A stretch of DNA of 64,000 nucleotides from Clavelina lepadiformis (Eukaryota > Chordata > Ascidiacea > Aplousobranchia > Clavelinidae). The notes beneath the pieces are model-generated. The model did no database searches. It was not told the origin of the DNA and saw nothing but the letters and a program-made list of their open reading frames with translations. Shown piece by piece: positions 1 to 64,000 of the stretch. The translations under genes and the position numbers were made by a program. Numbering within the stretch: position 1 is the stretch's first letter; each line of letters starts with the position of its first letter. The DNA lies in the NCBI RefSeq assembly GCF_947623445.1, contig NC_135244.1:310001-374000 (forward strand), read 5' to 3'.

Positions 1-1669
1 GTGGCAGTTCCAGTCGTCGACTCTAAAAGTTATGAAAAACGCTTTAAATTCCAGTCAAGTTAACATCGAAGCCTGACTGTTTGATGTTGTTTGATTGGCA
101 GGACATGTAGTTATGATGTCACAATGGTATAGTCGAATATGAGCTCGCTTCTAATTAAATGGATTCGAAATTAATCTTTTATTAAATTATCGCGCAATAT
201 GCAGCGAAGTAGATGTCTACATCGTGACGTCATCATTTCCTTGCGCTTCAGCTAAGTATGGACATGAAGGAAATGTGGCGCCCGGCCAAATATGTCAATC
301 GTCTCGCCATTTGCAGAAACCATTTTGCAGCAAATGGCCCCCTCCCTTATCTTGCTTCCCACGCTTATCACTGTGTATTGTTACGTCACTATGACTTTAT
401 TTCAGAGAGGTTTCCTGATAGGATCGTGCTTATCAGATTCTTTCAACACCAAACCTTTCATTCATCCGTTTTAATCTCATCTTTGCCTAGTGACGTCACA
501 CGCAATTTGAATGTCAGGTGACGCTGAGGCGCCAATCCAAAGTTTTACTCAATTGCGCTTTGATTTGTTTTATTTGAGGTTAATTGTCATCTCGCACTAT
601 TTGAACTTTCTTTGTGATGTCAGACCGCATTTTGTTGCGTCATAATATGGGCAAGATTGTAATTTAAGTTTCACCAACTTCAGCAAAAATAACGATTTCA
701 ACTTAAAAATCCAACGATTCTGGACTTTGTAACCAAAGAACTTGTTATTACGACGTGGCAGCTTTCTTGTTAAAAGCTTAAAACTGTCGTCTCAGACTCT
801 ACTCTATGACATCATAATTAGACTTGTGCATGTTGACTTAGAAGCAGATAGTTGAGGTTTTCATAAAATAACTGTCTACGTCGCCGCGTGTATGACTTCA
901 CAATGCTCGTTTATCCAGGAATGTCACGTGCGCAGTCTGCTTTGATCCCACAGACGGCATGTGTTTCTTACGTCATTATTGCCGGATATTATTTGATTTT
1001 CGGAAGTAATTCAAGTTGAAGGCCATTGTGACGTAAAAACAGTTTCAGTTTGACCAATGATGCAAGTTGCAACAAACTTTGCTCTTTAGGTTTTGACTCA
1101 AAACTGATTTTCTTGGAGCCTGATGTTCGACCGAACTCTCCATGGGATTTGTGCTGGACTCGCCAATTTCAGTTTAAAAGTTTCGAACAAACCGATGAAT
1201 TCGAAGCCTGTTTGATCTAAAAGCAGGAAAACCAAGTTGATTGCGCGCAAAGCTTTTTAGGTTTCGGAGGCATCTGCTGTTTCTGACAAGAAAGTGGATT
1301 TTTATTTTCCAGCCTTTGCCTCGAAATATCGAAGGGGTTGTGTAATTTGTGACACACACTTTCTCGCGCGTCACTTCCTTTACTTTATCCGTTTATCAGA
1401 TTATGTCGTCACTTCCTGATTAGATACACAGAAAAAGACATATCACTCACTTCATGACTAATTATTTTGTCATTAATAACTTATTTACCGCGTTCGTCAT
1501 ATTCAGAATGATATCAGGCGCCAATGAAAGGTGATTTCTAATTATTCTTATCGTGATATTTTTATAAACCACGTCATATCAGCTCTGTTTGTCGGCCTAA
1601 TCTGGCACACGGTGGGAAATTTACTCGATATCTGACGTACTCGGAAATAATTATTATTTTTATTTTCAG
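1..1669. other. Stretch without a confident gene
   Basis: No complete gene is recognisable here. Exons belonging to the plus-strand gene whose last exon begins at 1670 must lie here or further left. One hydrophobic plus-strand segment near 292-405 resembles a GPCR transmembrane helix (see rejected items). Words of the type TGACGTCA, intact or decayed, are frequent. Confidence 0.5.
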
Positions 1670-1846
1670 GCTTATCTCTACATTCGCTCATGCAACTCCA
1701 AGATCAGGAAAGCCCACTTCATTGACCCCGAGTCGAATATTGGAACCTGCGGGCAAAACGGCCTTCATAACCCGGCAGATCATTCAACATCGCTCGGGAA
1801 TCATTTGGACACTGCGTTGACTGGGCTTGAGGAAAATCGCGAGTAA
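1670..1846 (+). CDS. Terminal coding exon of an unidentified plus-strand gene
   Basis: A polypyrimidine tract and AG acceptor (1668-1669) open into 59 codons that end in TAA at 1844-1846. The exon encodes AYLYIRSCNSKIRKAHF followed by a polar tail rich in N, G, H and E. The beginning (Y-x-Y-I-R-S then basic residues) resembles the junction between the seventh transmembrane helix and the cytoplasmic tail of a class A GPCR, but that rests on a few residues only. An AATAAA signal at 2098-2103 would suit this strand. The phase appears to be 0. Upstream exons were not identified, so the product is unknown. A GPCR tail is the leading guess; any membrane protein with a basic juxtamembrane tail would also fit. 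Confidence 0.45.
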   Translation, partial: AYLYIRSCNSKIRKAHFIDPESNIGTCGQNGLHNPADHSTSLGNHLDTALTGLEENRE

Positions 1847-2249
1847 ATGGGATCAATGACGCAAAAACTGGTCATGCACATAGTGTGACGTCAACATGGC
1901 GTCAGAAATGCAGCGGTTGGCTGGTTGCCAGTCGTCGCCGCTTATCGGTTATTCTTTGTATTGATAGCGACTGGTTTAGTTCTAGGAAGACACTCTTTCT
2001 GTTTTATTTGTTTTGCCGGTTCACCTCGGTCCAAGTATTAACCATTCCGCTTCATATTTTGTACAAATCAGCTGCGTTTGCTTTTTACTGCTCCTTGTAA
2101 TAAATTCTTACATCGTGCGCTTATTATCGCGCTCTGTTGAGCTGTTTGCTATCGCGCATGCGCAAAAAAAAACCTTCGAGATTATGACGTAGCAAAGTTT
2201 ATTCACGTCAGCAATAGCAAAACACGTGACTTTAGTCCACCAATCACAT

Positions 2250-3480
2250 TCATTTCCTGCATAGTATGGATGACAAGAGCTTCCGTGTCGCTTTTCTCAG
2301 CTCATCCCGGAAGCTGTAGATGACGTAGTTGCAGAGGCTGTTGAAGAAGAGGAGTAGAGCGTGGGCTGGTGATCTTCCTCCAAGTGCCTCCCGTACCTGC
2401 AGGAACACGCGCGATCATTCGCGGCTCGGGCAAATCGCAACAAAGCTGCTTACTTCTTTAAGTGCTCCAGCTCGCCCTCTTTCGGCGATATGCTGTCTGC
2501 TTGCACGGCCAGGAAAGGGAGCACGCAAGCAGTGAAAGAGGTGACCATGAACACAATGATCTCGGTCAAGTTCTCTGTCCTCGTCCGTGAACAAGATGTC
2601 CATGCTCTTCTTTCTCGTCGGTCGGTGGAAGATTTTCTTCTCATCTCTCTCTCCTCCTGAATATGGATGAAGTCGAATATTTCAAAATTTAAGTTTGTAT
2701 AAAATTTCAAGTAATTTAACCAAGCCTGATGACGTCACCAACCCCTTTGTTACCCGCCGCGTCGACTTTCCGGCGATTGTCTCCAAATTGATTTTGTTTT
2801 CCTTCGCTTTCAACGTCTTCCTACTCTCCCGCCAGAAGAGCACCCACGTGGTGGCGGTTACCAAGACAACGAACATGCGCGGGTGAAAACAATGACCAAG
2901 AAGAAGACGCCGTGATGTAAACCGGCTGCAACGACATTCCGCTTTGATCGACGTAAGAGCTTGCTTGTTACGTCACAATACGTACGAGGTTTCCTGAGTG
3001 GGTTTATCTTGACCTCTAGCATGAAGTTCAAGGTCGTAGTTGTATCTCTTCCCGCTCCCGACTGCCAGGAGGGCGGATGTGACACTCAGGGTCGAGATGA
3101 ATGCAGGCGTGTGGATGGCGCGGCACCGGGTCAGCAACTTGCCTTGCTAGGAACCGAATATGAGTGGTTCTAGTCAAGTTATTATGTGTCTATGGTTACC
3201 TGGGTGTATCTGAACGATCAGTGGACCGCTAGGAGCCGGTCGATGGATGGGAAGAGGAACAAGGTACCGGAGCTGAAGAGGATGCCTAGGATCAGGGTGG
3301 TGGTGAAGGATACTTGGGACACAGGCCCAATCAGGAAGTCGAACATCGCCAACGACGCCTTGAAGACACCTTGCGCGTTCCGGAACTTACTTCATGTCGT
3401 CATAATGTAGATTATCATCCCATTTCCGAACATGATTATCAGGGACATTGCCATGTTTATGACGACAGAAAGAATGACCC
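2250..3480 (-). pseudogene. Rhodopsin-like (class A) GPCR, broken
   Basis: Reading the minus strand from 3480 down gives GPCR pieces in order. They are a TM1-like helix with FGNGMIIYIM, a TM2 piece KASLAMFDFLIG, and a TM3 end with the DR motif as IDRLLAVH. A TM4 piece, TRCRAIHTPAFISTLSV, follows near 3050-3137. A TM5 piece, VLVTATTWVLFWRES, lies near 2790-2870, and TM6, IIVFMVTSFTACVLPFL, near 2500-2570. TM7, FNSLCNYVIYSFRDELRK, runs to the stop at 2250-2252. An AATAAA on this strand lies at 2198-2203. The pieces do not share one frame: there is an in-frame TGA after TM1, a one-base loss after IDRLLAVH, a frame change inside TM5, and a phase clash between the TM6 and TM7 exons. With several independent lesions this is best read as a decayed receptor gene. 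The ligand class cannot be assigned. Confidence 0.6.
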
Positions 3481-5250
3481 CAGATTTCAAACAACGAGGG
3501 TCGTGTTTGGAATGAAGTTCAGGTCGTGGACCCGGATGCTACAATAGGCTATCGCGCCGCACAATGAGTCAGCATTAAAAACAAACCGCTCAAACGTGGC
3601 ATCCTCCCCGGAGAATTCATTTTGCTGAGTCAGAGAACTGTTAACATGACTAAACAAATTTTTTCTGGTTAAATTTACAAACAAACTAACATTTTACGAA
3701 TTCAAAAACAAATGAAAACTTTGATCCATCGGAACTGGCACTGATTGTATCACGCCATAATAGTTATGCTGATGACTATGACGTCATAGTAATTTGCAGT
3801 ATTTCATGCAAATAGCTTCCAAACAAGAGATTCTGCCGACCTAAACGCTGTGACAGGAATTTGCTTAATCGGGAGCCGTGGTTTTATTTTAAGCTTTATT
3901 CAGATTGAGTAGTCGGCTTATTAACTTACAAATTTTTTTGGTTGCCAAGACGAACTCGGTGATCGGGGTTCGAACGATGGGGAATCACCGCCGGGTTGAA
4001 GCCTCGCAAAGACTTTCCTCGGTTCAACGATGAAGTCTGTGACTCCATTTCCACACCAACAGTTCAAAGTTCTCCAACCTGCCAATTTTCTAGAACGCAG
4101 CTTCCAAACGTTGCATCCTCCTCAACATGAAATGATTTTGAAAGTTCCTCAAGAACCATTGTTCCATTAATCATGTCTTTGAAGAAGGAAATGATCTCGA
4201 GCGAGGAAACGTCAAAAGTTAACAACGATCGAAGCCGTCAGTGTCGCGCTGCATCCATAGATTCCATGTTCGTGTCTGATGAAACTCTCGACGCCGATTA
4301 TCGTTGACCTCTTTTCACCCATTCTACGTCATAATATAATAGTTTCTTGGCAATTTACCAGATTTCCCCAATGCGATGTCCATCTCTATGACAACGATGT
4401 CTGTCGATGATCAAACGTTGACGTCACAATTAAGATTGTCAATCTCACTTCTGTGTTCCAGAATGAAGACATCAGCCGAATACAAAGAATTTATTGAAAG
4501 TATTTGACAAGATATAACGACGTTATATTGCAAATTACTCAGCTGCAAATTGACGTCACTGCTTTGGAACAATTGAAAGAAATATGACGAAACAATGATG
4601 GAATGGTTACACGAGCTTCTACCGCAGGAAGCGACACTTATCTGGCGCGTCCTCGGCAAATATCCACAACTAAGTAAAGGCATATGACGTCAAACGAAGT
4701 GCGCAACACGATTCATCGCTGTCATAACATTGTGACGACACAGTAAAGGCGGAAGTAGTAGCGCAACAGCAAACACTCGAAGTTTTGCCACAGGCAGAAG
4801 GCTCACTTGCGACGTAGAAGATAAAAATGTATGAACTATAAAAATAATAACACAATCGACGCTCAGTGACATCATAATAAACAATAATCGACTGGCAACA
4901 CAGAGTAGACATTTAAATGACATCACAATCGAAGGCTTCAGATGTGTAATTGACAGCAACGATGTCATGATTGGCTTGAACAGTATTTAATATAAACCTC
5001 ATAACTTGAACATGGCTACGATTATGTTAAAAGGCGAAAATGATCTAAAACTTGGAAATATATAAAATATTAAAAGAGATTTCTCTGAAACAAGAATGAC
5101 GTCATCTGTCCTGTGACAAAATGCTCCTTTGTGATGTCACAATTTCATGTCATGGTCTCTGGACTTCTTTAGGCATATTATTTTGCCCTCGTTGAAAACG
5201 GACCCTTGCGAAAGCTCCTCCAAGTGGTAGAAGATGGACAAAATAAGATT
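3481..5250. other. Intergenic stretch
   Basis: No gene was recognised between the GPCR remnant and the 3' end of the MOB gene. The stretch contains a probable SINE-like repeat tail (3941-4047) and several TGACGTCA-type words. A signal-free N-terminal extension of the GPCR (near 3490-3684 on the minus strand, starting MFVNLTRKN) is possible but unproved. Confidence 0.5.
3941..4047 (+). repeat. SINE-like repeat tail, copy 1
   Basis: This segment contains GGGTTCGAACGATGGGG, which resembles a tRNA B box, followed by GCAAAGACTTTCCTC. A diverged copy of the same order of words occurs at about 6975-7086. The second copy is preceded by a tRNA-like A box, so a tRNA-derived SINE is the likely source. 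Similarity was judged by eye. Confidence 0.35.
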
Positions 5251-7703
5251 TCAATGGTGGCAGATGGTGGCTTGCATTTCTTTCTGGAATAAACAGAAAT
5301 GTCATCACTTCCAAGACATGGTTCAATAATGCAACAGGAAGCTTTGTGATGGAATAAACGTACCAGTGGTTCCAGTTCCCGTTTATCGACCAGGTTGAAA
5401 GTTTTGACGAAATAGAAGAAGTGCTTGTAGCAAGCGTTGATATGAGCTTCTGCCCCCATGCTCTGCCCACACAAGTTAAAACTGAACTCAACGAATTTTG
5501 GAAGTTGACGAGATATATTTAAACTTTATACACAAGATGGCGCACTCACAACATTTGTTTATCTCACGAGGTGAATGACATCATATAACATTGCTATCTG
5601 CTACATTCTGTACCATAAGTTGATCGAGCCCAATGTATTGGCCAGACTGTTCAAAGCTGGACTTTGCTTTAAAATGCTTTGGCAAAGTGACTACAGGAAC
5701 CAGCAAAATCAATGCACTCACAGTGTATATGCTACCACAGAGCTCTCTCTTATGTCCTTATAAGAAGGGATATGAACTCACATGAACTCTGTCAAAGTGA
5801 TGGATGTAGACATGGACGAACACTCGATGGAGACGTGTTAAAATCTTTTTACAAGTTGTTTGGAACGACTTCGGAAATGGAGTGCCTGGAAAGGATGAAA
5901 AAGATTGATATTTTCAAAGTAGATTTTGTGGAGAAATTACAACATTTTTGATCCAAAAAATTTCAAAATAATGACCAATAACTGACCGACTTTAGTTGGG
6001 AAAATATCCTCATCGTTGATAAGTTGCTCGATCCACTGCATCAGCTCGCCGATGTAATCCTCAGCCGACAATATCGTCGGCTTCTTGTACTTGCTGTTGT
6101 CCTGCCATCGGTACTCGTACTTTGGTCCTCCAGACATTACCGGGCATGTCTTGCCATAGAAATATTACAATGAGCTTCATGTCATCACATTGAAACACAA
6201 ACGTGACAAAATGCTGACTCACACATCACAGAATACAAAAACGTTATAGGTTTGTTTTTGCATTTTCATATCAGCCTCGAATATTGGGGAATTATTACAT
6301 CGTAATTTCTTTGTCGTTATCTCGTAACTCCTTTCCAGTCAGGCTTTCAAGTTAGAATGCAAAAGTATGAGACACCCAACATTATGTTTTTTTTTCAAAA
6401 CCAGAGTAAAAAAATAGTTTGCCGAATCATTCATCATCACATACATTGAAATCACATTCCATGCTCGCCAGAATTGACAGCCTACATTGGTAGAGAATTT
6501 GGGTAAATGGAGACTTTTAAACATCTTACTTCACTGGTGCAAAAGTCTGACACAGTTCCATAAATGAGGTTGATTCGATTAAAAAAGTCGACAACATGGA
6601 CGGCAACCCAGTCATTGAGATCCTCTCCATCAGGAAGGTTGACAATTGCCTTCAGATCAAGACCTGGGAAAAATTAAATTAAATTTCAACAAAATAATAA
6701 GTATTTTCCAGATTTGCTAGAACCGTTGAGTAGCTCAGTTGAGGAGAGATTGGAGTGACCTGGCCTGGCTTGTAAAAATGCGACCCTTGTCCGATCCCCG
6801 GTTGCACTGCCGTGAGTGCACGAGGATTTCTCAAAAAAAAACATCAAACTTTGCAATGTGGGTAATGGCTTTGGTCAAGGCATTAATGGACCTGGCTCTT
6901 GTTCAGTTCTGGATAAACAATTCTAAATTTGGGCAATATTGTACGAATAAAAATAAAATATGTGTCGAGTGACAACTTGCACAATGGCAACCTCGGTAAC
7001 CAGGGCTCAAACGATGAGGAACCATCGTTGGAAGTAAGTTGTGCAAAGACTTTCCTCAGTCTAATGATAAAGATTGTGATACCCAGAGTGCAAAGAGCAA
7101 ACTTTGTTCTTCGATAATTAATTTAAGCCAGCAGCCTTTTTTCACCAACATCAATATTACACCAAAATAGTTTATTTGAAAAAAATCAGTTGACTTAAAA
7201 AAATATGTATGTACTTTGAAAATACGTTCCAAACAATTTACATACGCCAAAATCCGAGGTTGTAAAAATAGCATAAATGATTTTTCACCATAGAGAGTCA
7301 ACGAAAAGACCCTGGATTTCAGTCTGATGTTATTCCGACCAATCAACAAGCCAGTTCAAAATACCCCATAGTGAAAAGTGTGGGATACTCACACAACAAG
7401 ACTAGAAAAGTTCCCTCACACATTTAGAAAACTTTTATATCCGTATTTTCCAGTGGTGATGACTGATAATATAATTTATCAAAATACCAGCCAATCTATA
7501 GTCGTTATCAGTACCGGTACCGTGTATATTAGTACTGTGAATTACTTTAGTTTTATTCTTGCAAGTGTATCACCTGAACGTAAGCTGGCTTGAGCTTTCT
7601 TATGAAGTTCGAATTTCGTTGTTCCCGGTTCAAAATGTTTTTTGGGACGAAAGGTCCTTTCTTTGCTGAAAACAGATTTCAAATTCAAATGGCCTTTTGA
7701 CAT
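5251..7703 (-). CDS. mob3: MOB kinase activator, MOB3 type
   Basis: Six exons join in phase: 7574-7703, 6530-6663, 5987-6149, 5782-5885, 5364-5462 and 5251-5283. They encode 220 residues, close to the usual 216-217 of MOB3 proteins. The N-terminus carries [11 protein letters not shown] and [11 protein letters not shown]. Next come [19 protein letters not shown] and [16 protein letters not shown], the zinc-binding Cys region of the Mob/phocein fold. Then come [11 protein letters not shown] with the zinc-binding His residues, [10 protein letters not shown], and a C-terminus [10 protein letters not shown] that matches the MOB3 ending. MOB proteins are adaptors that bind NDR/LATS or MST-type kinases; MOB3 members bind MST1/STK4 and act around Hippo signalling. 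The start at 7703 is the first ATG before the conserved core. An AG acceptor lies just upstream, so a spliced leader or 5' UTR exon may be joined there. The gene looks intact. Confidence 0.93.
6725..7086 (+). repeat. tRNA-derived SINE-like element in MOB3 intron 1
   Basis: TAGCTCAGTTGAGGAG at about 6730 resembles a tRNA A box. CCCCGGTTGCACTGCC near 6796 could be a weak B box about 65 bases downstream, as in a pol III promoter. The 3' part (about 6975-7086) shares its order of words with 3941-4047. The element lies inside the first intron of the MOB3 gene, on the opposite strand. Ends and target duplications were not established. Confidence 0.35.
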
Positions 7704-8674
7704 ACTGCCCTGGGCCCAAAAACCTATCAATAGATTATATCAATTCAATCTTCGTTCCGACCTGACGAATTAAATCAACTAAACAACGTCGAATTAAACA
7801 AAGGCAGTTGCGAATTACGATTACACAGAGTGAGTGTGGCCTAAAAACAATTTTCCGTGTAGATCTTCCAAGATGTCAGGTTTGTGACGTGGCGTGTGAA
7901 CTGTGAACAAGTGCTTTCATGTAACAAACACGAAATGTTGGGCCCTGTTTATATTTCCTAATTAAAGACAATCCAAGTTGTGGAAGATTTAATGTGATAG
8001 TGACTCGGGGTAAAATTACTGAAAGTTTTGCTCTGTTTATTTATCATTTATTGTTTTCCTTTTCAAATTCGCTATTCTTTACACCAAAAATTTTGTAAAA
8101 AAAAGCTAATTGCTCATGAAAAAGTAGCTGAAGTTATATATTGAGACAGACTGTAAGAATTCAGTCAAATATCAAGAAGCTTTGTATTAATTACTTTCTG
8201 GTATTCACTAGCTGGCGTTTGCATCTGGCGCGTGACAAAATCAATTTGTTTCGTGTTTTGTAACTTCCCTTTCATTTTCTATATGTCTGGTGATAATAAA
8301 TCGTTGCACGGTGTTTGCGTACATGTTGAACATGTCATGTCAACATGTCATCTTACTAAGTTACGATCTTTGCTATGTGCTCGTTTTCTCTTTTGATTGG
8401 AAGGTTTTCTCCCAAACTGGCCCTGGTTTTAGTTAAACAGTTTACAGTAGATTGACAGATCGCGAACAAGTAAAAGTCGTCGTTGCTCTTGGAATACCCG
8501 TTTGAGCATTGCTTGTGCACATTCACTCAGAGATAGAATGATTTAATGTTTTTGAAACATTTTCTCAAGGTCAAATAGGCATGGTAATTGAATAATCTAA
8601 CAGTTTCACTCTTTTCTGTACAGGCGCATTAACTTCTAAACTGTAGTCGGCCAACTTCCATCGAATGATTTGTT
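7704..8674. promoter_or_regulatory. Shared upstream region of divergent MOB3 and RPRD1 genes
   Basis: The two genes are transcribed away from each other from this roughly 1 kb region, so it should hold both promoters. A polypyrimidine tract ending in AG at 8622-8623 lies about 50 bases before the RPRD1 start codon, with no obvious upstream exon. It is either the acceptor of a 5' UTR intron or a spliced-leader trans-splice site. No TATA box stood out. Confidence 0.5.
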
Positions 8675-9706
8675 ATGTCCACATTTTCAGAATCAGCCTT
8701 GATAAAGAAACTGAGCGACTTGAACAATTCTCAGCAAAGCATACAAACGTTATCATTGTGGGTCATACATCACAGGAAGCATGCACGGACAATTGTGCAA
8801 GTTTGGCAAACCGAACTTATTAAGGCAAAGATTAAAAAGAAGTTGACATTTCTTTATTTAGCCAATGATGTCATACAAAACAGCCGTAAAAAGGGACCTG
8901 AGTTCACCAAATCATATGGTGGAGTCCTTATCACAGCGTTTACTCACGTTGCAAAGCATTCCGATGAGAAAACAAAACAGTCCATCGGCAGAATGTTGGA
9001 TATTTGGGTTGAGCGGAATATTTATGATGCGGATTACATAGCGCAGATTCGGCAATCAGTAAGCAAAGTTTTTGATCAGAAATTTGGCACAAAAACCACT
9101 CAAAATGCTGGTAAACCATCTGCAAAGAAACGAAAAACCGTGAAAAATGAGAAGAAAGATGACCATGAAGTTGGTCAGAAGAAAAGTCGACTTGAGGAGC
9201 TGATTGATCAGAATGAAGATGACGATTACCTCACGCTCTCACCTCGAGATCCACCAGAAGCGGACGAATTGGCAAAAGCTCTTCTCGACCTTGAAACCGC
9301 AGCATCAAGTGATGCGGTGGTTAGAGAGAAAATTGCAAGTCTGCCTCCCGAAGTCCAGGATGTGTCCAGACTTGAGCAGATCAGCGAACGGGAGACCGCC
9401 GACAAGTTGTGCTCAGTTGTTGAAGAGGCGTGTATGTTGCTTGCTGAGTACAACGGACGACTTGTTGCGGAGATTGAAGATCGGAGACAAGTTGCCCGGA
9501 TGTTGGCGGACTTCATGAGGCAACAGAAGAGTCTCTTGCACGAATCAGAGCAAAAACTTGCGGATTATCGAGAGAAATTGGCAAAGGTGGCAGAAGTGCG
9601 GAAGGAGCTGAAGTCCCACATACAAAATTTACCAGATCTTCGAATGTTACCGAGTGTGACCGGGGGACTTGCTCCTCTTCCTTCAGCCGGAGACCTTTTT
9701 AATTAA
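8675..9706 (+). CDS. rprd1: RPRD1-type CTD-interacting protein (CID domain)
   Basis: A single open exon encodes 343 residues, against about 312-326 in vertebrate RPRD1A/B. Residues 1 to about 135 form the CID fold, with MSTFSESALIKKLSDLNNSQ, TLSLWVIHHRKHA, KKLTFLYLANDVIQNSR, and LDIWVERNIYDADYI. A basic linker with KKRKTVKNEKK, a likely nuclear signal, follows at about 145-155. A C-terminal coiled-coil region with LSPRDPPEADELAKALLDLE and a long E/K/R-rich heptad stretch ends in PLPSAGDLFN. The family binds phosphorylated heptads of the RNA polymerase II CTD and works with the phosphatase RPAP2 in the nucleus. The coding region has no introns although the neighbours are intron-rich, which could mean intron loss or an old retrocopy that kept its function. 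No disruption was seen. Confidence 0.93.
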   Translation: MSTFSESALIKKLSDLNNSQQSIQTLSLWVIHHRKHARTIVQVWQTELIKAKIKKKLTFLYLANDVIQNSRKKGPEFTKSYGGVLITAFTHVAKHSDEKTKQSIGRMLDIWVERNIYDADYIAQIRQSVSKVFDQKFGTKTTQNAGKPSAKKRKTVKNEKKDDHEVGQKKSRLEELIDQNEDDDYLTLSPRDPPEADELAKALLDLETAASSDAVVREKIASLPPEVQDVSRLEQISERETADKLCSVVEEACMLLAEYNGRLVAEIEDRRQVARMLADFMRQQKSLLHESEQKLADYREKLAKVAEVRKELKSHIQNLPDLRMLPSVTGGLAPLPSAGDLFN

Positions 9707-10677
9707 TATGAAGCAAATTGTCACTTGTGCTTTCTCTGTCGCTACCATCCTGTCATTGTTAAACGATTCATGATAATTTTAGTTTATCTTCTATTGTATA
9801 ATATTCTGGACTACAATTCACATTGCGGGAAAACTGGGACTTTTGTTGTGTGTCGTGAAATTCGCTGGAATTCAAAGATGTAGTTTTTCTGCCTAATCAA
9901 ATTTGTTCCAATGGGTATGAACATTTTTGTGTCAATTGTCTTTTTATTTCAGGTTTAAGTCATCAGATGTATTTATGTTCTTTATAAAACAAAGTTAAGA
10001 GAAGCAACACAATAATTGTTCATGAAACAGTCAAGTAGGTGAAATATTTTGGGTTGTCATGCACCTGCTTTGTTGTTCACAGATTTTTTTGTTTTATTTG
10101 ATGATTTTTTGCCGCACAGGATCTCACGTCACTTCATTGTCAAGCTTTGTTTATTTATTTTAATGGATCATCTTCGAAAACCTTTGCTTGACGACTTCCA
10201 TCGTGTCAAGTACTCCCCCCTCACTTCGTAAGGTTTTGATTGTTTCTTGCATGGGTTGTCGAGTAGTGAGTAACAATGCGTGGCAATCAACAACACAACT
10301 TACTTAGTGGGTGAGGTCTTGTTGATACTCACTGTGTGATTGTGATGTAACAATAACATCGGCACAGTAAACGTACCTTGTAGCTGTCGTTAAATGGTGT
10401 TTAGTTCCCTTATAGCTTGTTGTTGTTTTTTCATCTTTGGTTGATTTGAACCAACACAATTCTAACGTGTTTGTTTGCTAATCAGCTACAATCACAGTTA
10501 TTTAATCTTTTCATTCCAAGTAATTATTTCACACTTGCAAAAGTGAATTGAAACATATCCACAGCAAAACTTACAATTGCTCACGCATGCACTTGCATGC
10601 CACGATGATCGTCATCTTACTCATGTCGTTGCAGATATTCTCTTGAAAATGGAGGCGACGCGATCCCTTTGATATCG
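9707..10677. other. Intergenic stretch, RPRD1 3' UTR and ATP9 leader
   Basis: This holds the presumed 3' UTR of RPRD1 and the 5' leader of the ATP9-type gene. A pyrimidine-rich AG acceptor at 10633-10634 (GTTGCAG) precedes the ATP9 start by about 45 bases and may be a cis or trans splice site. No further gene was seen. Confidence 0.5.
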
Positions 10678-13600
10678 ATGGGTTCCTCCTCAACCACAGA
10701 TCATGACGAGTGCGAGACAACCACGCAGTCTCCACGGCAACAACCGGGATGTTGCTCCTGCTGTTTTGTGATGTCATCATGCTGTGCCAGGTGAGCTGAT
10801 GATGTCATTATTTTTTAGGCAATCGCTTCGTTTCAATGAAAAATTTCGTTGTTTAGCTGCTGCGTGGACAAGGGCAAGCTGCAATCCAGGAATGTTTTTG
10901 TCGGGAAACCGTCGGAAAGTGAAACATTTCCTGTGAATAAAATTTGCAATCAGAAATACAACATCGTCACTTTCCTTCCCGGTGTAAGTCGTCGATTCTT
11001 GAAAATGATGAATTAGCTTTTACTTTATTTCAAAACTTATCCTACAGACACAAAATTCTTTTTGGAAAGTATGTTTGTTTGAAAGTCATCTTTATTGTCA
11101 GGTTTTGTACAACCAGTTCAAGTTTTTCCTGAATTTGTATTTTCTTCTCATGGCTTGCTCCCAGTTTGTCCCTGCGCTTAAGATAGGATACCTCTATACA
11201 TACTGGGCCCCCCTGGTCAGTGGTTAAACTTCGATCAAACTCTGTTGATATTTCTTGATGTGAGTAATGGCCCCCGACAAATACATAAGAACATAATCAC
11301 CTGTTGCGCCCCATTCAGGGGTTTGTGCTCAGCGTCACCGTCCTGCGGGAAGCAATCGACGAAATACGAAGATATTATCGCGACAAAGAGATCAACTCTG
11401 CCATTTATAAGAAATTGAAACCTGATGGTGGGATTTCTTTCATCAAAAGTTGCAACATTCAGGTTGGATTTCATGCAACAATGATTGCTTCACAAAATTA
11501 CTGGTTATGTCATAATGGTCATAATTTGTCTTGTTTGTTTATTTAACGTCCAGTGAGTTGTGAAATTTTGTGAAAAAGCTGATAGCTAGTTATTCCCAGG
11601 TTTCCGACGTACTGGTGATCGAGAAGGACCAAAGAGTCCCCGCGGATCTGGTTCTGCTGAAAACCTCTGAGAAGAGTGGTCAGTGCTCCCATATTGTGCG
11701 TGAGATCGCTGTCTTCCTACTTTTTACCTCACTCGAGTTTTGTTTTAAAATTTGATGAGCAGGATCTTGTTTCATCCGAACCGACCAGCTGGATGGGGAG
11801 ACAGACTGGAAGCTCAAACTGTCAATTTCTTCCACACAAGCCATGGAGGAAAACTCTCGTCTCTTCACGTGCGAGAGCAAGGTCCATGCGGAGGAGCCTA
11901 GCAACGACATTCATCGATTTGTCGGAGCTTTCTCAATGGTCAGTTCATCATGCAATGCTGCCACCTTGGGGAGAAATACTATTTTTTATGTTTTCTAGTT
12001 GCTCCAATTTTTAAGATGGTGTCATTGGTTAATTTGAGTGACGTCTGTCGTAACATCGTATCTTATCCACTCAGATGAACCCAGTTACAGGGGACTTGAG
12101 TGAGGAATCTCTCAACGTTGAGAACACGATGTGGGCCAACACTGTCCTCGCATCCGGGTCAGTTGTTGCCGTCGTTGTTTACACTGGGCGTGACACCAGG
12201 AGTGTAATGAACCAATCACATCCATCCACCAAAGTTAGTCAACGCAATTCTTTGAAGAAATTCAACATCGTGCATCATCTTGAAGTCTGACATAGTTTAA
12301 TGTTTTTTCTTGTCGTTTCATAAGATTTCTTCTGTTAAATAGGTCGGTCTTGTGGATAAAGAAATAAATTTTCTGACTAAGATTTTGTTTGCTGCCGTCG
12401 TCATCTTGTCTTTCGCGTTGATCGCAATAAAGGTGAGTTGTCATCACATACTTCGATGTGATTGGAGGGAATCCAATGCGTAGGTTGTCGACCAGAACGC
12501 ACTGGAATGTTAACCTTCTGGGTGCCACAAATATAAGAAGAACCAGAACAAAATTAACCGATCTCATCCACAGTAACATTTCTTGTTGCAGGGCTTCAAT
12601 GGACCGTGGTATCGCTACATGTTCCGCTTCATCATATTATTCTCCTACATCATCCCCATCAGTCTCAGGGTCAACCTGGACATGGGCAAGGCGGTTTACA
12701 GCTGGTTCATCCAAAGAGACAAATTAATCCCAGGGACAGTTGTCAGGTTGGTGCTTCCCCCACTACTGATGTCGGGAATCCCCCGCAGAGTTCATTGTAA
12801 TTTGCATGAACCGGTCACTTTTGAATTTTGAGCAATAAGCGATGACGCTAATTATTTAACAGGTCGAGCACAATCCCCGAAGAACTTGGACGAGTCAACT
12901 ATCTTCTGAGCGACAAAACTGGGACTCTGACTCAGAATGAGATGATATTCAAGCGACTCCACATTGGCACGGTAGCTTATGGCACAGAGTCCATGGACGA
13001 GGTAACAATCATGAAACATCCCGGGAAGCAATAAATTGAGACTCACAAATTCACAATGCACTTGATGTTTCATCAGGTCGTGATGCATCTCCGCCAGTCG
13101 TTTGTGGATCCAAACACTCGAGGCAGCAAGGATTCAGGAAAACCAGAGGAAGTGGTCTCGGGAGGTTTAAGGAGGAAGGAAGTTGTGATGTCAAAAGTGA
13201 AGAAAAGTGCCCACTCCAAATCACTTGAAGCGGTCAAAGGTCAGTCGCATTGAACTTTATCTTCGAAGCATCCACTTGTTGCACATGTCGTTGTGATCTG
13301 TCGGAATCATGTTAACCCAGCATATAGTAAAATAAAATAAAATAAGACATAAGGTGGCACTATGGGGTTAACTTTTATTTTTAATTCTTGTTCATGACTT
13401 GTTTATGGAACCACCATGTGACGATAACAAAAGCTGGCGTTACTAGCTTCTCCATAGAAATCATATTTTCATGTTCCAGCCCTGGCGCTTTGCCACAACG
13501 TGACGCCGGTATATGACTCTGATGATGAAAATGACTTCAACGCTTTGAGCAAAGTTTATCAAGCATCAAGTCCTGACGAGGTGAGTTCTTCCTCGTTTAT

Positions 13601-16197
13601 TGATGAATGGGACTTTCTTTGAGCTCCATATCTTCCAGATTGCTCTCGTCAAATGGACAGAATCAGTCGGCCTCTCCCTGTACCAGAGGGACCTGAACCG
13701 CATCCAGCTCATGACACCGTATGGCGCCATCCTCAACTTCGCCATCCTGCAGGTTCCGTCTCGTTGTTTCTGCTCTTTTGTGTAATTTCCATGAAAATCT
13801 CATCCCTGCTCTCCTCCAGCTCTTCCCGTTCACCTCGGAGAGCAAGCGGATGGGCATCATTATAAAGGATGAGAGCAGTGGACAGATAGTATTCTACATG
13901 AAAGGTGCGGACATGGTGATGACGTCAATCGTGCAGTACAACGACTGGTTGGACGAGGAGGTGAGACGAGGAGTCAGGTGACATCATTGCAGTGACGTAT
14001 TAATTTTGTTGTGCATTGAAGTGTGACAACATGGCGAGAGAAGGATTAAGGACTTTGGTCGTCGCAAAGAAGCGTCTTTCTGGAGATGTCTATCTTGACT
14101 TTGAAGTTGGTGAACTTTGTCTGATTAAAGTCGCACTCCGCTTAAGTGACTCGGCTTGAGCGTGAGTCTTGTTTGAGTGAGTAATCTAACTTGATAATAT
14201 CCTCAGCGTCGATACAATCAGGCCAAGTTGAGCGTGACGGACCGCGCAACTCGAGTCAGTGCTGTCATCGAGTCACTAGAGCGCGATATGGAGTTACTCT
14301 GTGTGACGGGTGTCGAGGACAAATTGCAGAATGACGTCAGACCAACCCTGGAGATGCTGAGCAATGCTGGGATTAGGGTACTGAGTGAAACTGCGCGGTG
14401 TCGATAGTTTGACTCCATGTAAGATGTCGATGTATTGCAGGTCTGGATGCTGACTGGAGACAAACTCGAAACTGCCACCTGCATCGCTAAAAGTTCACGA
14501 CTTGTATCACGTGATCAGGACATCCACGTTTTTCAGCAGGTTTATATTCTTTCTCAATTATGACATCATACAGACGTCACTGCGTTACACGTTTTCCACG
14601 TCATTAAGGTTAGCAGCCGCACGGAGGCGCATCTCGAGTTGAACTCGTTTCGACGTCGCGCTCCAGACACTGCGTTAGTCATCCATGGATCATCGCTGGA
14701 GGTGTGTCTCCGCTACTATGCAGTCGAATTTGTCGAACTTGCCTGCCAGTGTCCAGCTGTTGTCGTCTGTCGTTGCTCACCAACCCAGAAGGCCCAGATC
14801 GTTCATCTGCTGAAGAACCACACCCGGAAAAGGATTTGTGCTATCGGTGATTGTCTGCTAGATTTATGTGTGCTAGGTGATTGTCTGCTAAAGGTATCTC
14901 ATATCGGGGAACTCGGGTGAAAACGTTTTAGCATTTCAAGTTTCTTTCAATATAACATCAATAGCGTTGCTTGAAATATTCAAAAATTCTTCGAATCACT
15001 GTTTTAACTCTCACACTGGTTGATGCATGTTGTGCAGGTGACGGTGGCAACGACGTGAGCATGATACAAGCTGCCGACTGTGGGGTTGGAATTGTTGGGA
15101 AGGTCGCGCATAGTCAGGTTGCCGTAGCAGTCAAAGGTTCATTAAATTTTAACCGTCTCAATATTTCTCGCAGGAAGGTAAACAGGCTTCGCTCGCTGCA
15201 GACTTTTCAATCACTCAGTTTTGCCACTTGGGGCCGCTGCTGATGGTCCATGGGAGAAACAGCTACAAGCGTTCCGCATCGCTGAGCCAGTTCATCATTC
15301 ACAGAGGCCTCATTATCTCTGTCATGCAGGTAAGCGCATGAAATATTTGATGTTTATGGAAATGATTCTTCACTCTCCTCGCAGGCGATCTTCTCTTCGA
15401 TCTTCTACTTCTCCTCCGTCTCATTATACCAGGGATACCTCATGGTGGGGTGAGTTAGAGCGACGTCATCAGCAATGACGTCATCCTCTTAACTTCTCTT
15501 CTCTGCGCAGGTACACAACCATCTTCACCATGCTGCCTGTGTTCTCCCTCGTGCTCGATCAAGACGTCACTTCCCGTGTCGCCCTCACCTATCCCGAGCT
15601 CTACAGAGAGCTCCACAAAGTAACAACAACTGTGTAATAATAGAGTAGTGTGACGTCATAATGAAGTTATTGCATTACAGGGCCGTTCGTTGTCACTGAA
15701 GACTTTCCTTATATGGGTCTTGATAAGCATATACCAAGGTAATTCCCCGATATGGGTTCATTCTTTCAACCCGGGCTCATACCTGTGTGCTTGTAGGTGG
15801 CGCAATAATGTATGGAGCATTGTTGTTGTTCGACGCCGACTTTATTCACGCCGTGAGCATCTCGTTCACGTCATTGGTCTTCACGGAACTTCTCATGGTC
15901 GCGCTGACCATAAGAACCTGGCATTGGCTCATGTTGCTCAGTGAAGCGCTCAGCCTAGCCATATACGTCGCCTCACTCGCCATTCTACGCGACTACTTCG
16001 GTATGTTCTTCGCTTTATGACGTTGTAAATACGTCACCACTGACCCGGCTTGCTTGTTTGTAGATCCCGTCTTTCTGACGTCACTCGGGTTTGTCTGGCG
16101 CGTGCTGGCCATGACCGCTTTCAGCTGCCTCCCGCTCGCCGTGCTCAAGTACTTGCGCAAGAGGTTCTCCCCGCCCAGCTACTCGAAACTCAACTGA
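10678..16197 (+). CDS. atp9: P4-ATPase phospholipid flippase, ATP9/Neo1 class, complete
   Basis: Twenty-five exons join in phase into 1065 residues (human ATP9A has about 1047). Exons: 10678-10790, 10857-10983, 11102-11215, 11319-11462, 11600-11678, 11763-11938, 12075-12233, 12343-12432, 12592-12746, 12863-13001, 13077-13239, 13480-13580, 13639-13752, 13820-13960, 14022-14105, 14207-14377, 14441-14539, 14609-14846, 15038-15102, 15174-15329, 15385-15449, 15511-15619, 15681-15738, 15797-16000 and 16064-16197. Hallmarks: [11 protein letters not shown] (actuator DGET), [11 protein letters not shown] (TM4), [11 protein letters not shown] (phosphorylated Asp), [12 protein letters not shown] and MKGAD (nucleotide domain), MLTGDKLET, and [11 protein letters not shown] (hinge). 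The C-terminus [11 protein letters not shown] is the class signature. ATP9/Neo1 flippases act in Golgi and endosomes and work without a CDC50 subunit. The N-terminus has an unusual Cys-rich run ([13 protein letters not shown]). The donors after exons 4 and 19 (GTTGGA, GTCGCG) are weak. Confidence 0.96.
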
Positions 16198-16256
16198 TCA
16201 AACACTGTGCCCGCGCTTTTTTTAATTTAATTCAAATACACAGATCTTTATGACGT

Positions 16257-16262
16257 AATAAA
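16257..16262 (+). terminator. Polyadenylation signal AATAAA of the ATP9 gene
   Basis: AATAAA lies 60 bases after the ATP9 stop codon. The first sulfotransferase copy converges from the other strand and stops at 16315, so the two 3' ends are only about 120 bases apart and their transcripts probably overlap. Confidence 0.6.
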
Positions 16263-16314
16263 AAAAACATTTGTCAGGCATTTTCAGCCGTGGACAAAAT
16301 GTATAGAAGCAGTT

Positions 16315-17757
16315 TTAAGAAATAGAGAGATGAAAACAAGAAAATCCTCTTCGTGCAAAGTTAGAGAAGAAATTGGCGGCTTTCCCCATCCAGCCATGGC
16401 TGTAGATCTTGTAGCTCGTGTAGAGTCCCATCGCGGTGAGGAGGAAGAGAACCCACCTCCACTCTCGCTCCATCCTGTCGAAGGCCGGATGCACTTCCAT
16501 AAGATCTTCGATGTAGACTCCTCCAACGTTGGAGTGTGGGAAGGGCACGCTAGGAACGTCCTTGCCAAGGAAAGCACATAGCGGTCCCCATCCCTCCTTG
16601 ACGCTGTACACCAATAATTTGTCTTTCGGCGCATTCTAAAAATATGGTGTATGACGTCGATAAATCTTGACCAATCAACGTGCAGCCATCATGGTTAGTT
16701 TATCACGTGATTATCGAGTTTAATCTCATCTAAAATACTAGAATTTCTGTGGTGGTAGGCCGTAGTTTACCCAAAGCAAGGATGTTACATGAGGGTGATG
16801 CAGTGCTGGTCTTATAAATTAGACCCAGCAACTTACACAAAAACTCAACTAAAAGCAGAGAATTACACCGGATATTACGAATTTGCTGATCACTGCTGAC
16901 GTAATTTCCTTGTATGAAATAGGTTGTATCCATTTTATAGAGGACTGCATTGAAATTACAATTTTAGAGAGATCAGGAAAACAGTTCAATCAGGTTCACA
17001 GGAAACACAAACACCGCATGTGGAGCTGTGTTCGAATCGATGGATTTGATTATACGTAAACAATAAGCCTTTATGATATCATAGAGCAATAAATAACCAA
17101 CCTGTTCACAGTATTTCTGATGCTGGCGATATTTCAGTTTCGTCAAAACATCGTTGTAATGATAAGTGTAATGGAACGGGTGCTTCATGTCGACGCCCTC
17201 ACATAAGCGCACTGAAGCATAACACTCACGTGATTGTTCGGTCATAACCTAGTTCAGTCACAAAACAAAGCTCACCGAGAGCCCTGTAAAACTTGAAGTA
17301 TTTTCTCCCAGTCGGTGTGAGAATTTGCATGAGTGGGAACTTGTAGTAGCTCTCCAGCACCCTCGCCTGGCCGACAGTGCTCCGGTACCAACTTTCCTCC
17401 TCGCGAGTCGTCAGAACAACCTGAGATAAATTTTATTTTGAAAACAAAAACTTCTGCAAACGTTGAGGTTTGAATTCCAGCAAACAATGTGTTCTGTGAC
17501 GTTACTTTAGCGTCGGGAAAAGCTTTGAGGATTTCTTCCCAGAACGCAAAAGCAGGACAACCAGTCAAAGCATCGACATCTTGATACATCCTCCTGAAGT
17601 CTTCCACAGTTGATTGTCTCTCCATAATCTTCATCCAGTCCTCGTAGTGATACCAGAAGTGATCCATGAAGTCGTAAACCTTATAACCGAGCAGTCGTAG
17701 AGCAGCCGCCATTGACTTGGTGCCAGTCTTGGAGTAGCCCGCCATCACCACCTTCAT
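16315..17757 (-). CDS. Sulfotransferase-like protein with C-terminal membrane anchor, copy 1
   Basis: Four exons (17506-17757, 17276-17420, 17102-17211, 16315-16635) join in phase into 275 residues. The N-terminus KVVMAGYSKTGTKSMAAAL is a P-loop of the PAPS-binding type (the 5'-phosphosulfate loop). KVYDFMDHFWYH and WEEILKAFPDAKVVLTTRE follow, the latter resembling the strand and 3'-phosphate-binding region. The general layout, with YSVKEGWGPLCAFLG near the C-terminus, fits the Sulfotransfer_4 family (PF17784). A single hydrophobic helix (VLFLLTAMGLY) close to the end suggests a tail anchor. The start is the first ATG after an upstream stop region. Substrate unknown. The third exon uses a TTCAG acceptor 64 bases after the donor; the nearer TAG acceptor would put a stop in frame. 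Its last residues (SCFHLSIS) and its third intron differ from copies 2 and 3, so it is the most diverged of the three. Confidence 0.82.
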
Positions 17758-18859
17758 ATTCACTTGTTTGCTGTGAATTGCGAAGCAAATTTTACCAAAA
17801 TGTGAAACCTGGAGAATATAAGAAGTGCATTTGAGACCTCATCAATGAAAGTAAAATCAGGACCTTTTTAGACGAACTGATTCTTTGGTTGGGACTTAAT
17901 ACATTGTGGTAATTTTCATAATTAACCCTTCTTATTCCTACCGAGTTCTCGTGCAGATTTGATAATATTATAATGTTTTTGTGTTTTATTTCGTGTGTTT
18001 ATCAACAAGCGCTGTACTATATTTTGGTCGTGTTTAGTATACGCAACCCAGGTATGATTACTTCCGATTTACGTCATCCGTACTACAGCGCTCAATGCAT
18101 TAGTTGTCAATTGAAGAGATTGGTATTAACCATCCACTGAACGCAACCTTGTTCTGTGCTCTGATAACTGTAACCGTTTCGTTGAGAATCAATAAATCAA
18201 TGTTTAAGACATTGACAGTTTGGTTCTGGTACTGTGATGCTTAACTGGTTATCAGGGGTTAATGAACGCGCTATCAATGGAGTCAGATTAACAAACAATC
18301 GATCAAGCGATAATCAACCACTGTTCACAAACCTCAACAATACGCACAGTTAGCACAAGGTCATAGTGAATGACGTCATGCTTGACACTGACCAATGACC
18401 CTAGAATCTAGGGCCTAGATGATGTTTGCTAAACTAGATCGCTGCAGGATTAAAACGTTTCAAAATTACTTTATTCTAGAACGTCTGTCGCTTTCAAACT
18501 TGGCCAATCAGTTGAAGTCTTTTCTTTTTCAAAATTATCCTCGAACACAAACCAACCAATCCTGGGTATTTCGAACTAAACTGTTTGTGACGTCCAATAT
18601 ATTCTGTTTATCACTCGCTTTCGCGCGATCGTAGGAAATGATGCTTCTGCAAACACAACAAATCGTGAGAGATTGCACAAGCGTCGTTCACGCAACCATT
18701 GTTACGTAGGACACATAAAACACACGCATCAATTATTTCAGCACAAAGTGGTTGGTTCGTTCTGTGGTGTAGACCTGAACGACTTGAAAACATGACGAGT
18801 AAATACCAAGCTTTAGGAAGGTTCTGGCAATGGTTTGAGAATCCGCGGTTGATTAATTA

Positions 18860-20427
18860 TTATTGTCTGAAGTAAGAAAATCCTCGTCGTGCAAAGTTAG
18901 AAAAGAAATTGGCGGCTTTCCCCATCCAGCCATGGCTGTAGATCTTGTAGCTCGTGTAGAGTCCCATCGCGGTGAGGAGGAAGAGAACCCACCTCCACTC
19001 TCGCTCCATCCTGTCGAAGGCCGGATGCACTTCCATAAGATCTTCGATGAAAACTCCTCCAACATTGGAGTGTGGGAAGGGCACGCTAGGAACGTCCTTG
19101 CCAAGGAAAGCACATAGCGGTCCCCATCCCTCCTTGACGCTGTACACCAATAATTTCTCTTCCGGCGCATTCTAAAAATATGATGTATGACGTCAATAAA
19201 TCTCAACCAATCAAAGTCCAACAAATGTGGCTAGCAGAAATTCACTAATTCAAGGCGATAACGCCCTCTCGCGGTCAGATATTCTTATAACAGTATGAAC
19301 TAGGGATGGATGCCGGATATAAGGAAAATCTTATGTTTAATAGAACTGAAAATTTAGCTTATAGTCACAGGCGACGCAAAATGTTTTTTTTTAATTTTTA
19401 AAAATTAGAATAAATTTTGAGGTATTAGCAACATATGTCATATTTGACGGCAAAGTTTATCATGATACAAAATATTCAATCATTACATTGATAAACTGAG
19501 CAGCGGAATTTTTTGCATAAATGGATTACAAAATGTTGCTCCAGATTCTCTCCTACTCATACGTTTCTAGATAGTAGGTAACACGTTTCTTCCCCAATAA
19601 GAACTTTATCCGCTAAGGGGCCTTTAACCGGATAAAATTTCACCCAGACCGAGTGGGCCTACTGCTGACGTCATTTTCTTACAGGCTGCAATCATTCCAT
19701 GAGTTAAAGTGCTGCAGGTTGTGAGATGCCAGCAGTACTGATGAGAGGATAAATATTGATGCATAACTGACCTGTTCACAGTATTTCTGATGCTGGCGAT
19801 ATTTCTGTCTCTGTAAACCTTCGTTGTAATGATAAGTGTAATGGAACGGGTGTTTCATGTCGACGCCATCAACCACACGCGCTGAAGCATAACACTCACG
19901 TGATTGTTCGGTCATAACTTAGTTCAGTCACAAAACAAAGCTCACCGAGAGCCCTGTAAAACTTGAAGTATTTTCTCCCAGTCGGTGTGAGAATTTGCAT
20001 GAGTGGGAACTTGTAGTAGCTCTCCAGCACCCTCGCCTGGCCGAAAGTGCTCTTGTACCAACTTTCCTCCTCGCGAGTCGTCAGAACAACCTGAGATAAA
20101 TTTTGGTTTGAAAACAAAAACTTCTGCAAACGTTGAGGTTTGAATTCCAGCAAACAATGTGCTCTGTGACGTTACTTTGGCGTCGGGAAAAGCTTTGAGG
20201 ATTTCTTCCCAGAACGCAAAAGCAGGACAACCAGTCAAAGCATCGACATCTTGATACATCCTCCTGAAGTCTTCCACAGTTGATTGTTTCTCCATAATCT
20301 TCATCCAGTCCTCGTAGTGATACCAGAAGTGGTCCATGAAGTCATAAACTTTATAACCGAGCAGTCGTAGAGCGGCCGCCATTGACTTGGTGCCAGTCTT
20401 GGAGTAGCCGGCCATCACCACCTTCAT
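18860..20427 (-). CDS. Sulfotransferase-like protein with C-terminal membrane anchor, copy 2
   Basis: Same structure as copy 1: exons 20176-20427, 19946-20090, 19772-19881 and 18860-19171, giving 272 residues. All exon lengths match copy 3 exactly. The P-loop GYSKTGTKSM, the VVLTTREEESWY segment and the C-terminal hydrophobic helix are kept. Replacements against copy 1 include KSTFGQARV for RSTVGQARV in exon 2 and RVVDGVDMKH for RLCEGVDMKH in exon 3. The protein ends SYFRQ. No disruption was seen, so this is a probable working paralog. Substrate unknown. Confidence 0.82.
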
Positions 20428-21522
20428 ATTCACTTGTTTGTTGTGAATTGCGAAGCAAATTTTACCAAAATGTGAAACCTGGAGAATATTAGAAGTGCAT
20501 TTGAGACCTCATCAATGAAAGTAAAACCAGGACCTTTTTAGACGAACTGATTCTTTGGTTGGGACTTAACACATTGTGGTAATTTTCATAATTAGCCCTT
20601 ATTCCTACCGAGTTCTCGTGCAGATTTGATAATATTATAATTTTTTTGTGTTCTATTTCGTGTGTTTTGTCAACAAGCGCTGTACTATATTTTGGTCGTG
20701 TTTAGTATACACGACCCAGTTTTGATTACTTCTGATTTACGTCATCCGTACTACAGCGCTCAATGCGTTAGTTCTCAATTGGAGAGTCTGGTATTAACCA
20801 TCCACTGAACGCAACCTTGTTCTGTGTTCTGATAACTGTAACCGTTTCGTTGAGAATCAATAAAGCATCAATATTAAAGACTTCGACAGTTTGGTTCTGA
20901 TACTGTGATGCTTAACTGGTTATCAGGGTTAATGAATGCGCTATCAATGGAGTCAGATTAACAAACAATCGATCAAGCAATAATCAACAACTGTTCACAA
21001 ACCTCAACAATACGCACAGTTAGCGCAAGGTCATAGTGAATGACGTCATGCTTGACACTGACCAATGACCCTAGGGCCTAGATGATGTTTACTAAACTAG
21101 ATCGCTGCAGGATTAAAACGATTCAAAACAACTTTATTCTAGAACGTCTGTCACTTTCAAACTTGGCCAATCAGATGAAGTCTTTTCTTTTTCAAAATTA
21201 TCCTCGAACACAAACCAACCAATCCTGGGTAATTTGAACTAAACTGTTTGTGACGTCCAATATATTCTGTTTATCATTCGCTTTCGCGCGATCTTAGGAA
21301 ATGATGTTTCTGTAAACACAACAAATCGTGAGAGATTGCACAAGCGTCGTTCACGCAACCGTTGTTACGTAGGACACATAAAACGCACGCATCAATTATT
21401 TCAGCACAAAGTGGTTGGTTCGTTCTGTGATGTAGACCTGAACGACTTGAAAACATGACGAGTAAATACCAAATTTTTGGGAAGGTTCTGGCAATGGTTT
21501 GAGAATCCGCGGTTGATTATTA

Positions 21523-23099
21523 TTATTGTCTGAAGTAAGAAAATCCTCGTCGTGCAAAGTTAGAGAAGAAATTGGCGGCTTTCCCCATCCAGCCATGGCT
21601 GTAGATCTTGTAGCTCGTGTAGAGTCCCATCGCGGTGAGGAGGAAGAGAGCCCACCTCCACTCTCGCTCCATCCTGTCGAAGGCCGGATGCACATCCATA
21701 AGATCTTCGATGAAAACTCCTCCAACATTGGAGTGTGGGAAGGGCACGCTAGGAACGTCCTTGCCAAGGAAAGCACATAGCGGTCCCCATCCCTCCTTGA
21801 CGCTGTACACCAATAATTTCTCTTCCGGCGCATTCTAAAAATATGATGTATGACGTCAATATATCTCAACCAATCAAAATCCAACAAATGTGGCTAGCAG
21901 AAATTCACTAATTCAAGGCGATAACGCCTTTCTCGCGGCCAGATATTCTTATAACAGTATGAACTAGATATGGATGCCGGAAATAAGGAAAATCTTATGT
22001 TTAATAGAACTGAAAATTTAGCTTTTCGCTTTGTTAGTCACACGCGACGCAAAATGTTTTTTTTAATTTTTAAAAATTAGAATAAATTTTGAGGTATTAG
22101 CAACATATGTCATATTTGACGGCAAAGTTTATCATGATACAAAATATTCAATCATTACATTGATAAACTGAGCAGCGGAATTTTTTGGGTAAATGGATTA
22201 CAAAATTTTGCTCCAGATTCTCTCCTACTCATACGTTTCTAGATAGTGGGTGACACGTTTCTTCCCCAATAAGAACTTTATCCGCTAAGGGGCCTTTAAC
22301 CGGATAAAATTTCTCCCAGACCGAGTGGGCCTACTGCTGACGTCCTTTTCTTGCAGGCTGCAATCATTCCATGAGTTAAAGTGCTGCAGGTTGTGAAATG
22401 CCAGCAGTACAGATGAGAGGATAAATATTGATGCACAACCAACCTGTTCACAGTATTTCTGATGCTGGCGATATTTTTGTCTCTGTAAAACTTCGTTGTA
22501 ATGATAAGTGTAATGGAACGGGTGCTTCATGTCGACGCCATCAACCACACGCGCTGAAGCATAACACTCACGTGATCGTTCGGTCATAACTTAGTTCAGT
22601 CACAAAACAAAGCTCACCGAGAGCCCTGTAAAACTTGAAGTATTTTCTGCCAGTCGGTGTGAGAATTTGCATGAGTGGGAACTTGTAGTAGCTCTCCAGC
22701 ACCCTCGCCTGGCCGAAAGTGCTGTGGTACCAGCTTTCCTCCTCGCGAGTCGTCAGAACAACCTGAGATAAATTTTATTTTGAAAACAAAAACTTCTGCA
22801 AACGTTGAGGTTTGAATTCCAGCAAACAATGTGTTCTGTGACGTTACTTTAGCGTCGGGAAAAGCTTTGAGGATTTCTTCCCAGAAAGCAAAAGCAGGAC
22901 AACCAGTCAATGCATCGACATCTTGATACATCCTCCTGAAGTCTTCCACAGTTGATTGTCTCTCCATAATCTTCATCCAGTCCTCGTAGTGATACCAGAA
23001 GTGATCCATGAAGTCGTAAACCTTATAACCGAGCAGTCGTAGAGCGGCCGCCATTGACTTGGTGCCAGTCTTGGAGTAGCCCGCCATCACCACCTTCAT
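21523..23099 (-). CDS. Sulfotransferase-like protein with C-terminal membrane anchor, copy 3
   Basis: Exons 22848-23099, 22618-22762, 22444-22553 and 21523-21834 give 272 residues. It is nearly identical to copy 2 in coding and intron sequence. Small differences include HSTFGQARV in exon 2 and RWALFLLTAMG instead of RWVLFLLTAMG in the anchor. The PAPS-type P-loop is intact. Its upstream flank carries the deletion described for the tandem array, so its promoter may differ from that of copies 1 and 2. Substrate unknown. Confidence 0.82.
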
Positions 23100-23600
23100 A
23101 TTCACTTGTTTGCTGTGAATTGCGAAGAAAATTTTACCAAAATGTGAAACCTGGAGAATATAAGACTTATATTTGAAACCTCATCAATGAAAGTAAAACC
23201 AGGACCTTTTTAGACGAACTGATTCTTTGGTTGGGACTTAATACATTGATAGTCAATGACGTCATGCTTCACACTGTCCAATGACCTTAGATGACGTTTA
23301 CTAAACTAGATCGCTACAGGATTAAATCGTTTCAAAACAACTTTATTCTAGAACGTCTGTCACTTTCAAACTTGGCCAATCAGATGAAGTCTTTTCTTTT
23401 TCAAAATTATCCTCAAACACAAACCAACCAATCCTGGGTATTTCGAACTAAACTGTTTGTGACGTCCAATATATTCTGTTTATCACTCGCTATAGCGCGA
23501 TCGTAGGAAATGATGCTTCTGCAAACACAACAAATCGTGAGTGATTGCACAAGCGTCGTTCACGCAACCATTGTTACGTAATCAAGGACCTGCATAGTTT

Positions 23601-26167
23601 ATTCTAGTGCATAGTGGTTGGTTTATTTTGTAAGGTTGACGTGAACGCTTTGGAAATTTAGTCGAAGGCTGCCACACGCCCGTCCCGTTAAACAGCTCGT
23701 CCCGGCTTCCTGCTCAGTTAACCTAAATTTTTTGGTTTTATTTGTTCTGTAGCCAACTTGCCGAACAGCGATGCGTGATCTTGGTTGTTATTTATTTGTT
23801 TGTGTTCGATATAAATTCGATTATTATTTCTTGGTGTCTTTACCACAAGTATCCAAAATAGAATCTTAGTAGATGACTGCTCACTTTGAGTAAGATATGA
23901 ACCACATTTATCTGGAACACTTCTATTTGGACGCGCCTCGGTGTCAGACTTGGACAACCAAATAATTCCCATAGTTGTCTAGTTCAACGAATTAAAACAA
24001 AATGTCGGTAATTTTAATTCTAATTTAATTTTTGATTTTGCTAAAAATGTTAGTTTGTCCAACGGAAGTTTTTCGTGAGTGAAATAAGAAACTCCTTCGT
24101 GTAACAAAATAATAAAAATCAAAGTGCTATAGATCTCCGCCAAAAATACCACACAGCCCGTGCCGCACAAAGAAACTGATGTTTTTGCCGTTGCATGTGT
24201 GCCGTACATATCATATGACGTTTTCCATTGATGTATAGTTTCGTCACAATGCCTATTCACTTGCACGCAGTCAATCACATAACAACAACAGAATCTATTT
24301 TATATATGTGGTCAATCTAATTCTAGCTCGAATTCTAGTTTATGCAAATTCCTCAATTCTTATTCCAATCTAATCGCAAAAAGCTATAAAAACGACTAAT
24401 TGTCCAAGTCTAGTTGGTGTCCTGCTTAATAGGCACACTCACATCCCCTTAGTGACGTAACAATATTTTCGTTGTCTTAGCATATTATTGCAGAAGACAA
24501 AGGGAATGAATTGGTTCTGTGAGTGGTATTCAGTGGCTGAATAATATGATATCGTAACTTTTGCGAATGCATGTACACTGGCAAATAAAACACAGTATAC
24601 AGGTCAAAGGTGCTGGCCTACCTCTGTCTGGAAGTTTTATAGCCTACCTGTGTACAGAGCTTTCTGAATTTATTACGTCATAAAGAAGGTCAGTATTTGG
24701 TACGACACCGGTTTGACACCTCATAGAGCACCATAATGCGGGTGCCGTATATTCATATTTCCAGCAAAAATAATGCGTCTGTGTAAACGGAAAAAGGTAG
24801 CAGTCTTAAGTTAATTTGTTTTGTAAAGAGTTTCAGTGTAAAAATAGCGAAAATATGTAGAAAAGTTTGGTAAAAATTCCATTTTATTTAGCTCTGATTT
24901 TAAATTGAATTATTTTAAACGGTGTTTTCATTTTCGTTTTTATTATTTGTTGTCGTCAATTTGGTTTCAACATGTTTTGACAAAACTTAGAATGACAATT
25001 AAAAAAATTTCAGAAAGACACAAAGAAAATGACAGAAGGTCGCCACTGACTCAGTGCCAGCCTAAAAAAGCCGGTTATTATCGCCCCCACGTCCACTTGC
25101 TTCTTGTGAACTGACCTAAACTATGTCGGTTGGTTGATGGAGATGAGCGATATATTTCATGTCATTTGCAATACATGTATTTTCCTGTATTATGTTTCCA
25201 CTTTCCAGGATATGTTGTCAACAACTAACTAAGCCATGTCCAATATTTTCAGCGTTTACGGTCGAGTCATTCGACGCAAAGAAAGAAAACTGTCGCTGGT
25301 TTATCGCAATTTTCTGTCTTACCCAACAATGAAAATGATTTTCATTATGTGCGCATACATAGTCTGATTTAGCGTTCCATTTTTAGTTGCCTCTGACAAT
25401 AACAACAATCTAGTATTTGAGCTCCTGTCTGGTGATGTTGTTCAAGTCTTTAGTAGAATTGGAAAATATTTCGACGTCAACAGCATGAACATTTAAAATT
25501 TAAATGGACAAATCGTGTCGAGTTGAATGCAAACAGGCTACACTGGCATCATTCCACAAAGCCAGAGCAACTTAAGCTTTAACTTAATAACCATGAACTA
25601 TGGTCGCGCCTCAAGACCATTTCAAGTAAGTTATCAATTGGTCACAAGTTGAACAGACAACGCTTTACTTTTAACTTCTTTTCAAACGTAGAAGTTTCAG
25701 GTTCCATCGATTTGGACGCCGTCTGCTGTGCTCTGTCTACGCGGTATACTCACAATAACCTGCTGGAGTAATTTGTGTGTGACGGCATAAACGGCAGAAG
25801 TCCGCTTCACGCTTCAGTAGTCTCAAGAGACTGATTTTCAGTTTGTGTCGTCGCTATATTTATTTCGTCATAATTAACACCTGCCCGTTGTTTTTGCGCG
25901 GATTGAAAAGAAAATTTTATTAATTTCACAAAAACTTCACAAAAGAAGAAAAATTGTCGATGAACTCAGCAGCCGCGAGCGAAATTTTTTAAAGATTTTT
26001 TCAAAAGCGAATAATAATTAAATGATTGCAGTTGCCGTATTATGTCGTCACAAAAAAGCCAACAAGGACGTTTTCGCAATAAAAACTTCTCAAAAGGAAA
26101 ATATTTTCTAAAAATTATTTACAAACAACGTGGGATCGTGACGTCACGATCGAGTCATTAAAATCTT
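23601..26167. other. Intergenic stretch without a recognised gene
   Basis: AT-rich sequence between the sulfotransferase array and the 3' end of the MARVEL gene. Open frames up to 99 codons exist (for example 23979-24278 on the minus strand) but none shows a known motif or splice context. The 3' UTR of the MARVEL gene must occupy the right edge. Confidence 0.5.
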
Positions 26168-28688
26168 TTATGACCTCATCTGCTGGGTGTCGGCGAGATA
26201 CTTCTCCATGACCTGGTTGTCGAACTGAGCGACTTCGTCATCCCATCTCGACTTCTCAGGGAAGTGGATGCTGACTGGTTGCTCCGGGATCATTCTCCTC
26301 CTCCCAGCCTCAATCGGTTTCCCCTCCCTGGGAGCAAATCCGCGCATCCCGCGATCTTTCGCGACCAGCTCATCGCTCTCCATCATCTGCCGGATGTAGT
26401 CCTCCTGGGATCCGTTGAATTGTCTCCTCATCCGCTCCCCGTGGTGTCTTCCTCCGTGATGGTGATGTGCTCCATGCCGGTGGTGCCGATGCCGCTTCCC
26501 GTGGTGATGATGGCTCCTCCTGTGTCCGGTGCGTTGGTGATGTTGGTTCCTCACCATCTCGTCCTGCATCGAGTGATGCGGCATCGTGAATCCTCCGCGT
26601 CCGTTCCTAGAGATGGAGGGATAGTTCACTGACTCCTCATCCGAAGTGTTCAGGAGCGGAAATTCCTTTTGGTTCATGACCGGAAGTGTCGCGACGCGTT
26701 TCATCGGAGGCATCGCGATCTCGCTTTCGTCGTCTATGACGTCATTAGGGGCAACTTCGTTTCCGAGAGCGGCGCGGAGCCAATCCGGCATCGACTTCCC
26801 TCTCCCGCTGGTCCTGTGGAGGTCGTCCTCCTCAAATGGCGACCCGTCGTTGTTGAACCCCATCTTAGAGAACGAACTCGTCGATAACTCGCGGGGGTAT
26901 CCGTATCCAGTTCTACGTCATAATCAACCACCTTAGTTACGTCATGGCTGACTCGAAAGATATTTGCATTATGACGAATTTCAAAAATTTGTGAAGAAAT
27001 GTCGATTGAACGCGATGACACCGACCTCCTATTGACGCTGTTGCTTCTTCTCAGATCATCATGATGCTGTCCTCCGTAAGAGCGATGGCTCATGTGAGCT
27101 AGAGGTTGCTTCTGGAGGACGTTGTGCAGATCGTAGATTGGTTCCGCGTCGTAAGCGCTCGCTGTTCGACGCATCTTCGGGGGAATCACCTTTTTCCTGC
27201 CCCTGCTCGGGGTCATATCTCCGTCACTGTACGCCGAGTCTTTCTCCGACGCACTGAATCAACATTGTGACGTCACACACAAGTTTAGTGATATGAGACT
27301 TATCTTGGTAGATATGAGATGGTACCTGTGTCTTCTCCTGTGTGGATTGAATCCTTCATCGCTGGCCGCTGTGTGGTTCTCGTAGATCTGGTCGCTGGTC
27401 ATGTTCATCGGCAAAGAATGATTTTGTCTTCCCAAGCTTAAAGACGCTCGTCGACTGCAATTATTGCGTCATAATCTGACTTGTTCAATTACCAATTACT
27501 ATTTCAATAACCTGGTCACAATCCTTGACATTTAAATGATATTGTCTGACGTCATAAAAGATCCGCACCTCCGCAGTTGGGAAGGAATCCGCTCCATGTC
27601 GATCCGGCAATCTTCCGCTTCCCTCTCAAACCCCGGAGTCATTGTTCTTTTCTCGACGTCATCGCCGACGTCACTTCCTGGTGGAGCGGCGGGTTTTTCA
27701 TCCTCACTTTTGCCCTTCCTTCGAAGCTTCCACGTGACCCAGATGTAATAAATGAAAGTGACGACCGCGCCGAACCCGAACACCTGCGCAGCGAAGCGAC
27801 CTTGACGTCAAAGTAGTCACACATATAATACAGTATTTATGACGTCATCATATAACACGCTTCGCTGAGTAACGTCATAATGTAAAAGTCTAACCGCGGA
27901 AGCTTGGAGGGCGGCGTTGGCTCCCGCCTTGTTGGCGGCCAGGCAGCATCCGATGAAAATGAGGAACCCGAAGCTCACGAAATAAATCAACTCCTGCGAA
28001 GAAGCGAGACTGAGTTAGCGATTGTTTCGTCATAATTGGTAACAGTTATGGAACAATAGAAAACTCACCACAAGTATCCAAGAAAATCCTGGAAAACAAC
28101 AATAGAATATGATGACGTCATAATAACATCAAGTCAACATTATGTTTATTGCGTAATATAGCGAACTTACCACAGAAGGTCTCCCCGCGTAGTCCGGCGA
28201 GGATGGTGAAAAAGAGGTAACCGCTGATGAGAGCTCCGAAGATGAGGAAGAGACAGAAGAAGGTGTAGGTTCCCTGGTCCGTCCACTCCCCCGCTTTTAT
28301 GATCAAACAAATAAAGGAAACAACGAGCAGCAACTAGACAAATGAAGATTGTTACGTCACAATATTTGGAGATCACAATAGTAATTTAAACAACTGTGGC
28401 AACCACTCAGCTTTCAAAATGCACATTATAACGTCACAGAATCAGACTTACAACTTGGCATAATCTGATAAACCCGGGGAGGGTGCGCGGGTAGGTCGTG
28501 TCGAGTTCAAACGAACCGAGCTTCATCTTCTTTGGTTCGGGATCTTCCTCGGGCGGAAGTTCGGGTCCGGCTCCGGGCCCGGACCCGGGGTCGGGTCCGA
28601 AATATTCCTCCGTTTCAGCGATCTGCTTTGAAAGCTTCGGGGCCGATTCAAGTCCCGGATTATCCGGGTTCATAGAAAGCACTCCCAT
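26168..28688 (-). CDS. MARVEL-domain four-pass membrane protein with long His-rich tail
   Basis: Eight exons (28452-28688, 28171-28333, 28069-28088, 27895-27993, 27569-27783, 27326-27454, 27026-27253, 26168-26912) join in phase into 611 residues. The first 75 or so are acidic and Pro/Gly-rich (PDPGSGPGAGPELPPEEDPE). Four hydrophobic helices follow: LLLVVSFICLII, FFCLFLIFGALISGYLFF, ELIYFVSFGFLIFIG and FGFGAVVTFIYYIWVTW. The spacing and short loops are those of the MARVEL fold (MAL, CMTM, plasmolipin relatives), which sorts or organises membranes. The rest, over 350 residues, is a predicted cytoplasmic tail, basic and Ser/Arg-rich, with a His cluster (RSHHHHGKRHRHHRHG) and ending DTQQMRS. Ordinary MAL/CMTM proteins are only about 150-220 residues, so the tail is unusual. 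The third exon is only 20 bases. Orthology to a named vertebrate gene is unclear. Confidence 0.82.
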
Positions 28689-30495
28689 TGTGGGGGGAGG
28701 AGTTGATGTCAGGGAGGGAGGTCAGTGGATCATTTCAAAGATTTATCACAAATCTTAAGATTTTCAGTTGATTGACAGCTCTCACCTTGACCTGCAACAA
28801 ACCGATGCGAGAGTTCTTTGAATATTCTATCACCTGTTTGCTCATAATCGAGTCATAAATCTGTGAACTTGAACTTGGAGACACTAGGAAGTGGCAAAAG
28901 CTGAGACTGCCTTAGATTAAATTCGTTAAATGCTTAAAACTATGGAAACAATTTCTTTCAGAATATTTTGTTGGACAACTTCTTAAGCGCTCCACATTGC
29001 GACAAACTTTTATTAAAACGTCTTTTAATCGCGATCTTTGGAAATATCGTTAATAAAATCGCATAATATTTCGTTTGTTACAAGTTTCTTTTATTTCGTG
29101 ATCGCGCTTATTGTCAAGTGAAATACGAGCACCGGTCAAACTTGTTTAGCGTTCGTCCGCCCCGGGCCATCCGAGAACACGTCTGTTATGACGTAAAAAT
29201 GACTGAGACACGGTTGACGTCTTCACTTTTCTCCTGGAGGCAATTTTTCCACAACGACCATAATAATCCAAAGACGAGGCTTAACCTGACGCAATAATAG
29301 ACTGACGTCACAATATAAGGGTTTACAACAAATTAATTGCCTAATTAGACAAACAAATTACGTCACAGCACCCAAATAGAAAGGTAACGTCTGTAATATG
29401 TAAGATAATTGTATATTTGTTGCGCTTATTAACCAATGATCGACTTTTTTGTAAGTTTTCCAACGACAATTTCTTTCGTTTTAAAGATAAACATTTATCA
29501 AACCAAACTAATTACTTCATGAAATTTCATTGCAAATTGTAGGTTAATAAAAGATTAAAATAAATCACTTTTCTATTTGTTTCAAATTTGATATTTTTGC
29601 TCAACTGATGAAAGTTCGTACATTACCGCTAAATTTTAAAATTTATTTCACAAGTTTTTTAAGAACTTGTTTCACAAAATGTTAATATTTCATGTCCTCC
29701 TCATTCCCGCTTTGATTGACTTCAAAGATTTATATTTGCTTACACTCAGCATTCACCGATTGTTACGATGTGTTATGTAATAATTAACTTCCGCGTCGCT
29801 TTTGTGCAGAAGTTAGTTCCGTGCTGTTCAGTGACATAGCTGTGTCGTAACAAAGAGATTGCCCCAGATATGGGTTCAAACAGCAAGGCGAGCTCTTCCG
29901 CGGTGTTTCCTGAACTCTGCCATAAAACTCAGGAGAAATTTTGACAAAGTTTAGCTCAATAGTTTGTTGCTGTGTTCAGGGCTTCAGGCTTCATGTTGTA
30001 CAATGACGTCATCTTTTAGCACAACGCCGCGAAACTTCGTCAGTATATTCATGACATCATTTTGAGGATTTATATGAAACGATGTTTTGAATTTCACTGA
30101 AAAAAAAACAAAAAATTTTTTTGCGTAAACCAAAAAGTTTTTTGTCTTTTTTTCTCCAGGCAAACATTTCGCAAAAACAGTTGATTATTTTCAGCATAAC
30201 TTGTACATTTTCAAGGAAATAAGATAAATTAGATAGATCGCAGAACTGTAGAAACAGTTTTTCAGTTTGGTGAGATTTATGAGGTGTTGTTGTTGGTTGG
30301 TGTCGCCGCATTCTTGTGTTACAAAATATACAAACACGTTATGAGAAACTTTTACCAACTTCTGAATAATTAATTTCAATTAAACCAAACTTTTCAACAA
30401 TTTGATCAAAAATCTTTGTTTAACTAATCCTTGTACAGTTTCATCAAACCCTGCACCTTTACAGTGTTGTTGACATTTTGATAAAATCTCAGATC
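28689..30495. other. Divergent upstream region of the MARVEL and first MRH-like genes
   Basis: No coding segment was recognised. The two flanking genes are transcribed away from each other, so both promoters should lie here. The region is AT-rich, with several TGACGTCA-type words near 29200-29310. Confidence 0.5.
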
Positions 30496-31862
30496 ATGGG
30501 TTTGAGTTTGCTGCTGGTGGTCGCTCTCTCGTGCTGCGCAGTCGGTGGCCAGCGCTGTGTAAAGATCGACAACTGCAAGTGAGTTAAATATTTACCGACT
30601 TGTCAACAAACAGCGCTGGGACAACTCCAGGCTTGTAGCTGGTCACGAGATGCAAATAAACATTTGCTGAATACTTGTTAATTATTCATCGCGACCAACA
30701 AGCAACATATCGGCTTCATCGCTTCTGTTTGAAATTGTTTGATGGAGTAAACTCCTCCCGTATATTCCGCAGATGCGAGATGTCCGATAACTCCGGGATC
30801 ATCAATCTGAAGAGTCTGGCATCCAGCACAGGACAGCCTAGATGGGAGATACCGGATGGGGTTGGTTGGATTTATCGATACAACCCTTGCGTTGGATTCA
30901 ACTCTGTCCAATTCTCAGACCTGGCCGTGAGTTAGTTTTCTATTTTAATGAAAGCGATGTCTTTCAAGTTCAAGTGTAACGTCATCAAGTACGTCAAGTT
31001 CAAGTTTAACGTCATCCTGTTGAAAGGTTCATCAAATAAGCGAGACCGACCCGACCCAGGAGTACAACCTTGGAATCCAATCCTCTGAAGATTTTGTTTT
31101 CTCCTTCACGGAGGGCACCTCTGTTATGTACTCGGATGACCCTGACTATCCTGTTAGGTAATGACGTCATCAAATATGTAACTGATGAAGCTGTCTGTAA
31201 ATGACGTCATCAAATTTTGACAGGAAATCAAAAGTGGTATTGGAATGTGTTTCTGAACTTGACTTTGAACACGAGCTTCAATTTATAGGTGAACTCATCG
31301 TCACTGAATACGTAAGTTGACGTCATTCATTATAACGAAACAGTGACGTCATTAAGTGTTTAAATTATTCTTGGATGACGTTTTATAGGATTTTATCCTC
31401 CGAGGTCCTTGCGCGTGCCCCGGTCTGTGTGATGACTTCGGCGTCTTACGTAAGTATATCGCATCACACCAGCGTAAAATAAGGATAAACTGCATGACAT
31501 GTACGACGTGGGTATTACGTCAATAATAATATTGCGTCATTCATGATTCTTTGCATGAAACAGAACCAACGACGACAACATCTGCTGCGACCACCACGAC
31601 CAAGAGTGACGTCGACACCACAACGACCAGCACAGACGGTGGCAACCCTAATCCGGTTCAAACCGGTCTCAACTGGAATCAGGTCGGGGCCGACATTGTA
31701 AGTCTCATATTCCATGACCTCATACTTGTTGTCGTCATCGGTTGCGTCATCGCCATTGCAAAGTTTCTTCTCGGCTACACGTGCTACTGTTCCCAGCCTA
31801 CAGCACAGTACAAGGGACAGACGGACACTTACGACAAAGGGATCACCGTTTCCCAGGCCTGA
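30496..31862 (+). CDS. Type I membrane protein with MRH-like ectodomain, paralog 1
   Basis: Six exons (30496-30578, 30773-30926, 31027-31157, 31224-31311, 31389-31449, 31564-31862) give 271 residues. A signal peptide (MGLSLLLVVALSCCAVGGQ) precedes a Cys-containing ectodomain with CEMSDNSGIINLKSLAS, YRYNPCVGF, YNLGIQSS, KVVLECVSE and PCACPGLC. This layout (C, then G-x-I-x-L-x-x-L, then Y-N-P-C, then strands ending in further Cys) recalls the mannose-6-phosphate-receptor homology fold. Next come a Thr-rich stalk, one transmembrane helix (ILVVVIGCVIAIAKFLLG) and a short tail with CYC, YKG and YDKG. The family assignment is by pattern only; binding of sugar or transport in the secretory pathway is inference. 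A tandem paralog follows with identical lengths for exons 2, 3 and 5. Confidence 0.78.
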
Positions 31863-32519
31863 CCTATCACTGTGCTGTCTAATTACGATGATTTGTTATT
31901 TCTCCGATTCTTTGTGAATATTCTCGCCCGTGAAATGATTTGTTTGCGTTCGACGTCATAAAATACGAAGTAAAACTCTCGGTGTGGATGAAAGGGATCT
32001 TACACGAGTGTCCTCCATCGTTGCAAATGCTATGGAGATTATGGCTCTGGCCCTTTGTAAGCAAACAATGTGACGTTTTATTAAAGGTTTTCGAGGCTTT
32101 ATGAGGTCATAGAGTTAGGATAATGACGCCACAATGGAATGTATGCATATGCATGGTTGGTCGTAAAATGAAGGCAGAGTTAGAGCACAGAGAGCAGAAG
32201 AACAGCAAAGCAAAGCAGATGGAGTGAGATCTAAGTAGGTCGTCCACTGCCCCGTCATAAGCTGGAATGGGTGATCGTTAGAACAGCGTTTCCCAAACTG
32301 GGGTCCGTAAAGTAGTTTAAGAGGGTCCGCAATGAGAATTAGTCTTTAAAGCTTTATAGCCGTTTCAGAGGGTACAGCGTTTCCCAAACTAAGTTAATGA
32401 GCTCGTTAGAAGATTAAGCATAACTCAGTCGAACATACAATTGAAAAGATGTTGCTAATATTTTATGAGATTTCTATTTAATTTCAAAATAAACCAGATT
32501 GCGCAGAAAAACAGAAACT
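31863..32519. other. Spacer between the two MRH-like paralogs
   Basis: This holds the 3' UTR of paralog 1, a purine-rich run near 32170-32230 and a hAT-like remnant (32284-32391). No gene was seen. Confidence 0.5.
32284..32391. repeat. hAT-like MITE remnant
   Basis: CAGCGTTTCCCAAACT occurs twice in direct orientation, at 32284 and 32375. The first is followed by GGGGTCCG. CAG-x-x-x-T-x-CCAAACT is a common hAT terminal-repeat pattern. No inverted partner or 8-base duplication was found, so this may be fused or truncated copies. Confidence 0.4.
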
Positions 32520-33607
32520 ATGAAATATTTTCTGACCTTGCTTTTAAATTTTTCGGTCAAAGTTTTCGCTCAAAATTGCTTCAGGACGGAACCATGCAAG
32601 TAAGTTGATCACGTCACTGTTATCTATACCAATGGCGTAACGATTACGTCATAACAATAAATTGATTGTGACTAGATGCTTTATGGAAGACAATTCCGGT
32701 TATATCAACTTAAAAAGTCTAGCGTCGTCTAGTGGCGGCCCACGATGGACGCTAGATGGCGGTGATGGGTACTTCTACCAATACAATCCCTGTGTTGGGT
32801 TCGAGAACGAAAAGTTCACTGATTTAGCGGTGAGAGTCTCGAGTAAGGGAAAGGTTTTTATGACGAAACAATAGCATTTGTGATACTTTTAAGGTTCTGC
32901 AAGTCCACGAAAACAATTCCAATTTGGAATACAACTTGGGGATTCAATCAACCGAAACCTTTGTGACGTCACTATCGAAAGGACTTTCGATCACTTACGC
33001 TAGCTCAGCGAGCGCTGCGAAAAGGTGAGGTCATAAAATGCTTTGAGAGCTCAAGCTCATGCGGTTTATTATCCTCATCCATTACACAGGAAGTCCGAGG
33101 TCATCCTTGAATGCATTCCTGGATCACGTGATCATGAACTTCAATTCGTCGGTGAACTAATCGTCACAGAATATGTAATTATGACGTTTTCAAATATAAA
33201 CCAAGCACAATTGTGTGTTCCGAGCTTCCTTTTTATTTGCCAGGAATTTATTTTGAAAAGTCCGTGCGCGTGCCCAGGTCTCTGTGACGACACAGGCCTG
33301 ATTGGTGAGTCACAATGAGCTTGTTACATCATTTCGCAACTATAATTGTTATATTTTAGTCGCAGATGCATCGACATCACCACAAACCTCAACAACGCCG
33401 CCATCTGGTGATGAGACTTTGCAACCAGATCCGGTTGGTAGCGGTTTAAACTGGAATCAAGTGGGCAGTGACCTGGTTGGCCTGATTTTCCATGACTTCA
33501 TATTGGTGGCCATTATTGCGTCGACTATTGTTATTGTGCAATATATTATGGGATACCGTTGCCATTGTTACAAGATCGGCCAATCAATGAAGTTCACAGA
33601 TGCATGA
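32520..33607 (+). CDS. Type I membrane protein with MRH-like ectodomain, paralog 2
   Basis: Six exons (32520-32599, 32676-32829, 32894-33024, 33090-33174, 33244-33304, 33360-33607) give 252 residues. A signal peptide (MKYFLTLLLNFSVKVFA) is followed by CFMEDNSGYINLKSLASS, YQYNPCVGF, YNLGIQSTETF, KSEVILECI, HELQFVGELIVTEY and SPCACPGLC. Then come a Thr/Pro stalk, the shared sequence GLNWNQVGSDLVGLIFHD, one transmembrane helix and a short tail with CHCY. Exon phases are identical to paralog 1, so this is a tandem duplicate. The stalk and cytoplasmic tail have diverged most, suggesting different sorting or partners. AATAAA at 33663-33668 is the likely polyadenylation signal. Ligand unknown. Confidence 0.78.
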
Positions 33608-34632
33608 TGGGAAGTTTGCTTGAGATCGGAATTCATCGATTTGACTTAGTTTGAAAAAATGAAATAAAAGCTTAATTTTTTCTGATCGAGAACGTAATAA
33701 AAGTTTTCCTTACAAAACTCATTGTTTTAATCAACCGATAACAAACAAAACTTTTGTCGCTTCTTCCAAATTCTTTAATTGCCGAGAATCCGGATTCTGC
33801 CGCTGCAACTCGCAATCGCGTCCGGGTCGCCATCAAGAGGTCGCCTGATTGGTCATTTGACGATTTCGTCAAAAATCGCATCCATCGCGATTTGTTTGAT
33901 CAGCCGCTTTCGCATAGAACTATAGATGCAGAGGGCTTTAAAGTGAAGTTGAAGTGTTAGCGTCATAATCCATAATATGACGCAACAGTGGGTGGGTCAA
34001 CGTAGAAAATTGAAAGTTTTAGTAAAAATGTTTGTTTGTTTGAAAACAATCTCAGAACCACTTGTGCACGTGATCGCAAACAGGGTCAAGAATTCAAAGA
34101 GGTTCCTCCGCTGGTTATCGCTGGAATTATTTCTCTTTGTCTCCTGCGCGATGAGATTATTCCAGGGAGGAATATTTGCATGATTTTTTGGTCACGTGAC
34201 AAATTTTTGCTGGCAATGATTTTATGACGTAATAGTTCTGTTTTCATCTGACGTAATTAGCCTATGTTGAGTATTTCATCATTTCATCTATTTCATTCTA
34301 TTTCTCTATTTAAATATTTCATCTGGGAACTTCCCGACGCGCTTTATTGTTTCCGCAATTCGCAAACAATTTGAAGTTGTTAACAGTTGTGACGACATAA
34401 TCATCGTTCCCTCACTCATCCCATGAAAGCTAAATTTGAATCGCGAGAAAGTTGAAAGCGGTCGACAGCTGTGACGTTGGCACACTTCATGCCCATATTT
34501 GGAAAATCGATCGATGGTTGGCAGAAAGAACAATGGAGATATCCGGTTTCAACACAGCTTATAAAGATCGACGCCGCGATTTCCTCCTCATTTGTCTTCT
34601 CAGCGTAATCGTGATCAGTAGAATATTCCAGA
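33608..34632. other. Intergenic stretch
   Basis: No gene was recognised between the second MRH-like gene and the secreted Pro-Cys protein. The right edge should contain the promoter of the latter. Confidence 0.5.
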
Positions 34633-36127
34633 ATGCGTCTCCTCATCTTCACCGTTTTCATTGGAATCGCGTCATCCGCTTCCATTAGTCTGCCATCTGG
34701 TGGTGAGTTATTTGATTTCTTTCATCAAAACTTGTAACTTTTTGAAAAGACATTTATTTCTCTGTTTATTCTGGTTTTATTTTGTAAAAATAAGTTTATG
34801 TTAAATTGTAAACTTTTATTAAACTTCCATCTTATTGTGGTTAATTTTGAGTTTTAGTTCGCAGTAAATTTTTTCATAATTATGTGAATTATTTTGTTTA
34901 ATTTCTGTCAAAAATTATTTCTTTGAATTTAATTTCAAATATTTCTTCAATTTAATTAAATTTTGTCTCCCCAACTTCTCAGTTAAATAAAACATTTTCT
35001 CGTTTTTAGGAGCCAAAGCGCACGCTTATGCCAGCGCCGGTACCGGTTCCTCCTATGATTCCGCATCCGTTCCCTGCTCCTTATCCGGAAGAGCCAAAGC
35101 ATCCGCCTACGCCAGTGCCCACGCTTCAACGTCATCATCATCGTCATCAACACTTTCGGTTCCATGCGTAGGCGACATCAAAGTTCCTTGCGTAACCACT
35201 GACTTCAAGGTTCCTTGCGTGGGCACTACTTCCACGACGACACCTTGCGTATCCGCCAGCGCTGCCTCCGTTTCCGCAAGTGTTCCTTGCGCCGCCCAGA
35301 CCACTCAGCAATCGAGCAACCCTTGCGTTGTTAGCGGCGATCAAGTCCAAACTTTGACGACCGCAAATGGGCGCCAAGTGAGTTCCGATGATCCAGACAT
35401 CGAATGGAACCGAATATCGGCCGAAGAAGCAAAGGAAAAAATGAAGAAGGGAAACACTTTCATTCGCGTCTGGAAGGAAGGGGAAACCCCTCCACCGATG
35501 CCAACCTACCAGCCATGCGCCACATTGTTGAAAACCATCGAGCCATGTGCGCCACCAACCAACGTCGTCTTCAGACCAGCCACGCCATGTGTACCGGCGC
35601 CACAGACGAAAGTTGTTCGTCGGCCATGTTTCAGAAGAAGGGCTTACGCATGCGCAGGAGCCAGCTACTCAGGTGGCGTCCGTAGTTCAGGTAAGATGAC
35701 GTCGTCCTGTGATTCATTACGTCAGTTGTTCACCACAATTTCTTTTCTGCTTAATTTAATTTGTTTCAATCTCACTGAGTTTATTTATGACCAGCCACGC
35801 CATGCCAGACTACTGGCACCAAGGCCCCTTGCTTCTGCACTGGCTGCCAGAAATTTCAAGTCAACATGCCTTGTGGGGGGGCCGCAGCCAGTGCCACTGC
35901 CAACGTTGGAAGCATCAAGCTGCCGTGTGACGTTTCCGGACTGATCAAGACCGGCGCCACTAGCGGGGCGTTCGCAGCCGCCAGTGCGTCAGTAAATGGG
36001 CAGAGCACGGAGGTGACGGTAAGTGCCAGAGCCGAGTTGTTGACCCTGATAAGAGTCGATGCTGGTTTGGTGACCCCGACACTTTGAACGACTTCAACTA
36101 ATTTCAAATATTTTTTTACAGAACTAA
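34633..36127 (+). CDS. Secreted Pro-Cys repeat protein, unknown function
   Basis: Four exons (34633-34702, 35010-35690, 35795-36018, 36122-36127) give 326 residues. A signal peptide (MRLLIFTVFIGIASSASI) precedes an Ala/Ser/Tyr-rich run (AHAYASAGTG, then AKASAYASAHAS). More than a dozen Pro-Cys dipeptides follow at irregular spacing, such as VPCVGDIKVPCVTT, VPCVGTTSTTTPCV, NPCVV, QPCATL, EPCAPP and TPCVPAP. A basic knot RRPCFRRRAYACAG comes next, and an Ala-rich end with PCFCTGCQ and MPCGGAAAS closes the chain. There is no membrane helix. The composition suggests an extracellular structural, mucus or tunic-matrix protein, but no family is recognised. If the last intron is kept, translation would run on to a stop at 36085-36087. 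AATAAA at 36181 would end the transcript. Confidence 0.72.
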
Positions 36128-37893
36128 AATCTGTTCAACTTCCCGAAGGTATGATTTAGTAAATACTTGCATGTAAATAAAATAAATCATGGAATACAAA
36201 TTCATTAGATAATTCGTGGCAAAGAATATTTAAACAACTTTATACCTTCTACAGGTAGTGCACGGAAAAAACCGTGACGTAGACGTATATGTAACAGCTA
36301 CGTAGAAATGATGTAACAGACAAAACTATGACGTCATCAAGAAGGTTATCAAGAACCCATAAAGAGAAATTTTAAGAAATTATTTTCATTTCTTCTTTTC
36401 ATTAAATTTCAAATACAGAACCTTTGACGCAACAATGTCGTTTATTGTGATGTAACTATATGATGAGCAGTGACTACTGACTAGCGACAACAAAAAAAAG
36501 CAATCGGACATCGAACGTGTTCATCAACATAAAAACATTACAATGTAAACATTTTTGTCGGTATGAAAGCAATTTTAGAGTAAACGCACTTATTTGTGTA
36601 TAAAGTGACGTCAAACCAGCTATTATTACGTCACAATATGTCATCGTTCGGCTTGTTTTAACGTTCCAAGATCTGTCAGTGATACTTATTCAACAAACAC
36701 GAGTAGTAAGCTGGTGATGGGTTTAACGCCCGGTTAATCTCACTACTGACTTTGTGCGGTCAATCTTTAACATTACAATCAATGACTGAATGCAATCACA
36801 TTCATATCACATATTATCATATCACATTCATATCATATTCATATCACAATCATATCACAATGACTGGCGCTACAACAATCGCATCACTGACATTTTCGAA
36901 GTAAAATCCTCAACAAGGCGCAATGGTACTCAATAGAGCGAAATGGGTTAAATTTGACGAAAAAAAACACTAAATATTTCCCGAACCTTAAAAAACGTCA
37001 TCACGACAAAACTTTATGCGTCTATTGACAACAAACCTAATGATCAGCCATCAATCAATCTCCTGGCCTGGCTTTCTATTCGCTTCTAGACAATTTTAGT
37101 TATGAAATTGAGGCGCATTCGCTGACTGCGTTGACCAATCACTTGCTTCGGGTAAGCCCCGTTCAGAACCAAGACATAGTCACCCTTTAACCAAAACCTA
37201 ACAAAGGCCATCTTTTACTTCCAACTTCCGCCCGATCACGCCAGCGATAGAAAGAGGGTTGGAAAGAGGACGCAAGTTATCTTCGTCACTGTTCGTGGTG
37301 GCAATATTGTGCTCGGCTGTTGCTTTAGGAAAAGATCCTTTCACATTTGTGAGCATCGGGTTCAAATGAGTTCAAAGTCTCGACACCAGCTGATGACGCT
37401 CCTGGACTGTTAGCTGGAAGCAGCAGTGATTTTAAGCAAGTTGTGGAGGTCGTAAAAAACTCTAAACTATGGCCACGTTGCGTCTTAAACTGGGGCAAGT
37501 CTCATGCTTTTTGTATCGGAGCAAAACGCGAGGTAACGGAGCGTCCTCTGGTGGACGAAGCTTGGTCCAGGGGGCCATGCATTGCCTTATTTAGACATCA
37601 AAATCTCCACGTCCGCCAAACTAAACGATAAAACTTTATATGACTTGTGAGTTTCTCTTCGACACTTAATTTATGGTCAAGTGGATGACGTAGCTTGCCA
37701 GGAAAAGTTGCCATTTTAAAAGTCTTGATAATTCCCTCGTTAGCTTATAAAGTGAATTTCTTATCGATAATTTGACCCAAAACATTTCTGGTTAAAATGA
37801 GAGCGCAAGTGTTCAAGTTTATTTGGGATCTAAGCGGGGCTTATAAGTCGCCATATTTCATGTGAGCGCTTCAATGAAGGGGTTGTTGCTGAC
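36128..37893. other. Intergenic stretch
   Basis: This holds the 3' UTR of the preceding gene and a short tandem repeat (36795-36865). No further coding sequence was recognised. Confidence 0.5.
36795..36865. repeat. Short tandem repeat of an ATATCACATTC-like unit
   Basis: CATATCACATT and CATATCAC-type words repeat about six times with small changes over 70 bases, a decayed minisatellite. Confidence 0.7.
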
Positions 37894-38264
37894 ATGTCAA
37901 TCATCGACAAATATCTTTTAGATCTTCAAGTCAAGTTGCTCGAATATTTATCAGACAAAGATTATCACGACCCTTGGTAAGAAATAGAGGCTCAAGATGC
38001 TTCAGTTTACTTCCAAAATGCGATTCGAAGCCTCCACGGCTAAACAAGTTGATTAAAAACGAAAATAAACTTGTCTATTTTCCCGAACTGGCGAACTCGT
38101 TGGTATTGAGTGACGCAACCATCGATATGGATAAAATCATCTTCATAAAAGAAATGTTTTATATTAAATACTCATATTACGATTTAAAATGTGTAAATAC
38201 CAAACACTGCGAGTATTTCATCACCAACCGCAAAGGAGAGATTGTAGAGAACCAGCAGAAGTAG
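37894..38264 (+). CDS. Possible small protein with a 29-base intron
   Basis: ATG at 37894 opens MSIIDKYLLDLQVKLLEYL and would stop after 28 codons. A GTAAGA donor at 37977 and a TTCAG acceptor ending at 38005 would remove 29 bases and join in phase to a second exon with PKCDSKPPRLNK, KLVYFPELANSLVLSD, YIKYSYYDLKCVN and ITNRKGEIVENQQK. It stops at 38262-38264 and totals about 113 residues. No signal peptide or known family was seen; the second part looks like an alternating-strand fold. The intron is shorter than the others in the window, so this could also be two unrelated open frames or a small pseudogene. Confidence 0.4.
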
Positions 38265-39465
38265 GAAGACATCTCCTTATGCTAAAACAATATAAGAATA
38301 AGTGATGTGTCTTATTTCGACTCGTAGTGGTTTGAGTTTGCTTCGTCACTTTCTCTATTTTATTGCTGTCCTTTTAAATTAAACTTTCACCAGAAGTTTA
38401 CTTTCAAACAATCTGATAAACAGCCAAAGTCATGACGTCACTAATTTATCGCCAAAGTCATGACGTCGATTCACAGCAGACTGCTTTGGTCACGTGCGAT
38501 TCATCTTCATAAACTTGGATGAGAAGATACATTGAGGTCGGGTTTATAAGTGACCGCGAAAAATAGCTTCAATGCGCGATTTATTCCGGTGAAAAATCGT
38601 CAGTTGATAATTTAATAAATCGCAAGAATCACTTGAATTTGGCGATGATTGAAAAATTGATTTGAAATTCGGCATAAAAACGACTTGAAACGAAGCACTC
38701 GCTCACACAACTCTAGTTAATCGGTGAGTTGTGGAGGCAAAGAACATAATTGTCTATTAAACAACTACTCGCTACAATATCTACAACAATATCAAAATTG
38801 CCCCATCTGCAACAAACATAGAAATCATCAAAATTTCTTCATAAAAACACGATATATCAATAATCAGGCGACGATTAATACAGCATAGAAATATGGAAAA
38901 CTGTCAAAATTAAATCGTGAAGTTACAAAAAATTATACAAAAAAGCACTCGTAAGATGACGCACGGGAGTAAAATTGATTGCAAGAGACAAGTGTGACGT
39001 AATAAACTGTAACAATCAAAACCTTCGGATATTCTAGAAAAGATAATAGAGAGAAGTTGTAAAGCACAGAACAGCGTCAACAATTACATAAGAAATCGCG
39101 ATCATAAAATGCAAATTTAAAAACAATTTGAAGAAATGTAGAAGTGACCACGACATCGCTGCATTGACCACTCGTAATCGCGCTCGAGTAAATGAATTTC
39201 TCAATGCATGAGTGACGTCATCAACAACGACCAAAATTAATTTCAAAATTTTGAATTTCTTAGAATGAATATAAACAATTTGTCTTCATCTGCTTGTTAC
39301 GTCATAATGAGCACGATCTCCTCGCCATAATGTAACAAATTACATAAAACAAACCATGTTGTAGAGTGCCATCACAATAGTTATCGCGAGCGTAGTGTGG
39401 TGCAGGGATGAACCGATCTGGTGTTTTCCGCATCATTTAGCACTTCTTGGAGTTTGTCTCGTTTC
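38265..39465. other. Intergenic stretch
   Basis: AT-rich, with no gene recognised. The right edge is the 3' flank of the NLR gene on the minus strand. Confidence 0.5.
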
Positions 39466-42400
39466 TCACTTCTGTGAGCGAAGTGTGATGCCATCAACAT
39501 CAACTTCAACTTCCAACCCGGTTTGAATGTTGTTGAGAGCTGATTGGATCTTGTTGAGTTCATCCTGATTAGGAAATCGACTACTTCCATCATCATCAAT
39601 GAAGTATCTCCACATCGACAGCTCATCTCTCACGACTCTCAACAACCCGATGACGTCATCGATGTTTGATTGTTGCAGATTGTTACGATCGATATCCATC
39701 TTTCCAATCTAGAGTTGAAATATTTGTGATGACGTCAACTATAACATCGGTTCAACTCAGTGCTAATGACATCGATGGACAGATTCTATCTTGTTATAAC
39801 ATACTATGTGCGTGTTTTATATACAAAAGTACGGAAAATATTTTTCATTTGTGGTACCGATCAAATTTGTAGGGCGTATGCGGGAAATTAATATGCCACG
39901 TCAATAATATCTTACTTGTCCTGGTTTCATCTCTTTTATGACCGAAGCGATCTCGTGAAATGAATTCGCATCCAGGTTACAGTAATCCAGATTGAGCTCA
40001 TCCAATTGCTTTGTGACGTGTTTCATGACGAAGCACAACCCAGGGACCAGGTTTGAATTCATCGGCCGCGGTAAATGGATTGTTGTTGGAAAATACTCTG
40101 CTGCTTTGGTTGCGATGGACGAATCTTTTCCTTCTCCAACGCAGGCGTACAGGTCCACTAGATTGTCTCTGAGTGCTTCATCATCTAAATAAACATAATA
40201 GTTATAAAGCGATTATGTGGGTAGAATTGCTACAATAATATATCCATAAAAGTGGGACGATACAGATATGTTTTGGTGGTCAGCGGGAAATAAAACAAAT
40301 GAAAATATAAACTACATTGCTATGTAGTCTCGTAAATCTGCAACCACATGTGGCTAAACAATCAATAATCAAGAAACATCAAAATTAAAAATTATGATTG
40401 TTACATCACAATTTTATATTGTATTGCGCAGGTTGATGGTGAACTTGCATATCAACAGAAACATTGTATAATTTTATCCAGACTTTGAAAGTATCGTGAG
40501 ATACCAGCTACCCAATGGAAAATAAGAAATAACGTCACTAAATTGCATGATGATGTCACAAACATATTCTACTTCATAATCAACATTGTGACATATATTT
40601 GCTGTCACTTTTGCTAAAATTATATCGAATTGTGTGTTAAAGTATTGACATCAGCTGCCTATGTACACAGGTGGAGACATTGAGCCATGATGATTAACAA
40701 GTCAAGGTTTGGTTGCAAACATTCACAAATCGATTCTACGCAATTAAGCATTTGTATTGGTCACGTCTCATTAAACCATTCTTATACAATACAAATGCCA
40801 TATCGTTGCATCATTTCATAATCCACCGATAAAACCTTCATATATCTTACCTCTGTTTTTGACATATTTTGACGAGATCTTTGCCAGTCGTTGGTGCAAA
40901 GTTTCAACAAAGATCTCCTTTTTTGTTTCAAGGTTTTCTGTTTAGAACAAAATCTTTATTAGATTTTTACATTTTATAAACTAACGCATTTAGCTGAACA
41001 AATAACAATGTATTAGTAAAACATATTATTTCACAAAAACTGAATATCAATGGTAACCGGTACACCTGGCAGCATACCCAGCACAAGCACATGTCACCAT
41101 TGATCGGGCATGTCAAGCTGCACAACATTTACGAGTCACATTTCTAATATTTCATGCCATGATAGCTGCATGAGTTTGGTTTATGTTATCAGAGGTGGCC
41201 ACTTGCGGTTCTCTAAAACTTTGCTTTTATTTAACGAGGCTTAAACAAGAATCAGGTCCAACCCTGGTTATTTCATCTTCATTTTGCTGAAGACAAGATC
41301 TTTATCCTGGGCTTGCTAGGGTCGACCATGATTTGGGCAGCGACGTTTTCACTTTTCCCTCAACTGCACTTCTTTAATATTGAAGCCTCCTCATCTTGTT
41401 CATTCCAAGTCTTCTTGGATCAGCCTCTCTCAATAGATCCTGGAGCTTCCTCATCAACGCTCCTCTTGTCAACTTTGCTGTGTCCCTTCTTTCAATATAG
41501 CCATCTCAGTAGGTGCTTCCCCGGATGTTTTCCATCTCTGTCCTCGCTCTTAACTCTTAACATCATCGAATTATTCAAATTGTGCATTTCTAACTTCTCC
41601 ATCGTTTCCAGCAAATTGTCCAAGCAGCAAAACTCATCAACTACATCCATGATTCATCCTCATGATCCATCCTCCATCGCTCCATCCATCGCTCATCCTC
41701 CTCGTTTCCAAACCATCATTACTGATGAGTAACTCGTCACTCCTGTCAGCAAACCACCAAACATAAACAAATAAAACCACCAAACCAAACATTTGCTTCT
41801 TTGCTTTGCTTTGTTTTGCTTTGTTTCCTTTGCTTCTTTCCACTTCTTTCATAATTCTCTCCTTCATCTTTCCATCGGTCTCACAGAATAACTAAATCAC
41901 CAGCTCATAATAATCCTCTCATTTTGTCATTGAAATTATCTGTCAACACAACGATAACAACTGCCAAGTGGAGTGGGCTAAGTATTAAAACCTGATGCAT
42001 CATAACCTCAACTTCAATCAACTTAAAGACGCCACCGAAAACATTCCAGTTAACAAATGGCCACATCTGGATCGCATGTTTAACATCTGTTTATTCAGCA
42101 GACATCATGTTTGACATCTGGATTGCCCGCTATACACGAAATTATCAGTTCATGCAGCACTGGATGTGGTAAAGAAGACAAACCTGCATCTGAGTCAGGA
42201 AGATGACCCAAGTCAAGAAGAAGACCAAACAGGAATCTTCTCACAACAGACCAGTTGTCTTTGAACAGGTTCTTCAAAAGTGCCTTGAAGTCCTTCACCA
42301 GCATTTGGTAGACGATGTAAAAAGCAGCAAAAAACTCCTGAAAGGTTTGGTGGCAGAAATACAGTCTGCAGTCGCCATCAAATACTCTGCTGTTGGTGGC

Positions 42401-45400
42401 ACCATCGTGAGCGAACAACTGGATGACGATATCTTGGACTGTGCTGGGATCAAGACCAACTTTCCGCAGCTGTTTAGTGGTAATCACCACAGTTCCATTT
42501 TTAGTTGCATTGTAGGCGACTTGCGACAGTTTTAACACGAGTTCATTGAAATCCTCTTGGTACCTGAGATTCTCACTACGACGAAGATTTTCAACCACCG
42601 TCGCAAATACTCGAGTCAAAGTTGTGGCATCACCGATCCTCTTGGAAGGATGGAATTGGGACGAGATTATCATCTGCAGCATCAACGGATTGTGGCAAAG
42701 CGGGACAAGGTGGGGAGCGTTGTTGTTTAGTTTCGTCCAAATTTCATCCGATTTTGTGCCGGTGTAGGCCACAAACAGCTTCTTCATGTCAGCAGGAGCC
42801 AGGTCACCAAGAAGCAACGTTGGGCTGGGACGTAAAGATTTGGGCACAAATATCATAGAATGGGGACGAGATGTAAAAATGAGCCGACAATTCGGTAGGA
42901 AGTGTTTGCTGCAAAGACTGGCCATAATATCACGCACATGCATTGGAGTTTGGTAATCTTCTTTAGGAGAGTTTCCCTTCAATTCAAACTCGGCTTGATC
43001 AAAGCCGTCAAATATCAACGTGGCCTTGTCGTCGTTTTCTACCAGCCAGTTGAATGCTTGGGCAGATGTGTCGTCATCGAGGCCAGGTAAAGCCTTTTTG
43101 AATATCAGCTCCTCAATTGTCAATTTCTCCCTGTAATTCATGTCCATGAACTTTCTGTGCCAGCAGATGTGATGGGGCCAGGTGTAAGATCTCGCCAACC
43201 TTTTACTTAGAACCGATTTACCACTCCCTGGATATCCGATGATGCTGATGAAACTGGAGTCACCATCTTTCTTTAAAAGTTCATCAAATTGGATTTGTTT
43301 TCTTTTTTCTCGTTGATTGTTCAGCAACTCCGAGAGTTTATCAGATGGCTGGTATTTCTCTTCTTTTGGAGCGGCTTTCCCTTCAAAGAAGGGTATTTCC
43401 CTGATAGTAGGGTGAACAACGGGAATCTCATCTTTGCAAACGTTGACGCCTTGAATGCTGAGGTCACCTTCACGATCCAAATATTTAGAATGAAGTTTCA
43501 GCACTTTTTTAAATGCATTTTCTCCTGAAAAATACAAGAAATTGAACATGAATTGATGATTTGAGAAAACTAAAATAGAAACATTTTATGAACATAAATC
43601 TTGAGTTTGAAAGTTTTGGTATGGTATCTTGACTGGTATGGTATCAGAGACAAAGAATTGAAATTTAACTGGTTGTTGGTTTGAGTTGAGCTTGACTGTT
43701 GTTTTGTTTAAGAGTTAATTGAGATTTATGTTTTCATCAATGGCTGTTATTAGAATTTCACCAAAATAAAAAAGTTTGTTTCAATGAACACTTTTATCTC
43801 TGTTTTATGCAATAATTGAGCAAGTCCAAATTTATTTACAAGAATTGTTATTATTCAAATTTATTTATTTCCCGACAAACATTTTTCCAAACTTAATTGC
43901 ATATCTGTAACAACAAACTGTGTGACCTACTTTTGCGCAAAGTAAAAATATTCCTCGTGGCTTCGTTAACGTTATCACCGATGTACTTTCCATGCTCAAT
44001 TTATACAATATAATTAAAATTAATTAAAAAGTTAACTTGATTTATTTCACGAATTTACAACTAACTGTCATGGGGGGAACCAGATCTCTGGCACCAGGGG
44101 GCGCTATATAAATGTTATTCTTTGTGTCAGTTATGTGCAACACGAGTAAAAGCTTTCAATGACTAAAGAAAAAGTTCCGATACCATTCCAGCAGTTACAG
44201 TCAACATGGGTATAAATATAATAGTTCTGAATCTACCAAAGGATATATTTGTAATTCAGATTATTACTGAAAATATCAACCATTTTTGAATTGAATTTTC
44301 AAATACTTTGCACGCCATGCATATACATTTGACCATGATAGAATTTTTTCTAAAATTTGATATGATGTCATAATAACCGTTCATGTTTCATAACAATTGC
44401 TTCAGTTATCAATTTATAATCCAGTATAACTTGATACTCATTAACGCATTAAGCTGGTTCCATGCCCAGTTGATGAGCAAGGTTGGGCACAAACGATCTT
44501 ATTAAAAATAACTCTCTACCTCGGTACAAGGACAAAGACTAAAGAACAAGAAATGCAAATGTACGTATGACAACGATAGAAGAATGCAAAATAGATGAAA
44601 AGTGCCAAAAGTAAAACAACATTTTGAACTTGGAATAAAAGAAAGCTACAAAAAACAGGAAATCCGGAACAATCGCTGCACGAAGTAGCTAATTACCAAT
44701 TGGACATGCTGGTTAGTGAAATGTGATGGACTGGCAGTCTAAAGATCGACTGTGAAAGAAAATCAATGATATGCTCTGAACATGATGAGAAACATCAATA
44801 TGCTGTGGGAACTGAAATAAATAGCTTCGAACATCTTGCTAGGATGGAAACCTGCTAGTCAGAAGTGTCCAACCCGTGGCCCGCGGGATGGTTCGTAAGT
44901 GGCCCGCGCGGTATTTTTTACCGAACTGACATTTCAAGAAATTGGCATTTAATGTTTATTTACTAATTTCTGACAGCCACGGGTGCTGAACTTGGGTGGA
45001 CAAGGTGGATTTTTTCGCCCTGGATTTTTCTAACAAATAATAGCGATTTTATGTTCAAAAGGTTATACAGTCAAATACGGGTAATTGCATTCTGGATAAT
45101 CACATAATTCGTTTTATCGCATAAAGGGCGCAAGTCCCGAACCGTAGGCGCAGTCTATCATTTGTAAAGACAATACTTCGGTTTATCGCATAACGGTTTA
45201 TTGCATAATCCGTTTAATTGAATAAAAATGAAGATAATTTATTCGATTACAGTGGGACCTCGTTAATCCGGACCCCGATGAATCGGAATCCCCGCTATCC
45301 GACACAAAACTGCTGGGAACGGATTTTTTCCTATGCATTTTACCCTTTTAATCCGGAAACCCCCGCTGTCCGACTCCGACACAAAAGTTTTGGAAGAAAT

Positions 45401-48400
45401 GTGCTAAATAAATAGCAATAAAATCCGATAAATTGGATTATTAACAGTTAAGCGAAAATGATTCACGATTGTCCTAATACAGTATGTTAGTTTGTTGACG
45501 AAACAATAGCCGATTATCTACGCATAATAACGTTGCGGTCTTTATTGATTCAAAAGTGCAGTACTGTACAGTATTTTAGAAACGAAAAAATAAATTGTTC
45601 ATCAACAGTAACAAACAACGCTTCCGCGGTCGCAAAAAAATACGTACATTACATCGGTTGAGTGCGGCAATCTATTGAAGACATACTGCTGCGACTCAAT
45701 CGTGCTATCAGCTTTTGATATCGCATTGCGCAAAGATTGGAAACAGGTCAAAGAAAGTTCAAGACAGTTGGTCCCACCGGAATGCTTCGCCACGCAAGAG
45801 CGGTTTTTAAACCGATTTGCGACCGAATGTTCGTCACTTGGAGAGCATTCGTCGGTTCTGGGGTTCGACACTGGGTCGGATCATACAATAAATATAATTT
45901 TATTTTAGTTGCTGTCCAGCCAGAAACTCGGCACTTAGAATTGGAGTAAGGTGCATACTGCGTTTTGAACACGGTGCTGCATTTGCAAGATTGATTGATT
46001 TTTTACTTTCCGATAATCCGGAAACCCCGCTAAACCGACATTTTTTGACGAAACGAAGTGGTCCGGATTAACGAGGTCTCACTGTATTCAAAAGTTTATA
46101 AAAGATGAAATTGAAAACAACGCGCACTGGGAGCGCACACGCAATGCGTAAGCTTTGTGACTTGTAGTGCGCTTTGTTACGAAACAATGAAATCAACAAT
46201 GCTCAATTTAAGCATTAACATGTGGCTGTCAATACGCACACATTAACATTCGCACTGTTTAAGTTTCATTTAAGCGTTGCGATAAGATGATGCCGTAATA
46301 TGTGAAGAAGTTTTACGAAACAAATAAGTTGAAAAAGACAACAATAAAGAAAAATCTGCTGACGCAATCGTTGTGACAACACCAAAAAATAAAGAAGTTC
46401 TGCATGTACTTCATAGTTCATACAACTCGCCGACGATTACAGTTTGAAGGGGCGGACTTGGCCACATTTGTTCGCTTAAAAACACAAATGCAAGAAAGCA
46501 TGTTTTCATCTTTTGCGTGCTTAAATGAATAAATGATCGGTATGCACAATAAACGCTAGTGTTGACGTCTTTACACGTGACCAGCGTCGCACCTCAAGTA
46601 AGAAAATAAGTGGAATTTGCACTTTCGCATAATTCGTTTAATCGCATAAAAAGGCTTGGCCAATTGACTATGCAATTAACCAGATTCGACTGATCTGCTT
46701 TTGTTGGAAGTGTTTTCCCATCTCTGGTGTTACGTCTGTACAGACAAACATATAACCAAAAATAACCTTGGGACTAAAGTGGTCCACGCAACCATTCAAA
46801 AATCGCATGTGGCCCTTTGGCCAAAAAGGTTGGACACCCCTGCTGTAAGTGGTCGCATCATAACTGGGTGGCTTCAAAGTCTCCGAGCAGAAGCAACAGT
46901 CATTGCGATGCAACAATAGAAAATGATGATAGAGAAAAAGATTCCTTCTACGAGCAACTATAGGATAGGAGACAAGAATGCACAAATTGGAAACACAGAT
47001 AAAGAACACAACCCACTGTAGGCCAATATGGTTCTGCTTGACTAACCAAACACAATGGTGACGTCTGTTAATGTGAGCTTTGTAGCCACTGACTTCCGTA
47101 TATCCAACAACGTCTTCATCCACAAAAACACTTAGAGATCATCCGGTGGTAGATCAGCAACAAAGTCCCGTATTTACTTGATTGTAAGCCGCGCTTGATT
47201 GTAAGCCGCATGCGATAGAGTTAAAAATTTAATGTAAGCCGCTCTTGAATGTAAGCCGCATATACCAACTGTTTACACGCAAAGCTGAAACTGTTTAAAG
47301 GTTTATTTTAACTTTCACGCTCATTATTGTAATTGCCATCATCATCGATAGTCACGGAGATTACCGACAATTTAAAATGCACGTCACAACTTCACAATTG
47401 TCGGTATCAGACAACGCAGTACGGCAAAATATCTATTCTATGGCAAAGTCGACAAGGAAAAAGGCAAAAAGAAAAAATGTAAGCCGCCCTTGAATTTAAG
47501 CCGCAAACATGATGAAAAAAAATTTGTAAGCCGCGGCTTACAATCAAGTAAATACGGTATTATATCAGCATCAGCCGACATTCAATCCAGGATGTCAGCA
47601 TCCACAGAGGTGTCAACATCGTATGAGTTCGCACACTTTGAAAAATCCAAGTTAAGAAACCAGCAAATACAAAACTGTTTGAAGTAGAAATTTTGACCCT
47701 ATCAATGCATCATCAAGTTGGAGATGAAAAACAGATTCAAAGTTGAATGCCCGGTGAGCCCTTTGCAGTCCTGCTGAGGTAGACGGCATCCTTCATGGAA
47801 ACTGGAATCAACTCCCTGTATTGCAGGGTTTACGAAACAGCAAGCAGCCGAATCAACACTATAACCGAGATCAAATGTCTACATGGCAGGAACCTAAAAC
47901 ATCGCCAACCAAGCGGATCAAAATTCAACTTTTCCAATGACACAAAAGCTCAGAAACTCAGAAAAAAGCAGAAACAAGAATACTAAGATGATCGCTGGCA
48001 TAGGACAGAACTCTCTGAATAAATGGCCGCCGACTACAAGTGTGACAGAGAATTTGGTTCCAAACAGACCTCTACCAGCTGCAACTAGGTACATACAAAT
48101 CCATATCCGGCTCGTATGCCAGCAAGTTCACCATCAACAGCAGAGCCAGGATTCAGCCTAAGTCGGCAAGAAAATGAAAATCTGAATGTAACTGTCTTCA
48201 CAGTCAAAGCAAGAAACACTTGATTCTATATTTCAAGGGGGACAAGGACTGAAGAAATGGAACTGGCTGCAAGGGAGGATCCTTTGCTCTAGCAACAGAA
48301 CAAATGGAATATCAGGATCAGCAATGAGGGAGGATCGATGATTTTAAACTCTGGAGAAAGCATTCCAACTCAACAACCTGCCTACTAATGAGAAGAAAGG

Positions 48401-49139
48401 TTAAAATCTACTCTGTGTAAAACTCCATCCTTCAAGTGACAGCTGGTGATTAGGGTGGTTTTATGTGAATATATTCCGAGGTTATTTTGTGTGTCCCTGA
48501 TGCCTCAATTGATTTTACCTTCATTTTCTACATTACAAGGAAAATAGAAGACTGTATTGTCGTCCGAATTGTAATAAACAAAACCGAATACACGGGTGAC
48601 AGAACGGGTTAGTTTTTAATTGTGGCTTCTATGTGCATTGTTGTGTAACACACAGATTGTGTACTTAATACCCAAGTTGGCCGCACATTAAGTAAAAACT
48701 TATGACCACAATTTTGTCCATAAATTTATAATGACAACATTTCTTGATGAAATTATAAAACTTACTTCTATCTGATGCATTTCCACTTCCTTCTGCTGCC
48801 ACTGGCTGTGGTGTGGGATGGTTGATGGTGACTAGAATATAATTACAAAGGTGAGTCACAACGACATAAAAAGTTACTCCAAAGTTTATGAAATTTTGAG
48901 GCAGAGATATTATTGAAATTCTCTTGTGAAAATAATTGATTATACGTTTCCCAGCTTACACAATGGTGTATGGCCTATAAGTCAAAGCCTTTCTTACCAT
49001 ATTTAATTGTGGGCTGACCACCGAAAACCATGGGGCTACTTTCAACATTGCTCTCACGAATTTGAACGCTTGACATCTGCGTCACATTGCTTGAAGTTGT
49101 TGGTTCAACTTCTAAATTATCAGTGTTTGAAGCATCACC
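39466..49139 (-). CDS. NACHT-domain NLR-type immune receptor, 5' end not found
   Basis: Six exons join in phase: 48998-49139, 48766-48831, 42184-43524, 40851-40937, 39916-40184 and 39466-39708, giving 715 visible residues. The first two encode a Ser/Thr/Asn-rich linker. The large exon carries the NACHT module: P-loop GYPGSGKSVLSKRLA, Walker B TLIFDGFDQ, sensor RLIFTSRPHS, a winged-helix part with CHNPLML, and FCHQTFQEFFAAFY. A short leucine-rich piece (LDELNLDYCNLDANSF) and a polar, acidic last exon follow. These proteins are cytosolic sensors that oligomerise through NACHT. The usual N-terminal death-fold domain would lie upstream of the first visible exon, which starts next to a 7.2 kb transposon. 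The leucine-rich part is unusually short. The NACHT exon donor (GTTTGT at 42183) was chosen by phase; without it the frame stops at 42095. Confidence 0.85.
41792..41855. repeat. Low-complexity TTTGC/TTC run
   Basis: CTTTGCTTTGCTTTG-like words alternate with TTTCC and CTTCT over about 60 bases inside the NLR intron. Confidence 0.65.
45068..46692. mobile_element. pogo/Tigger-like element inserted in the hAT copy
   Basis: The left end CAGTCAAATACGGGTAATTG is inverted at the right, where the other strand reads CAGTCGAATCTGGTTAATTG. CATAATTCGTTT words repeat near both ends. A TA precedes the left end; the right flank is AT, so the duplication is imperfect. No transposase frame was recognised. A second pogo-like element sits inside at 45250-46084. 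Confidence 0.65.
45250..46084. mobile_element. pogo/Tigger-like MITE nested inside the preceding element
   Basis: The left end CAGTGGGACCTCGTTAATCC and the right end, reading CAGTGAGACCTCGTTAATCC on the other strand, form clear inverted repeats. Both sides are flanked by TA (45248-45249 and 46085-46086), the usual Tc1/mariner/pogo duplication. The 835 bases have no recognisable transposase, so it is probably non-autonomous. It is the innermost and therefore youngest of the three nested elements. Confidence 0.85.
47168..47557. mobile_element. MITE with long inverted ends in the NLR intron
   Basis: The left end CCGTATTTACTTGATTGTAA is repeated inverted at the right end. The word TGTAAGCCGC recurs several times just inside both ends. 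The 390 bases hold no gene. The terminal sequence resembles pogo/Tigger-type MITEs, but no clean target duplication was found. Confidence 0.7.
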
Positions 49140-49265
49140 CTAAAAATCATAAATGGGAAAATATTCATGCTATATTTGTAAATTATTTATATAATATCAT
49201 TACAAAATGTACACATATATAAACACACACCTAGGCGTCGATTAATTAGTAATTGAAAGCACATA

Positions 49266-49294
49266 CACTGCAAAAAATAATGCCTTATTGTTAG
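49266..49294 (+). repeat. Left terminal inverted repeat of the CACTG transposon
   Basis: 29 bases from CACTGCAAAAAA to TATTGTTAG, preceded by TA. Confidence 0.9.
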
Positions 49295-49530
49295 TTCAAA
49301 AGGCTTATTATAATTAGTGCAGTTGTTTGATGAACTCGAATTTTGGCTTATTCTTAGTGCATTTAACAATTAAGTCTCATTGTTAGTATATTTCCAAGTT
49401 TCCTTCCTTGTTGTTAGTAATTCTCTGCCTGATATGTAGGATTGCTAACTAATGACCTATTATTTAGAAACCTACCGTTATTGCGGCCTTATTACTAGAT
49501 ATTTTCAATTTCTTGCCTAACATTTAGTTG
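49281..49530. repeat. Left subterminal repeats of the CACTG transposon
   Basis: CCTTATTGTTAG, GCTTATTATAATTAG, GCTTATTCTTAG, CTCATTGTTAG, CCTTGTTGTTAG, CCTATTATTTAG, CCTTATTACTAG and TAACATTTAG follow one another within 250 bases. The matching cluster, on either strand, lies at about 56230-56420. In CACTA elements such arrays bind the transposition proteins. Confidence 0.75.
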
Positions 49531-49660
49531 CCGGAAAAAGAGAACCAAGGGTTTGGATTGAAACGTCATAATGGCTAAGAAAAAAGATTGTGGTATTATT
49601 TGTCATGTCCGCACTTAATAGCAATAGGAGTGCTAACTGAGCACATGCTAAAATGTCTTT

Positions 49661-49800
49661 GTGACGTCACGAATGGCAGCCTGCTGGTTTTCATGAGCAA
49701 CCTGCTATCCGTGACGTCACATGGTTGCCAGCACCCTGCTATCGGTGACGTCACGTGGTTGCCTATCGGTATACCACCCTGCTGTTCGTGACGTCGGCAG
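49661..49800. repeat. Four-fold GTGACGTCAC repeat inside the transposon
   Basis: GTGACGTCAC or a close form occurs at 49661, 49711, 49745 and 49788, each beside CCTGCT, GGTTGCC or GGCAGCC words. A related block in opposite order lies at about 53914-53980, near the start of the second gene. They could be promoter elements, since the word is a CREB/ATF-type palindrome, or part of the transposon's own binding sites. Confidence 0.6.
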
Positions 49801-50390
49801 CCTTTATTTTTTATATTGTTGATTTTTCGCCGTTGGCTGTTGGGAACTTGGGAGCGAAAAATGTATATAGGCTAGGCCTAGGCTGAAATGAGGATGTTGT
49901 TAGAAGCTGCCTATACAGTTATGCTGTTGCTGAGGCTGCAAGATTCGGAAAATCCGGTATGTAGTGGAAAATCTGTGATGCAGAGACACATTTAGTTGTG
50001 ATGTTGTACATTGACACCTCAAGTCAATTGAAGCAGTCGTGCAAAAAACCATAACTACTGGTATGTCTGTATGACTGTATGTGATATGTTTGTTTAGATC
50101 AAGGGTGTCAAATTGAAATGTAGGATCGCATTTCAAATTTCAGGTAAGATGTGGGCTGCACCAACATTTCAAAGACGAGCTTTGCCAAGTCATTTCAAAT
50201 AAATTGACCTTATTAGTTTGCATATTGTCAAGCATGGCTAGGTGATTGTCGTCTATGCTAACATCGGTATTGTCATAGTGACATATTCTTTTACGCCTGT
50301 TACCGAATATTTTTGCTTTCAATTGCTGTACATTAAATTTTTTGTTACATAGGTTTTCTGCTTTGTGAAATGCTTTAATATTTAAGAGAA

Positions 50391-53238
50391 ATGGTGAAAT
50401 ATAAATTGTCGGAAAGCTGTATTGAAACCTCCATGGACAATGTGTTACAGTTTATATCGCACATTCAATCCTGTCCACTTTGTCCTCCGACCTTTCTGAT
50501 AAAGCAAAGCTTGCAGAAACACTTTCTTTCCACTCATTTTCATCGTGCAGTAGACATGAATGTTTCATGAAAAGCAGGTATATAATTCTTTATGTATATA
50601 ACTTCACCATAATGCAGAAATATTCCAAACTTTGTGATTGCCTAATTATGTTATTTGTGGTGTGATTGAGATTTAATGATGTACAATATGTGTTTGTATA
50701 TTTCAGGAAGCAAATATTTAGGCATTTTGTACCCAAAATATCCCCGGAATTGGTAGCTTTTTTACAGTTACAATTTGCTTTCCCTACTTTAACAACCTGG
50801 CTCTGTCACTGTTCCCAAGTATGTTAGCATTCACACATTGCGATGAAAATTCAAAATACTACTAATTTCATATCCTTGGAAAAAATCATGTTACCTTGTC
50901 AAACATACCGGTATGTATTGGCTGAGAGGTTTTCTGATTAAATAGTAATTTTGTGTAACTAAGTGTAACATCCTGAGGAGCAAAAAAAACTACAAGTTAT
51001 CGAAGAATTGAGTTAATAAGCTCCCAAGCCACAACCATATTAGTAGCTATTTTTCATACTAATGAAAGCACTTCCATTTTTTGAACATCATACTCATAGT
51101 CATTGTTCAATCCAATGTGTTAAGTTGTAGACTGCAATTGTTGTGTATTATATAAGAATTTTCAATATACATGTTTCTCCATTGCTGTTAACAGTTTTCT
51201 TTTTTTTAGTTAGTCTTCCTTGCAAAGTGCAAATTCCACTTATTTTCTTACTTGACGTGCGGCGCTGGTCACGTGTAAAGACGTCAACACGCAAAGCACT
51301 CAGTTCGGCGCCCGTGAAGCCTTGGTTTTAAAGGTAATCTTTATTGGGTTTGGAATAAACTTACATTGCTTGTAGGGTAAACATAGTGCTCAACTTTTTT
51401 GGCTTTTACAGGCAAAGAGGAAGATTGTTGTACTGTCACCCGTCTATTCTACAATGTGGTTTTGGAATGGGCGGTTCCGGCAATCTACCTCAAGCAAACT
51501 GGTAAGCTGAACTTATGAAGTTTTTGGATCAGAGGGAATGCTTAAGCGTCTGTAATTTTGAAGCCTAACATATGCCTGCAATTTATCGAATATATAAAAA
51601 AAGAACCTTTTTTTAAGGAACTTATTATAATAAAATAATAATAAACAACAAACTTCTAAACTTTGGCACATAAACAGTAACAAAAATAATAAATTTATTA
51701 CATTAATATCCACTTAAAGTTAGCAAGTGATGTGCAGGTGGTAATAAATTTTTTCAGACATTTCCTGAACTTTAGGCAACAACAGTTATGATAGCCATGA
51801 ACGTTGTTAATAGTTGTTGTAAACTGCACATTAAAAGTTTAACTATCATGATCTAATTTTTGTAGGCCAATGCTATGATTGATCAGTCATTTATCACTGT
51901 GGTAAATGTCCATGAAAACCACTGGTTGTTGATGGTCAGTAAAATTTGATAAATATTGAAATGAGGAAACTTACTGGCTGACTGCTAACCAATTACAATT
52001 TTACTTTTCAGGTTAAAAGCAATGACACTAAAACTATTTACGTTTATGACTCGTTTGGAAAAGAACCAATGGAATATATTCCTCGAATAAAAAAACACTT
52101 TGGGTATCACTGTAGTTTTCATGTTAGCGCCTGTTTCATAAATATAAATTTATGCAAAAAGTAATTCTATTTGTTAAACAATAGATCATTTTTTCGACAC
52201 TATTGAAAAACAACATCTGAGTGGAGATACTGCTGCAGAAAGCATAACGAACAAAAGGACTTTATGAATTGTGGCCCTCTTGCATTAATGGTAAAGTTTT
52301 AAAACACTGTTTTAGTTTTCTATAATCCACTTTGGATCCAGAATATTTTTAAACCATTAAATTGTTGTAGGAAGCAGAACGTTATTTGTGCCAAAATTTG
52401 TTTGAAGACGCAGATTTCAATGCGGATTCAACATCGTGTACTTTGTACAGAGAGAATTTTGGCAACTTATTGCTCAATATGACAGGTAAGCATTATTTCA
52501 AGTTCAAACAGCTAGGGTTTAATGGTGCTATTGCAGTGCTTTTCTCCTATTTTACATAGAATTAGAAATCATTGTACATAGTGTCGACCATTTTGACAAA
52601 ATGCTAACGCAATAATGGAACATTCTTGTAATGTAGATAATTAGATACACCTGTGCTGAATTACAACAATAATATGGAAAGCATGGTTGTTGCTTAATGT
52701 GACATGTTTCAATTACATTATTAGATGAAAGTTGTTTGGAAAATTACTGTCTCATGTGTCATGTTGCAAAACCACCAAAATCATTTTATGGAGACACAAT
52801 AAATTGGGTATGATTCCTATGAAGTATGACAGAAATGTGCCATTGGCGCATTTGTTTTTGAACAAGTTGTGTAATGTGATAGTGATAAGAATCCATTAAG
52901 CTAATGAAAGTGTGAAATTCAAATAATTACTTAATCATATCATGTAAATTATAAGAGCGATCAATTTTGCTATGAACATTAATTAGTGCAAAGGTTACAG
53001 TGCTTGCATTTCCAGGTTTTTGAGGATAAATACATTGAGAGATGTGATGGCAAAAAAGTAATCCTATGTACTGTTTTCTAAGGTGTCCTATGAAGAATGT
53101 AGAAGGTGGTGCCATGAGATTTGTCTGAAAGGTTGCTGTTTAAAGAAACATTTACATGTCAGCATCACTAACAGAAAAGTTGATTCATATGCACATTTCA
53201 TTGATTGTATTCTTTTTCTTTTTCGAAATAACTTTTAA
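50391..53238 (+). CDS. Transposon-borne Ulp1-type (C48) cysteine protease with zinc fingers
   Basis: The first exon opens at ATG 50391 with a C2H2 finger (CPLCPPTFLIKQSLQKHFL then STH). An exon at 50707-50818 follows, then 51412-51501, 51866-51934 with HENHWLLM (catalytic His before Trp), and 52012-52103 with YVYDSFGKEP (catalytic Asp). The next segment ends at 52290 with QKDFMNCGPLALM (oxyanion Gln and catalytic Cys). Exons 52371-52485, 52725-52807 and 53083-53238 follow; the last two give CLMCHVAKPP and WVSYEECRRWCHEICLKGC, a PHD-like zinc-binding end. The H-D-Q-C order is that of SUMO-type Ulp1 peptidases, which are common passengers of eukaryotic DNA transposons. Joins between the C2H2 part and 50707, and between 52103 and the Cys exon, could not be made in one frame, so splicing is unresolved or the copy is damaged. 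Substrate unknown. Confidence 0.68.
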
Positions 53239-53913
53239 TAAACATCATCCACAGAAACCTAAGATAAGCAGTTTATAAACGAGGCAAACAGGAAATAAAG
53301 TTGAAATATTTTACATGCATCAGAGAAAAAACTGCATAAATACCATTTGTGCTTGTAAAGTGCTCGTACTGAACAGAAAAATCCATTAAAATGAAATTGC
53401 ATAGTTGACAAATAGTTGTTCTAAACAAACTTGGTACATTTCAATACAACACAGTGCGACAAAAGGTTTTCGCAGCAAAAATGAAATGTTCCTTAGTTGA
53501 TGCTAAACCTTTAAGAACTTTATTCAAAATCATTCCAAGAAAAGATACGCACCCAAGAGGTTCATGAAAGGGAACCCCGATTTACTATAAATAAAGAAGA
53601 AAGCTGGTGAAAGTTATAATAAATAAACAAAGAATTAAGGCTTCAGTGAACGCACGATTTGTTGTCAACAACTGTCATAGCCTACTTTCAAGTTGGCCTA
53701 CCGTCCGTACCTGCACATGTCCTACGGTCCAAGGGGCAAAAATAAACAATACTACAAAATAAAGATACTATCAGCAAATCAATATGTGCTACAATATCAG
53801 TAGGCTATACTTTGTTAATGTAAATTACACTTTGGGTACTTAAATGAATATAATAAATTCTTTTGTGCACTTTTTTTCAAATAACAGTAGCAGAATACTA
53901 CTACTCCAGCAAT

Positions 53914-53980
53914 TGGAGGGCTGCTGTTGGTTACGTCACGGTGAGCAGCCTTGGTGTTACGTCACGAACAGCAGCCTGGC
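53914..53980. repeat. Second TACGTCACG/GCAGCC block of the transposon
   Basis: GTTACGTCACG occurs twice within 50 bases next to GCTGCTGTT and GCAGCCTTGG words, mirroring the block at 49661-49800. Confidence 0.5.
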
Positions 53981-54086
53981 AATCATTGAGCAGAAACCAA
54001 GAGCAGGTTGCAGCACCTGCTCTTTCGGTTACTACCCCGCCTCCTTAATAGTGTCTTTTTATCTTCGCCACAGTACAAGTCGGGTG

Positions 54087-56160
54087 ATGGGTTATCTTGC
54101 GGAAGAAGCGGCCAAGTGTGGCTTATCTGAAAATATTGTGGATGCGTTGAAAGGTATGCTGCAATTGAAACCCTCCTGTATGCTATTATGAACAAAATGA
54201 GAAAGTATAGATATGAAACATAGGCTGTTCTTGAATGAAATGTTACGTACTGTATATCAAAACCACTTTGATTTAGCTTTTGTTGGTTGTTTCGATTTAT
54301 AATAATTGTATAATTTATAGCCTAGTAATTGCGTAAAATAACTCCTATTGCATTGATGCCCTTTAACGCCAGCTTTATGAAATGTCATTTTCGCGCTAAA
54401 ACGCTGGTTTCCTTAGATTGTTGCTTGACAATGTCTTGGCAGCAGATCAACATGTGGCACTACCAGTAAGGCATCTTTGGCTATTTCTAAGGATTTTTAA
54501 GCATAGCATACTGCCAACTGTGCAAACGCCACATTTTAGTTTTAAAACGAGTTACTATGTATTATAACAGTTCTACGATGTAAACTTTCACGCGGTTAGG
54601 TTACGATACTTGTAGGAAGAAAGCATCTGGACTTATTTCCAATGCGCGTTACATCAATGCCGATGCCCAACTCCAATGCAATGACGTGCATTTTTATTTT
54701 ATACCTTTTTTCCGCGTTTGGTATAAAATGTTACATTTTACAAGTTATCTAACCTTTGCTTAGTTTCGAAAGGAAACAGACCTATACTTTCACCTCCCGT
54801 GGTGTTAATTTTAGAACATAATGTAGTGTCTTACGTGCTTTGGAATAGGCTTGCGGCTTATTATTTACGTTTCTTTGCCATAACCCAACACCAAAAATTC
54901 CTATAGAAATATATAATTACAATTACAAATTTTTGGTAATAGTGTCTTTTTTATTAAATAAAACTTTGAAACTTTTCCGAATTTCGCCAATTTTCAATTT
55001 TTAGCAAACTATTTCTAATTTGATAGGGTTATTTCGATGTATTTAACCTATGTTGTTAGTTTCCTGTATGTCAGGTGTTTTAACAAATGGCGACTATTGT
55101 TTAGAGAGTGGATTACAAGTTGCTGACTTGCCACTCACACATGCTATCGTCAAAGAAGAGTTTGTCACATTATCTTTTGGAGAAAGAACACGATTAATGA
55201 ATTTCCTTGCTGAAGTGTTATTTCGTGAGGTGCGTATAATATTTTTAATTATTGTATTACGATGCAGTGACATAGTTTTTTGTATTAAAACAGCTGGTTA
55301 ATAACGGTTAAATGTTAAATGCTGTTTAAATAACGGTGGAGAGAAGCCGTGGGTAGCTCTTGATTTAGCCGTCCGCAAAAGAGCGGACAATCAAAAAGCG
55401 ATGATGAATCGGGTACTGCAAGTACAACTTGGCAAGAGCAGAAAGAGAAAGAGAGCTGCCAATGATTGGGAATCCAATCGTGAACATCGACTGATGGAAA
55501 TTCGTCATCTGGCGAAGAGAAATGACGTTGATGTTATCTTTCAAAAATACTCGCAATATTGCGTTCATCCGATTGAGGTAAATTGGCATAAGATGTGTTA
55601 CACGTGGCAGTAAGGTGTTGAAGAATTTTTTATCTTACTCATTGATTGCTTTATTTTACTCTGCAGTGTATCAAGGAATACGCTGCTTTAGTTAGTCAGG
55701 GCTACGAAGAGTTCCGTTCCAACTGTTCCTTTCGATGGTCCAGCTTTCTATCATCTTTTGGCGTCTCGTTTGTAGAAGGCTCAGAAAAGGGGAGCTATGT
55801 CGTTTTTCAAAGGCTGGCAGAGAAAGTCTGTTCTGCAAGCTCAAAGTATGTCATTGTGTTTGACAGTAATGGATGTTTATTAGACATAAAAGATAAATCT
55901 CGTCAACAACCATTTATAATGTGTATGGGTGTTCCAGAATTTCCTGGTAACTGTTGTTTAATGATCAATATAATCAATCGTACATTCCAATCGGTAAAGT
56001 TTCATGCTTTGAATGTATTTTGATGTTGCTTTCTGTGTACTTTGTATTTGATTATGAGTATCCAACACAAGCTTCATCTTTGTATCGTTTGCTTGAGTTT
56101 CACGTTTTTGGCTTTGGAAAACGGCCAACTCAGAAAGTGTATCAAAATCTTTTTGATTGA
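54087..56160 (+). CDS. Second gene of the CACTG transposon, unrecognised product
   Basis: Exon-like pieces lie at 54087-54153 (MGYLAEEAAKCGLSENIVD), 55075-55229 (LPLTHAIVKEEFVTLSFGER and RLMNFLAEVLF), about 55338-55577 (EKPWVALDLAVRKRADNQ and a basic GKSRKRKRAANDWES), 55667 to about 55992 (YEEFRSNCSFRWSSFLSSFG, KYVIVFDSNGCLLDIKDKS) and a last piece ending at 56160 (HVFGFGKRPTQKVYQNLF). Clear GT/AG pairs in matching phase join the first two, and the third to the fourth. The basic stretch could bind DNA or be a nuclear signal. No DDE triad or other known transposase motif was seen. It may be the accessory protein of the element or a diverged transposase; exon limits at the 3' end are uncertain. 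Confidence 0.5.
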
Positions 56161-56498
56161 TGTTTGTTTAAAAGTTGTTTCTGGCCATTGCATATTCTCA
56201 TTTTGAAAACGTGCTGCAAAATAAAACTGGCTTATTATTAAAAAGTGTATTTACCTAAGCGCTAAGAAAAGAAAATTATGGATTGCTATTAGGGTATTTT
56301 TGGCTTAAGGATAGCATTAGCAGAACTACGGGTCAGCCAGTTTTTAAACTAACTGTTAGGCAAACGAAAGGCGCTTACTATTAGCAATCTTTTAACGGCT
56401 TATAACTAGCCTCGATTGTGGATAACATGCAGCCGAAAAACGAGGACAAAATAGCCACTTTTTTTCAACCTAACAATAAGGCATTTTTTTTTGCAGTG

Positions 56499-57069
56499 TA
56501 GAGAAGGGTCAGATAGAAAATTGGGGATTTCCCAATTGTGAGAGCAAAAGATCCACACAACTTGTCCCCAGAAAAACACCAAAGTAAATTGTTAAGTTAT
56601 AGAAAGACTCTGCTCTATTGGAAATGGTAAATGCACAAGCTTGTCCACTCGGACAAAAAAGCTGGCACTTCTACCAGTGAGCAGAGACACAGAGAGAAGC
56701 TGATGAGCTTTCTACGGTAGTCATGGCGATAGCCACTCAATAGATATCTTATAAGCAGTCGTATCACTATCTTCTTGATTATGCGTAATGCTGAGAAAGT
56801 GTACAGCACTTACAATAAAAGCCTTTTCTTGTAAACTATATCTGTTGTAATATTTATAGCTTTCGGCTGACAAGAGGTTAGACTCTAACCGTTAGAGTAT
56901 TCTAAACGCACGCAACAATAGATAATTAATTCAACAGGTAAATTAAGTTAACATAACATATGTTAAGACAGATAAGTTCTGCATCTACATTGACAAGCTC
57001 TGCAAAACTAAATACTGCTTTTGTGGGAAACTAGTTAAATGGAATTTGGTTTTTAAAATACACAATAAG
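56499..57069. other. Spacer right of the CACTG transposon
   Basis: No gene was recognised. The missing 5' exons of the NLR gene could lie from here rightwards, but no death-fold domain was found on the minus strand. Confidence 0.4.
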
Positions 57070-57871
57070 GGTACCTGTACCGAATAAGGCCCGGTCCCTA
57101 ATAAGGCCCATTGCTCATATTTCGCAAACCCGTGCAAATAAATAAAAGATTTTGTCCCTACATAAAAACTAATATAAATTCATGATGGTTTACCAGATTT
57201 CATCCTTGTCACGTGATCAACCGATTCGCTAGAGCACAACAAAAATTTGATATTTGCAGTTAAGGTGGTTTTGTTTAATTTAGAAAAAAGTAAGTGAGAA
57301 TTTGGCCGGTTAAATGAACTGTTGTCAGCCGGCTGAAGTTTTCATGTAACAACCAACTTAGTATTGAAAAGGATAATGCACTTTTTTTTGCTAAAATTTT
57401 TCTGATGATAAAAATGTGACGTTCTTTTTCGTTGATGCCACATGCGCCTAATAAGGCTCATACAAGATGCTTGGCTAACTGATGTCCAGACTTCAAGAGT
57501 GGTTCCAGTCATCAGTTGGCAAATTGTTGCAGTTACTTTGATGCGCCTAGTGGAATCTTTTTAAATGTTTGTACAACTTAAAATGTGAAATTTCTAATAA
57601 TGTTATATGTTGTCTATTACTATGTTTTGAATCAAAATACTCACAAAATTGGTGGGCCTTATTAGGAGCCTATGCCCCTAATAAGGCTCATTTTTTGGAA
57701 TTTTTAATTTCTTTATAAAAATGTTTTGGGGGGTTGTCAGGTATTGTGGTTTTAATATGTTGTAGTCATATACCCTCACTAATAGAATACGATTTTTCAG
57801 TCTATTCTCATTTATGGTTCTTGAGTTATTTTCAAAAAAGTGTTAGGTGGGCCTTATTCGGTACAGGTACC
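57070..57871. mobile_element. MITE with GGTACCTGTACC ends and TAAG duplication
   Basis: GGTACCTGTACCGAATAAGG at the left is repeated inverted at the right. TAAG flanks both sides (57066-57069 and 57872-57875), a 4-base duplication. The word CCTAATAAGGCYCAT recurs inside in both orientations. The 802 bases hold no recognised gene. A 4-base duplication would suit Sola or Chapaev-like families, but no transposase is present to decide. Confidence 0.7.
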
Positions 57872-58643
57872 TAAGTGGAAGTTTTGGAGCAACACGAAGG
57901 GATAAGATTGTGCTAATGAGGCACTTGAGGGATGAAAGAAAAATTGAAAATGACTTTTGCAGAAGATGAGGATCATCATCATCATGCATATGGCACAAGA
58001 ACATAAGTATGGAAGTTTCCGAGTAACTCGTTCGGGTGCGAATAAAAAATTTGTAGCAAAATTGTTGACTTGCTGTGATCATGTACAAGCATATCATTGG
58101 TCTATTATACACGTAGATACTGTAAAAGCTAGTTTCATCTTTTTTGCTTTTTATAGCCAATGGTAAAAATAAATGTTAGCAACGTGATTACTGATCATAG
58201 ATAATGTGGACAAAAATGCTGGTGCCAGAGGTATGCTCAAGAGATCATTAGAAATACTCTTGCCAGGGAGAAGATGATTTTCCGACTTACGGCCGCTAGT
58301 TTCTGAGGAGATGGCAAGACTGTTTTGATCGCTTATGAAATCCTTGCACGATAAAGAATATTTAAACATGGTGCCTAGTTCTTATTTTACAGTGCTTTGA
58401 ATCCTACGCATTACACTTGATCGATATGATGTCTAATTACGTGTTCAGTGAAGCATGCGACATGAAATGCGTAAAACTTTGCGTGGATACTATGGCGCGT
58501 TACAACTGTAATTTTTCATTGAATTACAAGCAATGAAGTAAATTTTAAGATAATATTCTGGCAGTTAAATGAATCAGGTATGAACTAATGGCATGAAAAG
58601 AGTTACTACTTACATGCGCCACAGAAAGTAAGTAGGGCTAGAG

Positions 58644-58815
58644 CAGTGGCCACCAAACTATATGGCCCGCGGACCAGATCCGGCCCGCAATATTAATTTG
58701 TGCGGCCCGCCTCACTGATTCACAAATTAAATTATTGAATAAAGTGGGAATTTGGTTCGTGATCGTCAATTTTCATGATTATCTGGCCCTTTGTGAAAAA
58801 GTTTGGTGACGCCTG
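58644..58815. mobile_element. Small hAT MITE
   Basis: The ends CAGTGGCCACCAAACT and, on the other strand, CAGGCGTCACCAAACT are inverted. The flanks GGCTAGAG and ACCTAGAG match at 6 of 8 bases. Inside, GGCCCGC recurs three times. Length 172 bases, non-coding. Confidence 0.8.
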
Positions 58816-60642
58816 ACCTAGAGCAAATCCAGGAAATATCTTGCCTCGCAAAACAAGATGGCGGCCGTGAATCGGAAAGCGTCATAACCATGCACCTGAC
58901 CACGCCCATCACAAGGAACAATGCAATAAAGGTGATTTAAACAACACACACAAACTAAACATGATATCTTTAATGATCTTTAATGATAACATGATTTTCA
59001 AACCATTGATATTCGTCAAATTATAATATTTCAATCATTTGTAGTTGGTACAAATCAAAATACCTCATTTCGAAATCGATTGAAAATGTGTCTCAGAAAG
59101 CTCATCTTGCTCGCAGGTTGATGCTCAAAACAGCACAAAACTTAACACTCCCAGCAGATATTTGTAACATTTAAGAGATCTGTTGATCTAACAAAAGTTA
59201 AAAGTTGAGCATTATAAACGGTAGAGGAGGCATAACAGGTTATAATCAGCGAACTATGCGCGATCCACTTCGCTGTCTGAAGTAGAAATCAAAAACTTTG
59301 TTGCTGATTCCTAATGCGTAAGTGGCACAAACTAGTTACACATTAAACCAACTCGTTACTTTTAAACAATTAAAAAGAGTTGCTCTCGTGGTTTGTGAAT
59401 TATTTACAAACTGAAGTGTTGGTCGAAGTCTAAAGCTGTTGGTTTCTGCGCACGAGTTATTATTTCATAGTAACGAGGATTCCGAGTGAATTATTCTTCT
59501 ACATTTGCTGTGTGTTTAGTTTCACGTATTTAGTTGGAGAAGTGACGAAGTTAATCAGAAATCTGAATCAACTCATAACTTTTCTTTTTGAATCAAGAAT
59601 TACCTTATAGTTACAAAATGACGTCACACAGCCACATCTTCTTCACTTACCAACGACATATATACATATATATGTATATAAGCTATATGCATTGTATATA
59701 TGTCATTGATTTTGCGAAGCTTCCTAATTTGTCACAGCCGCCATTGACGATTCTCTGGCGACGTAATGCGGCAGTCTGACATCCGGGAGCACAGTGAATG
59801 GAATATTTGTAACAACGCAAACTACAAATTATTTCCGATTTTAGCAAAATCTTGTTAAATACGCGCCGGTTACTAATTAGCTTCGTTCAAAATGTCAGGG
59901 AAGCAGCTTCACCGTCGTCAGTATTTATATGATCTCTATTTCTATGAAACTCACGCTCAGAGATAAATTGGAACATCGTAAGACAACGCGGTCGCCGCCC
60001 CCTCATTTGGCGAGTGAACCCGATCCCACGTTGGCCACTTCCATATGACCGGTGGGCCTCGGTATGAAGTGAGGTCAACTGAGGTCAACAGCCCAAAATT
60101 ATTCAAATTAAAAGAAATTTGCCTCGGTTAAAATTCCTCGTTTAACGTAAGAAGCAAAAATTGAATGTTCAGCTCAAAAAATGCTTTTTATATTGTTTCG
60201 AACAAGTTCAGTAAAAAAAAGGAACTGCAAGTAATTAATTGACAAGTACTTCCCGGACCTTGCATAGACATGAATGTTATTAGTGAATCAACCGAGAATA
60301 AATGACGAATATTTAAAACGATTTGATGTTAGAGGCAATTCAGAATGATGCATTCAATTTCTTGAATCAACTTGACAATCCACAGCCGTTAGCTGCCATC
60401 TGCACTTAACCTGACAAATCAACTCGTGATGACGATCAACCAAAGCAATTGTTTGACTATTTGACCAAACTTGGACATCAACCTTCACAGTTTTCATAAA
60501 ATTCCAGTTAGTTTATTTGTGGAATCTTCTTCTGAGCATTTTTCCGACATTGTTTACCATTACAGTATAAACTAATTATGAGGTCATAACACCGACAATA
60601 TACACACGATGAACTCGCTTGTATTTGATGGTGGCTGGACCG
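58816..60642. other. Intergenic stretch
   Basis: No gene was recognised between the hAT MITE and the LTR element. It contains a TATA-rich microsatellite at 59656-59702. Confidence 0.5.
59656..59702. repeat. ATATAC/TATATG microsatellite
   Basis: CATATATACATATATATG and TATATAAGCTATATGC form an imperfect, self-complementary AT repeat. Confidence 0.8.
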
Positions 60643-60898
60643 TGTGTAATGATTAATGCAACGCCCCGCGAAGTCATCAATCAACGCCCCTTGTAGCTTC
60701 GTCGCATATCTCGTAATCACGCCATTTATGTTCTCAGTTCAGTCCCTCAGTTCTTTTCAGTTGCGTGATTACGATTCACCATTTTAAGATTACCAGTTTT
60801 CCTTTTATGCTTTTGTTTAACTTTACCTTTTTGTGTTGCAGCTTAGTTTAGTTTTTTGTGTCTTAAAGCTGTGCAATTAAAGAATACGAATATTTACA
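60643..60898 (+). repeat. Possible 5' LTR of the retrotransposon
   Basis: A segment beginning TGTGTAATG and ending TTTACA, with an ATTAAA polyadenylation-type signal near 60877, lies just before the coding start at 60935. The matching 3' LTR is beyond the window, so the limits are tentative. Confidence 0.3.
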
Positions 60899-63800
60899 AC
60901 TGTCTGTTCAGTTCAATTTAAGAGACAAAGATCAATGTCGTCTACAATAAATGCTTTCAAGCCTTCTCGACTAGAAATCGATGTGAACTCTGACACTGCT
61001 GCAAAATCTTGGAAACATTGGAAAAAGACATTTGAGAACTATACCATAGAACACGAAGCGCAAGTGAACAGCACGGCATTTAACAAACTACGTTTATTGA
61101 CCAATTTCGTTTCTGCAGAAATTTTTGAGTTCATAGAAGACTGCACTACGTATGAAGCAGCTGTCGAAATTCTTCAAGACTTGTTTGTCAAAAAACCAAA
61201 CGAGATTTTCGCTCGCCATTTATTGGCGACCCGCAAACAACAAAACGGCGAATCTTTACAAGAGTTCATGCAAGCTCTACAAATCTTAAGCAAAAACTGT
61301 CAGTGTAAGGATATTTCTGGTGAACTATATCGAAAAGAACTCTGTAGAGACGCCTTCATAAATGGAATCTTATCACCCATTATACGACAACGTTTACTGG
61401 AAAACAGTACTCTTGACCTCAAAACAGCATTCGACCAAGCAAATGCCCTGGATACGGCTCATCGGAACTCGCTGGCTTATAATCTACCTACAACGATTGC
61501 TGCTGCGGAAACGTGCGAACCCCTGGTGACGATCCCCAAAGAAAATTCAGAAACTTCGGCCACTAACATGGTGCACTCTCAGAATTTTGTTGCAACGTCG
61601 AATCGGAAGAAGTGCTACTTCTGCGGTTACAACTACCACGAGAGAAAATATTGTCCCGCCCGGAATTCATCATGCAACAAGTGTGGTAAGCTTGGACACT
61701 TTATGAAAGTTTGTAAATCGAAAACAGGCCATCAAGTTTCTGCAACTTTAACGCCAGATCTACGGGTATGTGCATTGTGTCCTTACAGCTTATCCGCTGC
61801 AACGTTATCAGTTTGCATAAACGGAAGAAAATTATGTGCACTGGTGGACTCTGGGAGCTCTGACAATTACATAAGTAACAAAACTATACAGTCGCTATGC
61901 CTTGACGTTTCGCCAACGCAGCAAACAGTATCAATGGCGCAATCGAAGTTATCCTGTACGATAAGCGGCTTCTGCGTTGCTGATGTTGCAATTAACAATC
62001 AAATGTACACTGCTGTAACCTTTGGTGTCATGGATCATCTCTGCGCGGATATTATACTTGGCCAAACTTTTCAAAAGCAACATAAACGGCTTGTAATTGA
62101 GTATGACGGCTGTCTTGAAGATTTTGTTATATCTAAATCTTCTTCTTGTGCACTCCCTGCTGCATTAGTGCCAACCGAAACGCTATTTCCAAACTTACCT
62201 CGGAATTGTAAGCCAATCGCTGTGAAATCTCGGCAATACAACGAAGCAGACAGAAACTTCATTGCCGGCGAAATCAAGAAATTGCTCGAAGATGACATTA
62301 TCGAAACCAGCCGTTCACCCTGGCGTGCCCAAATTGTTGTTGTACGAACTGGAGAGAAAACACGTATGTGCATTGATTACTCGCAGACGATCAATTTGTA
62401 TACAGAATTAGACGCATATCCTTTTCCCAGAATAGATGCGATGGTAAATCAACTTGCAGAGTATAGCACTTACTCTCGATATGACTTGAAATCTGCTTAC
62501 CATCAAATTCCCATTCTCTCTTCAGACCGTAAATACACTGCATTTGAAGCAAACGGTAAATTGTGGCAGTACAAACGCATCCCATTCGGAGTCACGAACG
62601 GTGGCATGAATTTTCAACGTGCTATTAACCGCATCATTGAAGAGGAAAACTTAAAAGACGTTTATGCTTATCAAGATGACGTAACAGTCTGTGGCCGAAA
62701 TCAAGATGAACACGATCTCAACGTAAAAAAGTTTCTAAAGGTCTTCAAGCGTCGAAACTTATCGTTTAATGAAACCAAAACCGTCAAGTCTGCTCCTCAC
62801 ATCAACGTTTTAGGGTACAGAGTCCAGCATAAACTTATTCAGCCAGACCCAGAACGGTTAAAACCCCTTCAAGAGTTTCCTCCTCCTCAAAACAAAAAAG
62901 GATTACAACGAGTCTTGGGAATGCTGGCATATTACGCAAAGTGGATTCCAAAATTTTCCGACAAGGTGAAACCACTAGCAACAGCTGACTCCTTTCCCTT
63001 AAACGACGAGGCTTGTCAAGCATTCAGCAATCTTAAAGGCGAGTTAATGAATGCATCCCTTCAGTCAATTGATGAAACATTGCCGTTTGTAGTAGAATGT
63101 GATGCATCTGATGTCGCCGTCTCTGCCACCTTGAATCAAGGTGGTCGCCCCGTTGCTTTCCTCTCTCGAATGCTCCATGGGGCGGAATTATTGTATCCTG
63201 CAGTAGAGAAAGAGGCGACTGCAATTATCGAAGCCACCAGAAAATGGAGAGATCTCCTCCTTCGTCGACATTTCGAGCTCATAACAGATCAACGATCAGT
63301 GGCGTTCATGCTGGACAATCGCCGCCGAACAAAAATTAAAAACAACAAAATTCAAACCTGGAGAATGGAACTTGCGTCCTTAAGTTATACCATTCACTAC
63401 CGACCAGGTAAGCTAAACGTCGGCGCTGATTCCTTCACCAGAGCGTACATTGCATCCGTGAATCAAAATTGTCAAATCAATGACATTCATGACATGCTGT
63501 GTCACCCAGGTGTAACAAGATTACTGCACTTCGTTCGAACAAAAAACCTGCCTTTTTCCACTGAAGAAGTTCGCAAAGCGTGCTTGAACTGCCGTGTCTG
63601 TCAAGAATGTAAACCCCAGTTTTATAAAATGCCTCAAATGAACCTTATCAAAGCAACAAAGCCTATGGAACGTGTTAGTATCGATTTCAAAGGACGTCTA
63701 CCATCTAAAGGTAAAAACAAGTACATACTCACAATCATTGACGAATACTCGAGGTTTCCATTTGCAATACCATGTCCGAACATGCACTCATCAACTGTCG

Positions 63801-64000
63801 TCGAAAGTTTGAAACTTTTATTCGTACTTGTAGGTTTACCTAATTATATTCATTCAGATCGAGGTTCATCATTCTTGTCAAAGGAACTACAATCCTATCT
63901 GCATGGCCTCGGTATAGCAACGAGCAGCTGTACTCCATACCATCCTACTGGAAATGCTCAAGTTGAACGGTACAACGGTATCATATGGAAAGCCGTAACA
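60643..64000 (+). mobile_element. Ty3/gypsy-type LTR retrotransposon, 5' part
   Basis: A gag-pol coding region starts at 60935 and is still open at the window edge as far as it was followed, so the visible part looks whole. In order: a Gag-like region; two CCHC-type knuckles near 61612-61720; a retropepsin-like active site (VDSGSS) near 61845; reverse transcriptase with YQDD near 62670; RNase H with CDAS near 63100; integrase zinc region near 63500-63610 and catalytic core near 63680-63966. The order RT, RNase H, integrase places it in Ty3/gypsy. Gag and Pol appear to share one frame. The apparent lack of decay suggests a young insertion; comparing LTRs would need sequence outside the window. 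Confidence 0.88.

Follow-up and report, generated by a model that had tools for sequence, protein, structure and literature searches.

A probable non-autonomous EnSpm/CACTA-type transposon interrupted by an unrelated Ulp1-bearing element in the tunicate Clavelina lepadiformis

Here, we analyzed a 64-kb stretch of Clavelina lepadiformis chromosome 5 (the window), in which a CACTG-ended element occupies positions 49266-56498. With a probability of about 0.9, this element derives by internal deletion from an animal transposon of the EnSpm/CACTA type (CMCT clade), is non-autonomous and harbors a nested, unrelated Ulp1-bearing transposon; fuller copies of its family encode a transposase and a second protein in divergent orientation. 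The history that we propose is as follows. The fuller copies carry two genes on opposite strands, one for the second protein and one for what would be a DDE transposase with a C2H2 finger. A single 3.57-kb deletion removing the transposase gene would have founded a subfamily that includes the window copy, which may have been mobilized in trans by the transposase of the fuller copies. The window copy would further have lost part of the second gene and received the nested transposon, in either order. The Clavelina element is of an ordinary kind, and finding a tunicate family of animal CACTA-type elements with two genes is a modest biological gain. The case illustrates that a reading at the level of one window can merge two mobile elements into one seemingly strange element, and that copies elsewhere in the genome untangle them.

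Terminal repeats, subterminal arrays and sister copies

The element is delimited by CACTG terminal inverted repeats of 36 nt each, bordered by TA at both ends; with the TA flanks, the inverted arms (49264-49301 and 56463-56500) measure 38 nt and are 89% complementary. Within the 64 kb, the exact 14-mer TACACTGCAAAAAA is present at the two element ends only. At two or fewer mismatches it had 3 matches versus 1.57 expected, a count attained in 17 of 100 shuffles of the 64 kb, and therefore the 14-mer count by itself is unremarkable. The ends are nevertheless real, because they form the 36-nt pair and are shared by sister copies. Subterminal repeats could be identified with GSCTTATTNTTAG, a motif derived from the CACTG element itself: its five matches in the window with at most one mismatch (at 49282, 49345, 49486, 56229 and 56470) all lie inside the two ends of the element. 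At three or fewer mismatches, no window-wide excess was observed (110 versus 98 expected; attained in 13 of 100 shuffles), and TGTTAG alone was not enriched (30 versus 34 expected). The terminal features are as follows.

49264..49265, no strand: left TA target-site duplication (direct reading; sister-copy flanks)
49266..49301, + strand: left terminal inverted repeat, CACTGCAAAAAATAATGCC... (inverted-repeat search; same end in sister copies)
49282..49527, + strand: left subterminal repeat array, GSCTTATTNTTAG-like (motif search)
56229..56482, - strand: right subterminal repeat array (motif search)
56463..56498, - strand: right terminal inverted repeat (inverted-repeat search; sister copies)
56499..56500, no strand: right TA target-site duplication (sister-copy flanks)

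A genome search, as proposed in an earlier sequence-only reading of the window, revealed copies with the same CACTG ends elsewhere in C. lepadiformis. The comparison set comprised 11 long copies, window copy included, with 91-99% identity in aligned pieces over 50 nt; fuller copies are approximately 6.85 kb long. Matching 2-bp flanks, which were TA, CA or TG, were found in 8 of the 10 copies with both ends readable and were absent from the other two. That reading had described a single 7.2-kb element with subterminal arrays. The CACTG ends with TA on both sides were borne out, whereas the unity of the element was not, since the block at positions 49622-54043 is absent from this site in the 10 other copies; the arrays hold for the five close matches inside the ends but not as a window-wide excess of the looser motif.

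An unrelated transposon nested in the element

The block 49622-54043 (4.4 kb), which contains a C2H2/Ulp1 gene, is a separate, unrelated transposon inserted within the CACTG element. Among the 11 long copies, the block was found at this site in the window only; the site is uninterrupted in nine of the ten others, and the tenth (L054) is disrupted there. In the window, the block is bordered by an exact 8-bp duplication, CTTAATAG, which differs by at least two bases from the uninterrupted sites of sister copies. The block also belongs to a family of its own, in which perfect 8-bp duplications flank eight of nine copies (window included) and one copy lacks them. Its features are listed below.

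49614..49621, no strand: left 8-bp target duplication CTTAATAG of the nested element (uninterrupted sister sites)
49622..54043, + strand: nested transposon, 4.4 kb, start CAATAGGAGTGCTAACTGAGC, end CGGTTACTACCCCGCCTC, with the C2H2/Ulp1 gene (copy comparison)
50391..50570, + strand: C2H2-like frame in the gene of the nested element (sub-threshold match to Pfam zf-C2H2_4 at E=0.005)
51869..52484, + strand: exons encoding the Ulp1 (Peptidase_C48) domain in the same gene (approximate boundaries, splicing by eye)
54044..54051, no strand: right 8-bp target duplication CTTAATAG of the nested element (sister-copy comparison)

The Ulp1 domain itself had been recognized correctly: exons of the window joined by eye matched Pfam Peptidase_C48 (E=4e-6, 27.3 bits; cut-off 20.7), and a shorter joined piece scored 19 bits, below the cut-off. 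What could not be upheld is its role as a passenger of the CACTG element. Considered by itself, the window does place the Ulp1 gene between the CACTG ends, as one 7.2-kb transposon with a protease passenger would have it; however, the absence of the block from this site in all 10 other long copies, the exact 8-bp duplication at the block edges and the independent family with its own duplications refute that explanation.

With regard to the class of the nested element, its 8-bp duplications (8 of 9 copies) have the length given for Zisupton in the KDZ group, a length also usual for hAT (excerpts of PMC12730594). No inverted repeat was evident at its ends. Longer, transposase-bearing forms were not seen when 5' and 3' end matches were paired by eye (40 of 97 candidates scored), and a 6.3-kb copy of the family likewise showed no transposase among its frames of 70 aa or more. 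The genome contains 31 KDZ matches, none of them within 50 kb of the listed nested-family copies (40 of 97 and 40 of 143 candidates scored), although non-autonomous copies would lack KDZ anyway.

The transposase region and its probable deletion

Three of the 11 long copies contain an extra 3.57-kb region, and the other eight, including the window copy, share one common deletion junction.

49528..49531, no strand: approximate deletion junction where 3.57 kb with the C2H2 and transposase gene are missing (same in 8 of 11 long copies)

The region contains a 733-aa frame that is open in two of the three copies (C5:16039583-16041781 and C2:15697438-15699636). Residues D208/D209, D303, C324-x2-C327, H393, H535-x3-H539 and E559, placed by eye, are retained in two relatives that are 53% (aligned part) and 32% identical, respectively. 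The transposase of sister copies thus displays the D, D, C(2)C, H, H(3-4)H, E pattern, which is that of CMCT transposases according to excerpts of PMC12730594; the window copy has no transposase. The 32%-identical relative (L089) matched Pfam DUF4218 (E=2.9e-6, 27.5 bits; cut-off 27), a domain located in plant CACTA transposase ORFs (PMC8978399, in part), as well as Plavaka below cut-off (E=7.1e-5) and PIGA (E=0.07). The focal 733-aa protein matched nothing in Pfam at E<=1 and nothing in PDB, whether searched singly (E<=1) or within a profile of two rows (E<=10); therefore, the family assignment runs via the relative and the residues placed by eye. On these grounds, the protein is consistent with an EnSpm/CACTA-type (CMCT) transposase. 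The sequence-only reading had offered two options, a transposase-less EnSpm derivative or a lineage whose second gene is an undescribed transposase, and had proposed looking for full copies with a separate transposase. Such copies exist (the three with the 3.57-kb region), and the former option is correct: same-ended sister copies carry the EnSpm/CMCT-type transposase, and the window and seven other copies lack it with one junction.

The two edges of the 3.57-kb region are alike (CATTTAGTTG and CATTTCAGTTATTG), with an overlap of 7 to 10 nt between the BLAST pieces. This likeness fits a microhomology deletion; from the edges alone, it may also be a degenerate target duplication of an insertion. 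Later gain of the block by a short element would agree with its presence, with the same edges, in only three long copies and with the imperfect likeness of the edges. However, neither an exact duplication nor an inverted repeat was seen at the edges by eye, and a diverged family at C5:3.14M has both the transposase and the second gene, arranged divergently in the same way, which makes a gain improbable. We infer from this second family that the change was a loss.

The second gene

The second gene encodes a conserved protein distinct from the transposase, of approximately 480 aa in fuller copies, and lies on the opposite strand in divergent orientation. In the window it is truncated, with about 470 bp gone and the frame broken in exon 4.

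54087..54153, + strand: putative exon 1 (splice sites by eye)
55075..55229, + strand: putative exon 2 (splice sites by eye)
55316..55334, no strand: site of the ~470-bp deletion of most of exon 3, with short filler, in the window copy only (copy comparison)
55335..55577, + strand: exon 3 remnant (copy comparison; putative splicing)
55667..56160, + strand: exon 4, with a disrupted frame in the window copy (reading frames; putative splicing)

The earlier description of a protein of no known family was accurate in that no Pfam match was found, but the version in the window is only an internally deleted remnant. The divergent gene pair is also present in the diverged relative at C5:3.141-3.150M; coordinates alone point to another pair at C8:13.664-13.672M. 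Among the matches listed, no transposase lay within 50 kb of six other diverged loci of the second gene, four of them on C1 and the remaining two at C8:0.17-0.18M, or of two weak loci on C3. Between families, dN was 0.54 and dS 2.44 for 157 codons of exon 3 (NG86); in exon 4 and in the two transposase stretches, dS had reached saturation. Within the family (exons 2-3 of ten copies, window copy excluded), 45 non-synonymous and 25 synonymous changes versus 1998 and 567 possible ones gave a ratio of 0.51, which suggests weak constraint. As for remote similarity, the relative's two exon frames had no Pfam match in one case and a chance-level match (PfNDH2_hel_ins, E=1.9) in the other, and the alignment of the second protein retrieved from PDB only four papain entries (E 0.9-0.96), which were judged to be chance matches.

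We consider it slightly better than an even bet that the second protein would be an accessory transposition factor that resembles the plant CACTA second protein in function but not in sequence. A competing view, whose chances we place somewhat short of even, is that it might be a passenger or regulator (for example, against host silencing) without a direct part in transposition. The lack of a known domain, the weak within-family constraint and the occurrence of such genes in other transposons (TET/JBP in fungal transposons; excerpts of PMC12730594) agree with a passenger, whereas two observations count against it: the gene is retained next to the transposase in two families with only 53% identity between their transposases (aligned part), and the ORF2 protein supports excision and transposition in specific CACTA families (PMC4158355, in part). 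More tentatively, the protein might found an undescribed animal family of CACTA accessory proteins, sequence-unrelated to the plant one, paired divergently with a C2H2-DDE transposase and binding GCCTTATTNTTAG-like subterminal arrays for excision and end pairing. That the second gene is itself an undescribed transposase seems very improbable. In favor of this view, the gene is retained both by copies without a transposase and by a diverged family, and its product matches nothing in Pfam; however, fuller copies have a distinct gene with the CMCT residues next to it, and the acidic residues for which the sequence-only reading had proposed to look did not emerge, as the invariant columns of a two-row alignment, inspected by eye, showed no acidic triad accompanied by a C(2)C...H(3)H pattern. 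The presence of a separate transposase gene beside it is why this identity is not supported. The retention of the second protein alongside the transposase in two families opens the question of accessory factors in the transposition of animal CACTA elements to testing.

Comparison with known systems

The family possesses CACTA/G inverted-repeat termini, as in the EnSpm/CACTA, CMCT clade, and its 2-bp target duplications (8 of 10 copies) fall within the CMCT range of 2-5 bp (excerpts of PMC12730594). The family departs from the canonical plant EnSpm/CACTA type, which has a 3-bp target duplication (PMC4158355, in part) and a Transposase_21 match; neither the focal transposase nor L089 matched Pfam Transposase_21. 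In a literature search for related animal CACTA families, no title or abstract opening among those listed described the Clavelina family.

Similar to EnSpm/CACTA elements in CMC and the CMCT clade (including Plavaka), the family combines CACTG ends, subterminal arrays and short target duplications with a D, D, C(2)C, H(3)H, E transposase, a second protein and internally deleted derivatives; unlike them, its transposase has a C2H2-like exon and is divergent from the second gene. SmTRC1 and the animal TRC elements of the CACTA superfamily share animal hosts and 2-bp direct repeats, the latter found in 7 of 14 SmTRC1 copies (PMC1636069, in part). By the description in that source, the Clavelina motif D-x-M-H-x3-E-G resembles TRC D-x-L/M-H-x3-L-G except for the last but one residue, whereas TRC ends start with CCC and those of the Clavelina family with CACTG. 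The fungal ESTA elements (EnSpm-like, with TA duplications), compared by their description in excerpts of PMC12730594, share the CMCT residue pattern and, with some Clavelina copies, the TA duplication, whereas the Clavelina family also has CA and TG duplications and resides in an animal host.

Copies and ends of the CACTG element

The genome searched comprised 209.06 Mb in 95 contigs, with chromosomes 1–9 (C1–C9) as nine large contigs; the published total for Clavelina lepadiformis (kaClaLepa1) is given as 210.1 Mb in 102 scaffolds (PMC10884593). The window is located on chromosome 5, and its relevant features are as follows:

49266–56498, CACTG-ended element
49614–49621 and 54044–54051, CTTAATAG at both edges of the Ulp1 block
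49622–54043, Ulp1 block carrying a C2H2/Ulp1 gene
~49530, point at which some sister copies hold an extra 3.57 kb

The ends claimed in the sequence-only reading were present as a 38-nt inverted pair (89% complementary, TA included on each side), and the subterminal arrays consist of a GSCTTATTNTTAG-like repeat. Searching the host genome with ends and bodies recovered further copies, and 17 genomic regions (L0xx) were fetched and each compared with the window. We counted 11 long copies including the window, with L047+L048 and L055+L056 each taken as one and L057 to L061 (fragments or diverged) omitted. Both ends could be read in 10 copies, and 8 of these had matching 2-bp flanks (four TA, two CA and two TG), the mismatched flanks being those of L051 (CA/TA) and L053 (GT/TG); the eleventh, L050, has no 3' end. 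Insertions were also seen in L053 (~1 kb at window position ~54565, flanking pieces overlapping by 8 nt) and L054 (~2.4 kb at ~49598 and ~1.6 kb at ~54826, the pieces around the latter overlapping by 6 nt).

Elsewhere in the window, CCTAATAAGGC-like repeats cluster directly right of the element (57060–57700), perhaps representing another small repeat, and 16338–23580 is a tandem duplication with a period of ~2.67 kb (95.5% identity between 17093–20576 and 19763–23248) and further partial copies.

The Ulp1 gene lies in a nested transposon

Ulp1 had been regarded as a passenger of the CACTG element. This must be abandoned, since the block is absent from the corresponding site of sister copies and forms a separate family with 8-bp duplications of its own; it is a transposon nested in the CACTG element. 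Other long copies run from window ~49619 to 54052 without it, and the uninterrupted site was seen in nine of the ten; in L054 the site is occupied by 2.4 kb of different sequence. Where uninterrupted, its sequence is CTTGATTG, CTTGATTC, CTTGATTT or CTTGTCTC, at least two bases off the duplicated 8-mer, which we take, as an unproven assumption, to mean that the window copy had diverged before the insertion. Elsewhere in the genome the block occurs independently as long copies of ~4.3–6.3 kb, together with numerous shorter relatives. Eight of the nine copies whose two ends were examined (window included) are flanked by perfect 8-bp duplications, each of a different sequence, the exception being L074. 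No inverted repeat between the two ends was seen by eye, and neither the one long copy that was read nor the surroundings of the listed copies yielded a transposase. The Ulp1 exons, when joined, exceed the Pfam Peptidase_C48 cut-off.

A 71-bp inverted pair (96% identity) joins window 46559–46629 and 51221–51290. As ~51224–51300 matches at least 17 further scattered loci at 96–97%, it is apparently a short dispersed repeat with one copy inside the nested element. Separately, 21 of 31 KDZ matches were short fragments (profile 166–211) whose scores were the same or almost so, 20 of them with a 77-aa open frame; they are spread across the chromosomes as if carried by a high-copy element.

The transposase block missing from the window

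An extra 3.57 kb is present at window ~49530 in 3 of the 11 copies (L045, L046 and L047+L048, the middle of the last lying outside the fetched regions and holding further insertions), and the remaining eight share a single junction. This region contains, in opposite orientation to the second gene, a C2H2-like exon (Pfam zf-C2H2 match below cut-off) and a 733-aa frame, the transposase, which is open in two copies and has a stop in the third. The frame of the third copy looks split by a hAT element; in this copy (C2:21.20M), the transposase halves are separated by a 631-aa frame (L048, 531–2423) that contains DUF4371 and hAT dimerisation domains. A tblastn search of the window with the transposase gave no match. 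Thus, the transposase is absent from the window copy and present in the family, and the earlier suggestion of a transposase-less EnSpm derivative is upheld, the sister copies with a separate transposase having been found.

We read the element in the window as a deleted copy of an EnSpm/CACTA-type (CMCT) element with an unrelated transposon nested in it (probability about 0.9). The block could instead have been gained late by a shorter element. By eye, its edges showed neither an exact duplication nor an inverted repeat; the two edges (CATTTAGTTG and CATTTCAGTTATTG) resemble each other, which makes late acquisition slightly likelier and the deleted-copy reading slightly less so, and we still consider such a gain very improbable.

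The second gene and a proposed mechanism

In sister copies the full second gene encodes ~480 aa and is divided into four putative exons, with splice sites assigned by eye; the window's version has lost ~470 bp of exon 3 and is frame-broken in exon 4. The protein had no match in Pfam; its relatives show 29–44% identity in longer pieces. One (C5:3.147–3.150M; 36% overall identity by alignment) lies beside the diverged transposase and is divergently oriented to it. A further pair of this kind, recognized by coordinates only, is at C8:13.664–13.672M and could be a member of that diverged family. Within 50 kb of six other diverged second-gene loci and two weak ones, there was no transposase among the matches listed. 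Between families, exon 3 gave dN 0.54 and dS 2.44 (157 codons), with dS saturated for exon 4 and two transposase stretches. Within the family, the ratio of rates was ~0.5 (exons 2 and 3, ten copies, window left out), and thus many copies are probably drifting.

Most likely, the transposase, including its C2H2 part, would recognise the ends and subterminal arrays and excise the element, and deleted copies, the window's among them, would be mobilised in trans. An accessory role for the second protein is marginally favoured; a passenger or regulator is a serious candidate at somewhat under even odds, and some role outside these is the other alternative.

Transposase relatives and comparison with known systems

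At least 68 transposase matches were found genome-wide (61 of 118 first-look candidates scored). Forty-six of the 68 listed fall within 2.6 Mb (C4:0.83–3.40 Mb), 41 with stops in the matched piece, and this region is a graveyard of related transposases. Relatives at C1:6449500 (fetched as L089), C6:4068958 and C7:17496674 score identically and each have an open frame of 821 aa, suggesting that another family moved recently.

The relative at C5:3.14M (frameshifted, with its own C2H2-like exon) is 53% identical to the transposase over the aligned part, and that at C1:6.449M is 32% identical. D208/D209, D303, C324-x2-C327, H393, H535-x3-H539 and E559 are kept in all three. In RAG1, the step from the last H to E is likewise 20 residues. 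The focal 733-aa protein had no match in Pfam; the C1 relative matched DUF4218 just over the cut-off and Plavaka under it, and plant CACTA transposase ORFs are described as including DUF4218 (PMC8978399). We regard the CACTG family as new but of a kind already known, with no claim that it is unpublished; its copy in the window is defective and carries a nested insertion. The transposase residues match the pattern given for the CMCT clade, namely three catalytic acids, two C and three H (PMC12730594).
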